Shown piece after piece: positions 1-64,000 of a DNA stretch of 64,000 bases. Every line of letters starts with the position of its first letter. The first letter of the stretch is position 1. The position numbers and the translations under genes are program-made. The notes under the pieces were generated by a model. That model did not search any database and was not told the DNA's origin. It worked only from the letters and a program-made list of their open reading frames with translations. The DNA is from Anaerolineae bacterium (lineage in GTDB: Bacteria > Chloroflexota > Anaerolineae > Aggregatilineales > Aggregatilineaceae), in the NCBI GenBank assembly GCA_018432315.1, contig JAHDLB010000021.1, positions 1-64,000 of the forward strand. Reading direction: 5' to 3'.

Positions 1-63
1 CACGCGCGGGTCGGGCATATCCCCAAAGTAGACTTCCAGGCTGACGTGCGCTTCGTCGTCCAT
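1..63 (-). CDS. N-terminal fragment, possible ISAs1-family transposase
   Basis: Only the first 21 codons are in the window; the frame runs off the left edge. The ATG at 63-61 is preceded by a clear AGAAGAGG ribosome binding site. The visible protein contains L-E-V-Y-F-G-D-M-P-D-P-R, which resembles the start of ISAs1-type (H-repeat associated) transposases, where a short hydrophobic stretch is followed by D-P-R. With so little sequence this is a suggestion only; any protein with an acidic N-terminus could match by chance. Confidence 0.35.
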   Translation of the reverse strand, partial: MDDEAHVSLEVYFGDMPDPRV

Positions 64-141
64 CTCAACCTCTTCTCTCTCCGTTGCGATGGATTCTAGC
101 GCCCCCCAGCTTTTATTCACGTTTTGATGCGTTTGCCCTGG
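1..141 (-). mobile_element. possible end of an ISAs1-like insertion sequence
   Basis: The minus strand reading inward from about position 140 begins CAGGGCAAACGCATCAAAAC and leads, after a short leader, to the start of a transposase-like reading frame at 63. A CAGGGC-type end followed by a short leader and a protein with a D-P-R motif near its N-terminus resembles ISAs1-family elements. The other end is outside the window, so neither the inverted repeat pair nor a target duplication can be checked. Confidence 0.35.
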
Positions 142-286
142 TAGGGGGCTGCCGTGTAGGGGCGCTGGCAGGGGCCGCCTCGCGCATGTTGGCTCCCATC
201 CGGCGCCGGATTCGCGTTGTCGTCGGGACGCCCCGGCGTGTTATACTTGGGCGCAGCGATGGCTTCCTGCGCATGTCGAGGCGACT

Positions 287-1267
287 ATGTCTTTCCAGAA
301 TCTACAAACCAGCCGCGTCGTCCAGGCGGTGTTTATCACGTTCGTGCTGGGGATCGTCTTCAGTTTCTCGGCCCAGTTCGTGTACGCGTTGGTTCGCGTG
401 GCGGGCGTCGTGTCCGACCTGGACTCCGGCGCCACCATCGAGGAACAGCAGGATCAGCTCCAGGACGAAATGGATCGCATCCTCCAGGAATCGACCGATC
501 CCTCGTCGGCGCTCAACACCCTGTCGATGGTGGCCTGGGCGCTGACGGCAGGCGCGACGTACTTCATGGCCCGCCGCACCGCCCGCAAATACGCCACGTC
601 CCCCCAACAGGCGGTGGGCTATGGCGCCGCCATCGGCCTCGGCGTGTTCTTCCTGTACGGGCTGTGCATTTGCAGCGCGTCGGTCACGTTCCCGGTGCAG
701 CTCCTGTTCCTGGGCCTGATCGTCGCGGGCGGCATCTTCGGCGGCCAGTCGGCCAGCACGAGCCTGGGGCAGACGCCCGCTAGGCGCGACGTGACGCCCG
801 GCCCGTCCGGCTTCCCGGCAGGTCCCGAACAGGTCTCACCTCCTCCCACGCCCGGCGGCAGCCCGGAGACGTACTACAACATGGGCGTGATGGCCGCGCT
901 GGGCGGTCGCCGCGAGGAAGCGCGCCAGCACTTCACGCGCGTGCTCCAGATGCAGCCGCGCCACGTGCCCGCCTGGCTCCAACTGGCGAACCTGGCCGAC
1001 ACGCCCGAGCAGGCGTGGGGCTACATCCAGCAGGCGCGCGCGATCAGCCCGCACGATCCGGCGGTCGTCGAGGCGGTGAGCGTCATCGAGCCGAAGCTCG
1101 CCGCCCGCGCGGACCAGGAACCGCCGCGCGCCCAGCCGCCCTACCGCGGCGCGCCGGACGATGACGCGGACATCCCGCGCGGGACGCTGCCGGCCAGTCC
1201 CGATCAGCCGCCGGACGAGAGCACACAGGACCCAGAGGACGCTCCCCCACCCCCGCCAACCCCATGA
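287..1267 (+). CDS. membrane protein with cytoplasmic TPR-like region
   Basis: The 326-residue protein has a membrane segment at about residues 13-38, a coiled acidic stretch (42-70), a second hydrophobic stretch near 80-95, a third at about 111-153, then a Pro-rich linker. A TPR-like pair of helices follows (about 194-265, with A-L-G-G-R-R-E-E-A-R and a Q-P repeat boundary). The tail is rich in Pro, Asp and Glu. GAGG sits six bases before the ATG, and a weak promoter (TTGTCG at 217, TATACT at 242) lies upstream. TPRs usually mediate protein contacts, so a scaffold role is possible. I do not recognise a named family. Confidence 0.75.
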   Translation: MSFQNLQTSRVVQAVFITFVLGIVFSFSAQFVYALVRVAGVVSDLDSGATIEEQQDQLQDEMDRILQESTDPSSALNTLSMVAWALTAGATYFMARRTARKYATSPQQAVGYGAAIGLGVFFLYGLCICSASVTFPVQLLFLGLIVAGGIFGGQSASTSLGQTPARRDVTPGPSGFPAGPEQVSPPPTPGGSPETYYNMGVMAALGGRREEARQHFTRVLQMQPRHVPAWLQLANLADTPEQAWGYIQQARAISPHDPAVVEAVSVIEPKLAARADQEPPRAQPPYRGAPDDDADIPRGTLPASPDQPPDESTQDPEDAPPPPPTP

Positions 1268-1342
1268 GTCCGGGCAACTTCGAGCGTAGCAACGGCGTTT
1301 TCCCGCCGGATGATTCGGATCCGCCAGAAAGGACCGCAAAGA

Positions 1343-2317
1343 ATGCCCCTTTATGACAAGCCGCTAGAGGAGTTACAGGTTTACCTGCCGGAGCGCGACG
1401 AGCCGGACGATTTCGACGCCTTCTGGGGAGACACGCTCGCCCAGACGCGCCAGCACCCGCTGGCTCCCCGGTTCGAGCCGGTCGATTTTGGCCTGCGCAC
1501 GGTCGACACCTTCGACGTCACCTATGCCGGATACGGCGGGCAGCCGGTCAAGGGCTGGCTGCTGCTGCCGCGCCAGCGCCAGGGACCGCTGCCCTGCGTG
1601 GTGCAGTTCATCGGCTACGGCGGCGGGCGCGGGTTCCCGCTCAACTGGCTGACGTGGAGCGCCGCCGGGTTCGCCAACCTGGTCATGGACACGCGCGGGC
1701 AGGGCAGCGTCTGGTTGAAGGGCGACACGCCCGACATCCCTGCCGACGGCGCGAACCCGTCCGTGCCCGGCTTCATGACCCAGGGCGTGCTGGACCCCAA
1801 GACCTACTATTACCGGCGCGTGTTCTCCGACGCGGTGCGGGCCGTCGAGGCGGCGCGCCAGCACGACGCCGTCGACGCGGACCGGGTGGCCGCTGCCGGC
1901 GGCAGCCAGGGCGGCGGGATCAGCCTCGCCGTCGCCGGGCTGGTGCCCGATCTCCCGGTCGTCATGCCGGATGTGCCGTTCCTGTGCCACTACCGCCGCG
2001 CGATGGAGATCACCGACAAGCAGCCGTACTACGAGCTGGTCACGTTCTGCAAGCGCCACCGCGACCGGGTCCCCGCCGTCTTTCGCACGCTGTCCTACTT
2101 CGATGGCCTGAACTTCGCCGCGCGGGCCAAAGCGCGGGCGCTGTTCTCCGTCGCGCTCATGGACGAAACGTGCCCGCCATCGACCGTCTACGCCGCGTAC
2201 AACCACTACGCCGGGCCGAAGGACATCCGCATCTGGCCGTACAACGATCACGAGGGCGGTGAGGTCTACCAGCAGATGGAGCAGATCGACTTCCTGGCCG
2301 GGTTGTGGCTCGCGTGA
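1343..2317 (+). CDS. acetylxylan esterase / cephalosporin-C deacetylase family (CE7)
   Basis: An alpha/beta hydrolase of 324 residues, the usual length of CE7 deacetylases, which remove acetyl groups from xylo-oligosaccharides and other small acetylated compounds in the cytoplasm. The nucleophile is Ser188 in G-G-S-Q-G-G. Asp274 (M-D-E-T-C-P-P) and His303 (N-D-H-E-G-G) complete the triad. The family's R-G-Q-G loop is present at about 118-121. The ATG at 1343 was chosen because AAAGGA precedes it and the protein then begins at the family's normal N-terminus; an upstream in-frame ATG at 1310 has no ribosome binding site. The ferredoxin-like gene follows almost directly. Confidence 0.9.
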
Positions 2318-2328
2318 GGGGGCGAACC

Positions 2329-3249
2329 GTGGCGACCGCGCTCCGCCGCCTGGCCGCGCTCGTGGCCGGAGCCGCCGCGGCGCTGTGGCTGGTCGGCGAG
2401 CGCGGGCACCTGATGCTGCCCTCGACGCGCGCCCTGCTGCGCGAAATGGGGCAGCGCCGCCTGCCCCGCAGTCACTTCTGGCACGCGTACGTCTACGGGC
2501 GCTGGACGAAGCAGTACCTCGGCTGGGCGATCAAGGTCGCCTTCCCGCGCATCCACCCCGTCGCGGGCCGGCGGCGCTGGGCGGACCAGTATCACGGCAA
2601 AATCGTGCCGACCGAGCTGGCGAAGGCGCTCGTCACGGTCGGCCAGCCGGTCCCGCGCCAGGACCTGGAGCACATCATCCCCTACGCCACCGCGCGCGAG
2701 ATCGTGCTCAGCGGCCCGCCGGATGTGGCCGCTTACGAGTGCGCCTGCCGCGCGGCGCGGCCCAACCCCTGCCAGCCGACGCAGGTCTGCATGATCGTCG
2801 GGCAGCCGTTCGTCGATTTCGTGCTGGAGCACCACCCCGCCACCAGCCGCCGCCTCACCCAGGATGAAGCCGTCGCGCTGCTGGAGGCCGAGCGGGCGCG
2901 GGGGCACATCCACGCGGCGTACTTCCGCGACGTGATGCTCAACCGCTTCTACGCGATCTGCAACTGCTGCGCGTGCTGCTGTGGCGGGCTGGAGGCCATG
3001 CGGCGCGGCGTGCCGATGGTCGCCGCGTCGGGCTACGTCGCGCAGGTGGCCGGGGATCGCTGCCTGGGCTGCGGCACCTGCGCGGACGCCTGCCCGTTCG
3101 ACGCGATCGCCGTCGACGAGGTGGCGGTGGTGGATTGGGAGGGCTGCATGGGCTGCGGCGTGTGCGAGGCGCAGTGCCCGGAGGACGCGATCGCGCTCGT
3201 GGCGGACGCGCGCAAGGGCGCCCCGCTCGACGTCCGCGCGCTAGCCTGA
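2329..3249 (+). CDS. membrane-anchored 4Fe-4S ferredoxin-like protein
   Basis: The product is 306 residues with a hydrophobic N-terminal segment (about 7-23). The C-terminus holds two classical 4Fe-4S motifs, C-L-G-C-G-T-C-A-D-A-C-P (245-256) and C-M-G-C-G-V-C-E-A-Q-C-P (273-284). Ahead of them lies an extra cysteine-rich stretch, C-N-C-C-A-C-C-C-G-G (211-220), plus C138, C140, C148 and C154, so more metal may be bound than the two clusters need. The GTG at 2329 was chosen because GAGGGGG ends six bases before it; GTG codons at 2305 and 2314 lack a site. It starts 11 bases after the esterase stop. Electron transfer is likely; the partner is unknown. Its last nine bases overlap the converging SGNH gene. 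Confidence 0.8.
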   Translation: MATALRRLAALVAGAAAALWLVGERGHLMLPSTRALLREMGQRRLPRSHFWHAYVYGRWTKQYLGWAIKVAFPRIHPVAGRRRWADQYHGKIVPTELAKALVTVGQPVPRQDLEHIIPYATAREIVLSGPPDVAAYECACRAARPNPCQPTQVCMIVGQPFVDFVLEHHPATSRRLTQDEAVALLEAERARGHIHAAYFRDVMLNRFYAICNCCACCCGGLEAMRRGVPMVAASGYVAQVAGDRCLGCGTCADACPFDAIAVDEVAVVDWEGCMGCGVCEAQCPEDAIALVADARKGAPLDVRALA

Positions 3250-4566
3250 GCCGCACGCCGCCAGGGGATCGACCGGGATGTCCGGCGGCGCGTCCACGTA
3301 GCCGCGCGCGGCCAGCTCGTTCGCCAGCGCCGTGCCGAACAGGCAGGTCCCGGTCGGGTTGAAGTGCCGGTCGAGCACGTAATAGGCGTGCTGTCCGGTC
3401 TGCTCGTGGAAGTCGATGAACAGATCGGTCGGGTTGATCACGGCGATATCCAGCCGGTCGAGCAGCGCCAGCATGCGCTGCTGCGGGTACCACAGGTCCC
3501 ACTCGCGGCCCGCCTCTTCGAGCGCGGGCTCGTAGCGCCAGTCGTCGTACTGCACGATCATGTGCGGCGGGACGATCGCCACGACGAACTCGGCGCCGTC
3601 CTCGGTCACCGCATCCCGGAAGGCGACCAGCAGCGCCTCGGTGAGCCGCCATGCCGCCTGCCACGCGTCGTCCGGCTCGGTGAAGAACACTTCCAGCGGC
3701 GTGGACAGCACGTCGGCGGCGGGCAGGCGCGGCCCGCGCGCGCCGTCCTCCGAGTCGCCATCGTCATCGCCGCCCGTCAGCGCATCGCGGACCCGCCGGG
3801 GCGCGTCGCGCAGCACGCGGTACGTGATCGAATGGGCGTTCAGCCAGCCGATGACGTTTTCGGGAAAGGGCTGGACGAGGTACGGGCGCGTCTTGTCCAC
3901 GTAATCCCAGGGATGTTCGACCAGCGCGCCGGATTCGTCCAGCGTGAAAAAGGGGCGTGTCTGGGCGAGCAGCTCCGGCGGCTCCCACTGGGCGATAGCG
4001 TTGTCGCCGATGTCGTTCTCGACGAACATCACCAGCAGCACGATATCCGCGTCCAGCGTGCTGCCGTACGCCTCGTAGAGCAGGTATTCGCGGTCGGTGC
4101 CGAAGCCGGGCGAGCCGAGGTTGACCACGTCGACGCGCCGGTCGCCCGCGCTCAGCCGGTCGGCCAGCCACGCCGTCCACCCCTCGTCGAGCGGTACTTC
4201 CCACCCCGCCGTATACGAATCGCCTATCGCGACGATCCGCGTGGCGCCGTCGGGCGGCGCCGGTTCGATGTCGGGGCCGCGCAGGCCGAGCGCGTTCAAC
4301 CGCACATCGACCTCGAATTCGGTGTTGCCCCGCACGAATCCCCTGGTCGTGAACCGGTCGTAGGGGGGCAGCATGACGCCGACCCGGCGGCTGATCGCCT
4401 GGTAGTCGGCGTTACCAGGGCGCGGGATCAGGTGAAACGTGCGCGCCAGCGCGTCGACCACCAGGGCGCTGATCAACAGCCCGAAAGCGATCATCACCAG
4501 CTTGTGACGCCAGCGAAGCCGGACGGGGGCGCGAGGCTCCGGGTTGGGTGAATGTGTCAAGGCCAC
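3241..4566 (-). CDS. SGNH/GDSL-type hydrolase, membrane anchored
   Basis: A 441-residue protein with one N-terminal membrane segment (about 21-41) and an extracytoplasmic SGNH hydrolase domain. Block I is I-G-D-S-Y-T-A-G-W with Ser117; block II glycine is in N-L-G-S-P-G-F-G; block III is E-N-D-I-G-D; the catalytic D-x-x-H is in L-D-R-H-F-N-P at about 393-396. SGNH proteins of this layout deacylate or acylate surface glycans and lipids; the substrate cannot be read from sequence. The frame opens with GTG and only a weak AGGT upstream, so a start slightly downstream is possible. It converges with the ferredoxin-like gene. Confidence 0.85.
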   Translation of the reverse strand: MALTHSPNPEPRAPVRLRWRHKLVMIAFGLLISALVVDALARTFHLIPRPGNADYQAISRRVGVMLPPYDRFTTRGFVRGNTEFEVDVRLNALGLRGPDIEPAPPDGATRIVAIGDSYTAGWEVPLDEGWTAWLADRLSAGDRRVDVVNLGSPGFGTDREYLLYEAYGSTLDADIVLLVMFVENDIGDNAIAQWEPPELLAQTRPFFTLDESGALVEHPWDYVDKTRPYLVQPFPENVIGWLNAHSITYRVLRDAPRRVRDALTGGDDDGDSEDGARGPRLPAADVLSTPLEVFFTEPDDAWQAAWRLTEALLVAFRDAVTEDGAEFVVAIVPPHMIVQYDDWRYEPALEEAGREWDLWYPQQRMLALLDRLDIAVINPTDLFIDFHEQTGQHAYYVLDRHFNPTGTCLFGTALANELAARGYVDAPPDIPVDPLAACGSG

Positions 4567-4660
4567 ACCTGCGCGATCAGAATGCCCGCCCAGTATAACG
4601 TGCTCGTCACGGTTACCAACAGGATGGCGCTGGGCGGGGGAAGGTCCCCAACGCAGCGTG

Positions 4661-4682
4661 GCCCGCCGATTTCTCGGCGGGC
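4661..4682. terminator. perfect 9-bp hairpin downstream of the FKBP gene
   Basis: GCCCGCCGA at 4661-4669 pairs perfectly with TCGGCGGGC at 4674-4682 around a TTTC loop. It lies 56 bases beyond the stop of the minus-strand FKBP gene, in the direction of its transcription, and before the divergent SGNH start. Neither side has a T run, so it is a hairpin that may slow or protect transcripts rather than a canonical intrinsic terminator. Confidence 0.4.
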
Positions 4683-4738
4683 AGTTGCTGTCATGATGGT
4701 GTCATGGCGCGCGGCTTCAGCCCGGCGCGCAGGCCGGA

Positions 4739-5167
4739 TCAGCCAATCTCGACGAGCTGGATCTCGAACGTCAGATCCTGACCGGCCAGCGGGTGGTTGG
4801 CATCGAGCTTGACCGCCGCCTCACCCACCTCGGCCACGGTGACCAGCGCCACGTCGCCGTTCGTCTGCCGGACCTGAAGCTGCTGGCCGACCTCGGGCGT
4901 GATGTCGGGCGGAAACTGGTCGCGCCCCACGGCGAGGATCAGGTCGTCCCGGCGCGGGCCGTACGCCTGGTCCGCCGCGATGGTGACCGTCTTGCTCTCA
5001 CCGGCGGTCATGCCGATCACGGCATTCTCGAAGCCGGGGATCACCTGGCCTTCGCCCAGCGTGAACTGCAGCGGTTCGCGCTCGACCGACGAATCGAAGA
5101 CGGTCCCATCGTTGAGCCTGCCGGTGTAGTGGACCTTGACGGTGTCATTGGTTTGTGCTTGAGCCAT
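4739..5167 (-). CDS. SlyD-like FKBP peptidyl-prolyl cis-trans isomerase
   Basis: A 142-residue protein with the FKBP core split by an insert-in-flap, as in SlyD. It opens with [16 protein letters not shown] (13-28), then [10 protein letters not shown] near 40-50. It closes with the SlyD signature [13 protein letters not shown]. It speeds proline isomerisation and acts as a folding helper in the cytoplasm. The His-rich nickel-binding tail of E. coli SlyD is absent, so a nickel role is not supported. The ATG at 5167 is preceded by AAAAGGA; longer upstream frames lack a site and encode non-family sequence. Confidence 0.92.
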
Positions 5168-5323
5168 GATTTTTCCTTTTCGTACTCCGCTCGTGCAATT
5201 GCCCCTCCTCGTCCCGGTCGCCCGGCAGAATCGAAAACCGATACGCGGAGGCGCATCTACCATACACTGCCATCTGACTGAACGGGAAAACATCGAGAGG
5301 GGACTTGACTAGAGTCTCGCAGG

Positions 5324-5381
5324 AACGGCGCCGTTTGCCCAATCCGGCGCGCTGGTCTATCCCCGCCAATCGACTTATAAT
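5324..5381 (+). promoter_or_regulatory. intergenic region with palindrome and -10 box for the sensor kinase gene
   Basis: TATAAT at 5376-5381 lies 34 bases before the kinase ATG; the -35 side has no good match to TTGACA. A 12-base perfect palindrome, AACGGCGCCGTT, sits at 5324-5335 between the divergent FKBP and kinase genes and could be an operator. The -10 box is clear; the operator role is a guess. Confidence 0.4.
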
Positions 5382-5414
5382 GACCGCTGGATTGTCGCGT
5401 CGCTGTAGAACGCC

Positions 5415-7772
5415 ATGAACGAAGCTATGAGTGAAGCCGCCACCCAACCGACTCCCTCCCCCGGCCATCGCAAGCCGACCAGCCTGCGAGCGCGTTGGCG
5501 GTTCTCGTTCTTCCTCGGGTTGAACCTGTTGGTCCTGTTCGTGGCGGGGATCGCAAGTTTGATCATCGCCCTGGAACGGCGTCACGCGCTGCTCCAGCTT
5601 CACGAGGCGGCGGTCGAGCAGGTGGCGCTCGACACCCGGATCGCGCTCGACGATGTGGAGCGGCTGCTGGCGTATGCCGGGGACACGCTCGCGCCGGAGA
5701 GCGCAGCGGGCCCGGACCTCGCCCGGCTGGAGGCGGCGCATCCGGCGCTGTGCTCGGTGCGGATCGTGGACGTGGACAGCACCGCCGCGCTCGATAGGGT
5801 CCGCGCAGCGCCCTGTACGGGGGCGGCGGGCGCAGGGCTGGCTTCCGGCATGCTGAGGGTGCAGGTTCCCATCCGCGGCGAGGGGATGATCGTCGCGGAA
5901 CTGGACCCGGCCCAACTGTGGAGCGGCGTCGTGGGCGGGGCGCTGGGCGATCACGGGTACGCGGCCCTGCTGGACGAGTCGGGGGCGGTGCTCGCCGCGC
6001 CGCCGGACCTGTCGCTCGCGCCGGAGCGCGATCCGGCTGAATTCGACTCGGTGCGGCACGCGCTGGACGGCGATCCCGCGCTGCAAGTCTATCGCGGCCT
6101 GGAAGGCGAATGGGTCGTCGGGCGTGCCGAGCGCCTGCCGGAGACGGGACTGCTCGTCCTGACCGAGACGCCGCTGACAGCCGTGTTTCCGACCCTGGCG
6201 CGCGGAGCGGCGCTGTGGGGGCTGGCCTTCCTGCTGACCGCGCTGGCGGGCGAGACGCTGATTCACCGCATCATGCGGACCGTGATGGCGCCCTTCGGCA
6301 TCCTGCACCAGGGTGCGCGCGCCGTCAGCCAGGGCGACTACCACTACCGCATCCGGCTGCCAGCCGGCGCCGAGCGCGAAATCGTGGAGCTGGGCGCAGC
6401 CTTCAACGCCATGATCGCGCAGTTGCAGGCGAGCCGGCGCCAGATCGACGCGTACACCCACGAGATGGAGGACATCGTCGAGCTGCGCGCCCGCGAGCTG
6501 TCGCGCAAGGCGATGCAGCTCGAAGTCGCCGCCGACGTGTCGAGCAAGATCGCCACCATTCTCGATCCGACGGGCCTGATCGACGAAGTGACCGGCCTGA
6601 TCAAGGACCGCTTCGAGGTGTACCACGTCGAGATCCTGTTGTTGGACGGCGCGGGCAAAACGCTCCAGCCGGTCCGGCAGCGCGAGCCGGACGCGACCGC
6701 GCCGATCAGCCTGCGCGACGCCGATCACAGCGTGCTGGCCTGGGTGGCGCGCTACGGCGAAACGGTCTACGTGCCGGACGTGTCCGAGGACGAGCGCTAC
6801 CGGAGCCACCCCACGCTGCCCGCCAGCCGGTGCGAGCTGGCGATCCCGCTCGTGTTCGCCGGGCAGACGATCGGCGTGCTGAACCTGGAAGACGACCACC
6901 AGGACGCGTTCCCCCGCGACGAGATTGCCGTGCTGGAGAGTCTCGCCAACGAGATCGCCGTCTCGATCCACAACGCGCGCCTGTTCGACGCGCTGGAAAC
7001 GGCCAACCGCGAGCTGGCCCAGGCGACCATGGAGGCCAACCAGGCGCACATGCTCAAGTCGCGGTTTCTGCTCAATGCCTCGCACAAGCTGCGCACGCCG
7101 CTCAACGCGATCATCGGCTATTCGGAGACGATTCTGAGCGGCGTCTACGGGGCGATCCCCGACAAGGCGCTCGACCGCCAGCGGCGCATCCTCGAAAACG
7201 GGCGGATGCTCCAGGCGCTGATCGAAGACATGCTCGACCTGTCCTCGATCGAAACCGGCTACATGGAGCTGAATCTCGCCTGGGTGACGCTGCCGCCGCT
7301 GCTCGAAGAGGTGATGAACGCCGCCCACGCCCTGCACCAGACCGCCTACGGCGATCACGACCTGGCGCTGAAGATGACCATCGAGGGCGACCTGCCGCCG
7401 GTGTGGGCCGACGTCGACCGGCTGCGCTACGTCCTGATCACGCTGATGGACAACGCCGTCAAGTTCACGATGGCGGGCGAAGTGGCGATGACCGCCTGGG
7501 CCGAGGGCGACATGGTGTTCGTGGAAGTGCGCGACACGGGGCCGGGCATCCGCGAGGACGAGTTAGTCTACCTGTTCGAGCCGTTCCAGCACCAGCGCGG
7601 CAGCACGGCTTCCGGCGGCAAAGGGACCGGGCTGGGGCTGCCGGTGTCGCGCCTGCTGGCCCTGCGTCACGGCGGCGACCTGACCGCGCGCAGCACGCTG
7701 CACCAGGGCAGCACCTTCACGCTGCGGCTGCCGTCCCGGCCCGACGGCGCGCCCCCGCCCCCGGAGCGTTAG
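5415..7772 (+). CDS. membrane sensor histidine kinase with HAMP and GAF domains (altered H-box)
   Basis: The 785-residue protein reads, in order: membrane segment (about 30-50), extracytoplasmic sensor region (about 55-245), second membrane segment (about 258-280), HAMP (about 282-335), coiled coil, GAF domain (about 365-515), HisKA and HATPase_c. The phospho-acceptor is His557 in N-A-S-H-K-L-R-T-P-L-N. The residue after it is Lys558, where this family normally has Glu or Asp that acts as the general base. The ATPase domain looks intact (D-N-A-V-K-F-T, D-T-G-P-G-I, G-T-G-L-G-L-P). No response regulator is adjacent; the nearest is at 44271. Its stop codon overlaps the converging YfhO-like gene by three bases. 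ATG at 5427 is an alternative start. Confidence 0.93.
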   Translation: MNEAMSEAATQPTPSPGHRKPTSLRARWRFSFFLGLNLLVLFVAGIASLIIALERRHALLQLHEAAVEQVALDTRIALDDVERLLAYAGDTLAPESAAGPDLARLEAAHPALCSVRIVDVDSTAALDRVRAAPCTGAAGAGLASGMLRVQVPIRGEGMIVAELDPAQLWSGVVGGALGDHGYAALLDESGAVLAAPPDLSLAPERDPAEFDSVRHALDGDPALQVYRGLEGEWVVGRAERLPETGLLVLTETPLTAVFPTLARGAALWGLAFLLTALAGETLIHRIMRTVMAPFGILHQGARAVSQGDYHYRIRLPAGAEREIVELGAAFNAMIAQLQASRRQIDAYTHEMEDIVELRARELSRKAMQLEVAADVSSKIATILDPTGLIDEVTGLIKDRFEVYHVEILLLDGAGKTLQPVRQREPDATAPISLRDADHSVLAWVARYGETVYVPDVSEDERYRSHPTLPASRCELAIPLVFAGQTIGVLNLEDDHQDAFPRDEIAVLESLANEIAVSIHNARLFDALETANRELAQATMEANQAHMLKSRFLLNASHKLRTPLNAIIGYSETILSGVYGAIPDKALDRQRRILENGRMLQALIEDMLDLSSIETGYMELNLAWVTLPPLLEEVMNAAHALHQTAYGDHDLALKMTIEGDLPPVWADVDRLRYVLITLMDNAVKFTMAGEVAMTAWAEGDMVFVEVRDTGPGIREDELVYLFEPFQHQRGSTASGGKGTGLGLPVSRLLALRHGGDLTARSTLHQGSTFTLRLPSRPDGAPPPPER

Positions 7773-10024
7773 CGCCGCGCCCGGCGCCAGCCCACTCCCA
7801 CCGCGATCAGCCACGCCAGCCACCCGGCAGCGGTCAATACCACGCCCACGACCAGCGAGAGCGGGCGATAGGCGAACCGGACGGTATGCTCGCCGGGCGG
7901 CACGCACACCCCGCGAAAGGCTGTGTCGGTGCGGACGATCTCGGCGTCGTCGCCGTCCACCGTCGCCCGCCAGCCGGGATAGAACTGGTCGCTGAGCACC
8001 AGCAGCCCGCCCCCGCCGCTGACCTCGACCGTCACGTCGTTGGGCCGGTATTCGGTGATGGCCGCCTCGCCGCCCTCGCCCGCCGGGCAGTCGACCGCCT
8101 CATCCACGAAGACCGTCGCGCGCAGGTTGGTCTCCGGCGCGGCGATCTGCTCGCGCACCGCCCCGTCATCCGGCTCGACGATCACCTCGCTGGCGACCCA
8201 CGCGCGCGGGAAGGGATCGACTCGCTCGTAGTAGGTGTTGTCGTAGGCGATGCCGATCAGCTCGAAGGCCGGGTCGTCGTAGGGCTCGCCGGAGAGGACG
8301 TACTTCACCCCGAGCAGCGTGTTGACCCGCGCGGTCGGATCGTTCGCGTCGGTCGTGTCCTGCAGCCGGTCGAACGTCTCGATCGGCAGCGGGTCGTAGC
8401 CCAGGACGTGCAGATGCCCGGTGACGCTGGCCCCGTTGATCGGGCCGGGCCACGGCTCGCGCATCAGCACGCGGGCATCCGGCCCGGTGGGGATGTTGGC
8501 CCGCGCTCCGGTCCAGACCGGCGCTTCGGTCACCTCGTCCACGGTGATGATCGGGATGGCGGCGTGCCACGCGTCGAGCACGATCAGGGCCGCCGTCAGG
8601 CCCAGCGCCCAGCCGGTCGCGCGGGGATCGGGCCGGGTCCACAGCCACAGGACCACCCAGGCAGCGCACGCGATCAGCCCGGCTTTCGCCAGCGCCCCGG
8701 CGACCAGCGTCGCCCGCAGCGGCATCGGCTCGACGTGGCTGGCGCTGGCGTACCAGCCGGTGAAGACGATCGCCAGCCCGAAGGCCAGCGCCGCCCCGGC
8801 GGGCAGCCACACGCGCAGCGCGGGGGCCAGCGCGGCGCGCCGTTCTTCGAGCGAGCGGGTTTGCAGCGCCGTGACCAGCAGCGCCGCCAGCCCGGCCAGC
8901 CCGATCACGACCAGCAGCAGCGCCCGCGCCGGGACGCGGAAGAAGCCGAAGCCGGGCACCCACCGCACCAGCAGTGGCAGCAGCGCGCCCTCCAGGCCGA
9001 GGCTCATCGCCAGCCCGAACGCGATCAGCGCCAGGAAGAACCACGCCTCGCGCCGGGGCCAGCGGAAGGCCAGCGGCACCGCCAGCAGCGGCAGCAGCCC
9101 GGCGTAGGCGGTGAACTCCTCGACGAAATCGGCGCCCCAGTAGTAATACGGCTCGACGGTGGGATTGCCGAACAGGTCCGGCACGGCCAGCGCCGACAGC
9201 ACCTGGGCCGGGGGCAGCGCGTAGCGGCTGGCAAACGACAGGCTGGTCGGCTCGCGGATCGCCAGCCGGGTCAGCTCCGCCGAGGGCAGCACCAGCGCCG
9301 CCGCCAGGATCGCGCCGCCGAGCACGATCGCGCCCAGCCGCAGCCCGGCGAACGTCCCGCCCCGGACCGGGTCCGCGCTCCCGGCGACGTGGTACGCCCC
9401 CACGAAGGCCAGCCCCAGGACGAGGTACACCATCAGCGGCGTGAACCCGGCCAGCAGCGCCAGCCCGAACACGGCTATGCCCGGCAGGACGGCGAACCAC
9501 GTCTCGCGCGCCAATGCGTGGCGGTAGGCGGCCAGCCCCCACGGCACCCAGCCGAAGACCATCACGTGATTGAAGTGGCCGGAGAAAAACTGCGCCGCCG
9601 CCCAGCCGCTGGTGGCGTAGACGACGCCGCCCAACAGGCTCCCGGTCCGGCTGGCCCCGAAGCTCCGCGCCAGCCGGGACATGCCCCACGCGCCCAGCCA
9701 GACGTGCAGGGCCATCATCAGGCCGATGCCGCGCTGCTCGCCGATCAGCCACACGGCCCACATGCCCGGATAGAAGAAGCCAGCGTGCGGGTTGCCGATC
9801 AGCGGCAGGCCGATGAACTGGTGCGGAATCCACAGCGGCAGCTCGCCGTCCTGCAGCGTCTGGCGGATGTAGCCTTGCAGCAGGTAGAACATCTGCGGCA
9901 GGTCCTTGCCGTTGAGGAATTGATCGTCGCCGGGCGGGATGATCACCGGCCTGAGCACGATCACGGTCAGAACGGCCAGGATCAGCGGGACCAGCCAGGG
10001 GCGTCGTTCGAGAGCGTTTTCCAT
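7769..10024 (-). CDS. YfhO-like polytopic membrane protein (GT-C type)
   Basis: A 751-residue protein with a first membrane segment at about 10-28, the loop P-P-G-D-D-Q-F-L-N-G-K-D-L-P-Q after it, about ten further membrane segments to residue 510, and an extracytoplasmic C-terminal region ending in another membrane segment (near 720-745). The loop and the final G-W-R-A-T-V-D-G plus G-E-H-T-V-R-F pattern are typical of YfhO-family proteins, which in Firmicutes take part in glycosylating wall or lipid polymers. The ATG at 10024 is preceded by AAAGG; the start lies 19 bases after the stop of the upstream GT-C gene, so the two are probably co-transcribed and may act on the same lipid-linked sugar. 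Confidence 0.85.
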   Translation of the reverse strand: MENALERRPWLVPLILAVLTVIVLRPVIIPPGDDQFLNGKDLPQMFYLLQGYIRQTLQDGELPLWIPHQFIGLPLIGNPHAGFFYPGMWAVWLIGEQRGIGLMMALHVWLGAWGMSRLARSFGASRTGSLLGGVVYATSGWAAAQFFSGHFNHVMVFGWVPWGLAAYRHALARETWFAVLPGIAVFGLALLAGFTPLMVYLVLGLAFVGAYHVAGSADPVRGGTFAGLRLGAIVLGGAILAAALVLPSAELTRLAIREPTSLSFASRYALPPAQVLSALAVPDLFGNPTVEPYYYWGADFVEEFTAYAGLLPLLAVPLAFRWPRREAWFFLALIAFGLAMSLGLEGALLPLLVRWVPGFGFFRVPARALLLVVIGLAGLAALLVTALQTRSLEERRAALAPALRVWLPAGAALAFGLAIVFTGWYASASHVEPMPLRATLVAGALAKAGLIACAAWVVLWLWTRPDPRATGWALGLTAALIVLDAWHAAIPIITVDEVTEAPVWTGARANIPTGPDARVLMREPWPGPINGASVTGHLHVLGYDPLPIETFDRLQDTTDANDPTARVNTLLGVKYVLSGEPYDDPAFELIGIAYDNTYYERVDPFPRAWVASEVIVEPDDGAVREQIAAPETNLRATVFVDEAVDCPAGEGGEAAITEYRPNDVTVEVSGGGGLLVLSDQFYPGWRATVDGDDAEIVRTDTAFRGVCVPPGEHTVRFAYRPLSLVVGVVLTAAGWLAWLIAVGVGWRRARR

Positions 10025-10043
10025 GCGGCTATGCCTTTCGCGC

Positions 10044-11972
10044 TCAGCGCGCGCGGACCGTGACCTGCCCCACCACTGCCGCGTCGTCGCCGTCCACGCG
10101 CAGCGGCTCCAGGTCGCCATACCAATAGGCGTTCACCATCACCCGGTACGCGCCGGGCGCCAGCTCGCCGGGCAGCGCCAGCGTGTGGCGGTCGAACACG
10201 AATTCGCCCACCGCCCAGGCCGTGGTCGGCGCGTTGCCGGGCGGCCCGTTGTGCTCGGCTACGACGCGCCCCCCGGCGTCCAGCAGGAAGACGCCCACCG
10301 AATAATCGAGCGTGGGCGGGGCCAGCGCCGCCCACCACAGATCGACGTGCAGGCGCTCCCCGGCCCGGATCGACTCCGGCAGCAGAACATTGCCCAGGGC
10401 CAGCACGTCGCCGAAGTTCAGCGGATCGCCCGCCAGATCGGGCCGCTCGAACAGCGCGGCGTGGATCGTCGGGTCCTGCGGGTAAGCGACGGCGTACTGC
10501 GCGCCGGTGGGCGTGGCCTGGGCCAGGGCGAGCCGGTAGCCGTCGTCGCCCGTTTCCAGCCAGGGGATCACCTGCGAGGGCTGGAGCCACTGCACCACCC
10601 ACACGCGGCGGTGAGCGCGCACAGCGTCTTCCACCTGGGGCACGACCGGCACCGCCCGCCCCGGATCGCCGGTCCAGGGCAGCGTGCGGATCGTCTGCAC
10701 GCCGTCCGGCAGGGCCAGCGACAGCTCGTACTGGAACGCGTTATCGTCCCAGCCCGTTTCGAGGATCACCAGGTCGCCAGGCGACGCCTGGGCCGCCAGC
10801 GCCTGCGCGGCAGCGTCGTAGTCCATGCGCGGCTGGATCACCGGGTCGCTCGCCAGGGCGAGGATCGCCAGCAGCCCCGCGAACAGGGCGCGCGCGCCGG
10901 GCCGGATCAGCCACAGCCCCCAGCCGCAGACCAGCGCCAGCGCCGGGGTCAGGTAGGCGAGCGTGCGCGCCGCCACCAGCCCGATCCACAGGTTGGCGAC
11001 CAGCATGAAGGCGAACAGCCCGCCGCTCGCCAGCACGAGGTACAGCCCGGCGAGCCTGGACCGCTCCGGGATGGGGCGCGCGCCGCCACGCGCGAGGGTC
11101 CAGCCGGACAGCCCCCACGCGCCCAGCAGGAACAGCCCGCCGGTCAGGGCGAGCTGGCTCCCCAGCACCAGCTCGATCACCGGGCGCAGCGTGTCGAGCG
11201 TCGTCTCGTAACTGCCGGGGAAGTCGCTGATCCCCTGGCTAACGCTGTTGTAGCCGCGGTCGTACTGGCGCAGCAGCACGACCAGCCACGGGACGAACAG
11301 GATCGCGGACGCGATCCAGGCCGCTGCCAGCCGCAGCTTCGCACGCCAGGGCGCGCGCCACGCCAGCCAGATGATCCCCTGGACCACCAGGGCCAGCAGG
11401 CCCAGATAGACGGTGTAGAGCATGAAGGTGATGCTGAGGACGTACCCCGCCAGCAGCAGCGGGCGCGGGCGGCGCAGGCAGCGCAGAAAGAAGAAGGACA
11501 TCAGGCCCACGGCCAGCACCAGCCAGCCGTAATCGCGGATCTCCTGCCCGTAATAGACCGCCATCTCCAGCACGGCGAACACCAGCGCCGCGTAACGCGC
11601 CGCGCCATGTCCCAGCCAGTCCGCACCGGTCCGGTAGACGACCGCCGTCGCCAGCAGGCCCGCCGCAATCGCCCACCAGCGCAGCGCGATCCGCGAGTCC
11701 CCGGCCACCTGGCGCCACGTCGCCACCGTGAAGACGTACAGCGGGGGGTGGCGGTCCCACGTTTCGATCCGGTCGAAGACCTCGCCCAGGTCCGGATCGC
11801 CCGTCGCCCAGGCGACGAAGCCTTCGTCGGTCCAGACAGGGCGCCCCGCCGCCCCGTGAATGCGCGCCGCCGCGGCCAGCAGCAGGATCAACACGACCGG
11901 CCAGAGCGGCCAGCGGCGCGCCCGGCGCGGGGCCAGCGCGGCTGGCTCGATCGGCGGGGAGGTAGCGGTCAT
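10044..11972 (-). CDS. GT-C glycosyltransferase, family 39-like, with C-terminal beta domain
   Basis: A 642-residue integral membrane protein with about 11 membrane segments (25 to about 385). The first outside loop has the GT-C acidic motif W-T-D-E-G-F, followed by D-R-H-P-P-L-Y, both typical of PMT/ArnT-like transferases that use polyprenyl-phosphate sugars as donors. After residue 400 comes an extracytoplasmic region with a beta-sandwich look (G-E-R-L-H-V-D-L-W-W, L-A-P-G-A-Y-R-V). The acceptor cannot be inferred. It sits between prs (72 bases upstream) and the YfhO-like gene. The ribosome binding site is poor. Confidence 0.83.
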   Translation of the reverse strand: MTATSPPIEPAALAPRRARRWPLWPVVLILLLAAAARIHGAAGRPVWTDEGFVAWATGDPDLGEVFDRIETWDRHPPLYVFTVATWRQVAGDSRIALRWWAIAAGLLATAVVYRTGADWLGHGAARYAALVFAVLEMAVYYGQEIRDYGWLVLAVGLMSFFFLRCLRRPRPLLLAGYVLSITFMLYTVYLGLLALVVQGIIWLAWRAPWRAKLRLAAAWIASAILFVPWLVVLLRQYDRGYNSVSQGISDFPGSYETTLDTLRPVIELVLGSQLALTGGLFLLGAWGLSGWTLARGGARPIPERSRLAGLYLVLASGGLFAFMLVANLWIGLVAARTLAYLTPALALVCGWGLWLIRPGARALFAGLLAILALASDPVIQPRMDYDAAAQALAAQASPGDLVILETGWDDNAFQYELSLALPDGVQTIRTLPWTGDPGRAVPVVPQVEDAVRAHRRVWVVQWLQPSQVIPWLETGDDGYRLALAQATPTGAQYAVAYPQDPTIHAALFERPDLAGDPLNFGDVLALGNVLLPESIRAGERLHVDLWWAALAPPTLDYSVGVFLLDAGGRVVAEHNGPPGNAPTTAWAVGEFVFDRHTLALPGELAPGAYRVMVNAYWYGDLEPLRVDGDDAAVVGQVTVRAR

Positions 11973-12044
11973 CGTGTCGTGTCCACTGCGGTATCCTGAA
12001 GCCCTGCCGCGCGGGCGAGGGCCAGGGTGCGAGTAACGCCGCCG

Positions 12045-13043
12045 CTAGCCGAGCGAGCTGTCCGTCGGCACGCCTTCGTTCCAGTACGTGAACAACTCGC
12101 CGACCGACTTCCCTTCGTGATTGCAGCGGATCCCGTCGCCCAGCACGGACGCGACCGACTCGACGCACAGCTTGGGAATCCCCTCGACGGCGTGTGGCGC
12201 GTACACGGTATCCGTGCACACGATTTCCTTGACCATGTCCAGGGCGTTGAGCCAGTTGATGGCGTCGCCGGTGAACAGGCCGTGCGTGCAGGCCAGCGAG
12301 AACTCCTGCGTGCCCTGCTTGTACATCACCTCGACGATCTCGCGCATGGTGGCGCCGGTGGCGATCTCGTCATCGACCACGATGGCCTTGCGCGTGGCCG
12401 GGCCGCCGCTGCCGAGCACCGTCTTGATCTCGACTTCCGAGTCGTCGAGGCGCACCTTGCTGCCCACCGCCAGCGGCAGCCCCAGGCCATAGGCCAGCTT
12501 GGTAGCCTGCTTGGCGTACCCCACATCGGGCGACACGACCACGGTATCGGTCAGGTCCTGCTTGCGGAAGTGGTCGATCATCACGCGCAGGCTGGTCAGG
12601 TGATCGAGCGGCACGTCGAAAAAGCCGTGCGTCTGGGGCGAGTGCAGCGTCATGGCGATGACGCGATCCGCGCCCGAGGCTTCGATCAGTTGGGCGACCA
12701 GTTTGGCGGTGATGCAAATGCGCGGAGCGTCTTTCTTGTCCGAGCGCCCATAGGCGTAATAGGGAATGACGGCGGTGACACGGGCGGCGTCGCCGTGGCG
12801 GGCGATGTCGAGCATCATCAGCAGTTGCATGATGTGCCGGTGGACCGGGTCGGTGAGCGACTGGACGATGTACACGTCCTTGCCGCGCACGCTCTCACCC
12901 AATTGGACTCGTAAGGTTCCGTGACTGAAGCGTTTGATATGTGTCGGACGGAGCGGGACACCGAGGTAATCGCAGATCGCACGTGCAAGCGGCTCATTCG
13001 ATGTCCCCGCGAAAATAAACAGGTCATCCGCAGTCAAGCTCAT
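12045..13043 (-). CDS. prs: ribose-phosphate pyrophosphokinase (PRPP synthetase)
   Basis: Makes PRPP from ribose 5-phosphate and ATP for nucleotide, histidine, tryptophan and NAD synthesis. The protein is 332 residues against the usual 310-320. It has the PRPP-binding loop V-V-D-D-E-I-A-T-G-A-T, the ATP/ribose-phosphate region I-P-Y-Y-A-Y-G-R-S-D-K-K-D-A-P-R and the T-L-H-S-P-Q-T-H-G-F-F segment. The start is uncertain: a perfect AAGGAGG directly touches the ATG at 13043, which leaves no spacing, whereas a TTG two codons later (13037) would lie six bases from it. I keep 13043 as the outer limit but regard TTG 13037 as the more likely initiator. The family call is firm. Confidence 0.95.
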   Translation of the reverse strand: MSLTADDLFIFAGTSNEPLARAICDYLGVPLRPTHIKRFSHGTLRVQLGESVRGKDVYIVQSLTDPVHRHIMQLLMMLDIARHGDAARVTAVIPYYAYGRSDKKDAPRICITAKLVAQLIEASGADRVIAMTLHSPQTHGFFDVPLDHLTSLRVMIDHFRKQDLTDTVVVSPDVGYAKQATKLAYGLGLPLAVGSKVRLDDSEVEIKTVLGSGGPATRKAIVVDDEIATGATMREIVEVMYKQGTQEFSLACTHGLFTGDAINWLNALDMVKEIVCTDTVYAPHAVEGIPKLCVESVASVLGDGIRCNHEGKSVGELFTYWNEGVPTDSSLG

Positions 13044-13149
13044 CCTCCTTCGCCTGGGTTGCAGGTGCTCGATACCCGCTCTACTTTACCGCCCCCGCCC
13101 AATCCCGCAAGCCCAAATGGGCAAATAGCGTGCTGGCCGCCGGGCAGAC

Positions 13150-13155
13150 TATAAT
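13150..13155 (+). promoter_or_regulatory. -10 box for the GNAT gene at 13193
   Basis: TATAAT lies 37 bases before the chosen ATG in the gap between the divergent prs and GNAT genes. No convincing -35 hexamer is present at 16-18 bases, so only the -10 element is claimed. Confidence 0.4.
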
Positions 13156-13192
13156 GGAGCCATGGGGGAAGCACGCACATGGGGGAGCTTCC

Positions 13193-14473
13193 ATGACCGT
13201 CCGCAACATTCTGTGGCCTCGCGAGCAGCCCGCACTGTGGGATTTCGTCCAGCGTGTGTACGGGCCGGACGATGTCGAGATGGTGGCCGCGTGGTATGGC
13301 ACGACGCCGGACTTCGAGCCGGCGGATTGTTTTGTGATCGACGGTGACGCGCCGGGCGAGATCGCCGCGCACGCGATGATCATCCCGCGCCAGCTCCAGA
13401 TCGGGGCGGCGACGCTGCCCACCGCCGAGGTCGCCTTGTTGGGCGTGCTGGAACCGTACCGGGGCCGAGGGCTGGTCGCCGGGCTGCTGGACGCGGTCCA
13501 CGCGCGGATGACCGAACGCGGCGACGCCCTGGGCCTGGGGTTCGGCGACCCGACGCCGTTCGCGGGCTGGCAGTACGACTATGCCGCCGGGCTGTACCTG
13601 ACCGGCTTCGAATCGGGCATCGACACCGATCTGGCGCTCAACGCGGGCCGCTGGGATGTGGCGCACCCGTACGAGCGCCGCGCTGCCGACCGGCTGGGCG
13701 TGTCGAACCGGCACGTCGAGGTTCGCCGCTTCTACGCGAGCGATCTGCCCGCCGTGCAGGCGCTGTATGCCGCCGAGAGCGAGCGCGGCCAGTACCTGGT
13801 GGCGCGTGACGAAGCGACCTGGAGCTGGCAGCTCGCCTACATGAACCGCACCGGGCGCAACGAGCCCGACGATTTTCTGGTGGCCGAGATCGACAACCGG
13901 CTGGTGGCCTATGCCCGGCTGGTCACCCAGGGGCCGGCCAACTGGTTTCGCGAGGACGACGGCGCGCGCTTCAGCGTGATCGAGGCCGGCGGCGACCACC
14001 CGGACGCCATCGAAGCGCTGTTGAAGGCCATCGCGCGGACGGCCCACGCCTTCGCCGCCGACCGGATCGACCTGTTCGTCCATCCCCAAAGCGCCTTCAT
14101 GCGCCACGCCCTGGCCCGCGGGGCCACGCTGCGCGCCTTCACCGGGGCGGGCTTTTTGCGGCTGCACGATCTGCCGCTCGCGTTATACTTGTTGGGGCCA
14201 GCGCTCGAGGCCCGCCGCCTGAACAGCCGGTTCGTGGCGCGCGCGTACCACCTGGTCGTGACCACCGAGCACGAGCAGGCCGAGGTGTTTCTGGGCGAGG
14301 GCGATCCGGAAGTCGTCGAGATCGAAGTGCCCTCGACCGCGCTGGCCCGGCTGATCACCGGCTGGTACGGGATCGATCACCTGGCGGTGGGCTATCACGA
14401 GCGCCAGGCCGACCTGCTGCGCGTGCTGTTTCCCCAGCGCGATCCGAAAATCGGGCTGGCCGATTTGCTCTAG
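13193..14473 (+). CDS. GNAT-family N-acetyltransferase with two GNAT halves
   Basis: A 426-residue cytoplasmic protein. The first GNAT core (about 1-150) carries the acetyl-CoA loop in L-L-G-V-L-E-P-Y-R-G-R-G-L-V (about 83-96), a good match to the family's Q/R-x-x-G-x-G/A. A second, more degenerate GNAT-like half begins near 175 (F-Y-A-S-D-L-P-A-V-Q-A-L-Y) and contains D-F-L-V-A-E-I. This two-domain plan recalls Eis-like enzymes, though nothing identifies the substrate. GGGGGAG lies five bases before the ATG at 13193, while the in-frame ATG at 13130 has no site. Confidence 0.85.
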   Translation: MTVRNILWPREQPALWDFVQRVYGPDDVEMVAAWYGTTPDFEPADCFVIDGDAPGEIAAHAMIIPRQLQIGAATLPTAEVALLGVLEPYRGRGLVAGLLDAVHARMTERGDALGLGFGDPTPFAGWQYDYAAGLYLTGFESGIDTDLALNAGRWDVAHPYERRAADRLGVSNRHVEVRRFYASDLPAVQALYAAESERGQYLVARDEATWSWQLAYMNRTGRNEPDDFLVAEIDNRLVAYARLVTQGPANWFREDDGARFSVIEAGGDHPDAIEALLKAIARTAHAFAADRIDLFVHPQSAFMRHALARGATLRAFTGAGFLRLHDLPLALYLLGPALEARRLNSRFVARAYHLVVTTEHEQAEVFLGEGDPEVVEIEVPSTALARLITGWYGIDHLAVGYHERQADLLRVLFPQRDPKIGLADLL

Positions 14474-14628
14474 GAGCGTCATTCATTGGCTGACCGGCAG
14501 CAAAACGCACGGCGTTTTCCGCAGTGGGAAGAGTTGCCCGGTGGCGGGCGGCGCTATTTCCGGATCAGGCAGGGCCGGGTTTCGGGGTACGCGCGCTATG
14601 TTAAAATAGTGGATGCGAACAGGATAAC

Positions 14629-14895
14629 ATGATCACGCGGGAACTGGTTGTCGAGAAAATTGTGGCCCACCTGAACGGAGCGTTGTCTGAGCGCGAACTG
14701 GTCGATTGGGCTGAGGATGCCCTGATCGCGCTGTTCGAAGGCGACACCGATGCTGCCGATGAAGACCTCATTATCGACACCTTGACGTACATCGGAGCGG
14801 GCGATACGCCGGGATTCCCGTTATCCTGGTCTGTGCTTTCAGGGTTTTTGGAGCGCTTTGGTGTGAAGGTTCGCGTAGTTACCGAAGCAGCCTGA
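14629..14895 (+). CDS. small acidic protein of unknown function
   Basis: 88 residues, strongly acidic and predicted mostly helical, with W-A-E-D-A-L-I-A-L-F-E-G and a distinctive Y-I-G-A-G-D-T-P-G-F-P-L-S-W segment. CAGGA lies before the ATG, and TAAAAT at 14602 could be its -10 box. It ends 23 bases before the GNAT gene at 14919, which suggests co-transcription. I do not recognise the family; its size and acidity recall small immunity or antitoxin-like proteins, but no toxin gene is visible next to it. Confidence 0.7.
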   Translation: MITRELVVEKIVAHLNGALSERELVDWAEDALIALFEGDTDAADEDLIIDTLTYIGAGDTPGFPLSWSVLSGFLERFGVKVRVVTEAA

Positions 14896-14918
14896 TCCGA
14901 ACACGTGAGGAAGTTCTG

Positions 14919-15863
14919 ATGTCTCAAATTACGGTGCGCCAGGCGACCCTGGCCGACGCGGGGCAAATCACCGCGATCCACAACGCCAATATCCCCACCT
15001 GGACCCGCCGCGACATCAACGGCGAGCCGGTGCCGGTGGACTACGCCGACCTGTCGCTGTTCGAGCGCTGGATGGTGGGCGGTCCCTGGGCCAGCGTGGA
15101 GATGTGCGCCGTCCACCTGGCGAACCTGCTGCGCGGCAGCGAGGGAATCCCGCTGGTGGCCGAGATCGATGGCCGGGTGGGCGCGGAGGCGGAAGTGTTC
15201 ATCGGGCACGAGCCGGAGCCGTTCGGCTACCACATCAACATCTCCCGGCTGGCGGTCCATCCCGACGACGGGAGCACCGGGCTGAGCAGCGCGCTGCTGG
15301 CGTACATCCTGCAAATGGCCGAGGCGATTCGCTGCAAGCGGGTGACTGTCTCGAACGGCGAGGCCGACGCCGCGCTCTACGAGCACCACCGTTTCCAGCG
15401 GTCGCACGTGGGCCACCGGGTCGTGATCAAGACCGGGGAGGGGCGCGTCTTCTACAAGGCGGGCGACCTGGCGACCTTCGATCCCGCCCAGATCGATGGC
15501 TGGCACATGCCGCTGGGCCGCTACCAGAACGCGCGCGAAGAATGGGACCGCATGCCGCCCGGCTTCTGGAACAGCGTCCCGCAGATCGTCGAGCTGGAGG
15601 CCGCCCGGCTGCACATCACCGTCACCGGCCAGGAAGCCTACGCCCTGGTCCAGCAGGACCGCGACGACCCGACGCACGCGCACGTGTACCTGTGGACGCG
15701 GCGCCCGGTGAACAACCTGCTCATGCTGGCACTGCGCGACTGGGCCGCGCGCCACAATTACGAGGCGTTGGTCACCTTCGTGTGGGACTACGCGCTCCCG
15801 CTGCTGGAAGTGGACGCCCAGCCGGGCGAATACTCGCAGGTGCTGTACGCGCGCGGGCTTTAA
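14919..15863 (+). CDS. GNAT-family N-acetyltransferase
   Basis: 314 residues, starting with I-T-V-R-Q-A-T-L-A-D-A, the classic first strand and helix of a GNAT fold. The core strand is I-N-I-S-R-L-A-V-H-P-D-D-G-S-T-G-L-S-S-A (about 109-128). The pyrophosphate loop is altered: G-S-T-G-L takes the place of the usual R/Q-x-x-G-x-G. The C-terminal half (about 210-314) is an additional domain with its own alpha-beta look. GAGGAAG precedes the ATG. Substrate unknown. Confidence 0.8.
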   Translation: MSQITVRQATLADAGQITAIHNANIPTWTRRDINGEPVPVDYADLSLFERWMVGGPWASVEMCAVHLANLLRGSEGIPLVAEIDGRVGAEAEVFIGHEPEPFGYHINISRLAVHPDDGSTGLSSALLAYILQMAEAIRCKRVTVSNGEADAALYEHHRFQRSHVGHRVVIKTGEGRVFYKAGDLATFDPAQIDGWHMPLGRYQNAREEWDRMPPGFWNSVPQIVELEAARLHITVTGQEAYALVQQDRDDPTHAHVYLWTRRPVNNLLMLALRDWAARHNYEALVTFVWDYALPLLEVDAQPGEYSQVLYARGL

Positions 15864-15915
15864 GAAACTCGTTATTAATAGTCCCAAGATTTCGTCAGAT
15901 CTCAAAAAATCCATA

Positions 15916-15921
15916 TATAAT
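15916..15921 (+). promoter_or_regulatory. -10 box upstream of the SH3b repeat protein
   Basis: A TATAAT hexamer sits in an AT-rich 148-base gap, 91 bases before the GTG at 16012. No strong -35 is seen. A second TATACC lies at about 15970, so the true start of transcription is uncertain. Confidence 0.35.
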
Positions 15922-16011
15922 AGACTTATCGGCGTAATATGATTCAGCGTGCATCGTGACTGATTGTATTATACCTATCTGCTTTTGAAGTGAATATAGG
16001 GGGAAATTCAA

Positions 16012-16941
16012 GTGGCTAATTTTAGATTTGGGGTGTTCCTCACAGTCATTCTGTTATTCTGCTTCCCATTCGCCGTGTCTGCCCAGGATACGGATACTCC
16101 TGAAGTGATCGAATACATCGTTACGACTGATACGGCAAATCTCCGCCTTGGGCCCGGTACTAATTTTGGTGTTGCGGGAACAGCCGTGAGGGATGAAAGC
16201 CTTCTGGTGTACGATGAAACACCAGAAGTGGCCGGTTGGCTTCGCGTTTATCGGGCACAAGAGGATGACGCCTACATTGCTGACTTTCTCGTGGAAAGAG
16301 CTCCCGCTCGTTTCTATCCCGTTGACCAAGAACCGGTCGCCACAGCCTTAGGACGTGGAAAGGGAATCACGGAAACATTTGACTTGCCGTCAGGTGCTTA
16401 TCGGATAGACGCAGTAGTTGAAGATAACGCTTTCATTTTGGAAAGCGTGACGGTAGCCGGAGATTGCCGTGATCAGGTTATTTTCAATGAGCTCAATTTT
16501 GACGTAAATCGGCTCACTATCAGCGGGCTGTTCATTTCGCAGGGATGTTCACTCATCTTTGAAACCGATAATGTGAGTGGAAATTGGGAAATTGAGGTGC
16601 GAGATATTCTTGATCCTGACGTATTGCTGGAGGCGCTCCTGGAGATAGAGGATGGCGCTGGCATTTCCGCCGCGGGCCGCACACTGACGATGCCAACCCA
16701 ACTCCCCGAGGGGCTATGGAATATCTCAGCAACAGTGAATGATCAGGCATTTATCCTTGTCGCTCAGGTTCTGATGGGTGACTGTGACGATGGTGTGGTG
16801 TTCAATGAATTGGATTTTGATACAGGTGTTCTCGAATTATCCACACTATACCGTAGTCAAGGTGATGATGGGTGCGTCATCTTCTGGGAAACCGAGAATG
16901 TTCAGGGAGCCTGGGAACTCACCTTTGAGGAAATCAGATAA
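16012..16941 (+). CDS. secreted SH3b protein with a duplicated cysteine-containing domain
   Basis: 309 residues with a signal peptide (1-24, ending F-A-V-S-A), one bacterial SH3 domain (about 33-95; A-N-L-R-L-G-P-G-T-N-F), then two copies of a domain I do not recognise (about 122-198 and 226-308). Each copy has D-x-A-F-I-L near its start, then G-D-C, then F-N-E-L-[ND]-F-D, a second cysteine and W-E. The two cysteines per copy could form a disulfide. The GTG at 16012 is preceded by AGGGGGA. Base composition and codon use are clearly more AT-rich than in neighbouring genes, which suggests recent acquisition. Confidence 0.75.
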   Translation: MANFRFGVFLTVILLFCFPFAVSAQDTDTPEVIEYIVTTDTANLRLGPGTNFGVAGTAVRDESLLVYDETPEVAGWLRVYRAQEDDAYIADFLVERAPARFYPVDQEPVATALGRGKGITETFDLPSGAYRIDAVVEDNAFILESVTVAGDCRDQVIFNELNFDVNRLTISGLFISQGCSLIFETDNVSGNWEIEVRDILDPDVLLEALLEIEDGAGISAAGRTLTMPTQLPEGLWNISATVNDQAFILVAQVLMGDCDDGVVFNELDFDTGVLELSTLYRSQGDDGCVIFWETENVQGAWELTFEEIR

Positions 16942-17311
16942 CCGGAACTCTCGATCTGTTCAGCGGCAAGTGGTTGCGTGGTTCGAGAAGAACAAACCGA
17001 ATCATGAAATAAAGTTGACAGCCATCTAAAAAATGAGTACGATCTGATTACCAACCAACAGAAACGCACAGGGAACACACAGGGCGCACGACGATGAGAA
17101 CCTATCGAAACTGTATGTGTCTGGAGCGGGGGCGTTAGGCCACACCACTTCAGACCGCGCACCTGAGTGCCCGTCACAAGCCAACGGCTGAACAGCGTGG
17201 CAGCGTCCCCGGACCCGTGGAGCCATCTCCGCGCAACCGGCAGCTCACGCTGTTTTCGTGCCCGTTGGCTTTTTTGTTTTCGGTTTCGCTCTGCAAGGGA
17301 GTCAAACAGTT
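16942..17311 (+). other. 370-base non-coding gap, AT-richer on its left
   Basis: No gene is supported here. The left part continues the low-GC patch. Positions 17060-17090 hold degenerate CACAGGG/CGCACG units that recall the longer repeat at 18173. The right part (17178-17275) folds into the long hairpin listed separately, directly upstream of the DUF4395 gene. Confidence 0.6.
17178..17275 (+). promoter_or_regulatory. structured leader or small RNA ending in a terminator-like T run
   Basis: AAGCCAACGG (17178-17187) pairs with CCGTTGGCTT (17262-17271). Nested inside, AACAGCGTG (17190-17198) pairs with CACGCTGTT (17247-17255). About 48 bases remain in the centre, with GGACCCGTGGAGCC-like self-complementary pieces. 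The outer stem runs straight into TTTTTTGTTTT. This could be an attenuator for the DUF4395-thioredoxin pair, the end of a small RNA, or simply a terminator for the upstream gene. It fits no riboswitch class I know. Confidence 0.5.
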
Positions 17312-17764
17312 ATGACCGAGCGACAAGTAGACCACAGCCAGATACGCACCAACCAGGCGTTCACCATCGGCCTGCTGGCCCTGGCGTTCGTCGTGGATCT
17401 CCCGGCCCTCGCCGGTTTCGTCGGGATCGTGCTGCTGATCTCGGCGGTCTTGCCCCCGCTGGGGCTGTTCTCGCGCGTGTACCGCCACGTCCTGCGGCCC
17501 GCCGGGCTGGTGAGGCCGGACGTGATCGCGGATAACCCGGAGCCGCACCGGTTCGCGCAGCTCGTCGGCGGCACGTTCGTCACGGTGGGCGCGCTGCTGC
17601 TGGCGGCGGGGCTGTCCGGCGGGTGGGCGCCGGTGGGGATCGTCATCGTCCTGGCGAGCCTGAACCTGTTCGCCGGGTGGTGCGCGGGCTGCACGATGTA
17701 TTACTGGCTCAACCGCCTGGGCGTTCCCGGCTTTGGCCGGTCGCGGATCGAGGTGAGCCGGTGA
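17312..17764 (+). CDS. DUF4395 integral membrane protein
   Basis: 150 residues with about four hydrophobic segments (17-33, 37-52, 83-103 and 108-131). The DUF4395 hallmarks are visible: N-Q-A-F at the start and a C-x-x-C motif, W-C-A-G-C-T-M-Y-Y-W, at the outer edge of the last segment. The family often sits next to thioredoxin-like genes. Here the stop codon TGA overlaps the GTG start of a membrane thioredoxin. A role in passing thiol electrons across the membrane fits, but is inference. AAGGGAG precedes the ATG at 17312. Confidence 0.82.
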   Translation: MTERQVDHSQIRTNQAFTIGLLALAFVVDLPALAGFVGIVLLISAVLPPLGLFSRVYRHVLRPAGLVRPDVIADNPEPHRFAQLVGGTFVTVGALLLAAGLSGGWAPVGIVIVLASLNLFAGWCAGCTMYYWLNRLGVPGFGRSRIEVSR

Positions 17765-18165
17765 TCGACCGCCTGATCGTGATCGTCATGCTGGCCGGGC
17801 TGGCGGTGGCGGCCTATCGCCTGCTGGCGCTGTGGCAGGTCCGGCGCGCGGGCCGCGTCGCCCTCTCCGACCCGGTGCTGGCGGGGCTGCGTCCTGGCGT
17901 CCCGGCGATTCTGTACTTCACGACGCCGGCCTGCGGTCCGTGCAACGTGCGGCAGCGCCCCGCGCTCCGCGATCTGCTGGCCGAGCTCGGCGACGCCGTG
18001 CAGGTGATCGAGGTCGACGCGCTGGAACAGGCCGACGCCGCCGACCGCTGGGGCGTGATGAGCGTGCCGACGACGTTCATCCTCGACCGCCAGGGCCGCC
18101 CCCGGCAGATCAATCACGGCGTGGCCGGGCCGGACAAGCTCCGGCGCCAGCTCCAGGCGCTGTAG
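17761..18165 (+). CDS. membrane-anchored thioredoxin-fold protein
   Basis: 134 residues. An N-terminal membrane segment (about 2-22) is followed by a thioredoxin domain with the active site A-C-G-P-C-N (about 59-64) and the cis-proline segment S-V-P-T-T-F-I. It begins with GTG inside the stop codon of the DUF4395 gene (GTGA overlap), so translation of the two is coupled. The domain probably lies on the outer side with its redox cysteines facing the C-x-x-C of its partner. Thiol-disulfide exchange is well supported; its direction (reductive or oxidative) is not. Confidence 0.87.
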   Translation: MIDRLIVIVMLAGLAVAAYRLLALWQVRRAGRVALSDPVLAGLRPGVPAILYFTTPACGPCNVRQRPALRDLLAELGDAVQVIEVDALEQADAADRWGVMSVPTTFILDRQGRPRQINHGVAGPDKLRRQLQAL

Positions 18166-18172
18166 GAAAAAA

Positions 18173-18247
18173 TCACCACGGAGGGCACAGAGGGGGCACA
18201 GCGTTTTTCTTCAACATTCTCTGTGCGCTCCGTGCGCTCTGTGGTGA
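18173..18247. repeat. 75-base imperfect palindrome of CACAGAG-type units
   Basis: TCACCACGGAGGGCACAGAG (from 18173) and CGTGCGCTCTGTGGTGA (ending at 18247) form the ends of two 29-base arms that are complementary except for a few positions, around an 18-base AT-rich loop. It lies exactly between the converging thioredoxin and RNase Z genes. Palindromes of this CACCACGGAG/CACAGAG type occur dispersed in many environmental bacterial genomes. It may serve as a two-way terminator; as a stretch of its own it encodes nothing. Confidence 0.7.
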
Positions 18248-18268
18248 AACCATCGCCGCGAGCGGCGC

Positions 18269-19228
18269 CTAGATCGACGTCCCCCCATCGGCGTCCAGTT
18301 TCTGGACCGGGCGGCCCTTCGCCACCAGGAAGCGGTCGAAGTCGCGCACGACGTACGAGTTCGGGAAGATCTGCCGCGCCTCGTGGATCACGTCGCGCTC
18401 GCGGTAGCGCCGCGAGACGTGCGTCAGCAGCAGCGCCCCCACCCCGACCTCGCGCGCGAAGCGGGCCGCGCCGCCCGCCGTCATGTGGCCGAACGCGGCG
18501 GCCATCTCGGCGTCGTCGTCCAGGTACGTCGCCTCCATCACCAGGGCGTGCGCGCCCTGCGCCACCTCGGCCAGCCCGTCCAGCGCGCCGACGTCGCCGG
18601 TGTGCACCAGCCGCGCGCCGGGGATGTCCTCGCCCAGCACCTCGTCCGGCTGGATCACGCGCCCACCGGCCAGCGTGACCGGCTCGCCGCGCACCAGCCG
18701 CGCGCGCTCCGGCCCGGCGGGGACGCCCAACGCCTCGGCCTTTTCGACCAGGAACGGGCGGCGCGACTTCTCCTGAAAGACGAAACCGAAGCAGCCCGGC
18801 CCGCGATGATCGACCGGGAAGGCCGACACGGTGTAATCGCGGTCCTCGAACAGCACGCCGGGCTTGATGTCGAACAGGTGGAGCGGCATCGGCGGCTTGG
18901 CCCCGCGCAGCACCACGCCAAAGATCAGGTCCTGCACGCGGTCGAGCGTCCACTTGCCGCCCCAGATTTCGAGCGAGTCGATGCTCTCCCAGCGCATGAA
19001 GGTGGACATCAGCCCGCCCAGCCCCAGGATGTGATCGAGGTGCCCGTGGGTCAGCAGGATGCGGTTCAGCCGTTTGAACCCGATCCCGCTCTTGAGGATC
19101 TGGCGCTGGGTCCCCTCGCCGCAGTCGATCAGGTAGCGGTGATCCTTGACCATCACCACCTGGGACGACAGGCCGCGGTGGACCGATGGCGCGCTCGCCG
19201 ATGTGCCTAGAAAGATGATCTCAAACAT
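18269..19228 (-). CDS. rnz: ribonuclease Z (tRNA 3' endonuclease)
   Basis: 319 residues, the usual short-form (RNase ZS) length. The metallo-beta-lactamase motif H-G-H-L-D-H is at 61-66. Other ligands are in F-P-V-D-H-R (the PxKxN-like region), H-T-G-D-V near 217 and T-H-V-S-R-R-Y near 273. It cuts the 3' trailer from tRNA precursors in the cytoplasm and matters especially for tRNAs with no encoded CCA. The start is ATG with no clear ribosome binding site. It is 73 bases downstream of rtcA, so the two RNA 3'-end enzymes may share a transcript. Confidence 0.95.
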   Translation of the reverse strand: MFEIIFLGTSASAPSVHRGLSSQVVMVKDHRYLIDCGEGTQRQILKSGIGFKRLNRILLTHGHLDHILGLGGLMSTFMRWESIDSLEIWGGKWTLDRVQDLIFGVVLRGAKPPMPLHLFDIKPGVLFEDRDYTVSAFPVDHRGPGCFGFVFQEKSRRPFLVEKAEALGVPAGPERARLVRGEPVTLAGGRVIQPDEVLGEDIPGARLVHTGDVGALDGLAEVAQGAHALVMEATYLDDDAEMAAAFGHMTAGGAARFAREVGVGALLLTHVSRRYRERDVIHEARQIFPNSYVVRDFDRFLVAKGRPVQKLDADGGTSI

Positions 19229-19301
19229 GATCCGGCAGGAATTGCCGTCTGCCCCCTCTCGTTGGGTGGTTTCGAGCCTGGAATGGTGCCGCCGGTGGCG
19301 G

Positions 19302-20321
19302 TCACGCGCCGATGGTGACCAGCCGCTTCCCGGCGTCGAGCGCGATCGGGCGGTCGAGAAACGCCCGGACCACGTCCGCGTTGGTCGCCAGGTGCGGCGT
19401 GATGGCGCGCGTGGTGTAGGCGCTCGGCCCCTGCGCCAGCGCCAGCGGGACGACCAGTTGATCGGCCAGGTGTTCGTCCGTCGCCGCGCCGCTGTCGTGC
19501 AGCTCCAACAGCTCGGTCACGGCCTGCTCGGCGACCGTCTCGGACGGCATCCCCTTGCGCCCCAGCACGCCGACCCCGCCGCGCCCGTTGGCGTACTCGA
19601 CCGCCAGGAAGATCCCCGCGCCGGTGCTAATGCTGCGCGTCCGGCAGGGGCGGATGTCCAGCGGAGTATCCATCGTTTCGAGTAGGTTCAGCGCGCGGTT
19701 GGCGATGCGCTGCGGGATGTGCGAGGGCAGGTTGCAGCCGACCGCCAGCCCAAACACGCGCTCGATCGGGCCGCGCTCGCGCATGTCCAGCCCGGCCAGT
19801 TGCGCGCCGCCCGCCACGTGCACGCTCATCGAGCCGCCGCCTTCGGGGATCCAGCCGTATGCGTCCATGTAGATTTCGAGATCGGCGCCCATGCTCAGCA
19901 GCACCGGCATCACCACGTCGCGCAGGTAGTGCCCCGACGGGCTGCCGGGGACGTGCGTGCCGCCGAACACCCGGATCGTCGAGGGGCCGTCAGCCAGCGC
20001 CAGCGGCAGCAGCACCGTCTGGATCACCAGCGGGGCCGAGCCCGCCGTCCCCACCGCCCACTCGTACTGGCCGGGGCGGGCCGGGCTGCCCGGCTCGAAG
20101 CGCATCGTGCGCGAGCCGACCTGCGCGCCCTCGATCCCCGCGTCGCAGATCTCCGCCGCCGCCTGGATAGCGGTGACGTGCTGCGGGCGCAGGCCGGACG
20201 GTTTGCGCCCGGCGCGGATGTTCTCGATCTGGACCGGGGCGCCCAGCACGCAGCTCAGCGTGAGCGCCGTCCGCACGATCTGTCCCCCGCCCTCGCCCTG
20301 GCTGCCGTCCAGAAAAATCAC
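19302..20321 (-). CDS. rtcA: RNA 3'-terminal phosphate cyclase
   Basis: 339 residues, the family's normal length. The N-terminus D-G-S-Q-G-E-G-G-G-Q-I-V-R-T is diagnostic. The predicted adenylated residue is His310 in T-P-H-L-A-T-N, matching the histidine of E. coli RtcA. The enzyme converts RNA 3'-phosphate ends to 2',3'-cyclic phosphates with ATP. It starts with GTG behind AAAGGGA, 18 bases after the stop of the GT-C protein. The RNA ligase RtcB is in the same window but 22 kb away, at 42639. Confidence 0.95.
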   Translation of the reverse strand: MIFLDGSQGEGGGQIVRTALTLSCVLGAPVQIENIRAGRKPSGLRPQHVTAIQAAAEICDAGIEGAQVGSRTMRFEPGSPARPGQYEWAVGTAGSAPLVIQTVLLPLALADGPSTIRVFGGTHVPGSPSGHYLRDVVMPVLLSMGADLEIYMDAYGWIPEGGGSMSVHVAGGAQLAGLDMRERGPIERVFGLAVGCNLPSHIPQRIANRALNLLETMDTPLDIRPCRTRSISTGAGIFLAVEYANGRGGVGVLGRKGMPSETVAEQAVTELLELHDSGAATDEHLADQLVVPLALAQGPSAYTTRAITPHLATNADVVRAFLDRPIALDAGKRLVTIGA

Positions 20322-20339
20322 GCTACGTCCCTTTCATCC

Positions 20340-22430
20340 TCACGGGCCGGGAATCACGGTGATGTCGCCCAGCAGCAGCCGGTCGCCCCACGATTGGCCG
20401 CTGCTGGCCGGGTCCATCACGTTGAGGTGATTGTCGAGCACCGACGCGCTGACGGTATACGCGCCGACGGTGAGCGCGTAGGTGTCCGGCCTGACGCTGT
20501 CGCCCAGCCACAGGTACGACACCTGGGCGAACAGGTCGCGGTTCTTCAACTCGCCGGGAATCACGTCGATGGTATTCGACTCGGCCCACGGCTCCAGGAC
20601 GGGCACCTGCTGCCCGCCTTCGGGATAGGCCAGCAGGTGCGCGAAAATGCCCAGTTCGTCTGGCAGCTTGCCATCGACGCGCCAGTAGGTGACCAGCACG
20701 AGCGGGTCGCCGCCCGGCACCGGCTTGCTGTTCAGCACGCGCGGCTCGTACCCGGCAAAGGTCAGGTTTTGCTCCAGCGGCACGGGCAGCTCCACCTGGA
20801 ATTTGCCGCGAATGGCCGTCGGCATGTAATAGGCGGGTGAGAACTGATCCCAATAGCCGCCCGCGTCGCGGATGCGCTGCTCGACGTCCACGCGCAGCAC
20901 GGTTCCCTCCGGCAGCCCCTCGACCGCCAGCGGCTGGCTGCCGACCAGCCAGTCGGTCAGCTCGGGCGGCATCAGGGGGCGGTCGACAGCGTCCATGAAC
21001 GCGAACCGCATCGGCGCGCCGCCGTTCGGGAACACCAGCCCCGCGCGGCAGTCCGAATGGCGCAGGTTCATATCCTCGCGGCGCATCATCACCTGTAGAA
21101 TTTGGCGCGGCGACAGGCCGACCGTGTGCGGCTCGTTGAGGCGCGCCGCGCACAGCGACACCGGCAGGCCGTCCGGCGTGCGATCCAGGTAGGCGGCCAG
21201 GTATCCCAGGTTGGCGTGATAGGCTTCGGCCACCTCGGGATCGTTGCGCCAGTCATCGAACAGGCGCTCGCGCACGAGGTAGATGTTGATCGCCAGGGCC
21301 GCCAGCAGCAGCAGCGCGACCGGCTGCCAGGCGGCTTCCGCGTCCCGCACGCGCAGCGCCCGCCAGATCGCCAGCGCGCCGATGCCGGGCAGGGTGAACA
21401 CGGCGGGCAGCGCCACCAGGTTCGCGGAAAATGTCGCCTCGACGCCGACCCACAGATCGGTCAGCAGCCCGGCGGCCAGCACGAGCAGCAGCAGCGCGTA
21501 ACGCGGCTCGCGCCAGCGGCGCAGCGACTCGATCGCGCCCAGCGCCAGCAGCAGCGCCATGAAAGGCCCCAGCAGCGGGACCGGCGGCAGGTTTTCCACC
21601 ACGCGGAAATCGCCGCGCCAGATCACCCCGCTGACGGCGTGCAGCGCGCCATCGACGAGGTCGGTCACCGACTGCGGGCGCTCGCTCCACAGCACGTACA
21701 GCTCGCTGGACTGCGGATCGCGCAGCGTCGAGAGCAGATAGGGCACAGCGATGACGGTCGTCAGCACGATGACGAACACGGCGGCGTTCCACACCCGGCG
21801 CGACAGCGGCTGGCGCGTGATCAGCAGGTGGGCGAAGAACAGCCCGCCCAGCGGCCCCACTACCAGCGCCGTGAAGTGCAGATAGCCCGACAGGCCAAAC
21901 GCCAGGGCCAGCATGGCAAATGGCAGCGTCTGCGGCGTGCGGTAGCGCACGTCCTGCCGCACGTTGAACGCCGCCACCAGGTACCACAGGGTGAACAGGG
22001 TGAGCAGGGGAACGAATGCCTCGGGCGTGGCCGTTCGCGCCAGCAGCACAGCGCGCAGGTTGACCGTCATGATGCCCAGCGCCACCAGCGCCACCGGCAC
22101 CCCGAACAGGCGGCGCGCCAGCCGGTAGAGCACCGCCAGCGACAGCAGGCCGCCCCACAGCGAAAACACCCGGTAGCCAAACAGGCCGGTCCCGACCAGG
22201 TCGGTCACCAGCATGTTGGCGATGGCATACACCGCGGCGCGCCCGTGGCCGTCCCCGACCTGGTAGTACACTGCGACGTTGCCGCTCCGCACCGTCTCCG
22301 TGATGCGGATGTGCGCCAGCTCGTCGTCGTGAAAGCCGGGCGGCAGGCGCGACAGGTCCCACGCCCGCAGCACCACCGCCAACAGCAACAGGGCCGTCAC
22401 CAGGACTAACTCACGTCGTCGGTTCAACAT
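20340..22430 (-). CDS. GT-C-type membrane glycosyltransferase-like protein
   Basis: 696 residues. The first membrane segment (about 7-23) is followed by the acidic motif P-G-F-H-D-D-E-L-A-H, as in family 39 GT-C enzymes that use lipid-linked sugars. About ten membrane segments extend to residue 385. An extracytoplasmic C-terminal part (about 400-696) is mostly beta and ends in a domain with a jelly-roll look. Donor and acceptor are unknown. It precedes rtcA on the same strand by only 18 bases, an unusual pairing that probably reflects shared transcription, not shared function. Confidence 0.8.
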   Translation of the reverse strand: MLNRRRELVLVTALLLLAVVLRAWDLSRLPPGFHDDELAHIRITETVRSGNVAVYYQVGDGHGRAAVYAIANMLVTDLVGTGLFGYRVFSLWGGLLSLAVLYRLARRLFGVPVALVALGIMTVNLRAVLLARTATPEAFVPLLTLFTLWYLVAAFNVRQDVRYRTPQTLPFAMLALAFGLSGYLHFTALVVGPLGGLFFAHLLITRQPLSRRVWNAAVFVIVLTTVIAVPYLLSTLRDPQSSELYVLWSERPQSVTDLVDGALHAVSGVIWRGDFRVVENLPPVPLLGPFMALLLALGAIESLRRWREPRYALLLLVLAAGLLTDLWVGVEATFSANLVALPAVFTLPGIGALAIWRALRVRDAEAAWQPVALLLLAALAINIYLVRERLFDDWRNDPEVAEAYHANLGYLAAYLDRTPDGLPVSLCAARLNEPHTVGLSPRQILQVMMRREDMNLRHSDCRAGLVFPNGGAPMRFAFMDAVDRPLMPPELTDWLVGSQPLAVEGLPEGTVLRVDVEQRIRDAGGYWDQFSPAYYMPTAIRGKFQVELPVPLEQNLTFAGYEPRVLNSKPVPGGDPLVLVTYWRVDGKLPDELGIFAHLLAYPEGGQQVPVLEPWAESNTIDVIPGELKNRDLFAQVSYLWLGDSVRPDTYALTVGAYTVSASVLDNHLNVMDPASSGQSWGDRLLLGDITVIPGP

Positions 22431-22514
22431 GTCTCCTGGCCCCGGCGACAGCGCTGCCAGGGCTCCCCCTCGAAAATGGCGTGTGCGACAAACAGGGTTG
22501 ATTGTAACACGGTT

Positions 22515-23828
22515 TCAGTCTTCGCGTCCGTCCGGGCGCGGCCCCAGCGGGTCGACGATGGTCGCCTCTTCCGAGCCGGGATGGCGGGCAGGGATCACGG
22601 TATCGCCGCTGATCTTCGCCATGTTCGCCAGGTCGATGTACGCCTGCCGGGTTTGCTTGGGCGGGTAGCCGGGCAGGTCGATGGCCCACCAGTACTGTTC
22701 GTCGTCGGGCGTCCAATCGAAATCGGCCAGGTAGATCGTGACCATCAGCCCGGCCCAGGGGCGCCAGTGTTCCGCCGCCCACTGGTAAGCCCCGACGAGG
22801 TAGGCGGCCTGCTCCTGCTCGGTGACGCCGTGCCACCGGTAATCGGAATCCTCGCGCGTGTCGGTCGTCCAGCCCACCTCCAGCAGCGCGACCTGCTTGG
22901 CCGCGTCGCCGCGCTCGACCATGATCGCGCGCATGTCCTCGACGTGGCGGAAGCACATCCAGCGGTGGCCCTTGGTCGCCTCGGCCTCGTCCGGCGACAG
23001 GTCCGGCGGCTCGCCGTAGCCCGGCGCGTTGAGTCCCAGCACGTCGAACCAGGGCGCGGCGTCCGCGTCGTACATCATGCGCAGGTAGTCCATGTCGGGG
23101 ATCGCTTCGGGCAGCCAGGTGCCGGTGGGGGCCAGCCCTGCCGAAATGATGATCGCCTCCGGATCGGCGGCGCGGATCGCCCCGGCGCAGGCGCGCAGCA
23201 GCGTGACGTAGCCCGCCGGGTTGGGCGGCATGTCGAACCACTCGCGGCGCAAGTTCGGCTCGTTCCACACCTGGTAAGCCGCGATCTGCCCCCGGTAGCG
23301 CCCGGCCAGCGTGCCGCAGAACCCCGCCCACGCGTCCAGGTCGAGCGCCGGTTGGGTCGGATCGTCCGGGAGCGGGTCGAGCAGCGCCCAGCCCGGCGGG
23401 CCGTCCAGCCGGGCGACCAGCTCGCGCCCGCGATAGGCTACCTCATCGACGACCGCGTCGGCCTGCTGCCAGTGCCACTCGCCGCGCTCCGGCTCCATGT
23501 CTTCCCACGAAAAGCGCTGCTTCACGTGCGTGAAGTTCATCAGGCGCACCATGTCCAGGTCATAGGTGCGCGTCGTTTCGTTCCACCACAGGAACGTGTG
23601 AATGCCGTAGGTCAGCGACGGGAAAGCGGGCTCGGTCACGGCCTCCGGCGCCAGGTCGCGCGGGATGGGTGGGGTGAGGGTGGGACCGGGCGTGGGGACG
23701 TCGTCCTCCGGCGCCAGCCACCACGCGCCCACCACGGCCAGGGCCAGCGCCAGCGCCAGCATCCCCCCGGCCACGATCAGCCGGCGGTCGGGGCGGGATC
23801 GTCCCGGTGATGGACTCAACTGCGTCAC
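22515..23828 (-). CDS. membrane-anchored clan-A glycosidase-like protein
   Basis: 437 residues with a short cytoplasmic tail, one membrane segment (about 17-39), a Pro/Thr linker, and a TIM-barrel glycosidase-like domain (about 72-415). The clan GH-A acid/base motif is V-W-N-E-P-N with Glu190. The likely nucleophile is Glu317 in L-L-E-V-G-W. It probably acts on polysaccharide outside the cell; the family cannot be fixed from sequence alone (GH39- or GH5-like). GTG 23828 was chosen because AAAAGGAG precedes it. It is the last of four related genes in a row. Confidence 0.75.
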   Translation of the reverse strand: MTQLSPSPGRSRPDRRLIVAGGMLALALALAVVGAWWLAPEDDVPTPGPTLTPPIPRDLAPEAVTEPAFPSLTYGIHTFLWWNETTRTYDLDMVRLMNFTHVKQRFSWEDMEPERGEWHWQQADAVVDEVAYRGRELVARLDGPPGWALLDPLPDDPTQPALDLDAWAGFCGTLAGRYRGQIAAYQVWNEPNLRREWFDMPPNPAGYVTLLRACAGAIRAADPEAIIISAGLAPTGTWLPEAIPDMDYLRMMYDADAAPWFDVLGLNAPGYGEPPDLSPDEAEATKGHRWMCFRHVEDMRAIMVERGDAAKQVALLEVGWTTDTREDSDYRWHGVTEQEQAAYLVGAYQWAAEHWRPWAGLMVTIYLADFDWTPDDEQYWWAIDLPGYPPKQTRQAYIDLANMAKISGDTVIPARHPGSEEATIVDPLGPRPDGRED

Positions 23829-23876
23829 TCCGATCGAACTCCTTTTCTCGACGTGCGCTCGTGTAGAGCAAACACA

Positions 23877-23895
23877 GGCGGGCACGGAGCCCGCC
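23877..23895 (-). terminator. hairpin after the glycosidase-like gene at 23967
   Basis: On the minus strand GGCGGGC, a five-base loop and GCCCGCC are followed by TGTGTTTGCTC. The seven-pair stem is strong but the T run is broken, so termination would be partial. The next gene (start 23828) may still be read through. Confidence 0.45.
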
Positions 23896-23966
23896 CGGAA
23901 TTCTGTGAAATTGGGGAGGCCCGGCTGGCTGCCGGGACCTCGCGCGGCGCAGGGCCGCCGGCGGGA

Positions 23967-25439
23967 TCAATCCCCGCGGAAATTGTACCTGGCGATTACC
24001 TCGTAGGCCGGCGCCGGGCTCCATTCGGGCCGCAGCAGCGCGTAGGGCACGTTGTCGTTGGTCGCGTCCCAGCCGCTCTGGGCGCCGTAGTTCAGGTTCC
24101 AGATGAACGCCAGCCAGACGAAGCCCCAATCCTGCATGAGCTGGATCGCCTCGTCGAAGTACTGGGCCTGTTCCGCCAGGGTGTTGTCGTCGGCGAACTC
24201 GAACGCGCGCGGCGTGCCGCCCAGCCCTTCGGTGCTGGCCCAGCCGAACTCGGTGATGCACAGCTTCGTGTCGCTGCCCGCCTGCTGGATCTTCTGGGCG
24301 TAGCCGTTGAGCGTGCTGTAGAACGACCAGCTATGGTGCGGGTTGTCGAACGGGCCGCGGAAGCGCGCCGTCGGGTCGTTGGGGACGTTGTTCCAGGGCA
24401 CGTTCGGGCCGATGTTATAGCCGTTGTGGTGCGCGCCGACGCAGTCGGTCGTCTCCAGCAGCCCGGCCTGGATCAGCATGTCCATGTACACGAAGTCGTC
24501 GTAAGCGCCCACGCCGTCGTTGAACCCGGTGGGCGACAGCGCGCCGCTGATCACGATGATGCCCGGATCGACGGCCTTGATCGCGTCATAGGCCACGCGC
24601 AGCATCGCCACGTAGTCCGCCGCGCTCAGCCCGCGCACCGAGCCCCACTCGCGATCGATGTTCATCTCGTTCCAGACCTCGACCGCGTGAATCTGGTCCG
24701 GGTAGCGGTTGAGCATGGTGGTCAGGAAGTTGGCGAAGGTCTGCGGATCGGCGGGCGGGCCGACTTTGTCCAGCGGAGCGCCCGGCTCGCGCGCCCATTC
24801 GGGCGTCGTCAGCACGCTGACCATCACCTTGATGCCGTACTCAGCCGCGAGGTCGAACGCGACGTCCAGCCCGCCCCATTCGTACTGGCCGGGCTGCGGC
24901 TCGATGTTCTCCCAACGCACCTGCTGTTTGATCCAGTTCAACTTGAGTTTGTCGCGCACTTCGCCCATCCAGATGCGGTGCACTTCGGGATCGGGATTGA
25001 TCTGCACCTGGATGCCCAACTGGAACGCGTCGTTGTCGACCGGCACGGGCGTCGGGCTGGGGACGGGCGTGGCGAACTGGCCTTCAGCCGCGCCACCCTG
25101 GCCGTCCGGCGCGGACAGGGCCGCCGCCTCGGCCTGCTCTTCGGGAACCGCCGCGACGGCTGCCGGTTCGCCCTGGTCCGCGGTGGGGACCGGGGTCGCG
25201 TCGATCTGGCCGAGGTCCTCCGCTTCGTCAGGGGCGGCCTGCTCCAGATCGTCGGCTTCCGCGTTCGAGAGCGCGGCGACGCTCACATCGTCGTTGCTGC
25301 CATTGTTGTTAGCGCCCACCAGGCCAGTCGCGTAGTAGATGCCGATGAAGGTAACCGCCCCCATCAGCAGCGTGATGCCCAACCAGGCCACCACAAAGCC
25401 GCGGATCTGGCGCTGACGTGCTGCCACACTGGTATGCAT
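23967..25439 (-). CDS. membrane-anchored clan-A glycosidase-like protein with acidic linker
   Basis: 490 residues: membrane segment (about 13-38), a long low-complexity linker rich in Asp, Glu, Ala and Pro (about 45-135), then a TIM-barrel domain. Acid/base Glu258 lies in V-E-V-W-N-E-M-N-I-D-R-E-W and nucleophile Glu397 in C-I-T-E-F-G-W. These residues are conserved with the products at 22515 and 28650. GAGGAG precedes the ATG at 25439; the longer frame upstream has no site. The linker would hold the catalytic domain away from the membrane. Substrate unknown. Confidence 0.77.
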   Translation of the reverse strand: MHTSVAARQRQIRGFVVAWLGITLLMGAVTFIGIYYATGLVGANNNGSNDDVSVAALSNAEADDLEQAAPDEAEDLGQIDATPVPTADQGEPAAVAAVPEEQAEAAALSAPDGQGGAAEGQFATPVPSPTPVPVDNDAFQLGIQVQINPDPEVHRIWMGEVRDKLKLNWIKQQVRWENIEPQPGQYEWGGLDVAFDLAAEYGIKVMVSVLTTPEWAREPGAPLDKVGPPADPQTFANFLTTMLNRYPDQIHAVEVWNEMNIDREWGSVRGLSAADYVAMLRVAYDAIKAVDPGIIVISGALSPTGFNDGVGAYDDFVYMDMLIQAGLLETTDCVGAHHNGYNIGPNVPWNNVPNDPTARFRGPFDNPHHSWSFYSTLNGYAQKIQQAGSDTKLCITEFGWASTEGLGGTPRAFEFADDNTLAEQAQYFDEAIQLMQDWGFVWLAFIWNLNYGAQSGWDATNDNVPYALLRPEWSPAPAYEVIARYNFRGD

Positions 25440-25520
25440 AAATCGTGTCTCCTCGTCTCGTTTGTGGCGGTGCTCCATTGTATCGCATGAAGGACGCGAT
25501 TTGTCAACGATCGCCCTACG

Positions 25521-28500
25521 CTATTCTAATACCGGTGCCAGCGCTTCGCACGCCGGACACGCCCCGTCCGGGCGCTGAATCCCGTACCCGGCGGTCGCGC
25601 TGGACGCGTCGTCGGTCGGTGCGTCGATGCTCCAGATCGCCATCAGCCGGACCTTGCCATCGGTCGCCCCGCGCGCCGCGCTCATCGCACCGGCCAGCCA
25701 TTCGCCCTGCTGCGCCGCGGTGATGTTCTGCGCCCAGGCGAACTCGTCGGGCAGCGGCGCGTAGCCTTCCGGCGAGAGATAGCCCAGCCGGGTGAAACAC
25801 ACCGGCAGCGCCCCGCCGAACGCGTTCCACGCCCGGTCGGTGACCAGCGGCAGGTAGTGAATCGGGGAATCGCCGCGCGGATCGCCGCTGGTGGCGTCCG
25901 GCGGGACGGCGCCCTGCACGTAGCGCACCCCGACGCAGTCCGCGTACTGTCCCGCCCCGGCTTCGGCCAGCGCCGCCAGATAGGTGTCGTCGTTCCAGAC
26001 GTTGTCCGCCCGCCCGGCTTCACCGGCGGCGTCGGTGGGCGCGATCCCGCCCGTGATGACCAGCGCGCTGGGGTTAGCCGTTTTGATCGCCTCGAACGAC
26101 ACGGCGAGCAGGTAGGTGTACGCCGCCGGGTCGATCTGGCTGCTGGGCCAGACGTTGGCCCGGTTCATGTTGCGCCACACCTCGATGCCGTCCGCGCCCA
26201 GCGCCGCCAGCCCGCCCACGAATTCGGCGTACTGGGCCGCGTAGTCGGGCAGGCCCGCGGCGGCGAACTCGGCGGGATCGCCGGTCACGTTGAACAGCAC
26301 CTTGAACCCGTTGCCCTGCGCGTTCTCGATCGTGCGCTGGTGATCGGCGGCCTGCTGCCCGGCGCCGAACGCGATCTCGACGCGAATCCAGCGCAGGCCC
26401 ATGCGCCCCGCGGCCAGGACCGTCGGGCCGCCGAACGTCCGGATGTGGCCGCCCGCCTCGAACGCGTCGCCGGGATCGCCCGCCGCCAGGATCGCGGGAT
26501 CGATGGTGGGCAGGGCCAGCCCTTCGGCGCTCAGGTCGCCGGGCGAGGCCGGGGCTTCGCCCTCAGCGGACTCTTCGGCGGAGGGCTGGAACTCCACCGG
26601 CGGCAGGACGGTCGGCTCCACCTCCGCGACCTGGATCGCCGCGCTGCCGAGCGTCACGCCCGCGATCTGCGCCTCGACGGTGAGCGCTGCCGGCTCGGGT
26701 GGCGCGTCGAACGCGACCGGCTCGCCGGTGGCGGCGGTGGCGCGCCCGATCTCCGTTTCACCCGCCCGCACGATCCACTCGGGCGACAGGTCGACCGGCT
26801 CGGTCGCGCCCGGCTGGTTCAGCCGGTAGGCCAGCAGCTCGGTTTCCAGCCCCGGCAGCACGCCCGGCGCGGCGAGGTCGAAGACGAAGACGCCTTTCAG
26901 GTTGTAGGCGGTCGCCTGTTCCAGCCGGTAGCGCAGGGCGACCGGGTCGAGCAGCCACATGGCGCGCAGCAGGCTGCCGTCTGCGTCCCGGTAGCGCACG
27001 ACCGGCATCCTGACCGAGTCCTCGTAGCCGAATTCGACCTGCACGCCTTCCGGCGGGACGAGGCTGGCCTCGAACGGCTCGCCGGGCTGGACGCCCGCCG
27101 CCGGGCTGACCTCGACGCCGCCCGCAAAACTCAGCGCGCGGTCCAGCGTGACGGGCATCCAGGCCGAGTCGCGCTGTTCTTCGACGCTCAGCGCGCACAC
27201 GCCCAGCAGCAGCTTGTTACGGTTGATCTGGGTCCCCGCCCAGGCCATGATCGCCCCGGCCTGGCCGCCTTCGGCGAACACGCGCGGATCGGACGGCATC
27301 CGGATCACGACGTCGTCAGCGACCGCGCCAATGGCGGGCCAGTCGTACCCGCCGGTGTCCCACGCGCCGGGCTCGCCGCGCGGCGCGGGCAGCACGACCG
27401 TCAGGCTCCGGTTCTGCCCGTGCAGCAGGTTCGCCAGGTCGCGCACGAAGGTGGTGAACGACTCGCGCAGGTCGGCGGGTACTTCGCGGTAATCGATCGC
27501 CGCGCCCGCGTAGCCTTCCGACGCCGAGGTGACAAAGGCCGCGATCTGGCGGGCGTGCTGGCGGCGCAGCGCCGGGTTCTCGAGAATCCGGCGGACGTTG
27601 GCCGTTTCGATCACCGAGGGATCTTCGTAGTTGTTGATCAGCGGCAGGACGGCGTAGCCCTGGCTTGCATCCACGCCGGGCGCCATCACACCCTGGAGCG
27701 TTCCGGCGGAGGTCGGGTGCAGGTCGCCGGGGAAGACGCGCGCATTGGCCGCGACGACTTCCGGCACGGCAGTGTCCGCCGGGGACAGCGTGACGTCCAC
27801 CGCGCGGGCCGATCCCGCCCCGCGAAAGACCGCCACGCAGCGCGGCACGAAATCCAGGCGGGCTTGCATGGCGCCGCTTTCGGGGACGAACTGCGCCGGG
27901 AGGAACTGCCACGCGTTCGCGTCGGCATCCCAGCCAAAGAGCACCAGGGCGTTCGGATCGGCGGCGGCCTCCGGCAGCGTCTCCACGTCGAGCGTCAGCG
28001 CCGAGGGGGGCGTCCCGGTTTGCGTCAGGCTGTAGACCTGGCTGGCGAGGGCATGGCTGGCGGGCAGGTCCGTCGCGCAGTGCCAGCCCTGGGCCGGCGT
28101 GTTCTTCGCCAGGTAGTCCGCCGGAGACAGGGCCACCACGTGCACGCCGTAAGCGTCCGTCAGGTCGCCGGGCGCCGCGCCGAGCCCCAGGCCCGCCATC
28201 TGCAGGCGGGGCGCGTCTGCGTCGAGCTCGACGAACTCCAGCCCGTCGATAACCAGTTTGCCGTTCGCCCCGTCGCCGCCATCGTTGAGCGCCTCGTCGA
28301 TCGTTTCCCAGAGCGACACCGGCGGCAGGAACAGGCCCAGGATCACCAGCGCCAGCACGATCCCGCCCAGCCCCAGCACCGGCAGCAGGCAGCCGCCCCG
28401 CCGCCGCCGTTGGGATGGCCTCTGGTCGGCGAACCGGGGATACGACTGCGGTTGGGGCAGCCCGCCGTGATCGGGGTGGGCATTCTCCGGCGTTCCGGAC

Positions 28501-28574
28501 CCGGGCTTCAGCACACCGGGCGGCGTCGACAGCGGCCTGCGAGTCGAGTCGGGTCGATCCTCATGCGAACTCAT
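25521..28574 (-). CDS. large two-domain glycosidase-like protein, second domain lacking both catalytic Glu
   Basis: 1017 residues. After a cytoplasmic Pro-rich tail and a membrane segment (about 105-125), the middle region (about 230-570) resembles GH18 / YaaH-like barrels, with Y-A-G-A-A-I-D-Y-R near 360 in place of the catalytic D-x-x-D-x-D-x-E. The C-terminal region (from about 690) aligns by motif with the three neighbouring glycosidase-like proteins. However, W-N-E-x-N has become W-R-N-M-N (Asn802 for Glu) and F-T-E-L-G-Y has become F-T-R-L-G-Y (Arg929 for Glu). Both changes are single clean codons in an intact frame. Probably a carbohydrate-binding or scaffold protein. A weak GGAG lies 15 bases before the ATG at 28574. 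Confidence 0.75.
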   Translation of the reverse strand: MSSHEDRPDSTRRPLSTPPGVLKPGSGTPENAHPDHGGLPQPQSYPRFADQRPSQRRRRGGCLLPVLGLGGIVLALVILGLFLPPVSLWETIDEALNDGGDGANGKLVIDGLEFVELDADAPRLQMAGLGLGAAPGDLTDAYGVHVVALSPADYLAKNTPAQGWHCATDLPASHALASQVYSLTQTGTPPSALTLDVETLPEAAADPNALVLFGWDADANAWQFLPAQFVPESGAMQARLDFVPRCVAVFRGAGSARAVDVTLSPADTAVPEVVAANARVFPGDLHPTSAGTLQGVMAPGVDASQGYAVLPLINNYEDPSVIETANVRRILENPALRRQHARQIAAFVTSASEGYAGAAIDYREVPADLRESFTTFVRDLANLLHGQNRSLTVVLPAPRGEPGAWDTGGYDWPAIGAVADDVVIRMPSDPRVFAEGGQAGAIMAWAGTQINRNKLLLGVCALSVEEQRDSAWMPVTLDRALSFAGGVEVSPAAGVQPGEPFEASLVPPEGVQVEFGYEDSVRMPVVRYRDADGSLLRAMWLLDPVALRYRLEQATAYNLKGVFVFDLAAPGVLPGLETELLAYRLNQPGATEPVDLSPEWIVRAGETEIGRATAATGEPVAFDAPPEPAALTVEAQIAGVTLGSAAIQVAEVEPTVLPPVEFQPSAEESAEGEAPASPGDLSAEGLALPTIDPAILAAGDPGDAFEAGGHIRTFGGPTVLAAGRMGLRWIRVEIAFGAGQQAADHQRTIENAQGNGFKVLFNVTGDPAEFAAAGLPDYAAQYAEFVGGLAALGADGIEVWRNMNRANVWPSSQIDPAAYTYLLAVSFEAIKTANPSALVITGGIAPTDAAGEAGRADNVWNDDTYLAALAEAGAGQYADCVGVRYVQGAVPPDATSGDPRGDSPIHYLPLVTDRAWNAFGGALPVCFTRLGYLSPEGYAPLPDEFAWAQNITAAQQGEWLAGAMSAARGATDGKVRLMAIWSIDAPTDDASSATAGYGIQRPDGACPACEALAPVLE

Positions 28575-28649
28575 CGGCTTATATACGCTCCATCTCGCAC
28601 ACTCGAACGGGCGGGGCACCTTCGCGCCCCGGCATCATCCCCTGCGAGT

Positions 28650-30314
28650 CTATCGCACACCGGCCAGGGCGTCACATGCCGGGCACGCGCCGCCGGGCCG
28701 CACGATCGCGTAGCCCGCCATCGGGTCGCCGTCGTAGTTGGTGAAATCCACGTTCCAGATGATCACCAGCCGGACGCGCCCGCTGTTGCGCGCCAGCCGC
28801 ACGGCCTGCGCCAGCCACTGGGCCTGCTGGCCGACGGTGACGTTCGACGCCCAGGCGAAGCCATCCGGCAGCGGGCCGTACCCTTCGGGGGTCAGGTAGC
28901 CCAGCTCGGTGAAGCACACCGGGCGGGCGCCGCCGAACGCGCTGGAATAGGTGTTGACCATCCCCCAGAAATAGCGCGTGAAGTAATTGCCGCGCGGGTC
29001 GCCGCTGGTCTGGCTGGGGCCGACGATGCCTTCGTTGTAGTGAGCGCCGATGCAGTCCATGTACTGGGCGGCCCCGGCGGCGGCCATGCCCTGGACGTAG
29101 CGGTTGTCATTCCACACCCGGTCCGCGCCGAACGCGCCCTCGGCCCCGGTGGGTGCCGGCGCGCCGCTGATCACGGCGACGTTGGGGTTGGCGCTCTTGA
29201 TGGCATTGTACGCCAGCGCCAGAAGCTGCGTGTAGCGGCCCGGATCGATCTGGCCGGTCGGCCATTCGCGGTCGATGTTCTGCTCGTTCCACACCTCGAT
29301 TGCGTCTGGGCCAAGCGCCGCCACCTCGCCGACGAACCGCGCGTAGTCCTCGAAATAGCCGGGCTTGCTGATGTCGTCCTTGTGGCCGACGATGCCCAGC
29401 AGAATCTTGAAGCCGTTGCCATGCGCCTGCTCGATGGCCCCCGCCGCGATGCTGCCCGGCGCGCCCATCGAGAACCGGATCTGGCGCTTGGCCCAGGTCA
29501 TGCCCGCCGACGCCATCAGGTTGGGATAGGCGAAGCTGTCCACATGGCCGCCATAGCCGAAGCCGGTCAGCCCCGGCCCGCCGGTCACCGGGCGCGGCAC
29601 GGGTTCGCCGCCGGACGCATCCGCCCCATCGTCCGCGGCAGGCGCGGCGACCTGGGTGACGACCGTCTCGACGACGGGCAGCGCCTCGATGCTGCCGGAC
29701 AGCAGGCGCACGAACGACACGTACAGCCAGCCGTCCTGGCCGCCCACCGTCACGAAGATCCAGTCTCCGGCGGCGTCGCGCCCCTTAGCCAGTGCGCTCG
29801 TCCCGCCGCCCAGCGTCGTGAAGACGCGGTAGCCGGTGCCCGCCCCGCTGCGCAGGTTGACATCGGCGGTCGTCTGGGCGGGGATGCCGCTGCCCTCGGG
29901 AAAGCCGCCCGCCGGGGCGCCCGCCGGTGCACTGGCCGCGGCCTGTTCGGGAGCCGGTGGGGCATCCGTCACCGCCGGGGCGGGGCGCACGGGCAGCGTG
30001 CCCAGGTCCAGCCCGGCGCGCACGGTCACGAAGTCCGACAGCACCCAGCCTTCCGTCCCGGCGGTCGTCTGGCCGAAGACCCACAGCCCGTTTTCGGGCA
30101 CGTCGTCGCGGGCCAGCAGCGCCAGCTCGGCGCCGCGCGGAAGCTGCACGATCACGGCGTATTCGTCGCCGGGACCGGATCGCATGTTCAACATGATGGG
30201 GGCGACGGTGGCGTCCGCGCCATCCTGGGCCCAGGCGGGCATCCCGGCGACCAGCATCGCCAGGACGACGGCAACGCGCACGAGCCATGTGACCGGGGAT
30301 CGACTAAGCTGCAT
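28650..30314 (-). CDS. secreted protein with two SH3b domains and a glycosidase-like barrel
   Basis: 554 residues. Signal peptide (about 1-29, ending A-W-A-Q), SH3b 1 (about 35-100; L-N-M-R-S-G-P-G), SH3b 2 (about 146-205; V-N-L-R-S-G-A-G), a Pro/Ala linker, then a TIM-barrel domain (about 245-554). Its acid/base is Glu344 (E-V-W-N-E-Q-N-I-D-R-E-W) and its nucleophile Glu470 (F-T-E-L-G-Y). SH3b domains bind cell-wall material, so this enzyme may be wall associated. GGAGAG precedes the ATG at 30314. It heads the four-gene paralogous run. Confidence 0.8.
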   Translation of the reverse strand: MQLSRSPVTWLVRVAVVLAMLVAGMPAWAQDGADATVAPIMLNMRSGPGDEYAVIVQLPRGAELALLARDDVPENGLWVFGQTTAGTEGWVLSDFVTVRAGLDLGTLPVRPAPAVTDAPPAPEQAAASAPAGAPAGGFPEGSGIPAQTTADVNLRSGAGTGYRVFTTLGGGTSALAKGRDAAGDWIFVTVGGQDGWLYVSFVRLLSGSIEALPVVETVVTQVAAPAADDGADASGGEPVPRPVTGGPGLTGFGYGGHVDSFAYPNLMASAGMTWAKRQIRFSMGAPGSIAAGAIEQAHGNGFKILLGIVGHKDDISKPGYFEDYARFVGEVAALGPDAIEVWNEQNIDREWPTGQIDPGRYTQLLALAYNAIKSANPNVAVISGAPAPTGAEGAFGADRVWNDNRYVQGMAAAGAAQYMDCIGAHYNEGIVGPSQTSGDPRGNYFTRYFWGMVNTYSSAFGGARPVCFTELGYLTPEGYGPLPDGFAWASNVTVGQQAQWLAQAVRLARNSGRVRLVIIWNVDFTNYDGDPMAGYAIVRPGGACPACDALAGVR

Positions 30315-30424
30315 GTTTACACTCTCCACCATTAACAAAGTGTTGTTTTCCCCCCAGGCAAATCGCCGGTAGTGTAGCACGCGGGGCAGTCTTTGCGCAA
30401 AACACAGGGGCGCGGCGGGGGTCC

Positions 30425-30454
30425 AAAATAAAAACGCCGGAGGGCATCCGGCGT
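30425..30454 (-). terminator. intrinsic terminator of ccmE
   Basis: On the minus strand ACGCCGGA, a five-base loop and TCCGGCGT are followed by TTTTTATTTT. This eight-pair stem and T run sit 25 bases past the ccmE stop, a textbook intrinsic terminator. Confidence 0.85.
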
Positions 30455-30479
30455 CGGGAGTTCCGTGCGGGGGATCGGG

Positions 30480-31028
30480 CTACTGCAGGACCTGTTCGGG
30501 CACGTCTTCTTCGTACTTGGTCGGGCACTTGAGCGTGATCTCGTCGGCGTGGAAGACGTATTCACCATTCTCCTGGACCAGCTTGCCGGACAGGATCGCC
30601 TGGGCTTCGTGCTGGAGCAGGTCAGGGATTTCCTTGTCGTGGGCGACCACTGTCAGGCGGGTTGCGTTCGGGTCTTGCACCGCTTGATGCAGCACGAACG
30701 CCAGCCCGCCCTGCTCGCGAATGCTGTCGTTGTCGTTCGGAATGTTCGCGATGGTGAAGGTCAGCTCTTGTGTGTCGGGATTGAAGATCGGATCGCCATC
30801 CACCGCGCCGGAGACGCGCACCGTCTTGCCGAGCATATCCGGGTCGCCGAGCAGGTCGTCCACCGTCACGTAGTAGCGCGCGCCGATCAGCGTGCTCGAC
30901 AGCAGTAGATAGGCCATTGCCGCCAGGATCACGATCCCCGCCAGCATGAATTTCCAGCGCCCGCTGCGCTTGGCGGCGCGCCGGGTTTCGGGCAAGACAC
31001 GATGCTTTTCCCATTGAATTTCGGCCAT
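30480..31028 (-). CDS. ccmE: cytochrome c maturation heme chaperone CcmE, cysteine type
   Basis: 182 residues; one membrane segment (about 27-45), then the OB-fold heme chaperone domain, starting Y-Y-V-T-V-D-D-L-L. The C-terminal heme-handling motif is L-K-C-P-T-K-Y (Cys168, Tyr172). Canonical CcmE has H-x-x-x-Y with a histidine that binds heme covalently; a C-x-x-x-Y form is known from archaea and some bacteria. Other ccm genes are not in the window, but a diheme cytochrome c is at 32580. The terminator at 30425 ends the transcript. Confidence 0.88.
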   Translation of the reverse strand: MAEIQWEKHRVLPETRRAAKRSGRWKFMLAGIVILAAMAYLLLSSTLIGARYYVTVDDLLGDPDMLGKTVRVSGAVDGDPIFNPDTQELTFTIANIPNDNDSIREQGGLAFVLHQAVQDPNATRLTVVAHDKEIPDLLQHEAQAILSGKLVQENGEYVFHADEITLKCPTKYEEDVPEQVLQ

Positions 31029-31140
31029 GATTGTCTCTCGCTCATCCCTGCCAGGCTAGCCGTCTGGCGAATCCGATTAAAAGTCTAATGACAATTGTAG
31101 CAATTTTCGACGCGGCGATCCAGTCGGACTCAAATTTGTC

Positions 31141-31181
31141 GAAAACAGGCCCCACCAGTCGCGTGTCGGGCGGGGCCTGTT
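31141..31181 (-). terminator. intrinsic terminator of the GlsB/YeaQ gene
   Basis: AACAGGCCCC and GGGGCCTGTT form a ten-pair stem around an 18-base loop. On the minus strand the stem runs into TTTTC. It lies 31 bases beyond the stop of the small membrane protein gene. Confidence 0.75.
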
Positions 31182-31211
31182 CAGCACCATGCGCGATGTC
31201 CGCAGCCGGCG

Positions 31212-31481
31212 CTACACCTGAGCGCTCCCGCGTACTGCCCTCAGGATGAGCAGGAGGATCACTGCGCCGATGAACGCGACCACGATGCTCGCAATGTTCA
31301 GGCCGCTCACTTCGCCGCCGATGTCGAGCAGATTGAGGACGAAACCGCCGATGACCCCACCGACGATACCGACCACGATATCCTCTCCGAGCGACTGCCC
31401 GCGTCGAGTGCCCATGACAACGCTCGCCAGCCACCCCGCGATTGCACCAACGATCACCCAAGCGATGATGTTGCCGATCAT
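31212..31481 (-). CDS. GlsB/YeaQ/YmgE family small membrane protein
   Basis: 89 residues with three hydrophobic segments (about 3-22, 34-52 and 60-82) and the family pattern I-I-A-W-V-I-V-G-A-I-A-G-W, then G-G-V-I-G-G-F. Family members are often stress induced and have been called transglycosylase-associated, but their function is unproven. AGGAG precedes the ATG by nine bases. It is flanked by its own terminator and by mscL, fitting a stress/osmotic neighbourhood. Confidence 0.9.
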   Translation of the reverse strand: MIGNIIAWVIVGAIAGWLASVVMGTRRGQSLGEDIVVGIVGGVIGGFVLNLLDIGGEVSGLNIASIVVAFIGAVILLLILRAVRGSAQV

Positions 31482-31585
31482 AGTTGCATCTCCTGTTGCC
31501 AGCCTTCCTCAGGTCGAGATGACGAGATTATGCGCTCGCCATTGCACCTCTGCTGTCCTGTCGGGCAGCCCTCTCCAGGCGGCGG

Positions 31586-32032
31586 CTATTCCAACTCGGA
31601 TGTGCAGTTGGGGCAGCGGGTCGCCTTGATCGGAATCTCGGTCATGCAGTACGGGCAATTCTTAGCGATAGGTTCCGACGGCTCTTCGGCGGGCTTCGGG
31701 TAGAGGCGGTTGATTTGTTTGATCAGGATGAACACGACCAGGGCAACGATGAGGAAAGTGATCACGGCGTTGAGGAACACACCGTAGTTGATCGTGGCAG
31801 CGCCTGCTTCCTGGGCCGCAGCCAGCGAATCGTAATCGGTATCGGTCAGGTTGATGTAGAGGTTACTGAAGTCGACGTTCCCCAGCAGCATCCCGATCGG
31901 CGGCATGATGATGTCATTCACCAGCGAGTTCACGATGCTGGTGAACGCTGACCCGATGATGATACCGACCGCCAGATCGATCACGCTGCCCCGCGCAATA
32001 AATTGCTTAAATTCGTCAAAAAATGCTTTCAT
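31586..32032 (-). CDS. mscL: large-conductance mechanosensitive channel with C-terminal zinc ribbon
   Basis: 148 residues. The MscL part (about 1-110) has the N-terminal amphipathic helix ([11 protein letters not shown]), TM1 ([14 protein letters not shown]) and TM2 (about 76-98). It opens under membrane tension to release solutes on osmotic downshock. In place of the usual C-terminal helix bundle there is a zinc ribbon, C-P-Y-C then C-P-N-C separated by 12 residues (about 127-146). The ribbon could set the oligomeric bundle or sense metal or redox state. ATG 32032 is preceded by AGGAGGA. Confidence 0.93.
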
Positions 32033-32075
32033 CTCTTCCTCCTGCAAGAAAATGAACAACTGCACTTACTGTCAC

Positions 32076-32081
32076 ATTATA
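32076..32081 (-). promoter_or_regulatory. -10 box of mscL
   Basis: TATAAT on the minus strand lies 43 bases before the mscL ATG and overlaps the last codon of the GNAT gene. Several TTGAA-like boxes lie upstream, but none at the ideal spacing. Confidence 0.45.
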
Positions 32082-32574
32082 GCATAAGTTCAAATTCAAG
32101 TTCGTCGCGGATAGGGATTCCATCCACGCCCAGGAGGGGGATCTCCGGCTTCAGGCGGCGGGATTCGGTCACGGCGTCGCGGTGCACGGCGGCCAAGCGG
32201 AAGCCGCGTTTCTGGTAAAACCGGATGGCGGGGGTGTTGTCGTTGGTGGTGATCAGCCACAGGCGGCGGCACCCGGCGGCCTGGGCCTGAGCGCGCACGG
32301 CGTCGATCAGCGCGCTGCCGGCGCCGATGCCTTCCACCAGGGTGACGAGTGTGACCAACTCGCAAGCGTCGCCGGCGACGTGGTACGTCGCCAGCCCGAT
32401 CGGCTCGTCCGCATCCTCGCGCAGCGCCACGAAGCCTCGCAGCGTGGCGACGTCGTGAATGGTGCCGCGCGAGACGACGATTTGAGAGCCCCACCACGCC
32501 CGCGCCGTCTCGATCGCCCAGGCGCGGTGAGTCTCCTCCAGTGGGCGAATGGTGAAGGCCGGCTCGTCCGTCAT
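32077..32574 (-). CDS. GNAT-family N-acetyltransferase
   Basis: 165 residues with a complete GNAT core: F-T-I-R-P-L-E at the start, then L-V-T-L-V-T-L-V-E-G-I-G-A-G-S-A-L-I (acetyl-CoA loop, about 88-105) and T-T-N-D-N-T-P-A-I-R-F-Y-Q-K-R-G-F (about 121-137), the usual last helix. The start at 32574 lies five bases after the stop of the cytochrome gene, so it is probably translated by coupling. Substrate unknown; the family pattern suits a small amine or protein N-terminus. Confidence 0.85.
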   Translation of the reverse strand: MTDEPAFTIRPLEETHRAWAIETARAWWGSQIVVSRGTIHDVATLRGFVALREDADEPIGLATYHVAGDACELVTLVTLVEGIGAGSALIDAVRAQAQAAGCRRLWLITTNDNTPAIRFYQKRGFRLAAVHRDAVTESRRLKPEIPLLGVDGIPIRDELEFELML

Positions 32575-32579
32575 GGCGC

Positions 32580-33425
32580 TTATGTCTCGGTGCGCACCAC
32601 CTGCGACATGTACGCCGCGCCGACCGCGATGATCGCCGCCGCGCCCATGACGATCAGCAGCACGTTGGTGCCTTCCGGAATGTCGGAGCCGCCCGATTTC
32701 GACGGCTCGGCGGACGCCCACGAAGCGAGATACGCGTCGAGATCGTCAAGCTGCTGCTCGCTCAGGGGGCCGCCAACTTCCGCCGAGAAGCCGGGCATCG
32801 TGTCGCTGCCCGTCCCAGTGCGGACCACGCCCAGCGTGTCGCCGGACACGGCAAAACCGGGGAAGTTCTCCACGCCGCGCCCCTGCCCCTCTGGCCCGTG
32901 GCACCCATAGCAGGACGCGGCATAGACGACCGCGCCCGCCGCCGGATCGCCCGAAAAGCCCTCGACGCGCTCCACCTCGGTGTGGATGTTGGGCGCGGGC
33001 AAGGGCGGCGTGTCGCCGGTGTCCCACGTTGCCATATAGGCCAGCAGGTCGTCGATCTGCGCGCCGTCCAGCAGGCCGCCGTCTGCCTCGCCATAGGCGG
33101 GCATCAGGGCGCCGTCGCCCGGCGTGGTGTCCAGCCCTTCGGCGATGATCGCGCGGGCCGTCTCTGGATCGTACGCGATCGCCGCGAACGCCGGGCCGTC
33201 GCCGGCGGCTTCGCCCTGGGGACCGTGGCACGCCTGGCAGAACTCGGCGTACAGGGCCGCGCCGCGATATGGAGCAAGCTCGTCAGCGGCGTGCTCCTCG
33301 CCCCCGCCGTCGTCGCTCTCCGGGCCGTGCCCGTCCTGGGCCACCGCGACATGGGCCGGGACGATCAGCGCCAGCGCCACGGTCAGGCTGGCGGCCAGCG
33401 TCAGGATGGGGATCAATCGTTTCAT
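32580..33425 (-). CDS. membrane-anchored diheme cytochrome c
   Basis: 281 residues: signal peptide (about 1-30), two class I cytochrome c domains with heme sites F-C-Q-A-C-H (63-67) and S-C-Y-G-C-H (172-176), and a C-terminal membrane anchor (about 252-275). Likely axial methionines are M108 (A-L-M-P-A-Y) and M210 (D-T-M-P-G-F). It carries electrons outside the cytoplasmic membrane. Between heme 1 and the signal lies an Asp/Glu/Gly/His-rich stretch. GGAGG precedes the ATG. Its hemes would need the CcmE-type system whose ccmE is at 30480. Confidence 0.9.
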   Translation of the reverse strand: MKRLIPILTLAASLTVALALIVPAHVAVAQDGHGPESDDGGGEEHAADELAPYRGAALYAEFCQACHGPQGEAAGDGPAFAAIAYDPETARAIIAEGLDTTPGDGALMPAYGEADGGLLDGAQIDDLLAYMATWDTGDTPPLPAPNIHTEVERVEGFSGDPAAGAVVYAASCYGCHGPEGQGRGVENFPGFAVSGDTLGVVRTGTGSDTMPGFSAEVGGPLSEQQLDDLDAYLASWASAEPSKSGGSDIPEGTNVLLIVMGAAAIIAVGAAYMSQVVRTET

Positions 33426-33558
33426 CGAATCCGACCTCCAATAGGGTCTGCTCCGCGCTTATTATATCTCAATCCGGCTGTGACGATTGACGCAACGCCG
33501 GAGCCTGGATAGCATCTAAATCTTTATCGTGCCGGATCATAACCAGGATGAGTTCGCT

Positions 33559-33978
33559 ATGGCAAAAGAGACAATCGGTTTTGTGTGTGACGACCCCCAG
33601 ACCATCAGCGCGCACTTTGGCCGGGCGCCGCTCGTCGTCGCCGTGACGGTCGAAGATGGCCGCGAGATCGCCCGCGACGTTCGCCCGCGCAGCGAGGGCG
33701 GGCACCATCACCACCACGATCACCATCACGACCATGACCACGATCACAGCCACGAGCACGATCACGGCCACCACCACGGCGACCATTCCCCCAAGTTCGC
33801 CGAACTGGCCGACTGCCAGGTGATGATCGTGCGCGGGATCGGCAGCCCGGCGCTGGACCACGCCCAGGCAAGGGGCATGGCCGTCTACCTGGTCGCGCAG
33901 TCCTCGGTGGACGAGGCGCTGGCGGCATACCTGGCCGGGACGCTCACCTCCGACGCGCGCCGGGTGCACCACCACTAG
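33559..33978 (+). CDS. NifX/NifB-type cofactor-binding domain protein with histidine-rich insert
   Basis: 139 residues. The dinitrogenase Fe-Mo cofactor-like fold is recognised by I-G-F-V-C-D-D-P-Q-T-I-S-A-H-F-G-R-A-P at the start and by R-G-I-G-S-P-A-L-D-H-A near 100. In the middle is a 28-residue stretch holding 18 histidines alternating with Asp and Glu, and the protein ends R-R-V-H-H-H. Small proteins of this family bind metal clusters. The histidine insert suggests zinc, nickel or copper storage or delivery. There are no nif genes in the window. It is the only plus-strand gene in a long minus-strand stretch. Confidence 0.8.
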   Translation: MAKETIGFVCDDPQTISAHFGRAPLVVAVTVEDGREIARDVRPRSEGGHHHHHDHHHDHDHDHSHEHDHGHHHGDHSPKFAELADCQVMIVRGIGSPALDHAQARGMAVYLVAQSSVDEALAAYLAGTLTSDARRVHHH

Positions 33979-34005
33979 GCCGCGGACCGCAGTCGATCGC
34001 CGTCT

Positions 34006-34045
34006 GAAAACAAAGAGTAGGGCAACCACCAATACGCCCTACTCT
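34006..34045 (-). terminator. terminator of the HNH gene, possibly two-way
   Basis: AGAGTAGGGC (34014-34023) pairs with GCCCTACTCT (34036-34045). On the minus strand the stem is followed by TTGTTTTC, so it ends the HNH transcript. It may also stop the converging NifX-like transcript, though that side has only a short T stretch. Confidence 0.7.
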
Positions 34046-34084
34046 TCGCCGTATTGCTTCATTTTCGGCTGGCTTGCGACCGGG

Positions 34085-34630
34085 TCAGCGGTCGTTGCCA
34101 ATCTCGATATATCGCTTCCAGGTGGCCGGGCCGCTGCCCATCTCGATCACCAGATAGCTGGTGCGCGGCGTCTTTGGTTCCCACATCAGCCGCAGCCCGG
34201 CTTCGCCCGGCAGGCGGTTGCCCTTGCGGTGATTGCACGCGAAACACGCGCACGCCGTGTTCGACCACGTATTCTTCCCCCCGCGTGACACGGGCAGGAT
34301 GTGATCGACCGTCAGATCGCGCTTGGTCAGCACTTTGCCCCGCACCATCACGCCCGGTGTGGCGCCGCAGTAGATGCACGTGTAGTTGTCGCGGACGAGC
34401 ACCCCCTGGCGGCTCCAGTGGGCATGGCGGCGCGGCACGTTGATGTAGTGCCGCAGGGCAATCACCGACGGGACGGGGAACTTGTCGCGCACGGTGCGCA
34501 AAAACCGCCCCGATTCCTCGACGACGATGGCTTTTCCGGCCAGCAGCAGGTTGATCGCGCGCGGGATGCTGACGACCGTCAGCGGTTCCCACGTGCCCCC
34601 GTTCAGCAGTAAGACGTGCCCTTCAATCAT
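34085..34630 (-). CDS. HNH endonuclease family protein
   Basis: 181 residues. The HNH centre has D-N-Y-T-C-I-Y-C-G (about 81-89), then T-V-D-H-I-L-P-V-S-R-G-G (about 107-118) and N-T-A-C-A-C-F-A-C-N-H-R-K-G-N-R-L-P. The two C-x-x-C pairs bind structural zinc, and the D-H pair supplies catalysis. The N-terminal 70 residues carry the V-L-L-L-N-G-G-T-W-E-P-L region found in many stand-alone bacterial HNH proteins. No methylase or phage gene is adjacent, so a restriction role is not supported. A minus-strand TATAAT is at 34669. Confidence 0.87.
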   Translation of the reverse strand: MIEGHVLLLNGGTWEPLTVVSIPRAINLLLAGKAIVVEESGRFLRTVRDKFPVPSVIALRHYINVPRRHAHWSRQGVLVRDNYTCIYCGATPGVMVRGKVLTKRDLTVDHILPVSRGGKNTWSNTACACFACNHRKGNRLPGEAGLRLMWEPKTPRTSYLVIEMGSGPATWKRYIEIGNDR

Positions 34631-34668
34631 GGGGTCGTTCTCAACTCATCAGTGCACGGACACCTAGC

Positions 34669-34674
34669 ATTATA
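34669..34674 (-). promoter_or_regulatory. -10 box of the HNH gene
   Basis: TATAAT on the minus strand lies 38 bases before the ATG in a 161-base AT-rich gap. A CTGCAA hexamer stands 17 bases upstream of it and could be a weak -35. Confidence 0.5.
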
Positions 34675-34791
34675 CATTTTTTCACAAGATTTTGCAGCCG
34701 TGCGCGACGCAATCGAGCCAAAACGGGTCACATCGCTCTACCGGTGATCATAAGCAGGCCGCGTTAAAGCCGCGTTATGAACGGGCCAAAC

Positions 34792-37659
34792 TTATTTACC
34801 AGCATCGAGTAGTGTCCCGTAGGAATCGCCGGGGCGGACCAGGGTCCCGCCGATGACGTCGACGACCTCGCCCGCCCGCACGACCGCCAGCATGAACGGC
34901 ACGGCCTCGCCCGCCCCCGCGCAGTCGAGCGCGTACTGCACGGTGATCGCGTACAGCCCGTCCGGCGCGGCGCCTGCCGCCCACACGATCCGCTCCTGGG
35001 GCGCGGCGGCCTGCCCGGCGCACAGGTCGTTGGCGCGGCCCGTGACCTCGCCCGGCTGCGCCGGGTCGGGCGGCGCGACGGCCAGATCGAGGTCGGCCTC
35101 CCCGGCCCATACGAGCACGATCTCGACGTCCAGCCCCGGCGCAGCGACGAACGCGCCATCCGGCGGCGGTGGCGGGGCCTGGGCCAGCAGCAGCAGGTCG
35201 AAATCGCCGCTCGTGTTCAGGTCCTCGAGAATCACGTCCAGCGTGTACGTGCCGTCGTCCGGCAGGGCCAGCCGCGCGATGCGCGCCTCCGCCCTGGATG
35301 TCCAATCGCGGTTGAAGGCGATCTCGCGGCCATCCGGTCCGCGCAGCGACAGCGCCGGGTCGAGGTCCCCGCTCGCCCGCCGGACCGCGATCGTGATCGC
35401 CTCGCCCGCGCGGCCCTCGAACGTGTACTGCCGCCCCACGTCCTCCAGGCTCAGCGACCCGGTCACCGGCGCGCCATACGGCAGCGCGGCAGCGGCGCTC
35501 AGCTCGTCCGGATCGAGCGGCGCGGCCTCGGTTTCGAGCGCGAGCGTGTATTCCCCGCTGGACGGGCCGTTCTGGAAGCCATAACGTGTGGCGCGGACGA
35601 GATAGGTGCCCGTCGCGGGCAGCGTCACGTCGATCCGGGCGGCGGTGGTCCCGTCCGGCGCGTCGTCGTTGCGGGCGATCTCGATGCCGTCGCCGTCCGT
35701 CAGGATCAGGAACGGGTCGAGATCGCCCGAATCGGCGGCCATGTGCAGGCGGATCGCGTCGCCTTCTCGCCCGTGGAACATGTACCAGTCGTCCACGTTG
35801 CTCGCGTCGATGGCGCCCAGGGCGCGGCTGTTGTAAGCGATGCGGCGCAGGTCCGGCGGCAGGTCGGCGGGATCGATCCAGCGCGGCCCGGCGGCCTCGT
35901 CCGGTGAGGGCGAGTCGTCCGCGCCCCCGGCTCGCTCCAGCGTGAGGCGGTAGTCGCCGCTCGAAAAGCCGTTGGCGAAGCCGAAGCGCGTCGCGACGAC
36001 GGTGTAGGTGCCGTCGGCGGGCAGCGCGAACCCGTCCAGGCGCGGCATGACGTCGTCCTGGGTGTCGTCCACTTCGGCCAGCGTCGCGCCGTCCGGCCCC
36101 AGCAGCACCAGGTAGCCGTCCAGCCCGCCCGACTCGTCGACCGCGCGCGCCATGACCAGCGTGATCACGTCCCCAGCGCGGCCCTCGAACGTCCAGCGAT
36201 CCTCGACGTTGTCATCGCCCAGGGCGCCGCTCACCGTCGCGCCGTAGGCCAGCGCGCCCGCCTCCGCCGCACCATCCGGCGGGGCGGTGGATTCGCCTGC
36301 GCGGTCCAGCCGCAGCGTGTAGGTTTCGTTGTCCCGGTCGCGCGTGCGCTGGCGAAAGACAACGATCCGGTAATCGCCGTCGGCGGGCAGCTCGACGGTC
36401 AATGCCACTGTCCCGCCCGCGGACTCGTCGCTGACGGCCAGCCGGTTCAGGTCCGGGCCCTTGATCTCGACCTGGAGCGGCACCGCGCCCGGCGCGTGCT
36501 CCAGCCGGACGGTGATCACGTCGCCCGCGCGGCCCTCGAAGCCGTAGAAGCGGCGCGGATCGATGCCGCTCACGCGGCCCGGCGTGGCGCTGCCATAGGC
36601 CAGGATCGCCCCGTCGCCGCCGGACCCGCTGCCGGTGACGGTCAGGGTGTAGTCGCCGCTGGAGAAACCTTCCGCCTCCAGGAACCGGGTGGCGACGATG
36701 ATGTACGTGTCGTCGGCGGGCAGCGTGACCTCGACGGCGGCATCGGTCCCGGCGGCGACGTCGTCATTTTCGGCCAGCCGCTCGCCCTCGGTGGTCATCA
36801 GCACCAGGTAGGCGTCCAGCTCGGACGAGTCTTCGCGCAGGCTGACAGTGATCGTCTCCCCGGCGCGGCCCTCGAAGCGGTAGGCGTGCTGGAAATCGCG
36901 GTGGGTGAGGGTGCCGAGCACCGTCTCGCCGACCGCGATCGGCGTCGCCGCGTCGACGTCCACCGGCAGCAGCTCCGCCTGGGGCGCGATGCCCGCCGCG
37001 TCCGCGGCCACGAACGTCCCGACGCCGGGGTTCGCCGCCACGGCGTCGAAAAAGTCGGTGATGGTGGGCGTCACGATGCCGACGTGACCGGCCAGCACCA
37101 CGCCGTCGGTGTCGATCAGCAGCGTCGTCGGGATCGAGAGCACGCTGCTGCGGCGCGAGAGGCGGTCGAGCTCGTCCAGCACGGTGTGAATGTCGGGCGG
37201 CTGGTTGCGCAAAAACGCCAGGGCGTCCTCTTCCTGGTCGGACATATTCACGAACAGCACGTCGAAGGCGTGATTGCCGGGGGCCAGCGCCACCCGCGCC
37301 AGGTGGGGGAATTCCACGCGGCAGGGCGGGCACCACGACGCCCAGAAGTTCAACAGGGTGGGCCGCGCCAGGTCTTCGAAGGCCACCGGCGGATCGCCGT
37401 TCAGCCCGGCCAGCCGCCAGCCGTCCAGGGTTTCGCCCAGCGCGGTGCGCGCCGGGGCGTTGCGCGGGTTGCCCAGGCTGCCCCCGATCCAGAAGGTGTA
37501 GCTGTCGGTGCGCAGGTTTTGCAGGTGGGCGCGCAGGGCCAGCGCCTCGATCTGCCCGGCGTCGTCCTGCGCGGAAGCGGGCTGCAGTACGACCATGCCC
37601 GGCAGCGCCAGCGCCAGGATCACCAGCAGACGGAGTGTGGGGGAGAATGAGAAGGCCAT
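34792..37659 (-). CDS. secreted TlpA-like thioredoxin fused to five PPC-type repeats
   Basis: 955 residues. Signal peptide (about 1-30); TlpA/ResA-type thioredoxin domain (about 70-225) with W-A-S-W-C-P-P-C (C110, C113) and the cis-proline segment S-I-P-T-T. Five beta-sandwich repeats of about 100-120 residues follow, each with a Y-x-F-E-G-R-A-G-[ED]-x-I-T-type core (F-E-G-R-A-G occurs in four of them, F-H-G-R-E-G in one) and a closing G-x-Y-x-L. A last domain (about 850-955) is beta rich. PPC domains are usually appended to secreted enzymes; here they extend a redox protein. GGAG precedes the ATG at 37659. Confidence 0.85.
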
Positions 37660-37754
37660 GGAAACGCTCCGGTCGCTCTCGATCACATCTTCAACAGTGT
37701 ATCACGGCTTTGGCGAAAACTCGCGCGGCGATCCGGCTGGCGTATGGGGCGCGA

Positions 37755-38375
37755 TCAGGCGCGCCGGGCGGCCACCAGGTAGTGGTCGGGCGCGTCGATG
37801 GCGTCCAGCACGGCGAAGCCTGCCGCGGCCACCAGCGCCGCGAGATCGTCCACCGGCGGCAGCGTGTGGCTGCGCACGCGCGGCGCGGCTGCCCCGCTGT
37901 GGATTGCATTCAGCTTCTCGCGGCTGATGTCGTGCAGGATCAGCAGGCCCCCGCCCGGAGCCAGCGCCCGCCGGAACTCCGCCAGGGCGCGCGGGCGATC
38001 CTCGAAATGGGCGAAGCTGTCGTGGCACGTCACCAGCGCCACCTGGCCGGAACGCAGCGGCAGCGCGTGAGCGTCCGCCCGCAGCCACGCGACGCGCTCG
38101 TCGCCGCGCCCGCTGGCCTGGGCGCGCGCCAGCATCGCCGCCGAGAGGTCGATCGCCACGATGCGGGCGTCCGGCGCCAGCCGCCGGAGCTGTGGCAGAA
38201 ACGCGCCGGTCCCCGCGCCGACGTCGAGCACGCGCCGCACCCCGGCGAACAGCGCCGCGTGGGGCGCCAGCACGCGCGCCAGGTGCGCGCCTCGTTCCGC
38301 GGACTGCATGGCGTCCCACCGGACGGCCAGATCATCGAAAAACGCGAACAGTTCGTCATTGGCGGATGCGGGCAT
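37755..38375 (-). CDS. class I SAM-dependent methyltransferase
   Basis: 206 residues. The SAM-binding motif I is [11 protein letters not shown] (about 49-59), followed by I-V-A-I-D-L-S (motif post I, acidic D at the end of strand 2) and a D-A-H-A-L-P motif II region near 101-106. The methyltransferase_11 fold is clear; the substrate cannot be read. It starts 17 bases after the stop of the RodZ-like gene, so the two are probably transcribed together. Confidence 0.87.
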
Positions 38376-38392
38376 TGGGGGTTGGCTCCGTG

Positions 38393-40141
38393 TCAGGGCT
38401 TGGGCACCGGGGACGGCGTGCGCGTCAGGCGCGGCGGCAAAAACGGCGTGACGGTGGGCGTGAAGCTGGGCGTCGCGGAGATGGTCGGCGACGGCGTCCA
38501 GGTGGGCGTCAGGGTTGCGGTGGGCGTGGGCGTGTTCGTCGGGCTGGGCGTGCGCGACGGGGTGGCGGTTGGCGTGCGCGATGGCGTCGGGGTCGGCGTG
38601 CGTGTAGCGGTGCGCGTCGCGCTGGGCGTCGATGTGGGCGTGTTCGTCGGGCTGGGCGTCGGCGAAGGCGTCCCGGTCGGCGTGCCTGTTGGCGACGGCG
38701 TGGGCGTCGCGGTGAGCGTGTTCGTCGCCGTGGGTGACGCTGTGGCGGTCGGTTCCGGCGAGGGCGTGCCGGTGGGGGTAGGCGCCGCCGTCGCCGTGTC
38801 TTCCGGCGTCGCGGTGGGCGTTGGCTCCGGCGAGGGGGCCTCGGTGGGTTCGGGCGTGGCGGTCGGTTCCGGGGATGGCGTGATGGTCGCTTCCGGCTCG
38901 GGCGTCTCCGCTGCGGCGACATCACCGGGCGCGCCTCCCTCGCCGGGCACCAGTTCGAGCGTGAGCGTCGGCGAGGCGGCGACCAGCGCCTCGGGCGGCA
39001 GCGGCGTGAAGGTCGGCGTGTCGCCCGCGGAACCCGAATCCTGCGCCTGCGGGCTGGCATCCTCCGGCGCGCCTCCTTCGCCCGCGGCCAGCGGCGGCAG
39101 ATCGCCCTCCGGCGTAAAAAGCAACGTCGCCCCGGTCGGCGACGCTGCGGTCAATGCGGCCATCGGCGCCGGGGACCCCGACACGTCGCCCGGCGGTGTG
39201 GCGGGCGGGAACTCCGCCCCGGGCAGCGTGAAGGTATAGTCGAACAGTTCCCCGCGCGCGCCGAGCACGCCCTGCGGCTGGTTGTTCACGGTGAGCTGGA
39301 GCGCTGCGGCGTTGCTGGCCCGCACGGCGATGCTCTCCTCGCCGGTATAGCGCAGCACGTCGCCGGGCCGGGCGGCGCCCTCGTAGGTCACTGCGCCATC
39401 GACGATGATGCGCACCCACGTGCGCTGCACGACCTGGATATCCACCACCACGTTCGTGCCGGTGAGCGCGGGCGGCGTGAAGCCGTGCTCCGGGGTGGCC
39501 GGGCCCTCGGTGGCGGCGGGCGTCGTGGCGTCCTGTTCATCCGGCGGGGCGGCGGTTTCGTCGCCGGGCGGCAGCCCGGCCTGATCGCCGGCTGCGGGCT
39601 CATCCGTCGGCGCGGGGGGCAGCGTCTCGACCACGCCATCGACGCGCGCGCCCTCGTCGGTCGACACCAGGTTCTCGATGATCTGCGTGCCGCCTACCAC
39701 CAGCGCGACTACAATCCCCCCGGCGATCAGCACCACGGCGATGGTGCTCAGCCAGCCGCGACGCCGCCGCCGGCGGGGCTGGGCGGGGGCCTGGGTCCCG
39801 GCCTGGATGACCGGCGCGACGGGCGAGCGGGGCCGGTGCATGGGGCGGGGACTCGTCGGGCGCGACGCGGACGTGTCTTCGGCCCGGCGGCGGCGCCGCC
39901 CGTCGTCGTCCTCGGCCCCCATCTCGGACAGCAGCAGGTCGAGGTCCAGCCCCAGAAACCGCGCGTAGTTCCGCAGAAAGCCCTGCGCCTGGACGGGCGT
40001 CATCGCCGAATAGTCGCCGCGCTCCAACGCGTCGAGGAATCGCGCGCGGATGCGCGTCGCCCGCTCGGTCTCGTCGAGCGTCAGCTCTTTGGCTTCGCGC
40101 GCCTCGCGCAGGCGCTGTCCCAGGATTTCCGCTTGACTCAC
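38393..40141 (-). CDS. RodZ-like protein with HTH, membrane segment and long Thr-Pro tail
   Basis: 582 residues. An N-terminal HTH (about 5-68; [13 protein letters not shown]) is followed by a basic stretch, one membrane segment (about 129-150), a Pro-rich spacer and a DUF4115-type beta domain (about 232-312; [10 protein letters not shown]). This is the RodZ order, which links the MreB cytoskeleton to the wall in other bacteria. The last 200 residues are almost only Thr, Pro, Ser and Ala, encoded by imperfect GTGGGCGT-type DNA repeats; the tail may be O-glycosylated. GTG 40141 is chosen because AGGAAAG precedes it. mreB is not in the window. Confidence 0.82.
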
Positions 40142-40175
40142 CGTCTGTCCGCTTTCCTCAATAGAGACCGTTTGA

Positions 40176-40252
40176 GAACCCCCATCCCCGCGCACCCTTC
40201 GGGTCCGCTTCCCTTCCCCAACCGAGGGGGAAGGGTGAAAAAGACGGGGTTC
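40176..40252. repeat. nested palindrome upstream of the RodZ-like gene
   Basis: GAACCCC (40176-40182) and GGGGTTC (40246-40252) flank an inner nine-pair stem, CCCTTCCCC (40211-40219) with GGGGAAGGG (40227-40235). The nested form and C/G-run composition look like a dispersed non-coding repeat. The rest of the 280-base gap (40142-40421) shows no gene. Confidence 0.5.
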
Positions 40253-40421
40253 GTCCCATTGCGTGCTCTGCCAGCGAGAATAAACGACCTTCTCGAATGG
40301 CCTTTCAATAGGGAGTCACACCGACACCGTGCCACAATCGAGCCACAATCGGGCGGATCATAACCAAAAGCGGGTGTTTTGACTACACCCGCTGCACAGC
40401 GCTTATGCGTCCGGCCCCGCG

Positions 40422-40742
40422 TCAGGATTGGGCCAGGAGATCGTACACGTCGCCGGTGAAGCCGGCCAGGAAGGCCGACCATCCCTCGACGTCATCCTGC
40501 GTCACGATCACAGGCACAACCGGCTCCTCGCGGTGCAACTGCTCGTACGGGGGCCGGTCATACGCCGTGATGACCTGTTGGGCGTGGCACGCCTCGCAGC
40601 ACGCTTCGAGCACCAGTTGCTCGTCGGTGTGCAGCACCACGCACACGTTGTCTTCGGCATACGCCTCGCCACAGGCATCGCAGGCCATATGGCGGACAAC
40701 AAAGGCTATCACGTCGCGTGAGCCTTCTTGTTGGTTTTCCAT
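40422..40742 (-). CDS. small C-x-x-C protein of unknown function
   Basis: 106 residues. Two cysteine pairs, C-D-A-C (about 20-23) and C-C-E-A-C-H (about 48-53), suggest a single zinc site. The region between is beta-like (V-C-V-V-L-H), and the C-terminal half is acidic and probably helical. It begins 38 bases after the L9 gene ends, so it is probably co-transcribed with rplI. I do not recognise a family; a zinc-stabilised adaptor is possible. The start at 40742 is the only plausible one, although no strong ribosome binding site precedes it. Confidence 0.65.
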   Translation of the reverse strand: MENQQEGSRDVIAFVVRHMACDACGEAYAEDNVCVVLHTDEQLVLEACCEACHAQQVITAYDRPPYEQLHREEPVVPVIVTQDDVEGWSAFLAGFTGDVYDLLAQS

Positions 40743-40779
40743 CGGTTCAGGCCGTGTCACCACGGCCAGATCACCGCGC

Positions 40780-41451
40780 CTACTCGTCGGCTTCCGCCTC
40801 GGCGGGAGCGTCGTTGTCGGCAGCGAGATCCTCGGCCAGCTCGCCAACGACCTCGTCGGCGGCCTCGCCCGCGTCGGCAGCTTCGGCCTGGGCCGCCGCT
40901 TCGGCGGCTGCTTCGGCGGCTGCTTCCGCCTCGGCTTCGGCTTCAGCTTCCTCGGCCAGGTGGATCAGGCTCGGCACCGGCTTGCCCTCCAGGTAGTCGG
41001 CGACCTCTTCCTCGCGCACGATCACGACGCGCAGCACGGGCGACGCATCGGTGCTGATGCGCACGGGCACCTCGTGGATGCCCAGCTCGCGCAGCGAGCG
41101 CTCGCTGATGCGGCGGCGATTGACGTCCACGCCGGTCTTCTCTTCGAGTGCGCGGGCGATGTCCATCGTCGTCACCGAGCCGTACAGCTTGTTGTTCTTG
41201 CCGGCCTTCATGCCGAACACCAGCTCGACGCCGTGAATCTTGGCCGCGACCTCGTTCTCGAGATTCTTCAGCTCTTCACGGTGCTGGGCCGCCTGCGCGA
41301 TCAGGTGCTGGCTTTCGCGCAGCGCGCCCGGCGTGGCCTTGATTGCCAGGCCGCGCGGGATCAGGTAATTGCGCGCGAAACCGTCGGACACCGTCACCAC
41401 GTCGCCCGCAACACCGTGCTTGTATACGTATTCCTTCAGAATAACCTTCAT
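40780..41451 (-). CDS. rplI: 50S ribosomal protein L9 with long acidic tail
   Basis: 223 residues against the usual 147-150. The N-terminal rRNA-binding domain (M-K-V-I-L-K-E-Y-V, then G-D-V-V-T-V-S-D-G-F-A-R-N-Y-L-I-P-R-G) and the C-terminal domain (to about 150) are standard. After residue 160 comes a 60-residue tail of Ala, Glu and Asp (A-E-A-E-A-E-A-E-A-type repeats) with almost no other residues. L9 bridges the L1 stalk base and limits frameshifting. AAGGAAGG precedes the ATG. No rpsF/ssb/rpsR operon is adjacent, unlike in many bacteria. Confidence 0.95.
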   Translation of the reverse strand: MKVILKEYVYKHGVAGDVVTVSDGFARNYLIPRGLAIKATPGALRESQHLIAQAAQHREELKNLENEVAAKIHGVELVFGMKAGKNNKLYGSVTTMDIARALEEKTGVDVNRRRISERSLRELGIHEVPVRISTDASPVLRVVIVREEEVADYLEGKPVPSLIHLAEEAEAEAEAEAAAEAAAEAAAQAEAADAGEAADEVVGELAEDLAADNDAPAEAEADE

Positions 41452-41527
41452 GTCCAGGCCTTCCTTGACGTCCGATTTTGCGAGGGAATATCATACCGCA
41501 AACCCAACCCAGATGCTAGGGTCAGAC

Positions 41528-42568
41528 TCAGCGGGCGGCGGACAGCTTGCCGCCGGGCCGCCCGTTCTTCACCGCGACGATCTCCGCCAGGATGCTCAGC
41601 GCGATCTCTTCGGGCGACTTGCCGCCGATGTCCAGGCCGATCGGCGTGTGGATCGGCGGGAGCTGGCCCAGGTCGAAGCCCGCGGCGGTCAGGCGCTCGA
41701 CGCGCTCCTGCTGCCGGACGCGCTTGCCGATCGCGCCGAAGTAGCCCACCGGCCTGCCCGCCAGGGCATAGCACAGCGCGTCCTCGAAGCGCGGCTCGTG
41801 GTTCAGCGAGACGACGAACGTCCGGCGGCCAACGCCCACCCGCTCGACGACCTCCTCCGGCCACGCGGCGATCACCTCGTCGGCGTCGGGATGCCGCTCG
41901 CGCGTGGCGAAGGCGGGGCGCGCATCGGTTACCACGGTGCGGAAGCCGATCTGCCGCGCCAGCCGGACGAGCGGCACCGCCGCCTGGTCGCCCCCAAAGA
42001 TCAGCAGCGTGGGCGGCGGCACGGCTGGCTCCAGCAGCGCCACCCGCTGTTCGGGCAGGCTGGCGGTCACCGGCCTGTCGCCGTCCAGCGCGGCCAGCGC
42101 CGCCTCGACCGCCGCCGGGGGCAGGGGCGCGGAGGTCGCGCCACCGGCCATCACCCGCGCGTGGACCACGTCCGGGCTGCGCGGCTGGCCCGGCGAGCAG
42201 ATCGTCACCGTCACGCTGTCCAGCGGCGGATCGGCCAGCAAGGCCCACACGTCGCGGTCGATCGGCTCGACCAGCACGTCGATCATGCCCTCGCAGTTCA
42301 GCCCGATCTCGATCAGCGGGTCCTCGACGTGCTTGTAATGCAGCATCAGCGGGCCGCCGCCGTCCAGGACGACCATGCCGGTTTCGTAGACGTCGGTTTC
42401 GACGCAGCCGCCGCTGACCGCGCCCACAAACCGGTTGCCGGTCGTCATCGCCATGCGCGCGCCCAGCGGCTGGCTCGACGATCCGAAGATGCGGACGATG
42501 GTTGCCAGGGCCACCGGCTCGCCCGCGTCCAGCCACGCGCCCGCCCGCGCCAGAATCTCGTTGGTCAT
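41528..42568 (-). CDS. XdhC/CoxI family protein
   Basis: 346 residues. The N-terminal XdhC_CoxI domain has V-R-I-F-G-S-S-S-Q-P-L-G-A-R-M-A and G-x-V-S-G-G-C-V-E. The C-terminal Rossmann domain has L-L-I-F-G-G-D-Q-A-A and ends with H-T-P-I-G-L-D-I-G, a family signature. XdhC proteins insert or sulfurate the molybdenum cofactor of xanthine-dehydrogenase-type enzymes. No molybdenum hydroxylase is in the window, so its client lies elsewhere in the genome. The start is an ordinary ATG; the ribosome binding site is weak. Confidence 0.9.
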   Translation of the reverse strand: MTNEILARAGAWLDAGEPVALATIVRIFGSSSQPLGARMAMTTGNRFVGAVSGGCVETDVYETGMVVLDGGGPLMLHYKHVEDPLIEIGLNCEGMIDVLVEPIDRDVWALLADPPLDSVTVTICSPGQPRSPDVVHARVMAGGATSAPLPPAAVEAALAALDGDRPVTASLPEQRVALLEPAVPPPTLLIFGGDQAAVPLVRLARQIGFRTVVTDARPAFATRERHPDADEVIAAWPEEVVERVGVGRRTFVVSLNHEPRFEDALCYALAGRPVGYFGAIGKRVRQQERVERLTAAGFDLGQLPPIHTPIGLDIGGKSPEEIALSILAEIVAVKNGRPGGKLSAAR

Positions 42569-42638
42569 GTACCCCTCACTGCCTGAGAGAAATCAACCCG
42601 CCTATTGTGTCCCGACGCCGGCCCGCGCCGCAAATCCG

Positions 42639-44099
42639 CTACTTCCGCCGCCGCTTCTTGCCCCGTTTCCGGCCCCCGCCGCCATAGCGCGGGCGCCCGC
42701 CGGGGTCCATCTTGACCAGCCGCGGGTGGAACTCGGCCAGCGCCACCACCAGATCGGCCTGGTCGGCCATCACCTGGCGGATGTCCTTGTAGGCGTCCGG
42801 CGCTTCGTCCAGCCCGGCGGAGATCAGCTCGACGCCCCGATCGCGCAGCTCGCGCTCGACCGTCTCCCAGTCGAACGTCCGGAATGCCTGCTTGCGGCTC
42901 ATGCGGCGGCCCGCGCCGTGGGCCGCGCTGTCGATCGATTCCGGGTTGCCCAGGCCGCGCACCACGAAGCCCGGCGCGCTCATGCTGCCGGGGATCACGC
43001 CCAGGGCATCGCGGGCGGCGGGGGTGGCGCCCTTGCGGTGGACGATCACCTCCTGCCCGTCGACGATCTCCTTCCACGCGAAGTTGTGGTGATTCTCGAT
43101 CCCGCCCAGCACCGGGATGCGCAGCACGTCCACGATCTGGCGGTGGATGACGGCGTGGTTGGCGCTGGCGTACTTCCCGGCCAGCGTCATCGCCTCCCAG
43201 TATTCCGCGCCGGATTCCTCGTCCAGGTCCAGCCACGCCAGGTGCTGGAAATCTTTGGGCAGGGTGGCGCGCTGGCGCATGGCGACCTTGGTGTAGTGCT
43301 CGGCCATCTCCAGCCCAAAGCGGCGGCTCCCGCTGTGGCTGAGCAGCGCCAGATACGTCCCCGGCGGGATGGTGCCCTGCGGCGAGTCGATCGTCGTGTG
43401 GACCTGCAGCGCGCCGAACTCGACGAAATGGTTACCCGACCCGCTGGAGCCAAGCTGGCGCCGGGCGACGTCGCGGAAGCGAGACGCGACCGGGTGGGTG
43501 GTCCAGGCCGGGTCGTCCAGCACCTCGTGCTCGCGCGGGACCTCCCACTGGCTGCCCGCGCCGAAGCGAGTCTGCTCCTCCAGCACGACGCGAAAGCGAT
43601 CGCGCCCCTGGTCGAGCACCTGCGGCGAGGCGTTGAAGACGGTCATGCGCATCCGGCAGGCGATGTCCACGCCGACGGCGTAGGGGATCACGCTGTTGTC
43701 CGTCGCCAGCACGCCGCCGATCGGCAGGCCGTAGCCCTGGTGCGCGTCGGGCATCAGGGCGCCGCGCACCGCCGCCGGCAGCCGCACGGCGCGTTTCATC
43801 TGGTCGAGCGCGCCCGGCTCGATGTCCTGGCCACCCCACACCTTGTAGGGCGCGGCGGTGGTGAGATCGTAGCCGGTGGTGCGCTCGCGGTGCCGCTCGA
43901 AGGCGGCCAGCGCCTCGGCCACCCGGCCATAGTGCGGATCGTCGAGATAGTCGCCGGGGGCGGCGAGCACCTCCTCCAGGTCGCTCAAGACGTCGTCTTC
44001 GGACGCGCCGGCGTCCAGCGCGGCCTGGGCGGCTTGCAGCGCCAGCCCGATCGCTTTTCCGGGGCGAAAGCCGAGTTGAAGCAGATCATTGCCGTCCAT
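42639..44099 (-). CDS. rtcB: RNA-splicing ligase RtcB
   Basis: 486 residues, the normal length. Metal-binding and catalytic motifs are present: P-D-A-H-Q-G-Y-G, the cysteine in V-G-V-D-I-A-C-R-M, G-N-H-F-V-E-F, N-H-H-N-F-A-W and A-A-H-G-A-G-R (the predicted GMP-accepting histidine). RtcB joins 2',3'-cyclic phosphate or 3'-phosphate ends to 5'-OH RNA with GTP and manganese, in tRNA or rRNA repair. The C-terminus is a basic Arg/Lys/Gly tail. ATG 44099 is preceded by AAAGGA; a minus-strand TATAAT is at 44162. The partner cyclase rtcA is distant, at 19302. Confidence 0.95.
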   Translation of the reverse strand: MDGNDLLQLGFRPGKAIGLALQAAQAALDAGASEDDVLSDLEEVLAAPGDYLDDPHYGRVAEALAAFERHRERTTGYDLTTAAPYKVWGGQDIEPGALDQMKRAVRLPAAVRGALMPDAHQGYGLPIGGVLATDNSVIPYAVGVDIACRMRMTVFNASPQVLDQGRDRFRVVLEEQTRFGAGSQWEVPREHEVLDDPAWTTHPVASRFRDVARRQLGSSGSGNHFVEFGALQVHTTIDSPQGTIPPGTYLALLSHSGSRRFGLEMAEHYTKVAMRQRATLPKDFQHLAWLDLDEESGAEYWEAMTLAGKYASANHAVIHRQIVDVLRIPVLGGIENHHNFAWKEIVDGQEVIVHRKGATPAARDALGVIPGSMSAPGFVVRGLGNPESIDSAAHGAGRRMSRKQAFRTFDWETVERELRDRGVELISAGLDEAPDAYKDIRQVMADQADLVVALAEFHPRLVKMDPGGRPRYGGGGRKRGKKRRRK

Positions 44100-44161
44100 G
44101 GGCTTATTCCTTTCGACTGCCACCGGGACAAACAGCGGAATGGGTGGATGTCTCTAAACAG

Positions 44162-44167
44162 ATTATA
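44162..44167 (-). promoter_or_regulatory. -10 box of rtcB
   Basis: TATAAT on the minus strand, 62 bases before the rtcB ATG, in the gap shared with the divergent response regulator gene. No -35 hexamer is recognisable, so an activator may be needed. On the plus strand TATAAG at 44233 may serve the regulator gene. Confidence 0.4.
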
Positions 44168-44270
44168 GCGAGGTGGTGCCTGGGCGGGCGGTGGATCGCC
44201 GGGAATTCGGTGTTGATTTTTTCAAATCACGCTATAAGATTCAGGCAATAGCAATCAACAGGAGCCAGAC

Positions 44271-44636
44271 ATGCGTATCATTTATATCGAGGACGATCCC
44301 GCCAACCGCGCCCTGGTCGAGCGCGTAGCCCACCACACACGCGATATCCTCACCACCTACATCACCGCCGACGAGGCGCTCGACCGCATCCAACCGGGTG
44401 ATGCCGACCTGATTCTGACCGATATCCGGTTTGGAGACGGCACGAATGGCCTGGAGCTTGCCCAGGTCCTGCGCGAGCGCGGCGTGGATGCCCCGATCGT
44501 CACCATCACCGCCTACGACCTGGAAGAATACGTCCGGTGGGCGGAGTACGTGGGCAGCAGCGAATTCCTGGTGAAGCCGGTGGACGTGCCCACCCTGCTC
44601 AACCTGTTCGACAGCTTCCGCCCGGCAGATGAGTGA
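44271..44636 (+). CDS. single-domain response regulator
   Basis: 121 residues, a receiver domain only. The acidic pocket is E-D-D (7-9), the phospho-acceptor is in I-L-T-D-I-R-F (Asp near 51), the switch Thr is in I-V-T-I-T-A-Y and the Lys in F-L-V-K-P-V. There is no output domain, so it probably works by protein contact or as a phosphate relay. AGGAG lies eight bases before the ATG. No kinase gene is adjacent; the GAF kinase at 5415 is the only one in the window. Confidence 0.93.
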   Translation: MRIIYIEDDPANRALVERVAHHTRDILTTYITADEALDRIQPGDADLILTDIRFGDGTNGLELAQVLRERGVDAPIVTITAYDLEEYVRWAEYVGSSEFLVKPVDVPTLLNLFDSFRPADE

Positions 44637-44658
44637 TCCCGGTCGGGCCGGGGGCTGG

Positions 44659-44973
44659 CTACACCAGCGGCAGATGCGATGACCAGTCGGACAGCATGAC
44701 CATGATGCTCGCTTTGAGCATGCCCAGCGAGGTCATCGCCTGGTTCACCTGGGTCACCCGCAGCCGGGGGTGCCGGTCGGACCAGTGGATCACCGCCAGC
44801 GGCATGAATCCCAGCATCCCCACCAGTGCAAATTTCAGGATGTCTAGCAGCAACTCCCCATGTGCCTGTTCCTTTCTGGCGTACAGCCCTTCATGCGTTC
44901 CGGTCGATTCGTTCGCGTAAATCGCGGCTAACCGGGCCTGTGGGAGAGGGAGCCAACACCCATTGATCCGCAC
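44659..44973 (-). CDS. possible small membrane protein, start inside an inverted repeat
   Basis: The frame encodes 104 residues with one hydrophobic stretch (L-L-L-D-I-L-K-F-A-L-V-G-M-L-G-F-M-P-L-A, about 41-60). Third codon positions are mostly G or C, as in real genes here. The GTG start at 44973 is preceded by GAGAGG four bases away, but both the site and the first codons lie within the inverted repeat at 44934-44993, which makes the N-terminus doubtful. I do not recognise the protein. Confidence 0.4.
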   Translation of the reverse strand: MRINGCWLPLPQARLAAIYANESTGTHEGLYARKEQAHGELLLDILKFALVGMLGFMPLAVIHWSDRHPRLRVTQVNQAMTSLGMLKASIMVMLSDWSSHLPLV

Positions 44974-44993
44974 AACACCTCTCCCACAGGCCC
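44934..44993. repeat. 16-bp perfect inverted repeat
   Basis: GGGCCTGTGGGAGAGG (44934-44949) is exactly complementary to CCTCTCCCACAGGCCC (44978-44993), with 28 bases between. It lies at the edge of the sparse region that holds the excisionase-like operon. It could be the end structure of a small mobile element or a dispersed palindrome. No T run follows on either side. Confidence 0.65.
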
Positions 44994-45078
44994 ACCGCCC
45001 GGCGACCGGGCAAGCCGTTGGTTCAGTCTGGTAAAATGCGCCCCTCTATTCCTCGGATGTGCGACCTTCCACTACGCC

Positions 45079-45273
45079 TCATATCCCGTCGCAGACCCGC
45101 CATTTTCCAACACGCGCGGGGCAGTGCGTCTCACTTCTATCGGTGCGATTCTGTTCGGTCGAGTGGCACCCGCCACCCAGACCGAACCTACCGTTCGTCA
45201 AGGGTGACGAATGCGAAGCGAATTCCGTTGTAGTCGTGCCTGGCTGGGTGTGTTGAACCTGCCATAGCTGCAT
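45079..45273 (-). CDS. possible small orphan protein
   Basis: 64 codons starting with an ATG just two bases after AGGAGG, which overlaps the stop codon of the preceding gene (TAGGAGG). The short spacing is not ideal. The product is polar, with T-T-T-T and a C-H-S-T-E-Q-N-R-T-D-R stretch, and matches nothing I know. It is included because it lies in series with three other small genes behind one promoter. Confidence 0.3.
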   Translation of the reverse strand: MQLWQVQHTQPGTTTTEFASHSSPLTNGRFGLGGGCHSTEQNRTDRSETHCPARVGKWRVCDGI

Positions 45274-45279
45274 CGCCTC

Positions 45280-45534
45280 CTAGCTGAAACGTTCAGCTTT
45301 CGTCACTTTTTCGCCCGGATCGAGCGCCCGGATTTCGAGGATCGTCTCCTGGGCGGTGTAGATGAACTCTTCCAGCCACCCAACGATCTCCGCCGGGGCT
45401 ACCGGCGAGAGGCCGCTCAGGCTCCCGGCGCACGCACCATCGTGCAGCCGGTCCAACGCCTGATACACGCTCTCGAACCACGCCCGGTCCAGGACCAGCG
45501 GCGCGTTATACGGAGTGTGGGGCTGCGTCATCAT
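45280..45534 (-). CDS. small protein of unknown function
   Basis: 84 residues, acidic, probably all helical (A-W-F-E-S-V-Y-Q-A-L-D-R-L and I-V-G-W-L-E-E-F-I-Y-T-A-Q-E-T). AGGGAAGG precedes the first of two adjacent ATG codons at seven bases. It is the third gene of the small minus-strand operon that begins with the excisionase-like gene. Function unknown; size and neighbourhood suit a mobile-element accessory protein. Confidence 0.55.
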   Translation of the reverse strand: MMTQPHTPYNAPLVLDRAWFESVYQALDRLHDGACAGSLSGLSPVAPAEIVGWLEEFIYTAQETILEIRALDPGEKVTKAERFS

Positions 45535-45639
45535 CGTTACACCTTCCCTTACGGTTGGAGCCGGTGTTCGGGACAGGCCGCGCCGGGCGTTTCCCGGCCA
45601 GCGCCTTTCCCCTGGCTGCGTCCCCGAACATAAACGCAA

Positions 45640-45678
45640 CCGGGGCGTGGAACTCGTCGATCAGGTTCCACGCCCCGG
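45640..45678. repeat. 14-bp perfect palindrome in the small-gene operon
   Basis: CCGGGGCGTGGAAC (45640-45653) pairs with GTTCCACGCCCCGG (45665-45678) around an 11-base loop. It lies between two small genes of the excisionase operon and could fold in their shared mRNA. GGACAGGCCGC also occurs twice as a direct repeat nearby (45572 and 45685 areas). Confidence 0.6.
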
Positions 45679-45706
45679 AGAAGGGACAGGCCGCAAGCAA
45701 CAGCGC

Positions 45707-45904
45707 CTAGGGCAACTTCCTCACCCCGGCGTGGAACCCTGTGTGGTTGTTAACATCACCCGCCCACAGCACAGCGTGCGACGCCGTGGCGCGGAACAGG
45801 TGCGTATATTCGTGATGGCCTTCGGATCGGCTGTTCAACCGGCTGCGCCGGTCGTCATCAACGCTGTCAAGTTCGCTGGTGGAACTGGGCGAACCGGGTT
45901 GCAT
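45707..45904 (-). CDS. small protein translationally coupled to the excisionase-like gene
   Basis: 65 residues. The ATG at 45904 directly follows the stop of the HTH gene (TGAATG), which implies coupled translation. The sequence is polar, Ser/Asp-rich at the N-terminus, then contains H-H-E-Y-T-H-L-F-R-A-T. No family is recognised. Reality is supported mainly by the coupling and by the promoter upstream of its partner. Confidence 0.45.
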   Translation of the reverse strand: MQPGSPSSTSELDSVDDDRRSRLNSRSEGHHEYTHLFRATASHAVLWAGDVNNHTGFHAGVRKLP

Positions 45905-46120
45905 TCAGACTTGCCTTTCCACTGCTGTTTCGTTGAGCATCTCGAAGATGCTGGAACCCTGGATGAACACGCGCCGTACCCCAGCGGGGCGGCTGACGCG
46001 CAAGTAGCCCGCGTCGATCAGCTTCTTGAGTGTGCTGAGGCTGACGCCGAGTATCTCAGCCGCCTCTTGCCGGGAATAAACGGCATTTCGATTAATCGTC
46101 TGCTTAGCGCCGTCAGACAT
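45905..46120 (-). CDS. excisionase-like MerR/HTH_17 DNA-binding protein
   Basis: 71 residues. The winged HTH typical of excisionases is seen in Y-S-R-Q-E-A-A-E-I-L-G-V-S-L-S-T-L-K-K-L (about 15-34), then I-D-A-G-Y-L-R-V and a basic wing (R-P-A-G-V-R-R-V-F-I). Such proteins bind att or resolution sites, or act as small repressors. AGGAG lies eight bases before the ATG. A sigma70 promoter at 46146-46174 drives it. No integrase is present, so it may be a remnant or a stand-alone regulator. Confidence 0.8.
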   Translation of the reverse strand: MSDGAKQTINRNAVYSRQEAAEILGVSLSTLKKLIDAGYLRVSRPAGVRRVFIQGSSIFEMLNETAVERQV

Positions 46121-46145
46121 TCCCACTTCTCCTGATAACGAGCAC

Positions 46146-46174
46146 AGTGTAACATGCCCCGGCAACTTTGTCAA
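46146..46174 (-). promoter_or_regulatory. strong sigma70-type promoter of the excisionase operon
   Basis: On the minus strand TTGACA (46174-46169) and TACACT (46151-46146) are separated by exactly 17 bases, ending 25 bases before the ATG at 46120. The -35 is perfect and the -10 has four of six consensus bases. It is the best promoter match in the window. Confidence 0.8.
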
Positions 46175-46236
46175 CACGAAGACGGACGCAAGACGCCGCA
46201 AACGCTTTTTGGCGACTGTGTAGGGGTCAGGAAGGC

Positions 46237-47067
46237 TCATAGATGCGCGTCCAGCCAGTCGAGCACGTCGCCGATGACCCGCGCCTGCTCCGGCTCGTTG
46301 TGAATTTCGTGGTACAGCTCCGGGTACACCGTGACGGTCGTGTCGGGCGATCCGCTGCGCTGGCGGATGATCGCCGCGGCGGCGGGCAGGCAGATCGGGT
46401 CCGCGCCGCCGTGCAGCGCCAGGTACGGGACGCGCAGCGCCGGCAGCCCGTCGATGCAGCGCTGCCCGGCCTCGATCACGTGCCGCACCATGCCCACGCG
46501 CAGCGGGCCGTGCGCCACGAGCGGATCGGCTTTGTACGCCGCCACCACCGCCGGATCGCGGCTGATGCCGTCGGTCCCCAGCGGGATGAGGCGCACCGCC
46601 GGGATCGCGCGGCTCGCCAGCCGCAGCAGCGCGAGCGTGATCGCGTTGGCGCCGTCCAGCTTGAGTGCCGTGCCGGTGGTGATCAGCCCGGCGATGTCGT
46701 CCTGGTGGCGCAGAGCGAACAGCAGGGCGATCAGCGAGCCCATGCTGTGCCCGTAGATGAAGACCGGCGGCATCGGATGCGCGGCGCGCACGTCCTCGAA
46801 GAAGGTCCGCAGATCGGTCACGAAATCGTCGAAACGATCGACCTGGACGCGCGGCCCTTCCGAGCGGCCATGCCCGCGGTGATCCGGCGCGGCCACGGCG
46901 TACCCGCGCTCGACCATGGTGCGGGCAACGTGCGCGTAACGCCCGCTGTGCTCGCCGATGCCGTGCGCCACGATCACCACGCCGCGCGGATCACCATCCG
47001 GCAGCCACTGCTGCGTGAAAATGGAAATATCGCCCCGTCCGCGAAACGAGCCGGTCGCGTGCTGCAT
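46237..47067 (-). CDS. alpha/beta hydrolase, monoacylglycerol lipase-like
   Basis: 276 residues. The oxyanion motif H-G-I-G-E-H-S-G-R-Y is at about 35-44. The nucleophile elbow is G-H-S-M-G-S (Ser near 107). An Asp lies in H-G-G-A-D-P-I and the His in Y-H-E-I-H-N-E-P. The pattern matches monoglyceride lipase / lysophospholipase-type hydrolases (serine aminopeptidase S33 fold). It is cytoplasmic, with no signal. GGAGG precedes the ATG at 47067 by ten bases. Confidence 0.9.
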   Translation of the reverse strand: MQHATGSFRGRGDISIFTQQWLPDGDPRGVVIVAHGIGEHSGRYAHVARTMVERGYAVAAPDHRGHGRSEGPRVQVDRFDDFVTDLRTFFEDVRAAHPMPPVFIYGHSMGSLIALLFALRHQDDIAGLITTGTALKLDGANAITLALLRLASRAIPAVRLIPLGTDGISRDPAVVAAYKADPLVAHGPLRVGMVRHVIEAGQRCIDGLPALRVPYLALHGGADPICLPAAAAIIRQRSGSPDTTVTVYPELYHEIHNEPEQARVIGDVLDWLDAHL

Positions 47068-47196
47068 GATCGTCGCTCCTCCACAAGCTGAATCGTGCTG
47101 CCGCCTATTATGGTCCCGATGGCCGGGAAGGGAAAAGCCAGAGAGGCCGCGCGGGCCTCTCTGGGAAACAGCCGGGGAATACACACGGACCGGCGG

Positions 47197-49137
47197 CTAT
47201 TCGGCGGGGGCACGCTCCAGCGTCAGGATGTAGTCGCCGCGCCCGCCAAAGCGCCCCGCTTCGATGGTGAAGGTGGCGGTCGCGGGCAGGAAGAAATCGA
47301 TCTGGGCGTCGCGCGGGCCCATGCCCTCCGGCGGGGAGCTGCCCACGTCGTCGTTCGCCGCGATCACGCGGTCCTGCGAGTCGCGCAGGGAGAGCCTGGG
47401 ATCGAGCAGTTCCTCGCCGCTGGGATCGACCATGCGGATGATCACGTGGTCGCCCGCCTGCCCGTCGAACGTCCAGCGGTGGGCCGGATAGCGGTTGTTG
47501 AGCGCGCCGCGCACCGTCTGCCCGTAGCCGATCGGGCCGCCGCCCTGCGCCGGGTCGGCGCTCAGGACGGTCATCGGATCGTCCGGGCTGGCTGCCACCT
47601 CGCTGCCCAGCGGAAGCCGCCCGTCGCCGGTGAAGGTGAAGCTCTGGACCTGCGTGCTGCCGGACGCGGGATCGGTTTCGGTCCAGTAGATGGTGCCATC
47701 CGGCCCCACCGTCAGCCCTGCCGGGCGCTGGTATTCACCCGGCAGAAAGCCCTGCCCTGCTGACGCGTCGTGCGGGTAGCCGAACGCGTCCAGCAGCCGC
47801 CCGGAGACGCTCATCTCCAGCAGGCCGAACCCGTCCAGGCCGGGCGCTTCCAGCCCGATGATGATGTTGTCGTTGGGCGCGATGGTGATGGCGACCGGCG
47901 TTACGTCGACGAAGATCTCGGCGGCCAGGTTCGTGACCAGCGGCTGGCCGTCCGCGTCGAGCACGTTGAGGTTGCCAATCGCCCCGGCGAGGTACATCGT
48001 GCCGGAGCGCGGGTTGATCGCCAGCCGGATGTCGGACAGGTCGGCGTTGATCGCGTCCAGGTCGACCGTGCGCAGCAGGTTCCCCACCGTGTCGAACTGG
48101 TACAGCCGGTTGCGGATCCCGCTGGAGTGCCCTTCGGACACGGCCCACAGGCTGCCGTCCGGCGCAAAAGCGAGCGTGCGCGGCATGCCGGGCGCGAACT
48201 GGCCGTCGCCGTCACCGCGCGTGCCCCAGCCGCCGCCGTAATTCCCGGCGCGGTCGACCATCGTGATGGCGGCGTTGGTGTTTTCGGCGACGTTCGCCAT
48301 GTACAGGCGCAGGTTGGGGCTCATGGCAATGTCCACGAAATCGCCGTTGGCCCACGGCCCCATGTAGCTGATCTGCTCGCCGGTGCTCATGTTGATCGCC
48401 AGCACGCCGCCCGGCCCGACCGCCATGTACATCACGTCATACGGGTCGAAGGTGATGCCGCCCGCCTGCACCACGCGCCAATCGTCGGGCTGGCCGGTCT
48501 GGAAGTGCCACAGCACGCCGCCATCGTTGGCCGTAATCGACTCGATGAGCGTTTCGTCGCGCGCGGGCAGCGTGAAATTCAGCGACCGGATCAGCGCGTC
48601 GAACGTCGCGCCCGCGCCGCTGTCCCAGACTGCCGAGGGCGCCATGCCGCGCACCACGGCGACGCGTCCCCCGGCCACGGCCAGCAGCCCCACCCGCGTG
48701 GTGATCCCCTCGTTGGGCAGGGTGACCAGGATCTCGTAGCCGCTGCCGTTGCCCCACTGGGCGGGCGTTGGCTCCGGCGCGCTGGCGGTGCCGGGCACCA
48801 GCCGCGCCAGCAGGCCGGGCAGATCGGTCGCCTCGACGACGTTCAGCTCGTTGAAGGTGCCGATGACGATCCGCAGGCTCAGCCCGGCGGGCGCCGCGCC
48901 GCTGGTCAAAGCCGCCAGGTCGTCCGGGGCGGCGGCGGCCAGCCGGTTTTCCGCGACGCTCACCTCCCAGCCGGCGGGCAGATCGAACGCGATGCCTAGC
49001 GCCGGGCTGGTGTAGGGCTGGCCGCCTTCCTGTTCCTGGGCCAGCGCGCCGCCCAGGGGGCCGGCAGCGCCGAACACTATGACACAAGCCAGTATGATAC
49101 GGGCCGAAATGAGGTAACGATACAGCCGGGTTTGCAT
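47197..49137 (-). CDS. secreted beta-propeller (NHL-like) protein with C-terminal PPC domain
   Basis: 646 residues: signal peptide (about 1-34), an alpha/beta region of about 170 residues, an NHL/SMP-30-like propeller (about 200-530; I-T-F-D-P-Y-D-V-M-Y, L-A-F-A-P-D-G-S-L-W, L-T-V-G-P-D-G-T-I-Y repeats), and a PPC-like beta domain (about 540-646; W-T-F-D-G-Q-A-G-D-H). It shares its plan with the protein at 57245. No catalytic residues are evident; binding or sensing outside the cell is likely. GGAGGA precedes the ATG. Confidence 0.78.
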   Translation of the reverse strand: MQTRLYRYLISARIILACVIVFGAAGPLGGALAQEQEGGQPYTSPALGIAFDLPAGWEVSVAENRLAAAAPDDLAALTSGAAPAGLSLRIVIGTFNELNVVEATDLPGLLARLVPGTASAPEPTPAQWGNGSGYEILVTLPNEGITTRVGLLAVAGGRVAVVRGMAPSAVWDSGAGATFDALIRSLNFTLPARDETLIESITANDGGVLWHFQTGQPDDWRVVQAGGITFDPYDVMYMAVGPGGVLAINMSTGEQISYMGPWANGDFVDIAMSPNLRLYMANVAENTNAAITMVDRAGNYGGGWGTRGDGDGQFAPGMPRTLAFAPDGSLWAVSEGHSSGIRNRLYQFDTVGNLLRTVDLDAINADLSDIRLAINPRSGTMYLAGAIGNLNVLDADGQPLVTNLAAEIFVDVTPVAITIAPNDNIIIGLEAPGLDGFGLLEMSVSGRLLDAFGYPHDASAGQGFLPGEYQRPAGLTVGPDGTIYWTETDPASGSTQVQSFTFTGDGRLPLGSEVAASPDDPMTVLSADPAQGGGPIGYGQTVRGALNNRYPAHRWTFDGQAGDHVIIRMVDPSGEELLDPRLSLRDSQDRVIAANDDVGSSPPEGMGPRDAQIDFFLPATATFTIEAGRFGGRGDYILTLERAPAE

Positions 49138-49440
49138 CCAGAGTCCTCCACGGGTCCAGGTGTGCCCACTACAAAGGCTATCATCAAAGGTTATAATGCA
49201 TCCATTGTACCGTGCGATGTCCCCTCCGTCGCCGGGACGTGGGCCGGGCGGCGCCAAGACGCCGGGTAATCCGGCGAGTCGCACCACGCTTCACAAACCG
49301 TTTTCTAACCCAAATCGGGACCGGAGTACGCTATGATACTTAAGATACGTTCTTTATGCTAAGAACATGGTCTATTTCGGTAAAGGGTCCGCTACAACCA
49401 TGTTCACGGGGAGCCCTAGCAAGCTAGAGGATCGGGTGGG
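49138..49440. other. 303-base intergenic region, divergent starts
   Basis: No gene is supported. The left side serves the minus-strand propeller gene (a minus-strand TACAAT is at 49203). The right side holds TATGAT at 49332-49337, 104 bases before the small C-x-x-C gene. A plus-strand TATAAT at 49191 has nothing close behind it. Confidence 0.5.
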
Positions 49441-49800
49441 ATGTATACGAAAAATGAGTTGATGTTTCCGCACTACGTTATTCCTCACCTTCGGGACGCG
49501 CGCGGGGAAGCATGGCGCGACCTGATCGACCGTATCTCGCAACTGCCGGAAACGCACGAAGAGGTGCTGGCTTTGATGCTGACCATGATTCGTGTGAACG
49601 GGTGCATGCCGTGCGAGACGGACAGCTACCGGGCGATGCGCGGCTGCACGATGTGCACGCTCCAGACGCTGCGCCGCTTCAAAGAGCCGGACAGCGAACT
49701 GCTGCGCATCTATAACCAGTCGCTGAAGGACGTCCGGGCCTACCTGGCACAGCCCGGTTCGCCGGCCATGGTAGCCGATACCGTGGCCGAAGCCGTCTAG
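49441..49800 (+). CDS. small protein with two C-x-x-C motifs, unknown function
   Basis: 119 residues, predicted all helical. Cysteines lie in G-C-M-P-C (about 54-58) and G-C-T-M-C (about 68-72), spaced to bind one zinc or an iron-sulfur cluster. Between them is E-T-D-S-Y-R-A-M-R. GAGG lies nine bases before the ATG. A strong terminator follows at 49835, so the gene is monocistronic. The family is not recognised. Confidence 0.75.
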   Translation: MYTKNELMFPHYVIPHLRDARGEAWRDLIDRISQLPETHEEVLALMLTMIRVNGCMPCETDSYRAMRGCTMCTLQTLRRFKEPDSELLRIYNQSLKDVRAYLAQPGSPAMVADTVAEAV

Positions 49801-49834
49801 CCTCAACGGGCGGCGGCGCATCACCACCTCCTTA

Positions 49835-49872
49835 CCGTGTGGAGTCGTTCGAGGCTCCACACCGGTTTTTTT
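49835..49872 (+). terminator. intrinsic terminator of the C-x-x-C gene
   Basis: CCGTGTGGAG (49835-49844) pairs with CTCCACACCGG (49855-49865), with one bulged C, and is followed by seven T (49866-49872). It separates the small C-x-x-C gene from the downstream cluster. Confidence 0.85.
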
Positions 49873-49933
49873 GCGCTGCATCTCCGTGGTAAACTACACC
49901 CACCGGACCGGCAGACATCAAAGGCACCAACGC

Positions 49934-50968
49934 ATGACACACAAGATCGACTGGGAATCGCTGGCCGAGCTTCAATTCCTGCTCTACAGCCGCATCGCCG
50001 ACTCGCTCAACGCCGCGCTCAGCGGCATCGCCCTCAGCGACATGCCCGAAGCCCAGGACAAGCCGCCCGGCTACTGGCAGGAACGCGCCACCGCCAAAGT
50101 GTCGAACGTTCTGAACCTGTTCACGGCCTGGTCGAACCTCATCCGCTTCAAGCTGGATGGGACCATCCCCGAGCGCGCGCTGCGCCCCTTCCCGGCCAAC
50201 GCGCTGCTGGCGTGGCTGGGGTCGCAGCTCCAGCTTTCGCCCGTTCCGCGCCTGGCGGATGACCCGACGCTGGTCGCCAACCAGGAAACCCTGCAAGAGG
50301 CGCTGCTGCTGCTCTATTCGGCGGCCTTCACCCAGGGCAGCGGGGTCCGGCTGGAAGTGGGGCCCGCCAGCGAAGGACTCTGGTTTCGCGTCCGGTTCGC
50401 GCGCAACACGCCCATTCCCCCCACCTTCGACGCGCTGCTGGCGAGTTTTGGCGATCACTGGCGAGACCAGGACACCCTCTTCGAGCTGGCGACCGCGCGC
50501 GATTTCGTGGCGTTGAATGGGCTGGAACTGGTCCTCAACACGTCGGGCGAGCAGTGCGAGTTCGCATTTTTCGCGCCCTCGACCGCCGACGCGCGCGCCC
50601 GCCTGGTCGCCGATGCCCATCCGGGCGGTGACGCCTCCGCCGCGCCCCACGTCATGCGGAACGACGCGACGCCGGTCATCTTCGAGAAGATCGCCGCCCG
50701 GAGCGATGCCACGCCCGCGCTGCCCGATCCGCCGCCGGACGCGCCCGCCGATGAGAACGCGCCCGAGCCGTTCCCCGATCCGCCGGTGATCCCCTCACCG
50801 GTGGCGCCGCCGGACGCGCCCGCCGAACCCGACACGACAGGCCCAACGGCGATCACCTTGCAGGACGACGATACTCACCCGGGCACGCAGACGCTCGTCA
50901 TCCGGCGCCCGCCACGCGATCAGGCAGACGAAGCGCCGCCCGGCGCCGACGCGAAAACGGCGGGCTAG
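49934..50968 (+). CDS. degenerate histidine-kinase-like protein
   Basis: 344 residues. An N-terminal helical region (about 10-75) resembles a dimerisation helix pair without an obvious phospho-acceptor His. Residues about 105-215 resemble a HATPase_c fold: N-Q-E-T-L-Q-E-A-L-L-L-L-Y at the place of the N-box, and A-R-D-F-V-A-L-N-G-L-E-L-V-L-N-T-S-G near the place of G2. The glycine-rich ATP lid itself is missing. The last 120 residues are Pro/Asp/Ala-rich and disordered, with T-L-Q-D-D-D-T. AAAGG precedes the ATG at 49934. It may bind partners, not phosphorylate. It heads the FHA-protease cluster. Confidence 0.65.
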   Translation: MTHKIDWESLAELQFLLYSRIADSLNAALSGIALSDMPEAQDKPPGYWQERATAKVSNVLNLFTAWSNLIRFKLDGTIPERALRPFPANALLAWLGSQLQLSPVPRLADDPTLVANQETLQEALLLLYSAAFTQGSGVRLEVGPASEGLWFRVRFARNTPIPPTFDALLASFGDHWRDQDTLFELATARDFVALNGLELVLNTSGEQCEFAFFAPSTADARARLVADAHPGGDASAAPHVMRNDATPVIFEKIAARSDATPALPDPPPDAPADENAPEPFPDPPVIPSPVAPPDAPAEPDTTGPTAITLQDDDTHPGTQTLVIRRPPRDQADEAPPGADAKTAG

Positions 50969-51009
50969 ACGCCGCGGCGACGGTCCTTTTGCATCTCGGC
51001 GGGCAGGTG

Positions 51010-51015
51010 TATACT
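51010..51015 (+). promoter_or_regulatory. possible internal promoter of the FHA-protease operon
   Basis: TTGCAT (50989-50994) and TATACT (51010-51015) are 15 bases apart, 40 bases before the zinc finger gene. The spacing is short, so it would be weak. It would let the 51055-56254 genes be expressed apart from the kinase-like gene. Confidence 0.3.
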
Positions 51016-51054
51016 CCTCACCATCATCGGCTCGGTGGGGAGGATCCCGGCATC

Positions 51055-51267
51055 ATGAAATGCGTGCATTGCAGCGAACAGGCAGAGGCGATCTGCCGCT
51101 GGTGTGGCCGCGCCGTGTGCGGCAACCACATCAAATCGATGACGTACATCATCTCGGTGTACGTCGGCGGCAAGAAAGTCCCCAAGTCGCTGGTGGTGGC
51201 CGACGCCGTGTGGTGCGGCGTGTGCAAACCGCAGCCCGAACCGATCGAGATGCCCTACCTGGATTGA
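51055..51267 (+). CDS. small B-box-like zinc finger protein
   Basis: 70 residues. M-K-C-V-H-C-S-E-Q-A at the start, then C-R-W-C-G-R-A-V-C-G-N-H and C-G-V-C near the end give a cross-braced set of Cys and His able to bind two zinc ions, as in B-box or DUF2180-type fingers. GGGGAGGA precedes the ATG. It ends six bases before the double-FHA gene, so it belongs to that operon and may help assemble the complex. Confidence 0.75.
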   Translation: MKCVHCSEQAEAICRWCGRAVCGNHIKSMTYIISVYVGGKKVPKSLVVADAVWCGVCKPQPEPIEMPYLD

Positions 51268-51273
51268 TGTCCC

Positions 51274-51975
51274 ATGAGTGAGCAGCAAGCCGAAGGTCTG
51301 GCGAAGATCTGCTGGACCGATCCGCAGTCCGGCGATTACCGCGAGCTGGTGCTCGCCGAGGGCGCGACGATCACCATCGGGCGCGGCCCCGACAACCAGA
51401 TCGCGATCCCCGAGCGCCACGTCTCGCGCCAGCACGCCGTGGTCAGCTATCGCGACGGCATCTTCATGATCTCCGACCTGGGCAGCGCCAACGGCACCTT
51501 CGTCAACGACAAACGGCTGACCGACCCGTTCCCGCTGGCTCACGGCGACGTGATCCGCCTGTACGTGCCGGTCCTCACCTTCTCCGCGCTGGTCACCGAA
51601 GCCGAGCGCGAGCAGGCCAAAATGACCGGGACGCTGGTCGTCCCGGCGGGCGCCGGAGGCCAGCCCACGCTGCACATTACGTCCGGGCCGCAGGAAGGCG
51701 CCGAGATCCGGCTGTTGACGCCCACGCTCAAGATCGGGCGCGCGACGCGCAACGCGACGTGGGACGTCTCGCTCCAGGATCGCGCCGTCTCGCGGCCTCA
51801 CGCCCAGATCGACCTGCAGCCCGGCGGCGAGTGGGCGATCACCGATCTCGGCAGCGCGAACGGCACCACCGTCAACGGGGTTCCGGTGTCGGCCAACGAG
51901 CCGCACCCGCTGGCCGATGGCACGGTGATCACGCTGGGCGAGACAACGCTGCTGTTCCGGCTGGGCAGCCCGTGA
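51274..51975 (+). CDS. protein with two FHA phosphothreonine-binding domains
   Basis: 233 residues. FHA 1 (about 23-100) has I-G-R-G-P-D-N, H-V-S-R-Q-H-A and L-G-S-A-N-G-T-F-V-N. FHA 2 (about 140-230) has I-G-R-A-T-R-N, A-V-S-R-P-H-A and L-G-S-A-N-G-T-T-V-N. All core binding residues (G-R, S-x-x-H, N-G) are kept in both. The linker carries M-T-G-T-L-V-V (T118, T120), itself like an FHA ligand. FHA domains read phosphothreonine. The gene is six bases from both neighbours, tightly linked to the protease gene that follows. Confidence 0.9.
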   Translation: MSEQQAEGLAKICWTDPQSGDYRELVLAEGATITIGRGPDNQIAIPERHVSRQHAVVSYRDGIFMISDLGSANGTFVNDKRLTDPFPLAHGDVIRLYVPVLTFSALVTEAEREQAKMTGTLVVPAGAGGQPTLHITSGPQEGAEIRLLTPTLKIGRATRNATWDVSLQDRAVSRPHAQIDLQPGGEWAITDLGSANGTTVNGVPVSANEPHPLADGTVITLGETTLLFRLGSP

Positions 51976-51981
51976 TGGCCT

Positions 51982-53685
51982 ATGGCGAACGTGTACCGCA
52001 ACATCGGCGCAGTCGTTAAAGACACCGGCGGGCTGTGGGATCGCCTGGACGGCCAGATGGCGGCGCGTCCCGCCCCGGCGGCGGGCGGCGGCCTGGGCCT
52101 GTGGGACCTGGTTGTGACGGGCAGCGCGGGCGGGGTGTGGGACGAATTCGACCGCGAGACCGTCCTGCTGCGCCGCGAGCACTTGGAGCGCGACCGGGAC
52201 CGGCGCGACCTGTGGCGCGAGGTCGCCGACGAGACGCTGATCCTGCCGCGCGCGGGCCTGCTGCCGGTGTGGGACGCGGTCCTGGCCCGGTCCGACGCGG
52301 AAGGCGGGCTGGACCTCGACGGCACGCTGGTGATGCTGCACCCGGAGGACGAGAGCGTGTGGCAGCGCTCCGCCGATGAGACGCTGATGCTCAGCCGCCC
52401 TGCCGAGAGCATCTTCGCCCAGCAGGTCCGCGCCCGCGACCTGACGACGTATTTCCCCCGGCGCAAACCGGGCTACGCGCTCAAGAAGCTGGCCGACGCG
52501 CGCGGCGAAACCTACTGGATTCTCAAGAACCTCCGCACCGACGCCTACCTGCGCCTGACCGCCGAACAGGTCTTTTTGTGGGACCAGATGGACGGCGAAG
52601 CCAGCGTGCAGGATATCGCCGTGGCCTTCATGCTCGAATACGGCAAGCTCTCCATCGGCGGGCTGATCGTGCTGCTCGACCAGCTCCAGCAGAAGGGCTT
52701 CATCGAGCCGCTGGTCGACATCTACGGCGCGGTGAACCAGAGCGTGGCCCAGCGCCGCGCGGACGTGTGGTGGCGGCAGATCATCCGGCGGTTCACCAAC
52801 ACCGAACTGGCGATTCACGGCATCGATGGCTGGATCACGCGGTCGTACCGGGCGGGCGGCAGGTGGCTGTTCGCCGTGCCGGTCCAGTGGGCGATGCTGG
52901 CGATCATGATCGCCGGGGCGGTGACCTTCGTTGGCCTGCTGCTGGGGCTCATCGAGCGCGACCTGTCGTTCATCGCCGGGGCGGGCATCGGCGCGGTCGC
53001 CGGGCTGGCCTCGCTGTACGTGCTGCAAGCGATCACCCTGTTCATCCACGAGTGGGCGCACGCGCTGGCGACCAAGCACTACGGGCGCGAGGTGCGGCGC
53101 GGCGGCTTCGTGCTGCATTTCGGCATGCCCGCCGCGTTCGTCGACACGACCGATATCTGGATGGAGCCGCGCCGCCCGCGCATCGTGGTGAGCTGGGCCG
53201 GGCCGCACTCGGGCTTTTTCCTGGGCGGGCTGGCGAGCCTCGCCATCCTGGCGCTGCCCGCCGGCCCTGTGGCGAGCGTGCTCTACCGTTTCGCCATCCT
53301 GACGTACCTGACCAGCTTCATGAACCTCAACCCGCTGCTCAAGCTGGACGGGTACTATATCCTGATGGATTGGCTCGAAATCCCCCGCCTGCGCGAGCGC
53401 AGCCTCGCGTTCATCGGCAGGCCGCTGCGCGACAAGCTCCGCCGGCGCGAGCGCTTCACCCGCGAGGAGCTGATCTTCGCCGTCTTCGGCGTGCTGGCCG
53501 CCCTGTGGACGGTGATCGCCGTGTCCGCCACCGTCCGGATCGCCGGAAAATACGTGCTCGACGCCGCGCAGACGCTCCCCGGCCAGATCGCGATCGGGCT
53601 GCTGCTGGCGGCGGTGGCGATCGTCCTGGGCCGCCGCACGCTCCGCCAGGCGCGGGCCGCGCGCCGCCGGAGGGCCGCTGCCTGA
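51982..53685 (+). CDS. membrane M50-type metalloprotease with PqqD-like region and E-T-L motif repeats
   Basis: 567 residues. The N-terminal 140 residues contain Trp at 19, 41, 53, 78, 97 and 127 and Thr at 60, 85, 115 and 134. In three copies the pattern is W-x6-T, with E-T-[LV]-x-L around the Thr. A PqqD-like winged region follows (about 150-245; L-R-L-T-A-E-Q-V-F-L-W-D-Q-M-D-G). Membrane segments come next (from about 290). The M50 zinc site is H-E-W-A-H (His356, Glu357, His360), with Asp456 in K-L-D-G as the likely third ligand. Related proteases mature or export peptides. The start is 6 bases after the FHA stop, and the stop overlaps the next ATG. Confidence 0.85.
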   Translation: MANVYRNIGAVVKDTGGLWDRLDGQMAARPAPAAGGGLGLWDLVVTGSAGGVWDEFDRETVLLRREHLERDRDRRDLWREVADETLILPRAGLLPVWDAVLARSDAEGGLDLDGTLVMLHPEDESVWQRSADETLMLSRPAESIFAQQVRARDLTTYFPRRKPGYALKKLADARGETYWILKNLRTDAYLRLTAEQVFLWDQMDGEASVQDIAVAFMLEYGKLSIGGLIVLLDQLQQKGFIEPLVDIYGAVNQSVAQRRADVWWRQIIRRFTNTELAIHGIDGWITRSYRAGGRWLFAVPVQWAMLAIMIAGAVTFVGLLLGLIERDLSFIAGAGIGAVAGLASLYVLQAITLFIHEWAHALATKHYGREVRRGGFVLHFGMPAAFVDTTDIWMEPRRPRIVVSWAGPHSGFFLGGLASLAILALPAGPVASVLYRFAILTYLTSFMNLNPLLKLDGYYILMDWLEIPRLRERSLAFIGRPLRDKLRRRERFTREELIFAVFGVLAALWTVIAVSATVRIAGKYVLDAAQTLPGQIAIGLLLAAVAIVLGRRTLRQARAARRRRAAA

Positions 53686-55301
53686 TGGCTCGGCGGGGTC
53701 TGCGGGCGCGGGTGGGGCTGCTGGTCGCGGCGGTTGCGCTGGCGGCTGCCGGGTGCGGCCAGGGGGACGATCTGCCGGTCCCGACGCTGATGGTCCTGCC
53801 GGAGCTGACGCCGCTGCCGACCTTCACGCCCAGCGTCACGCCCACGTCCAGCCCGACGCCGCCGCCCACCGCGACGGCCACGCCGACCGCAACCGCCAGC
53901 CCGCTCCCGCCCACGGCCACGCCCACCGACACCGCCACCCCGGCGCCGACGTTCACGCCGACCCCGGTGCAGGTCGTGATCGGCAGCGAGGTGGGCGCCT
54001 ACGCCCGCACCGGGCCGGGCACGGCGTATGGCGTCGCCGGGACGGTCGGCGCCGGGCAGCGTTTCGCCGCGCTGGCCTACGCGACCGACGACGAGGGCAC
54101 GGTCTGGTACCTGGTGGCGCTGGCGCCGGGCCGGACGGCCTGGGTGTCCGCCTGGGTGGCCGACCGCCCGGACGGCGTGCCGCTGGCGGCGGTGGCCCTG
54201 GCGGCGACCGTTCCCCCCAGCCCCGCCGCGTCGCCCCTGCCCACGCTCACGCCGACCGCCGCGCTGCCCGGCAGCGCCGACGCGCAAACCTCGGACGAGT
54301 TCGGCGTGAATCTGCGCAACGGCGCGGGCCTCGATTACGAGCTGCTGGACACGCTGCCGCCCAATACACCGCTGGAGCTCGTCGGTCGCACCGCCGACCT
54401 GAGCTGGCTCCAGGTGATGACGCTCGACGGGCGCCCCGGCTGGATCATGGGCGACCTGCTGCGCGTGCAGCATCCGGAGGTGGAGAACCTGCCGGTGAGC
54501 TGGGCCGAGCCGGACGGCGAGACGCCGCCCCCCGCCGCGGGCGACCCGGCCCGGATCGTCCTGTCGGCGGACGTATTGCAGGAGGCGCGCCGCATCTACG
54601 CCCACGGACAGCAGTTGGGCAACGATCCGCGCTCGCTGCTGCTGATCGGCGACAGCGTCAACGTCGAGGGGCGCTTCCTCGATTCGTTCGCCGAGGGCAA
54701 TTACGAGCTGGGCGAGTTTGCCTACCTGCAGCCGGTCATCGACTTTTTCAGCGGGGCCGGGTCGCTCAGCGCGGCCTACCTGACCGAGCATTCCGGCTTC
54801 AAGTACGACATGATCCTCGACCCCACGTGGTCGAACCCGGCGCTGTGCGCGCCCGGCGAATCGCCCCTCGACTGCGAGTACCGGATGAAGCGGCCCAGCA
54901 TCGCGATCATCCACCTGGCGTTGAACGATATGCTGTTCTACTCGCTGGACGACTACCGGACCTACATGCACCGGGTGATCCCCACGCTGATCGGCTACGG
55001 CGTGATCCCGGTCCTGACCACGTTCACCGCGGCGGACGACTTCCGGCCCGAGCAAACGCCGCTCTACAACCAGGCGATCCGCGAGGCTGCCGCCGCCTAC
55101 AACGTCCCGCTGATCGACTTTTTCGCCGCGGCGCGGGCGCTGCCCAACCGGGGGACCGGCGAGGACGGCGCGCACCTCTCGCACCCGGAAGACTGGCGGA
55201 TCGCGTTCGACGGCGACCAGTTCATCTACGGCGTGACGCTGCGCGAGCTGCTCACCTGGCAGATGCTCGACGAACTGAAGCGCAACGTCCTCGACCTGTA
55301 A
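53685..55301 (+). CDS. lipoprotein with two SH3b domains and a C-terminal SGNH hydrolase-like domain
   Basis: 538 residues. The lipoprotein signal ends A-A-A-G-C with the acylated Cys24. A Thr/Pro stalk (about 40-95) leads to SH3b 1 (about 98-160), a second linker, SH3b 2 (about 205-270; V-N-L-R-N-G-A-G) and an SGNH-like domain (about 300-538). The nucleophile is Ser324 in L-I-G-D-S-V, followed by H-L-A-L-N-D-M (Asn) and D-G-A-H-L-S-H (Asp/His). It would sit on the outer face of the membrane and act on a surface ester. The ATG at 53685 overlaps the protease stop, with GGAGGG ten bases upstream. Confidence 0.83.
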   Translation: MARRGLRARVGLLVAAVALAAAGCGQGDDLPVPTLMVLPELTPLPTFTPSVTPTSSPTPPPTATATPTATASPLPPTATPTDTATPAPTFTPTPVQVVIGSEVGAYARTGPGTAYGVAGTVGAGQRFAALAYATDDEGTVWYLVALAPGRTAWVSAWVADRPDGVPLAAVALAATVPPSPAASPLPTLTPTAALPGSADAQTSDEFGVNLRNGAGLDYELLDTLPPNTPLELVGRTADLSWLQVMTLDGRPGWIMGDLLRVQHPEVENLPVSWAEPDGETPPPAAGDPARIVLSADVLQEARRIYAHGQQLGNDPRSLLLIGDSVNVEGRFLDSFAEGNYELGEFAYLQPVIDFFSGAGSLSAAYLTEHSGFKYDMILDPTWSNPALCAPGESPLDCEYRMKRPSIAIIHLALNDMLFYSLDDYRTYMHRVIPTLIGYGVIPVLTTFTAADDFRPEQTPLYNQAIREAAAAYNVPLIDFFAAARALPNRGTGEDGAHLSHPEDWRIAFDGDQFIYGVTLRELLTWQMLDELKRNVLDL

Positions 55302-55324
55302 CCTGCAACTCGAAAGGCTCAACC

Positions 55325-56254
55325 ATGTCTCAAGCTGATCTGCTGCGGCGGGTGCGGAGCGCGACCAGCCCCACCGACCGCCGCGACTCCGCCCTGGAAC
55401 TGCTGGCCGCCACGCGCAGCCGGGAGCACGTCGACGCGGCGCTGGCCGCGCTGGAACGCGACGAGGTGCGCACGCTGTTGGGCGACGCTCACCGCGCCGC
55501 CCTGCGTGAGAAGGCGCTGTATTACTTCGAGCACGAGGACCGCGACCGCGGCGGGCTGATCCGCGAGAAGATCATCCGCCTGCTGAGCGCAATCCGGCAC
55601 CGCGACGACGCCGACCTGTACCTGCGCGGCGTGACGGCGTACGGCGGGCAGGGGGCGCAGACACTGCGGGCCGCGTCGTTGGCCGGGCTGCTGGCCGTCG
55701 ATCCGGGGCTGGCGGCGGCCTACGCGGTCCGGCTGCTGGGCGAGCCAGACACGTCCCCGCTCAGCGGCGAGCCGTCGATCACGGCGATGGCCGTGCTGGC
55801 CCACAGCGGCCAGCCGCTGCCGATCTACCAGTTCGCGCTGCTGCTGGGCGAATCGTTCGTCAGGGACAACAAGGGCGAGGTGGTCGGCAAGGCGCTGGAG
55901 CTGATCGGCGGCGAGATTCCGCCCGCGCTCTACCGGTCGCTGGCCGAGACGTTCATCGCGCTGGATTCGCCCGTCGCGTGCAGCGGGATCGTCAACGCCG
56001 TCGTCGAGGGGCGCATGGCCGATCTCTACCCGCTGCTGGAGGAGGTGCTCGCCCGCACGCGCTCCGACGACCTGCACCGCTACGGCGCGATCATGCTGGC
56101 CGCCTCGCGCGAGCCGGACCTGACCGCGCTGCTGTACCGGCTGGCCCGCCAGAGCACCCGCGCCCGCCTGGATAATTTCGTCGAAGCCGTGGAGCTGAGC
56201 ACCGGCGACGAGCGCGACGAGATCCTGGCGCTGCTGGCGAAGCGGCGGCGCTAG
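55325..56254 (+). CDS. HEAT-like helical repeat protein
   Basis: 309 residues, predicted fully helical, with paired amphipathic helices every 35-40 residues (A-L-E-L-L-A-A-T-R-S, L-R-A-A-S-L-A-G-L-L-A, L-L-G-E-S-F-V-R). There is no signal or membrane segment, so it is cytoplasmic and probably a scaffold. AAAGG precedes the ATG, 23 bases after the lipoprotein stop. It is the last gene of the FHA-protease operon and converges with the phosphatase gene, ten bases away. Confidence 0.75.
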   Translation: MSQADLLRRVRSATSPTDRRDSALELLAATRSREHVDAALAALERDEVRTLLGDAHRAALREKALYYFEHEDRDRGGLIREKIIRLLSAIRHRDDADLYLRGVTAYGGQGAQTLRAASLAGLLAVDPGLAAAYAVRLLGEPDTSPLSGEPSITAMAVLAHSGQPLPIYQFALLLGESFVRDNKGEVVGKALELIGGEIPPALYRSLAETFIALDSPVACSGIVNAVVEGRMADLYPLLEEVLARTRSDDLHRYGAIMLAASREPDLTALLYRLARQSTRARLDNFVEAVELSTGDERDEILALLAKRRR

Positions 56255-56264
56255 CCCGCGCGGC

Positions 56265-57107
56265 CTATTCCATTGGCGGCAGGGGCGCGGCGTCGCCCAG
56301 CGTCAGCACGGCCACGCCCTGGTCGTGAATGTGCCCGTTGGAGGCCAGGATGCCGTGCCCCCGGCGCGCTTCGAGCGTCAGTTCGCCGTGATAATCGCTG
56401 ACCCTGCCGCCCGCCTCGTGGACGAGCAGCATCCCCGCCTGGACATCCCAGGGCTGGGGGCCGCGCTCCCAGTACAGATCGCAGCGGCCCGCCGCCACGT
56501 AGCACAAATCGAGCGCCGCCGAGCCGATGCGCCGCACGCCCTGCGTCCGCACGACGAAATGCCCGACGCGCGCGGCGTTGTTGTCTTCGGCGGTCCAGCG
56601 GTCGTACGGGAAGCCGGTCGTCACCAGGGCCTGGGCGAGATCGGTCACGCCGCTGACGCGCAGCCGCCGCCCGTTGAGCCAGGCGCCCTGGCCGCGAATG
56701 CCCTTGAACATTTCGTCGCGCATCGGGTCGTACACCACGCCAACCAGCGGCCACAGGTCCGGGTCGGACAGGGCCAGGCTGACGGCGAAATGGGGCAGCC
56801 GGTGGGCGAAATTGGTCGTCGCGTCGAGCGGATCGACCCACCAGTGATAGGGCGTCTGGTCCGGATCGGGGCCGTAGCCGCCGCCTTCCTCGCCGTGCAG
56901 GTGGTGATCGGGGAACGCGGCGCGCAGCGCGCCGACGATCAGGGCCTCGGAGGCGCTGTCGGCCTCGGTCACCAGGTCGATGTTCGTGCTCTTGTGGTTG
57001 GCTTCGCGCGGGCGCTCGAAGTACTCGCGCAGCAGCGCCCCGGCCTGGCGCGCGATGGACTCGGCCCGCTCCAGGACGGCGCTCAGATCAAGTGATTGGG
57101 TATCCAT
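56265..57107 (-). CDS. inositol monophosphatase family protein
   Basis: 280 residues. Metal-binding motifs are H-G-E-E-G-G (Glu73/Glu74) and W-V-D-P-L-D-A-T-T-N-F (Asp92, Asp95), plus P-W-D-V-Q-A-G near 218. The second motif normally reads D-G-T; here the Gly is Ala96. The family removes phosphate from inositol phosphates, PAP, fructose bisphosphate or NADP. The present sequence does not settle which. The start ATG at 57107 has only a weak site. It stands alone between the HEAT gene and a propeller gene. Confidence 0.9.
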   Translation of the reverse strand: MDTQSLDLSAVLERAESIARQAGALLREYFERPREANHKSTNIDLVTEADSASEALIVGALRAAFPDHHLHGEEGGGYGPDPDQTPYHWWVDPLDATTNFAHRLPHFAVSLALSDPDLWPLVGVVYDPMRDEMFKGIRGQGAWLNGRRLRVSGVTDLAQALVTTGFPYDRWTAEDNNAARVGHFVVRTQGVRRIGSAALDLCYVAAGRCDLYWERGPQPWDVQAGMLLVHEAGGRVSDYHGELTLEARRGHGILASNGHIHDQGVAVLTLGDAAPLPPME

Positions 57108-57184
57108 AGAGTTCCTTGCTGGCGTGAAACGGAAATACGAGCGCCCGATTATAACGCGGAGCCGCGCGGCGGGGGGCGCGATCG

Positions 57185-57215
57185 AAAAATCCCCCCGCTG
57201 CGGCAGCGAGGGGAT
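57185..57215 (-). terminator. intrinsic terminator of the propeller gene at 57245
   Basis: ATCCCCTCGCTG and CAGCGGGGGGAT form a 12-base stem with one mismatch and a short loop. On the minus strand it is followed by TTTTTC. It lies 29 bases beyond the stop codon. Confidence 0.8.
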
Positions 57216-57244
57216 TGGCGACGACGCGAACGAGACAGCCGGCG

Positions 57245-58720
57245 CTATTCGCTGAACGCGACGCGCACGACCTGCACGAAGCTGGGATTGCCATCGGCCA
57301 CGACGACATCGCCATTCGACAGGACGCCCAGCCCGCTGATCTCGTAGAACTGCCCCGGCTCGAAGGCGGGGAAGTCTTCCTGCGAGAAGTCGATCTCGGC
57401 CAGCGCGAACTGCGAGTCACCGAACCGGCCCAACAACGTGCCGTCCGGCGCGAAGTGGTAGATCGGGCTTTGCTGCATCGCCGCGTAAACCGACCCGTCC
57501 GGGGCCACGGCCAGCGCGCTGGCGCCGCCGAACAGGCTCGCCGCGCCCAGCCCCTCGGCCAGCAGGTTGCCTTCGGTATCGAAGACCTTCACGCCCGCCT
57601 GCCCGTACAGCTCCAGCACGTACAGGTTGCCGTCGGGGCCAAACGCCAGTTCCGCTTCGTAGTAGAACTCGTCGCTGCCCACCGTGAACGACCGCAGAAG
57701 CTGCCCGGCAGGGTCGAAGACCATCACCTCGCCGGACTGCGAGTCGTCCTCGGCGCTGGTGATCGGGGCCAGCACGTACAGGTTGCCGTCCGGCCCGGCG
57801 GCCAGCTTGACGCCGAAGCTGAACACCTCGCCCATCTCCGACAGCGACAGCGAAGCGCCCAGGCTGCCATCCGCGTTCACCTGGGACACACCCCCGCTGA
57901 AGTCCACGATCCACAACCGCCCGTCAGGATCGATCGCCAGGTCGTTGACGAACCCGAAGAAATCCTGCACCCGGATCGTCTCGCGCTCGGTGCCGTCCGG
58001 CTCGAAGACGTGAATGCCCACTATGCCGCCGGCGACGTAAATCGTGTCGTCCGGCCCCACGGCGACGGCGGTCAGTTGGTCGTAGCCGCCGCTCACCATC
58101 GCCTCTTCGTTCACTTCGAACACCTGCTGCCAGACCACGGCGCCGGTTTCGGTCGGGACGGCCAGCGGCTTGGCGTCCATGCTGGCGATGATCGCCTCAC
58201 CGGTGGGCCGCACCCCGTCGATCTCGTCCGCCAGGGCGGCCACGGCCACCATCGCCAGCCCACCCTCGCCCAGGTCGATAGCGTACAGCGTCTGTGTTTC
58301 ACCGCCCAGGGCGCCGGACACGCGCACAGCCGGCTTGTCGCCGAGCGTCAGTTCTTCGGGCTGGTCGAACGACTCTTCGCCCACCAGGGCCATATACTGG
58401 TCTACCAGGGCGGCGGGTCCTTGGTCGAGCACCACGCCGATCATGCTGAACTGCGCTTCGAGCGCCGCCGGCGGCAGCACCGCGATGGCGGCCTGCCCGG
58501 CACTCATCTCGCCCGTGTCCATCAGCGCGTCGAGCGTTTCCTGCGAGTTGGCGATCAGGATCGACCCGAATTCTTCCTGGATCACCCAGCCGCCGGGGTA
58601 GTCGAAGGTGAGCGTGCCGTCGAGCGTCGTGTACGTCTCGGTCAGGTCCTGGGCCAGCGCCGCCATCGGAACCGCGAGCAGCACGGCCACCAGGCACACA
58701 ATCGTCGTCAAGCGAAACAT
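57245..58720 (-). CDS. secreted beta-propeller (NHL-like) protein
   Basis: 491 residues: signal peptide (about 1-23, ending A-L-A-Q), an alpha/beta region to about 190 that resembles the one in the protein at 47197, then a six-bladed-type propeller with repeated A-x-x-P-D-G-x-[LV]-[YW]-[VI] motifs (V-G-P-D-D-T-I-Y-V, I-D-P-D-G-R-L-W-I, G-P-D-G-N-L-Y-V twice, V-A-P-D-G-S-V-Y). It lacks the PPC tail of its paralogue. Likely a binding or sensor protein. A purine-rich AAAGAGAG region precedes the ATG. Confidence 0.78.
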   Translation of the reverse strand: MFRLTTIVCLVAVLLAVPMAALAQDLTETYTTLDGTLTFDYPGGWVIQEEFGSILIANSQETLDALMDTGEMSAGQAAIAVLPPAALEAQFSMIGVVLDQGPAALVDQYMALVGEESFDQPEELTLGDKPAVRVSGALGGETQTLYAIDLGEGGLAMVAVAALADEIDGVRPTGEAIIASMDAKPLAVPTETGAVVWQQVFEVNEEAMVSGGYDQLTAVAVGPDDTIYVAGGIVGIHVFEPDGTERETIRVQDFFGFVNDLAIDPDGRLWIVDFSGGVSQVNADGSLGASLSLSEMGEVFSFGVKLAAGPDGNLYVLAPITSAEDDSQSGEVMVFDPAGQLLRSFTVGSDEFYYEAELAFGPDGNLYVLELYGQAGVKVFDTEGNLLAEGLGAASLFGGASALAVAPDGSVYAAMQQSPIYHFAPDGTLLGRFGDSQFALAEIDFSQEDFPAFEPGQFYEISGLGVLSNGDVVVADGNPSFVQVVRVAFSE

Positions 58721-58801
58721 AGGCTGTTCTCTCTTTTCACTAAGTCGCCAAACCGGCGTGGCTAGATTGTAGCCAAATCGCGCCGGCGCAGCCCAACGCC
58801 G

Positions 58802-60043
58802 TCAGCGGGCGCGCTCGAAGTGGGCCATGCACTCGATATGGTACGTCTGCGGGAACATATCCACCGGCTGCGCGTCGACCAGCCGGTAGCCGTGCTTGAC
58901 CAGCCGCTTGGCGTCGCGCGCCAGGGTGGACGGCTCGCAGCTCACGTACACGATGCGGCCCGGCGCGTGAGCGGCCAGGGCATCCAGCGCGCGCACGTCC
59001 AGGCCGGTGCGCGGCGGGTCGAGCACGGCGGCGTCGAACGGCCCCTCCAGGTCCGGCAGGACGTCCTCGACGCTCCCTTCGATCAGGTCGATGTTGTCCA
59101 GGTCGGCCAGGTTGTCGTCGGCATCGGTCACGGCGGGCGGGTAGCTCTCGATGGACGTGACCAGCGCCGCCCGCTCGGCGATGAACGCGGTGAACAGCCC
59201 GACGCCCGCGTACAGGTCGAGCACCGATTCGCCGCCGCGCAGGTCCAGCCGGGCCAGCACCAGATCGACCAGCGCCGCCGCCTGGGGCAGGTTCACCTGG
59301 AAGAAGCCGCCCGCCGTCACGCGGAAGCGCCGGTGGTGCACGGCATAGGTCACGTGGCTGGCGCCGATCAGGTTGACCGGCTCGTTGTCGCTCAGCAGGA
59401 GGTTGATCGAAACCGGGATGGTGACCTCCAACTCGGGCGCCTGGTCGTCCTTCGTGCTGAGGATCGCCATCAGGTCGCCGTCCGATCCGGACTGAAGCCG
59501 GACGCGTTCCAGCTCCGGGATGCCGTCCAGGTTCAGCTCGTCGAACAGGTCGAGCAGTTCGGGCCGGATGATGTGGCATTCCTCGATCGGGATCAGCGTC
59601 TGGTTGTCCGTGCCGACGAAGCACAGGCTGCCCTCCGCGTCGACGTGAAAGGTGGCATGGTGGCGATACGCCCACGCGTCCGGGCTGGGCAGGGTGGGAT
59701 GCACGACCGGATCGCGGAAGCCGCCGATGCGGGTGAACTGGTCGATCACCACGTCGCGCTTGTAGCCGGGCTGGGCGCTGTAGTCGATGTGCTGGAAGTG
59801 GCAGCCGCCGCACCCGCCCGGGCCGAAATGCGGGCAGCGCGGCTCGACGCGATCCGGCGACGGCTCCAGCAGCGTTGCGCCGGCGGCGAACGCGTAGCGG
59901 CCCCGGTCGTCGGTCAGGCGGGCGAGAATGCGCTCGCCGGGGATGGCGTAGGGCACGAAGATCGCGCGCCCGGCGTGGCGTCCCAGCGCCTGCCCGCCGT
60001 GGACCATTTCATCGAGCGTGAGTTCAAACGTGTCGTCGGTCAA
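58802..60043 (-). CDS. RumA/RlmD-type RNA uracil-5 methyltransferase
   Basis: 413 residues. An N-terminal TRAM domain (about 3-60) is followed by a 4Fe-4S site (C-P-H-F-G-P-G-G-C-G-G-C) and the SAM domain with V-L-D-L-Y-A-G-V-G-L-F. Motif D-P-P-R-T-G-L-D comes next, and the catalytic nucleophile Cys is in Y-V-S-C-E-P-S-T-L-A-R-D. It makes 5-methyluridine in 23S rRNA or tRNA. TTG 60043 is chosen because GAGGGAG lies four bases upstream and the protein then begins at the TRAM domain; the longer frame has no family sequence. A minus-strand TATACT is at 60078. Confidence 0.92.
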   Translation of the reverse strand: MTDDTFELTLDEMVHGGQALGRHAGRAIFVPYAIPGERILARLTDDRGRYAFAAGATLLEPSPDRVEPRCPHFGPGGCGGCHFQHIDYSAQPGYKRDVVIDQFTRIGGFRDPVVHPTLPSPDAWAYRHHATFHVDAEGSLCFVGTDNQTLIPIEECHIIRPELLDLFDELNLDGIPELERVRLQSGSDGDLMAILSTKDDQAPELEVTIPVSINLLLSDNEPVNLIGASHVTYAVHHRRFRVTAGGFFQVNLPQAAALVDLVLARLDLRGGESVLDLYAGVGLFTAFIAERAALVTSIESYPPAVTDADDNLADLDNIDLIEGSVEDVLPDLEGPFDAAVLDPPRTGLDVRALDALAAHAPGRIVYVSCEPSTLARDAKRLVKHGYRLVDAQPVDMFPQTYHIECMAHFERAR

Positions 60044-60077
60044 GGGGCTCCCTCGCGTCGTCAGGTGGCGTGACGGA

Positions 60078-60102
60078 AGTATAACGCAGATGGCGGTATA
60101 AT
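60078..60102. promoter_or_regulatory. divergent -10 boxes between the methyltransferase and the PH-like gene
   Basis: TATACT on the minus strand (60083-60078) faces the methyltransferase gene, 35 bases from its start. TATAAT on the plus strand (60097-60102) is 25 bases before the GTG of the next gene. The two are 13 bases apart, so the polymerases would compete. Confidence 0.5.
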
Positions 60103-60127
60103 CGAGCGCGTGCCCAGGAGGACTGAC

Positions 60128-60676
60128 GTGCAATCACATCCAACCCGGTCCGGCGTGCCCCTCTCCGATCACCCCTATCCCCGGCGGGCGTGGCGGCGGC
60201 TGACAGGCGTGCTGGTGGCGGCGGGGCTGGCGGGGATCGTCTTCGGGGTGATCGGCCTGCTGGCGTTGGGCATCGGCTACGGCCTGCCGCTGCTGCCGCT
60301 GATGGCGATCTTCCTGGCGGCGCTGGCCGTTCCCCTGCTGCTGCTCACCGTGCAGCACCCGCGCGTCACGGTGTACGAAGATGGCCTGTGGCTCCAGCCG
60401 CTGGTGTGGCGCGGGCACTGGGTGCCGTGGGCGGCCATCGCGTCCATCGAAGACCACACCCTGATCCGGCGCGGGCAGGCGCGCGACCGCGACACCGAGC
60501 ACTTCGGCCAGCTCATCGTCGTGGAGGGCGCGCTGCCGCCGCTGTATGCCATCGTGGGGATGATGGCCGGGCTGGGCCGCGTCCGCGCCTTCGGCATTTC
60601 GACCCACAGCCACGCGGACTATCCGCGCCTGCTCAACGCGATCCAGCGCCACAAACCGCGCCGCCGCGCGCGCTAG
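60128..60676 (+). CDS. small membrane protein with PH-like domain
   Basis: 182 residues. Two membrane segments (about 22-46 and 51-74) are followed by a beta-rich domain (about 80-170; V-T-V-Y-E-D-G-L-W-L-Q-P-L-V-W, W-V-P-W-A-A-I-A-S-I-E-D-H). The layout of two helices then a strand-rich domain resembles bacterial PH/YcxB-like proteins of unknown role. GTG 60128 is six bases behind AGGAGG, so it is preferred over the GTG at 60110. It converges with the glycosyltransferase gene, overlapping it by four bases. Confidence 0.75.
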   Translation: MQSHPTRSGVPLSDHPYPRRAWRRLTGVLVAAGLAGIVFGVIGLLALGIGYGLPLLPLMAIFLAALAVPLLLLTVQHPRVTVYEDGLWLQPLVWRGHWVPWAAIASIEDHTLIRRGQARDRDTEHFGQLIVVEGALPPLYAIVGMMAGLGRVRAFGISTHSHADYPRLLNAIQRHKPRRRAR

Positions 60677-61971
60677 CGGTCGCCGTCCCCGTCCGGGTCG
60701 ATGGCGTCTTGCAGGCGGCTGCGCAGCGCCTCGCGCTGGGCGCGATTGAGGTGCGGCGTCGGGTGCTCGTGGCCGATCAGCTTGTCGTAGGCGTCGCGCA
60801 GCAGGGCCGCGCTGTGCGTCCAGGCGTGCTGGCGCACCACCCACTCGCGCCCCTCGCGCCCGATACGCTCGCCCAGCGCCGGGTCGTCGAGAATGGCGAG
60901 CACCGCCTCGGCGAATGCCTGGGGCGTGTCGCGGAGCAGCATGTGCTGGCCGTCCACTGCGTCGAGTCCTTCGGCGCCCACCGACGTGCTCACCACCGGG
61001 CAGCCGCAGGCCAGCGCCTCCAACAGCTTGAAGCGGGTGCCGCTGCCGCTGCGCAGCGGGCACACGAAGACGGCGCTGCCTTGCAGGTAGGGCCGCGTGT
61101 CGTCCACCAGCCCGGTCACCGTCACCGCGATATCGGGATCGTTGTGCAGCCGGATCAACTCCGGGGGCGGGTCTTTGCCCAGCAGCATCAGCGTGAAGTC
61201 GCCGCGCCGGGCGCGGATGCGCGGCAGGATCTCCTCGGCGAAATACAGCACGGCGTCGGTGTTGGGGAAGTACTTGTAGTCGCCCATGTAGACCGCCGTG
61301 CGGTTGTCGCGCCGGACGGACGGATCGGTCCGGAAGAAATCGGTGTCCACGCCGTTGGGCGTCCTGACGGTCAGCACGCCGGGCGTGGCCCGCTTGACCG
61401 CCTGCGCGTCGACGTCGGACATCACGCCGACGACCGTCGCCTCGGCCCAGGCGCGCGGCTCCCAGAACCGCATCTTGAGCGCCTCCAGCGCGATGCCGGG
61501 CCGCGCCAGCCACGACTTGGCGACCTGGGCATGGCGGCCCCACGCCACGTATTCGATCGCCGGCTCGGACAGCAGCACGGGCACGTCCAGCCGCGTGGGC
61601 AGGTTCTGGAGCATGTAGAACGATTCGACGTGAATCAGGTCGATCGGCTCGTCCGCCAGCACGCGCGCGATGGTCCGCCGCATCTCCGGCGTGTGGTACA
61701 GGCGCATCGTCACCGGCCTGGGCGACGTCAGGCTGAGCACCGCCGCCCTGAGGGTGCTGGGGCTTGGGGCGCGATCGACCACGATCAGCTCGCACAGGTC
61801 TTGCAGCGGGCTCAGGTCAAACGCCCGTTCTTCGGGGCGCCCAAAACAGACCAGGGTGATGGCGTAGTCGGCTTGAAGGTGCTTGACGAGGTTGTACGTC
61901 CGGCTCCGCCCGCCGCTGGTGGGTGGGTAGGGCAAATAGGGCGTGAGCATGAGTATATGTGGTTTTGCCAT
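60673..61971 (-). CDS. family 4-type glycosyltransferase (GT-B fold)
   Basis: 432 residues. The N-terminal acceptor domain begins I-L-M-L-T-P-Y-L-P-Y-P-P-T-S-G-G. The C-terminal nucleotide-sugar domain has V-Y-M-G-D-Y-K-Y-F-P-N and the E-x7-E region with P-L-R-S-G-S-G-T-R-F-K-L-L-E-A-L-A-C-G-C. It moves a sugar from a nucleotide donor to a lipid or polysaccharide in the cytoplasm, fitting the CapD-type gene at the right edge. The ATG at 61971 fits the family N-terminus. Confidence 0.88.
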   Translation of the reverse strand: MAKPHILMLTPYLPYPPTSGGRSRTYNLVKHLQADYAITLVCFGRPEERAFDLSPLQDLCELIVVDRAPSPSTLRAAVLSLTSPRPVTMRLYHTPEMRRTIARVLADEPIDLIHVESFYMLQNLPTRLDVPVLLSEPAIEYVAWGRHAQVAKSWLARPGIALEALKMRFWEPRAWAEATVVGVMSDVDAQAVKRATPGVLTVRTPNGVDTDFFRTDPSVRRDNRTAVYMGDYKYFPNTDAVLYFAEEILPRIRARRGDFTLMLLGKDPPPELIRLHNDPDIAVTVTGLVDDTRPYLQGSAVFVCPLRSGSGTRFKLLEALACGCPVVSTSVGAEGLDAVDGQHMLLRDTPQAFAEAVLAILDDPALGERIGREGREWVVRQHAWTHSAALLRDAYDKLIGHEHPTPHLNRAQREALRSRLQDAIDPDGDGDR

Positions 61972-62129
61972 CGCGTCCGTCCCCAGCCTGACTCTGTGGA
62001 AAAGTGTACAGGTGGCCCAGAATACCGTCAAATTCGGGCGCGGGCCAGCGGGCCGGGCGGCTCGTGCGCGGGGCGGCACGCTGCTATACTGGCGCCACCG
62101 GTCGGACGAGCCGCGAAAGGACGGTGAAC

Positions 62130-63314
62130 ATGGGCGATTTCCGGTATGGTGTCGTGGGCGCGGGGCGGCAGGGCGTCGCCACCGCGTATGATATGGCCGC
62201 GCAGGGCGGCGGGGCCAGCGTGCTCGTGATGGATCGCGATGCGGACGTGGCGCGCCGCGCCGCCGAGCGGATCAACCGGCTGCTGGGCCGGAGCGTCGCG
62301 CAGGGGCGCCCACTGGACGCCCGCGACGGCGACGCCTTGGCCGCGGCGCTCGCCGGGCTGGACGTGTTTCTGTGCGGCACGCCGTTCGAGATGATCCCCC
62401 AGGCGACGGAAGCGGCGCTGCGGGCCGGGGTGAGCATGGTGGACTATGGCGGGCACACGCCGACCGTGCTGGCCCAGCTCCAGCGCGACGCCGAGGCCAA
62501 AGCGGCGGGCATCGCCGTCGTGCCGGACTGCGGCATGGGCCCCGGCATGAACAACACGCTGGGCGCGTACGCCGTCGAGCTGATGGAGGGCGAGGGATTA
62601 GACCCGCGCGAGGTGTACCTGTGGGACGGCGGCCTGCCGCAGAACCCGGTCCCGCCGTGGAACTACCAGCTCACGTTCAACATCAACGGGCTGACCAACG
62701 AGTATTACGGCGAGGTCGCATTTCTGCGCGGCGGCCAGATCACGATGGTTGGCGCGTTCGAGGAACTCGAACACCTGGCGTTCGACGGCGTCGGCGCGCT
62801 GGAGGCGTTCACCACCACGGGCGGGACCAGCACCGCGCCGTACACCTTCGAGGGCCGGCTCCAGGTCTACCAGAACAAAACCTGCCGCTGGCCGGGCCAT
62901 TACGCCACCTTCAAAGCCTACCAGCAGCTTGGCCTGTTCGAGCTGGAGCCGGTCATGGTCCAGGGGCAGCCCGTGGTCCCGCGCGAGGTGTTTCACGCGC
63001 TGCTGGCCCCCCAGATCAGCGCGCCGGTGGTCGAGGATGTGTGCGTCATGCGCGCCAAAGGCGTCGGGCTGGACGCCGGCGGGAGGCCCCGCGCCGTGAT
63101 CATCGACCTGGTCGATCGTTACGACCCGGCGACGGGCTTCACCGCCATGGAGCGCATCACCGGCTGGCACGCGGGCATCATGGCCGAGTTCATCGCGCGG
63201 GGGCAGGTGGCGCCGGGCGTCTGGCCGATGGAGCGGGCCGTCCCCGCCTCGACGTTCGTGGAAGCCGCGCGGGCGCGCGGGTTTGCGATCACAGTGCGGT
63301 GGGAAGACGCCTGA
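62130..63314 (+). CDS. saccharopine dehydrogenase-like oxidoreductase
   Basis: 394 residues. A Rossmann domain starts G-V-V-G-A-G-R-Q-G-V-A-T-A-Y-D-M (about 7-22). The acidic strand-2 end (V-M-D-R-D-A) favours NAD. Family motifs V-P-D-C-G-M-G-P-G-M and the long C-terminal substrate domain are present. Members reduce or oxidise saccharopine and related amino acids; the exact substrate is unknown. AAAGGA lies nine bases before the ATG at 62130. A short hairpin with the converging CapD-type gene follows the stop. Confidence 0.85.
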   Translation: MGDFRYGVVGAGRQGVATAYDMAAQGGGASVLVMDRDADVARRAAERINRLLGRSVAQGRPLDARDGDALAAALAGLDVFLCGTPFEMIPQATEAALRAGVSMVDYGGHTPTVLAQLQRDAEAKAAGIAVVPDCGMGPGMNNTLGAYAVELMEGEGLDPREVYLWDGGLPQNPVPPWNYQLTFNINGLTNEYYGEVAFLRGGQITMVGAFEELEHLAFDGVGALEAFTTTGGTSTAPYTFEGRLQVYQNKTCRWPGHYATFKAYQQLGLFELEPVMVQGQPVVPREVFHALLAPQISAPVVEDVCVMRAKGVGLDAGGRPRAVIIDLVDRYDPATGFTAMERITGWHAGIMAEFIARGQVAPGVWPMERAVPASTFVEAARARGFAITVRWEDA

Positions 63315-63337
63315 CCCGCCTACAGCGGCGAGTCAGG
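63310..63337. terminator. weak hairpin between converging genes
   Basis: CCTGAC (63310-63315) pairs with GTCAGG, with an inner CCGC/GCGG pair. It spans the end of the oxidoreductase gene. There is no T run, so termination is uncertain. Confidence 0.35.
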
Positions 63338-63351
63338 CCGGTTGGAGCATA

Positions 63352-64000
63352 TCACTCTACGGTGACGGTTTCGCGCTGCACGACCGGAAGCTGGACCGGA
63401 GCCGGCGCGGACTCGTCGACGATGATCGCGCGCAACTGGTCGATCGGGCTGCTTTCGGCGCCAAGCCCGTCGCTCGCCAGCCGGCCCACCTGCTCCATGA
63501 ACTGCGACATGCGGCGCCCGTTGGTGGACGTGACAAGCTGCAGGATGTCGGGATGGACCGTCGGCAGCGTCTGCTCGACGTGGTCGTGCAGTTCTTCGTG
63601 CAGCTTCTCGCCGGGCCGCACGCCGGTGAACTCGATCGGGATGTCGATGTAGGGCCGCAGGCCGCGCATCCGGATCATGCGCTCGGCCAGGTCCAGAATG
63701 CGGACCTCATCGCCCATTTGCAGCATGAACAGGTCGTCGCCTTTGGTCAGGCAGGCGGCGTGAATGACCAGGTTCACCGCCTCGGGGATGGTCATGAAGT
63801 AGCGGCACATCTCCGGGTCGGTGACGGTCACCGGGCCGCCCGCGTCGATCTGCCGGTTGAAGGTCGGGACCACGCTGCCCCGGCTGTTCAACACGTTGCC
63901 GAAGCGCACCGAGGTATACAGCGTGCTGTTGTGGCATTTCTCGGCCAGGGCGTGCATCATCAACTCGCAGACGCGCTTGCTGGCGCCCATCACGCTGCTC
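63352..64000 (-). CDS. CapD/FnlA-type polysaccharide biosynthesis enzyme, C-terminal part
   Basis: The frame is open to the right edge, so only the last 215 or so residues are seen. It shows M-G-A-S-K-R-V-C-E, R-F-G-N-V-L-N-S-R-G-S-V-V-P, G-G-P-V-T-V-T-D-P-E-M-C-R-Y-F-M-T-I-P-E-A and G-V-R-P-G-E-K-L-H-E-E. These are signatures of UDP-GlcNAc 4,6-dehydratase/CapD-like short-chain dehydrogenases that make sugar nucleotides for surface polysaccharide. The final 60 residues are a typical C-terminal tail. With the nearby glycosyltransferase it suggests a polysaccharide locus beyond the window. Confidence 0.9.
   Translation of the reverse strand, partial: SSVMGASKRVCELMMHALAEKCHNSTLYTSVRFGNVLNSRGSVVPTFNRQIDAGGPVTVTDPEMCRYFMTIPEAVNLVIHAACLTKGDDLFMLQMGDEVRILDLAERMIRMRGLRPYIDIPIEFTGVRPGEKLHEELHDHVEQTLPTVHPDILQLVTSTNGRRMSQFMEQVGRLASDGLGAESSPIDQLRAIIVDESAPAPVQLPVVQRETVTVE

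Follow-up and report, generated by a model that had tools for sequence, protein, structure and literature searches.

A candidate multisite phosphothreonine docking tail on a PqqD–M50 membrane protease encoded beside a tandem-FHA protein in an Anaerolineae bacterium

Control of bacterial site-2 proteases is mostly described as acting via a prior cut or via PDZ domains. FHA pockets often prefer a hydrophobic residue at position +3, and the FHA proteins GarA and OdhI are soluble metabolic regulators with a single FHA domain, for which we know of no protease partner. In the type VI secretion system of Agrobacterium tumefaciens, phosphorylated Thr14 in the cytoplasmic N-terminus of TssL is bound by Fha (PMC3953482). 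In Mycobacterium tuberculosis, tandem FHA domains of Rv1747 flank a phosphorylatable linker (PMC9312465), and FHA I docks the pT-R-V-V motif of Rv2623 (PMC5549992); we know of no Rv1747 partner with a three-motif array. In the open-access literature searched, no paper joining FHA or cyclic-nucleotide-binding (cNMP) domains with site-2 or intramembrane proteases was found.

In the window, a 64,000-nucleotide stretch of DNA from an Anaerolineae bacterium of the phylum Chloroflexota, three + strand genes with 6 bases between neighbours encode a zinc-finger-like protein, a tandem-FHA protein (FHA2) and a PqqD–M50 membrane protease with a repeat-bearing N-terminal tail:

51055..51267, + strand: zinc-finger-like protein of 70 aa (MKCVHC..CRWCGRAVCGNH..CGVCKPQPEPIEMPYLD), first gene of the operon
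51274..51975, + strand: FHA2, two FHA domains (Pfam FHA, two stretches, E 1e-43)
51625..51645, + strand: FHA2 linker motif T118-G-T120-L-V-V-P between the FHA domains, candidate intramolecular pThr site
51982..53685, + strand: PqqD–M50 membrane protease of 567 aa with the N-terminal repeat tail (Pfam Peptidase_M50 and PqqD)
52036..52116, + strand: W19 and W41 units without E-T, both W residues nearly invariant
52138..52170, + strand: motif 1, W53-DEFDR-E-T60-V-L-L63, T60 in 15/15
52213..52245, + strand: motif 2, W78-REVAD-E-T85-L-I-L88, T85 in 14/15
52270..52335, + strand: W97..T115 variant (D-G-T-L-V-M), W97 invariant, T115 partly conserved
52360..52392, + strand: motif 3, W127-QRSAD-E-T134-L-M-L137, with W127, E133 and T134 invariant in 16 rows
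52519..52704, + strand: PqqD-like domain, residues 180-241, weak Pfam PqqD match
53047..53061, + strand: HEWAH, zinc-binding motif of the M50 active site, H356, E357 and H360 invariant
53329..53352, + strand: NPLLKLDG, second M50 active-site motif, N450, P451, D456 and G457 invariant

The arrangement resembles TssL–Fha in pairing a membrane protein, through its cytoplasmic N-terminus, with an FHA partner from the same system, the binding being predicted here; TssL, however, is a secretion component with one site (Thr 14) and PpkA as its kinase, whereas here a repeat lies on a protease. With Rv1747, the locus shares two FHA domains around a linker, a membrane protein under control and, in the partner, a docking motif of the form pT-x-x-hydrophobic, again as a prediction for the present proteins; unlike FHA2, Rv1747 carries its FHA domains within the transporter chain itself, and no protease is involved. 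By analogy, these two systems make a docking tail on the protease plausible.

An earlier note on this DNA had observed that W53..T60 (52138-52161), W78..T85 (52213-52236) and W127..T134 (52360-52383) share one spacing and an E-T-[LV]-x-L core. This was confirmed, the common core being W-x5-E-T-[LV]-x-L, and the longer-spaced W97..T115 variant that it listed is also present. The range 52036-52395 corresponds to W19 to S138 of the protease, in which W19 and W41 are extra W units without E-T. When residues 1-160 were shuffled 200,000 times, W-x5-E-T-[LIVM] appeared in one copy 1,057 times, in two copies twice and in three copies never. At the DNA level, the 5.7-Mb genome has 59 matches to TGG-N15-GARAC-NNT, and 3 of these fall inside 250 bases at the tail. 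The repeat was rejected as a genome-wide motif, as a repeat-profile search of the bacterium's own genome yielded no second convincing carrier (next best E 0.84). Kinases were likewise discarded as carriers: among 11 checked, there was one loose match, at most 60 residues from the catalytic loop. In an AlphaFold2 model, whose overall confidence is low (mean pLDDT 62, pTM 0.39), pLDDT stays below 50 for residues 1-143 and the W residues sit in short helices; the tail is predicted to be disordered.

Orthologues occur in most genomes of the family and in one genome from another family in the order, and distant relatives were added by a scan of named genomes, among which the relatives are Anaerolineae, Aggregatilineales and similar groups. 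The comparison comprises about fifty relatives. In a 13-row alignment, W53, E59, T60, W78, D83, E84, T85, W127, E133 and T134 are invariant and the linkers are variable. In a set of 15 proteins including the distant L093, L094 and L110 (42-46% identity), T60 and T134 are retained in all 15 and T85 in 14, in line with the conservation of Thr and spacing in homologues that the earlier note had made the first check of its docking idea. L093 lacks T85, but its following W unit carries a motif, keeping the number of motifs at three; this comparison indicates that individual motifs can shift position without a change in their count. Among these 15 proteins, every one of the 45 motifs has Glu at -1 and Leu, Ile, Met or Val at +3. 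For the W97..T115 variant, W97 proved invariant, but T115 is only partly conserved, being Thr in 11 of the 15 proteins, Ser in one and lost in the three distant members. Conserved Thr residues with a suitable +3 residue in a segment predicted to be disordered are as expected of a pThr–FHA docking pair. The W residues and the Glu at -1 are conserved more strictly than FHA binding alone would require, and this counts against docking.

Three motifs are present in all 16 tail-readable proteases that have an FHA2 gene directly upstream, down to 42-46% identity, and the reverse also holds; a further clade member, L030, is cut by a contig end and stands outside the 16. In a scripted count over the loci compared, the 32 readable homologues that have no FHA gene nearby lack the E-T motif altogether; they are not 32 independent observations because they include closely related genomes (Chloroflexus) and short contigs. 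These 32 are drawn from 36 homologues outside the clade, with L151 and L158 (FHA in the chain), L034 (N-terminus cut) and L112 (alignable in the M50 core only) set aside. Loss of the Thr residues in homologues, or absence of the repeats beside an FHA gene, which the earlier note had named as evidence against docking, was found in neither form. In the phylogenetic tree, the proteases with an FHA neighbour form one clade (support 100/99), indicating that the pairing of FHA2 with the E-T motifs goes back to a single event and was maintained; many independent gains of the pairing are rejected by this tree. Homologues without FHA also contain W units that lack E-T, a hint that the W unit came before the E-T pair.

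Conservation of W as strict as that of Thr, together with E-T-less W units both inside and outside the clade, would also fit binding of W-x5-E-T repeats to another partner (for instance a substrate, some adaptor or the zinc-finger protein) in a phosphate-free manner, with W as the main contact, as would the position of the zinc-finger gene beside the protease gene in many homologues. We consider this unlikely: a strict Thr, Glu only at -1 and a hydrophobic +3 residue are more in keeping with a phosphosite than with hydrophobic contact alone, and the zinc-finger gene also lies beside motif-less proteases, so that its product does not account for E-T.

The zinc-finger-like gene (51055-51267) was absent from the earlier description of the locus and is tightly spaced upstream of FHA2. 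It adjoins the protease gene in every clade member with a contig long enough and in many homologues outside the clade. Its product has weak Pfam matches only and a strongly conserved C-terminus (KPQPEPIEMPYLD). The two genes adjoin across the phylum, and the small protein might serve the protease as a substrate or adaptor. A role solely as protease partner was rejected: among 154 genomes of the order, the zinc-finger gene is found in 41 and the protease in 17, and elsewhere the gene adjoins ParA-like ATPases, a cNMP protein and cyclase–AAA proteins. At one such locus (L187, 1632-10307), the neighbours of zinc-finger relatives encode a ParA-like ATPase, a protein that binds cNMP and a cyclase–AAA protein of 1037 aa, and the small protein therefore seems part of a wider cyclic-nucleotide signalling context.

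As the earlier note had stated, FHA2 contains two intact FHA domains. The Pfam match (E 1e-43) is accompanied by the pocket residues G-R, S, H and N in both domains (R37/S51/H54/N73 and R156/S173/H176/N196), which are conserved in nearly all orthologues, distant members included, with the exception of one H to Q change in FHA-1 of L022. By fold and pocket residues, FHA2 fits a phosphothreonine-binding FHA protein. The nearest solved relatives are FhaA for the first domain and GarA and OdhI for the second. G001 (98% complete) and G014 (96% complete) have FHA2 and lack the protease and zinc-finger genes; FHA2 still adjoins the same downstream inositol-phosphatase-like gene in both. FHA2 must therefore have another role too. 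At the loci L035 and L036, in two genomes of one genus, FHA2 is found without the protease and zinc-finger genes, and the place between FHA2 and the phosphatase-like gene is taken by a beta-propeller-like gene.

The T-L-V-V motif that had been noticed in the FHA2 linker is indeed there, at T120. Its surroundings, GTL[IV], are invariant in 15 orthologues, including the two protease-less genomes, and the distant members have STLVVP (L094 and L110) or ETILAMP (L093). This invariance raises another reading, in which T118/T120 is the main phosphosite and FHA2 closes on itself like GarA and OdhI, its solved relatives, the protease repeats being a structural or membrane-surface element; the tandem FHA domains of Rv1747, which surround a disordered linker and are reported to condense when phosphorylated (PMC9312465), would offer a parallel. 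That reading leaves the three conserved E-T motifs unexplained and appears very improbable as the main account, but self-docking of the linker may hold alongside a docking tail.

A Ser/Thr kinase elsewhere in the genome, which phosphorylation of the tail would call for, was sought, and 21 kinase domains score above the Pfam cut-off. The operon itself contains no kinase gene; the only kinase gene adjoining it in the genomes compared is in G005, where it is divergent (L021, 8556-11216).

From this evidence, the repeat region is probably a disordered multisite pThr docking tail, by which the tandem-FHA protein would be recruited where relatives have a cNMP sensor built in. The N-terminal tail of the protease would serve as a flexible multisite platform, on which a cytoplasmic Ser/Thr kinase would phosphorylate T60, T85, T134 and perhaps T115; the tandem-FHA protein from the upstream gene would bind the phosphorylated Thr residues, possibly two at once, and a phosphorylation signal would thereby reach the PqqD–M50 membrane protease. 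We infer the phosphorylation, the binding and the effect on proteolysis from the motif, its conservation, gene order, co-occurrence, predicted disorder, the absence of cNMP domains and FHA fusions in relatives (see below); single origin, FHA2 without protease in G001 and G014, and the position of kinase genes outside the operon weigh on the other side.

The enzyme itself fits an M50 (site-2) metalloprotease by its HExxH and NPxxxxDG motifs in hydrophobic helices: HEWAH and NPLLKLDG are invariant in 13- and 18-row alignments, and hydrophobic stretches flank both. The Pfam Peptidase_M50 match has E 3e-6 at 27.1 bits, against a cut-off of 27.2, and the PqqD match has E 0.006, PqqD being clear in the homologues L151 and L158. 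The sole solved relative found by sequence is the archaeal protease MJ0392, a weak match. The M50 core (residues 173-559) can be aligned with those of the metalloproteases that mature daptides and epipeptides (YydH, LiaK), with E 4e-44 for NCBIfam NF041824 (daptide_HExxH). Identity as a daptide or epipeptide protease was rejected because the scores fall below the NCBIfam cut-offs (151 bits vs 300, and 39 bits vs 225 for NF058609, the YydH/LiaK family). The E-T tail lies outside the matched stretch, and a peptide precursor gene was not recognised at the locus.

PqqD-like domains of peptide-modifying enzymes bind leader peptides. Since such a domain directly follows the tail, the repeats might act in cis, with E-T-[LV]-x-L lying as beta strands on the protease's own PqqD-like domain and holding the enzyme inactive while FHA2 acts elsewhere. 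The resemblance of the core to peptide-maturation proteases and the strand-like character of E-T-L-I-L by sequence would agree with this, but the model places no strands in the tail, at low confidence, and the PqqD-like domain is also present in homologues without motifs and FHA, so that the pairing of motifs with FHA2 is left unexplained; such a cis arrangement is judged quite unlikely.

Distribution of cNMP domains bears on the docking tail from another side. At least two of these domains are found in the same chain in 30 of the 36 homologues outside the clade; of the other six, two are truncated at a contig end (L096 and L102) and four lack the domains (L033, L105, L112 and L151). By the same profile, which was built in this analysis and with which Pfam agrees for the five carriers checked, the proteases of the FHA clade contain none. 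The Chloroflexota proteins L099 and L108, for example, have a homologous PqqD–M50 core (~36% identity over the aligned part) with two C-terminal cNMP domains, and unlike the present protease they have neither E-T motifs nor an FHA neighbour. This pattern suggests that the FHA2/tail pair replaced a built-in cNMP sensor and would stand in for it in the FHA clade; replacement of one input by another is the simplest reading of the distribution, and a sequence of events is not implied. The full exchange, from in-chain cNMP domains to a separate tandem-FHA reader with a multisite phosphorylatable tail, such that multivalent pThr binding switches an intramembrane protease, is a serious but still tentative possibility. 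If the tail is a multisite phospho-switch, Ser/Thr kinases, which are numerous in these bacteria, would be linked to an intramembrane protease, and the family would offer a case in which cNMP input was swapped for pThr–FHA input on the same enzyme.

In L151 and L158, FHA domains are fused ahead of the PqqD–M50 core. The two proteins occupy separate places in the tree on long branches, their exact positions being unsure, and the fusions provide separate support for FHA signals reaching this protease family. The L158 protein (3595-10410) is 1236 aa long, with three FHA, three cNMP-binding, PqqD-like and M50 domains, and its gene is followed by those of an FHA–ABC ATPase and another FHA protein.

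Two further genes flank the operon. The product of 49931-50968 appears histidine-kinase-like by eye, without a Pfam match, and has a Pro-rich tail ending in T-Q-T-L-V-I-R-R, which resembles the docking motifs; it was dropped as a system component, having no match in the neighbourhoods of relatives. On the 3' side of the protease gene, 53682-55301 encodes SH3 and GDSL-type domains after a Thr/Pro-rich stretch and has matches in the neighbourhoods of just two relatives (L022 and L025).
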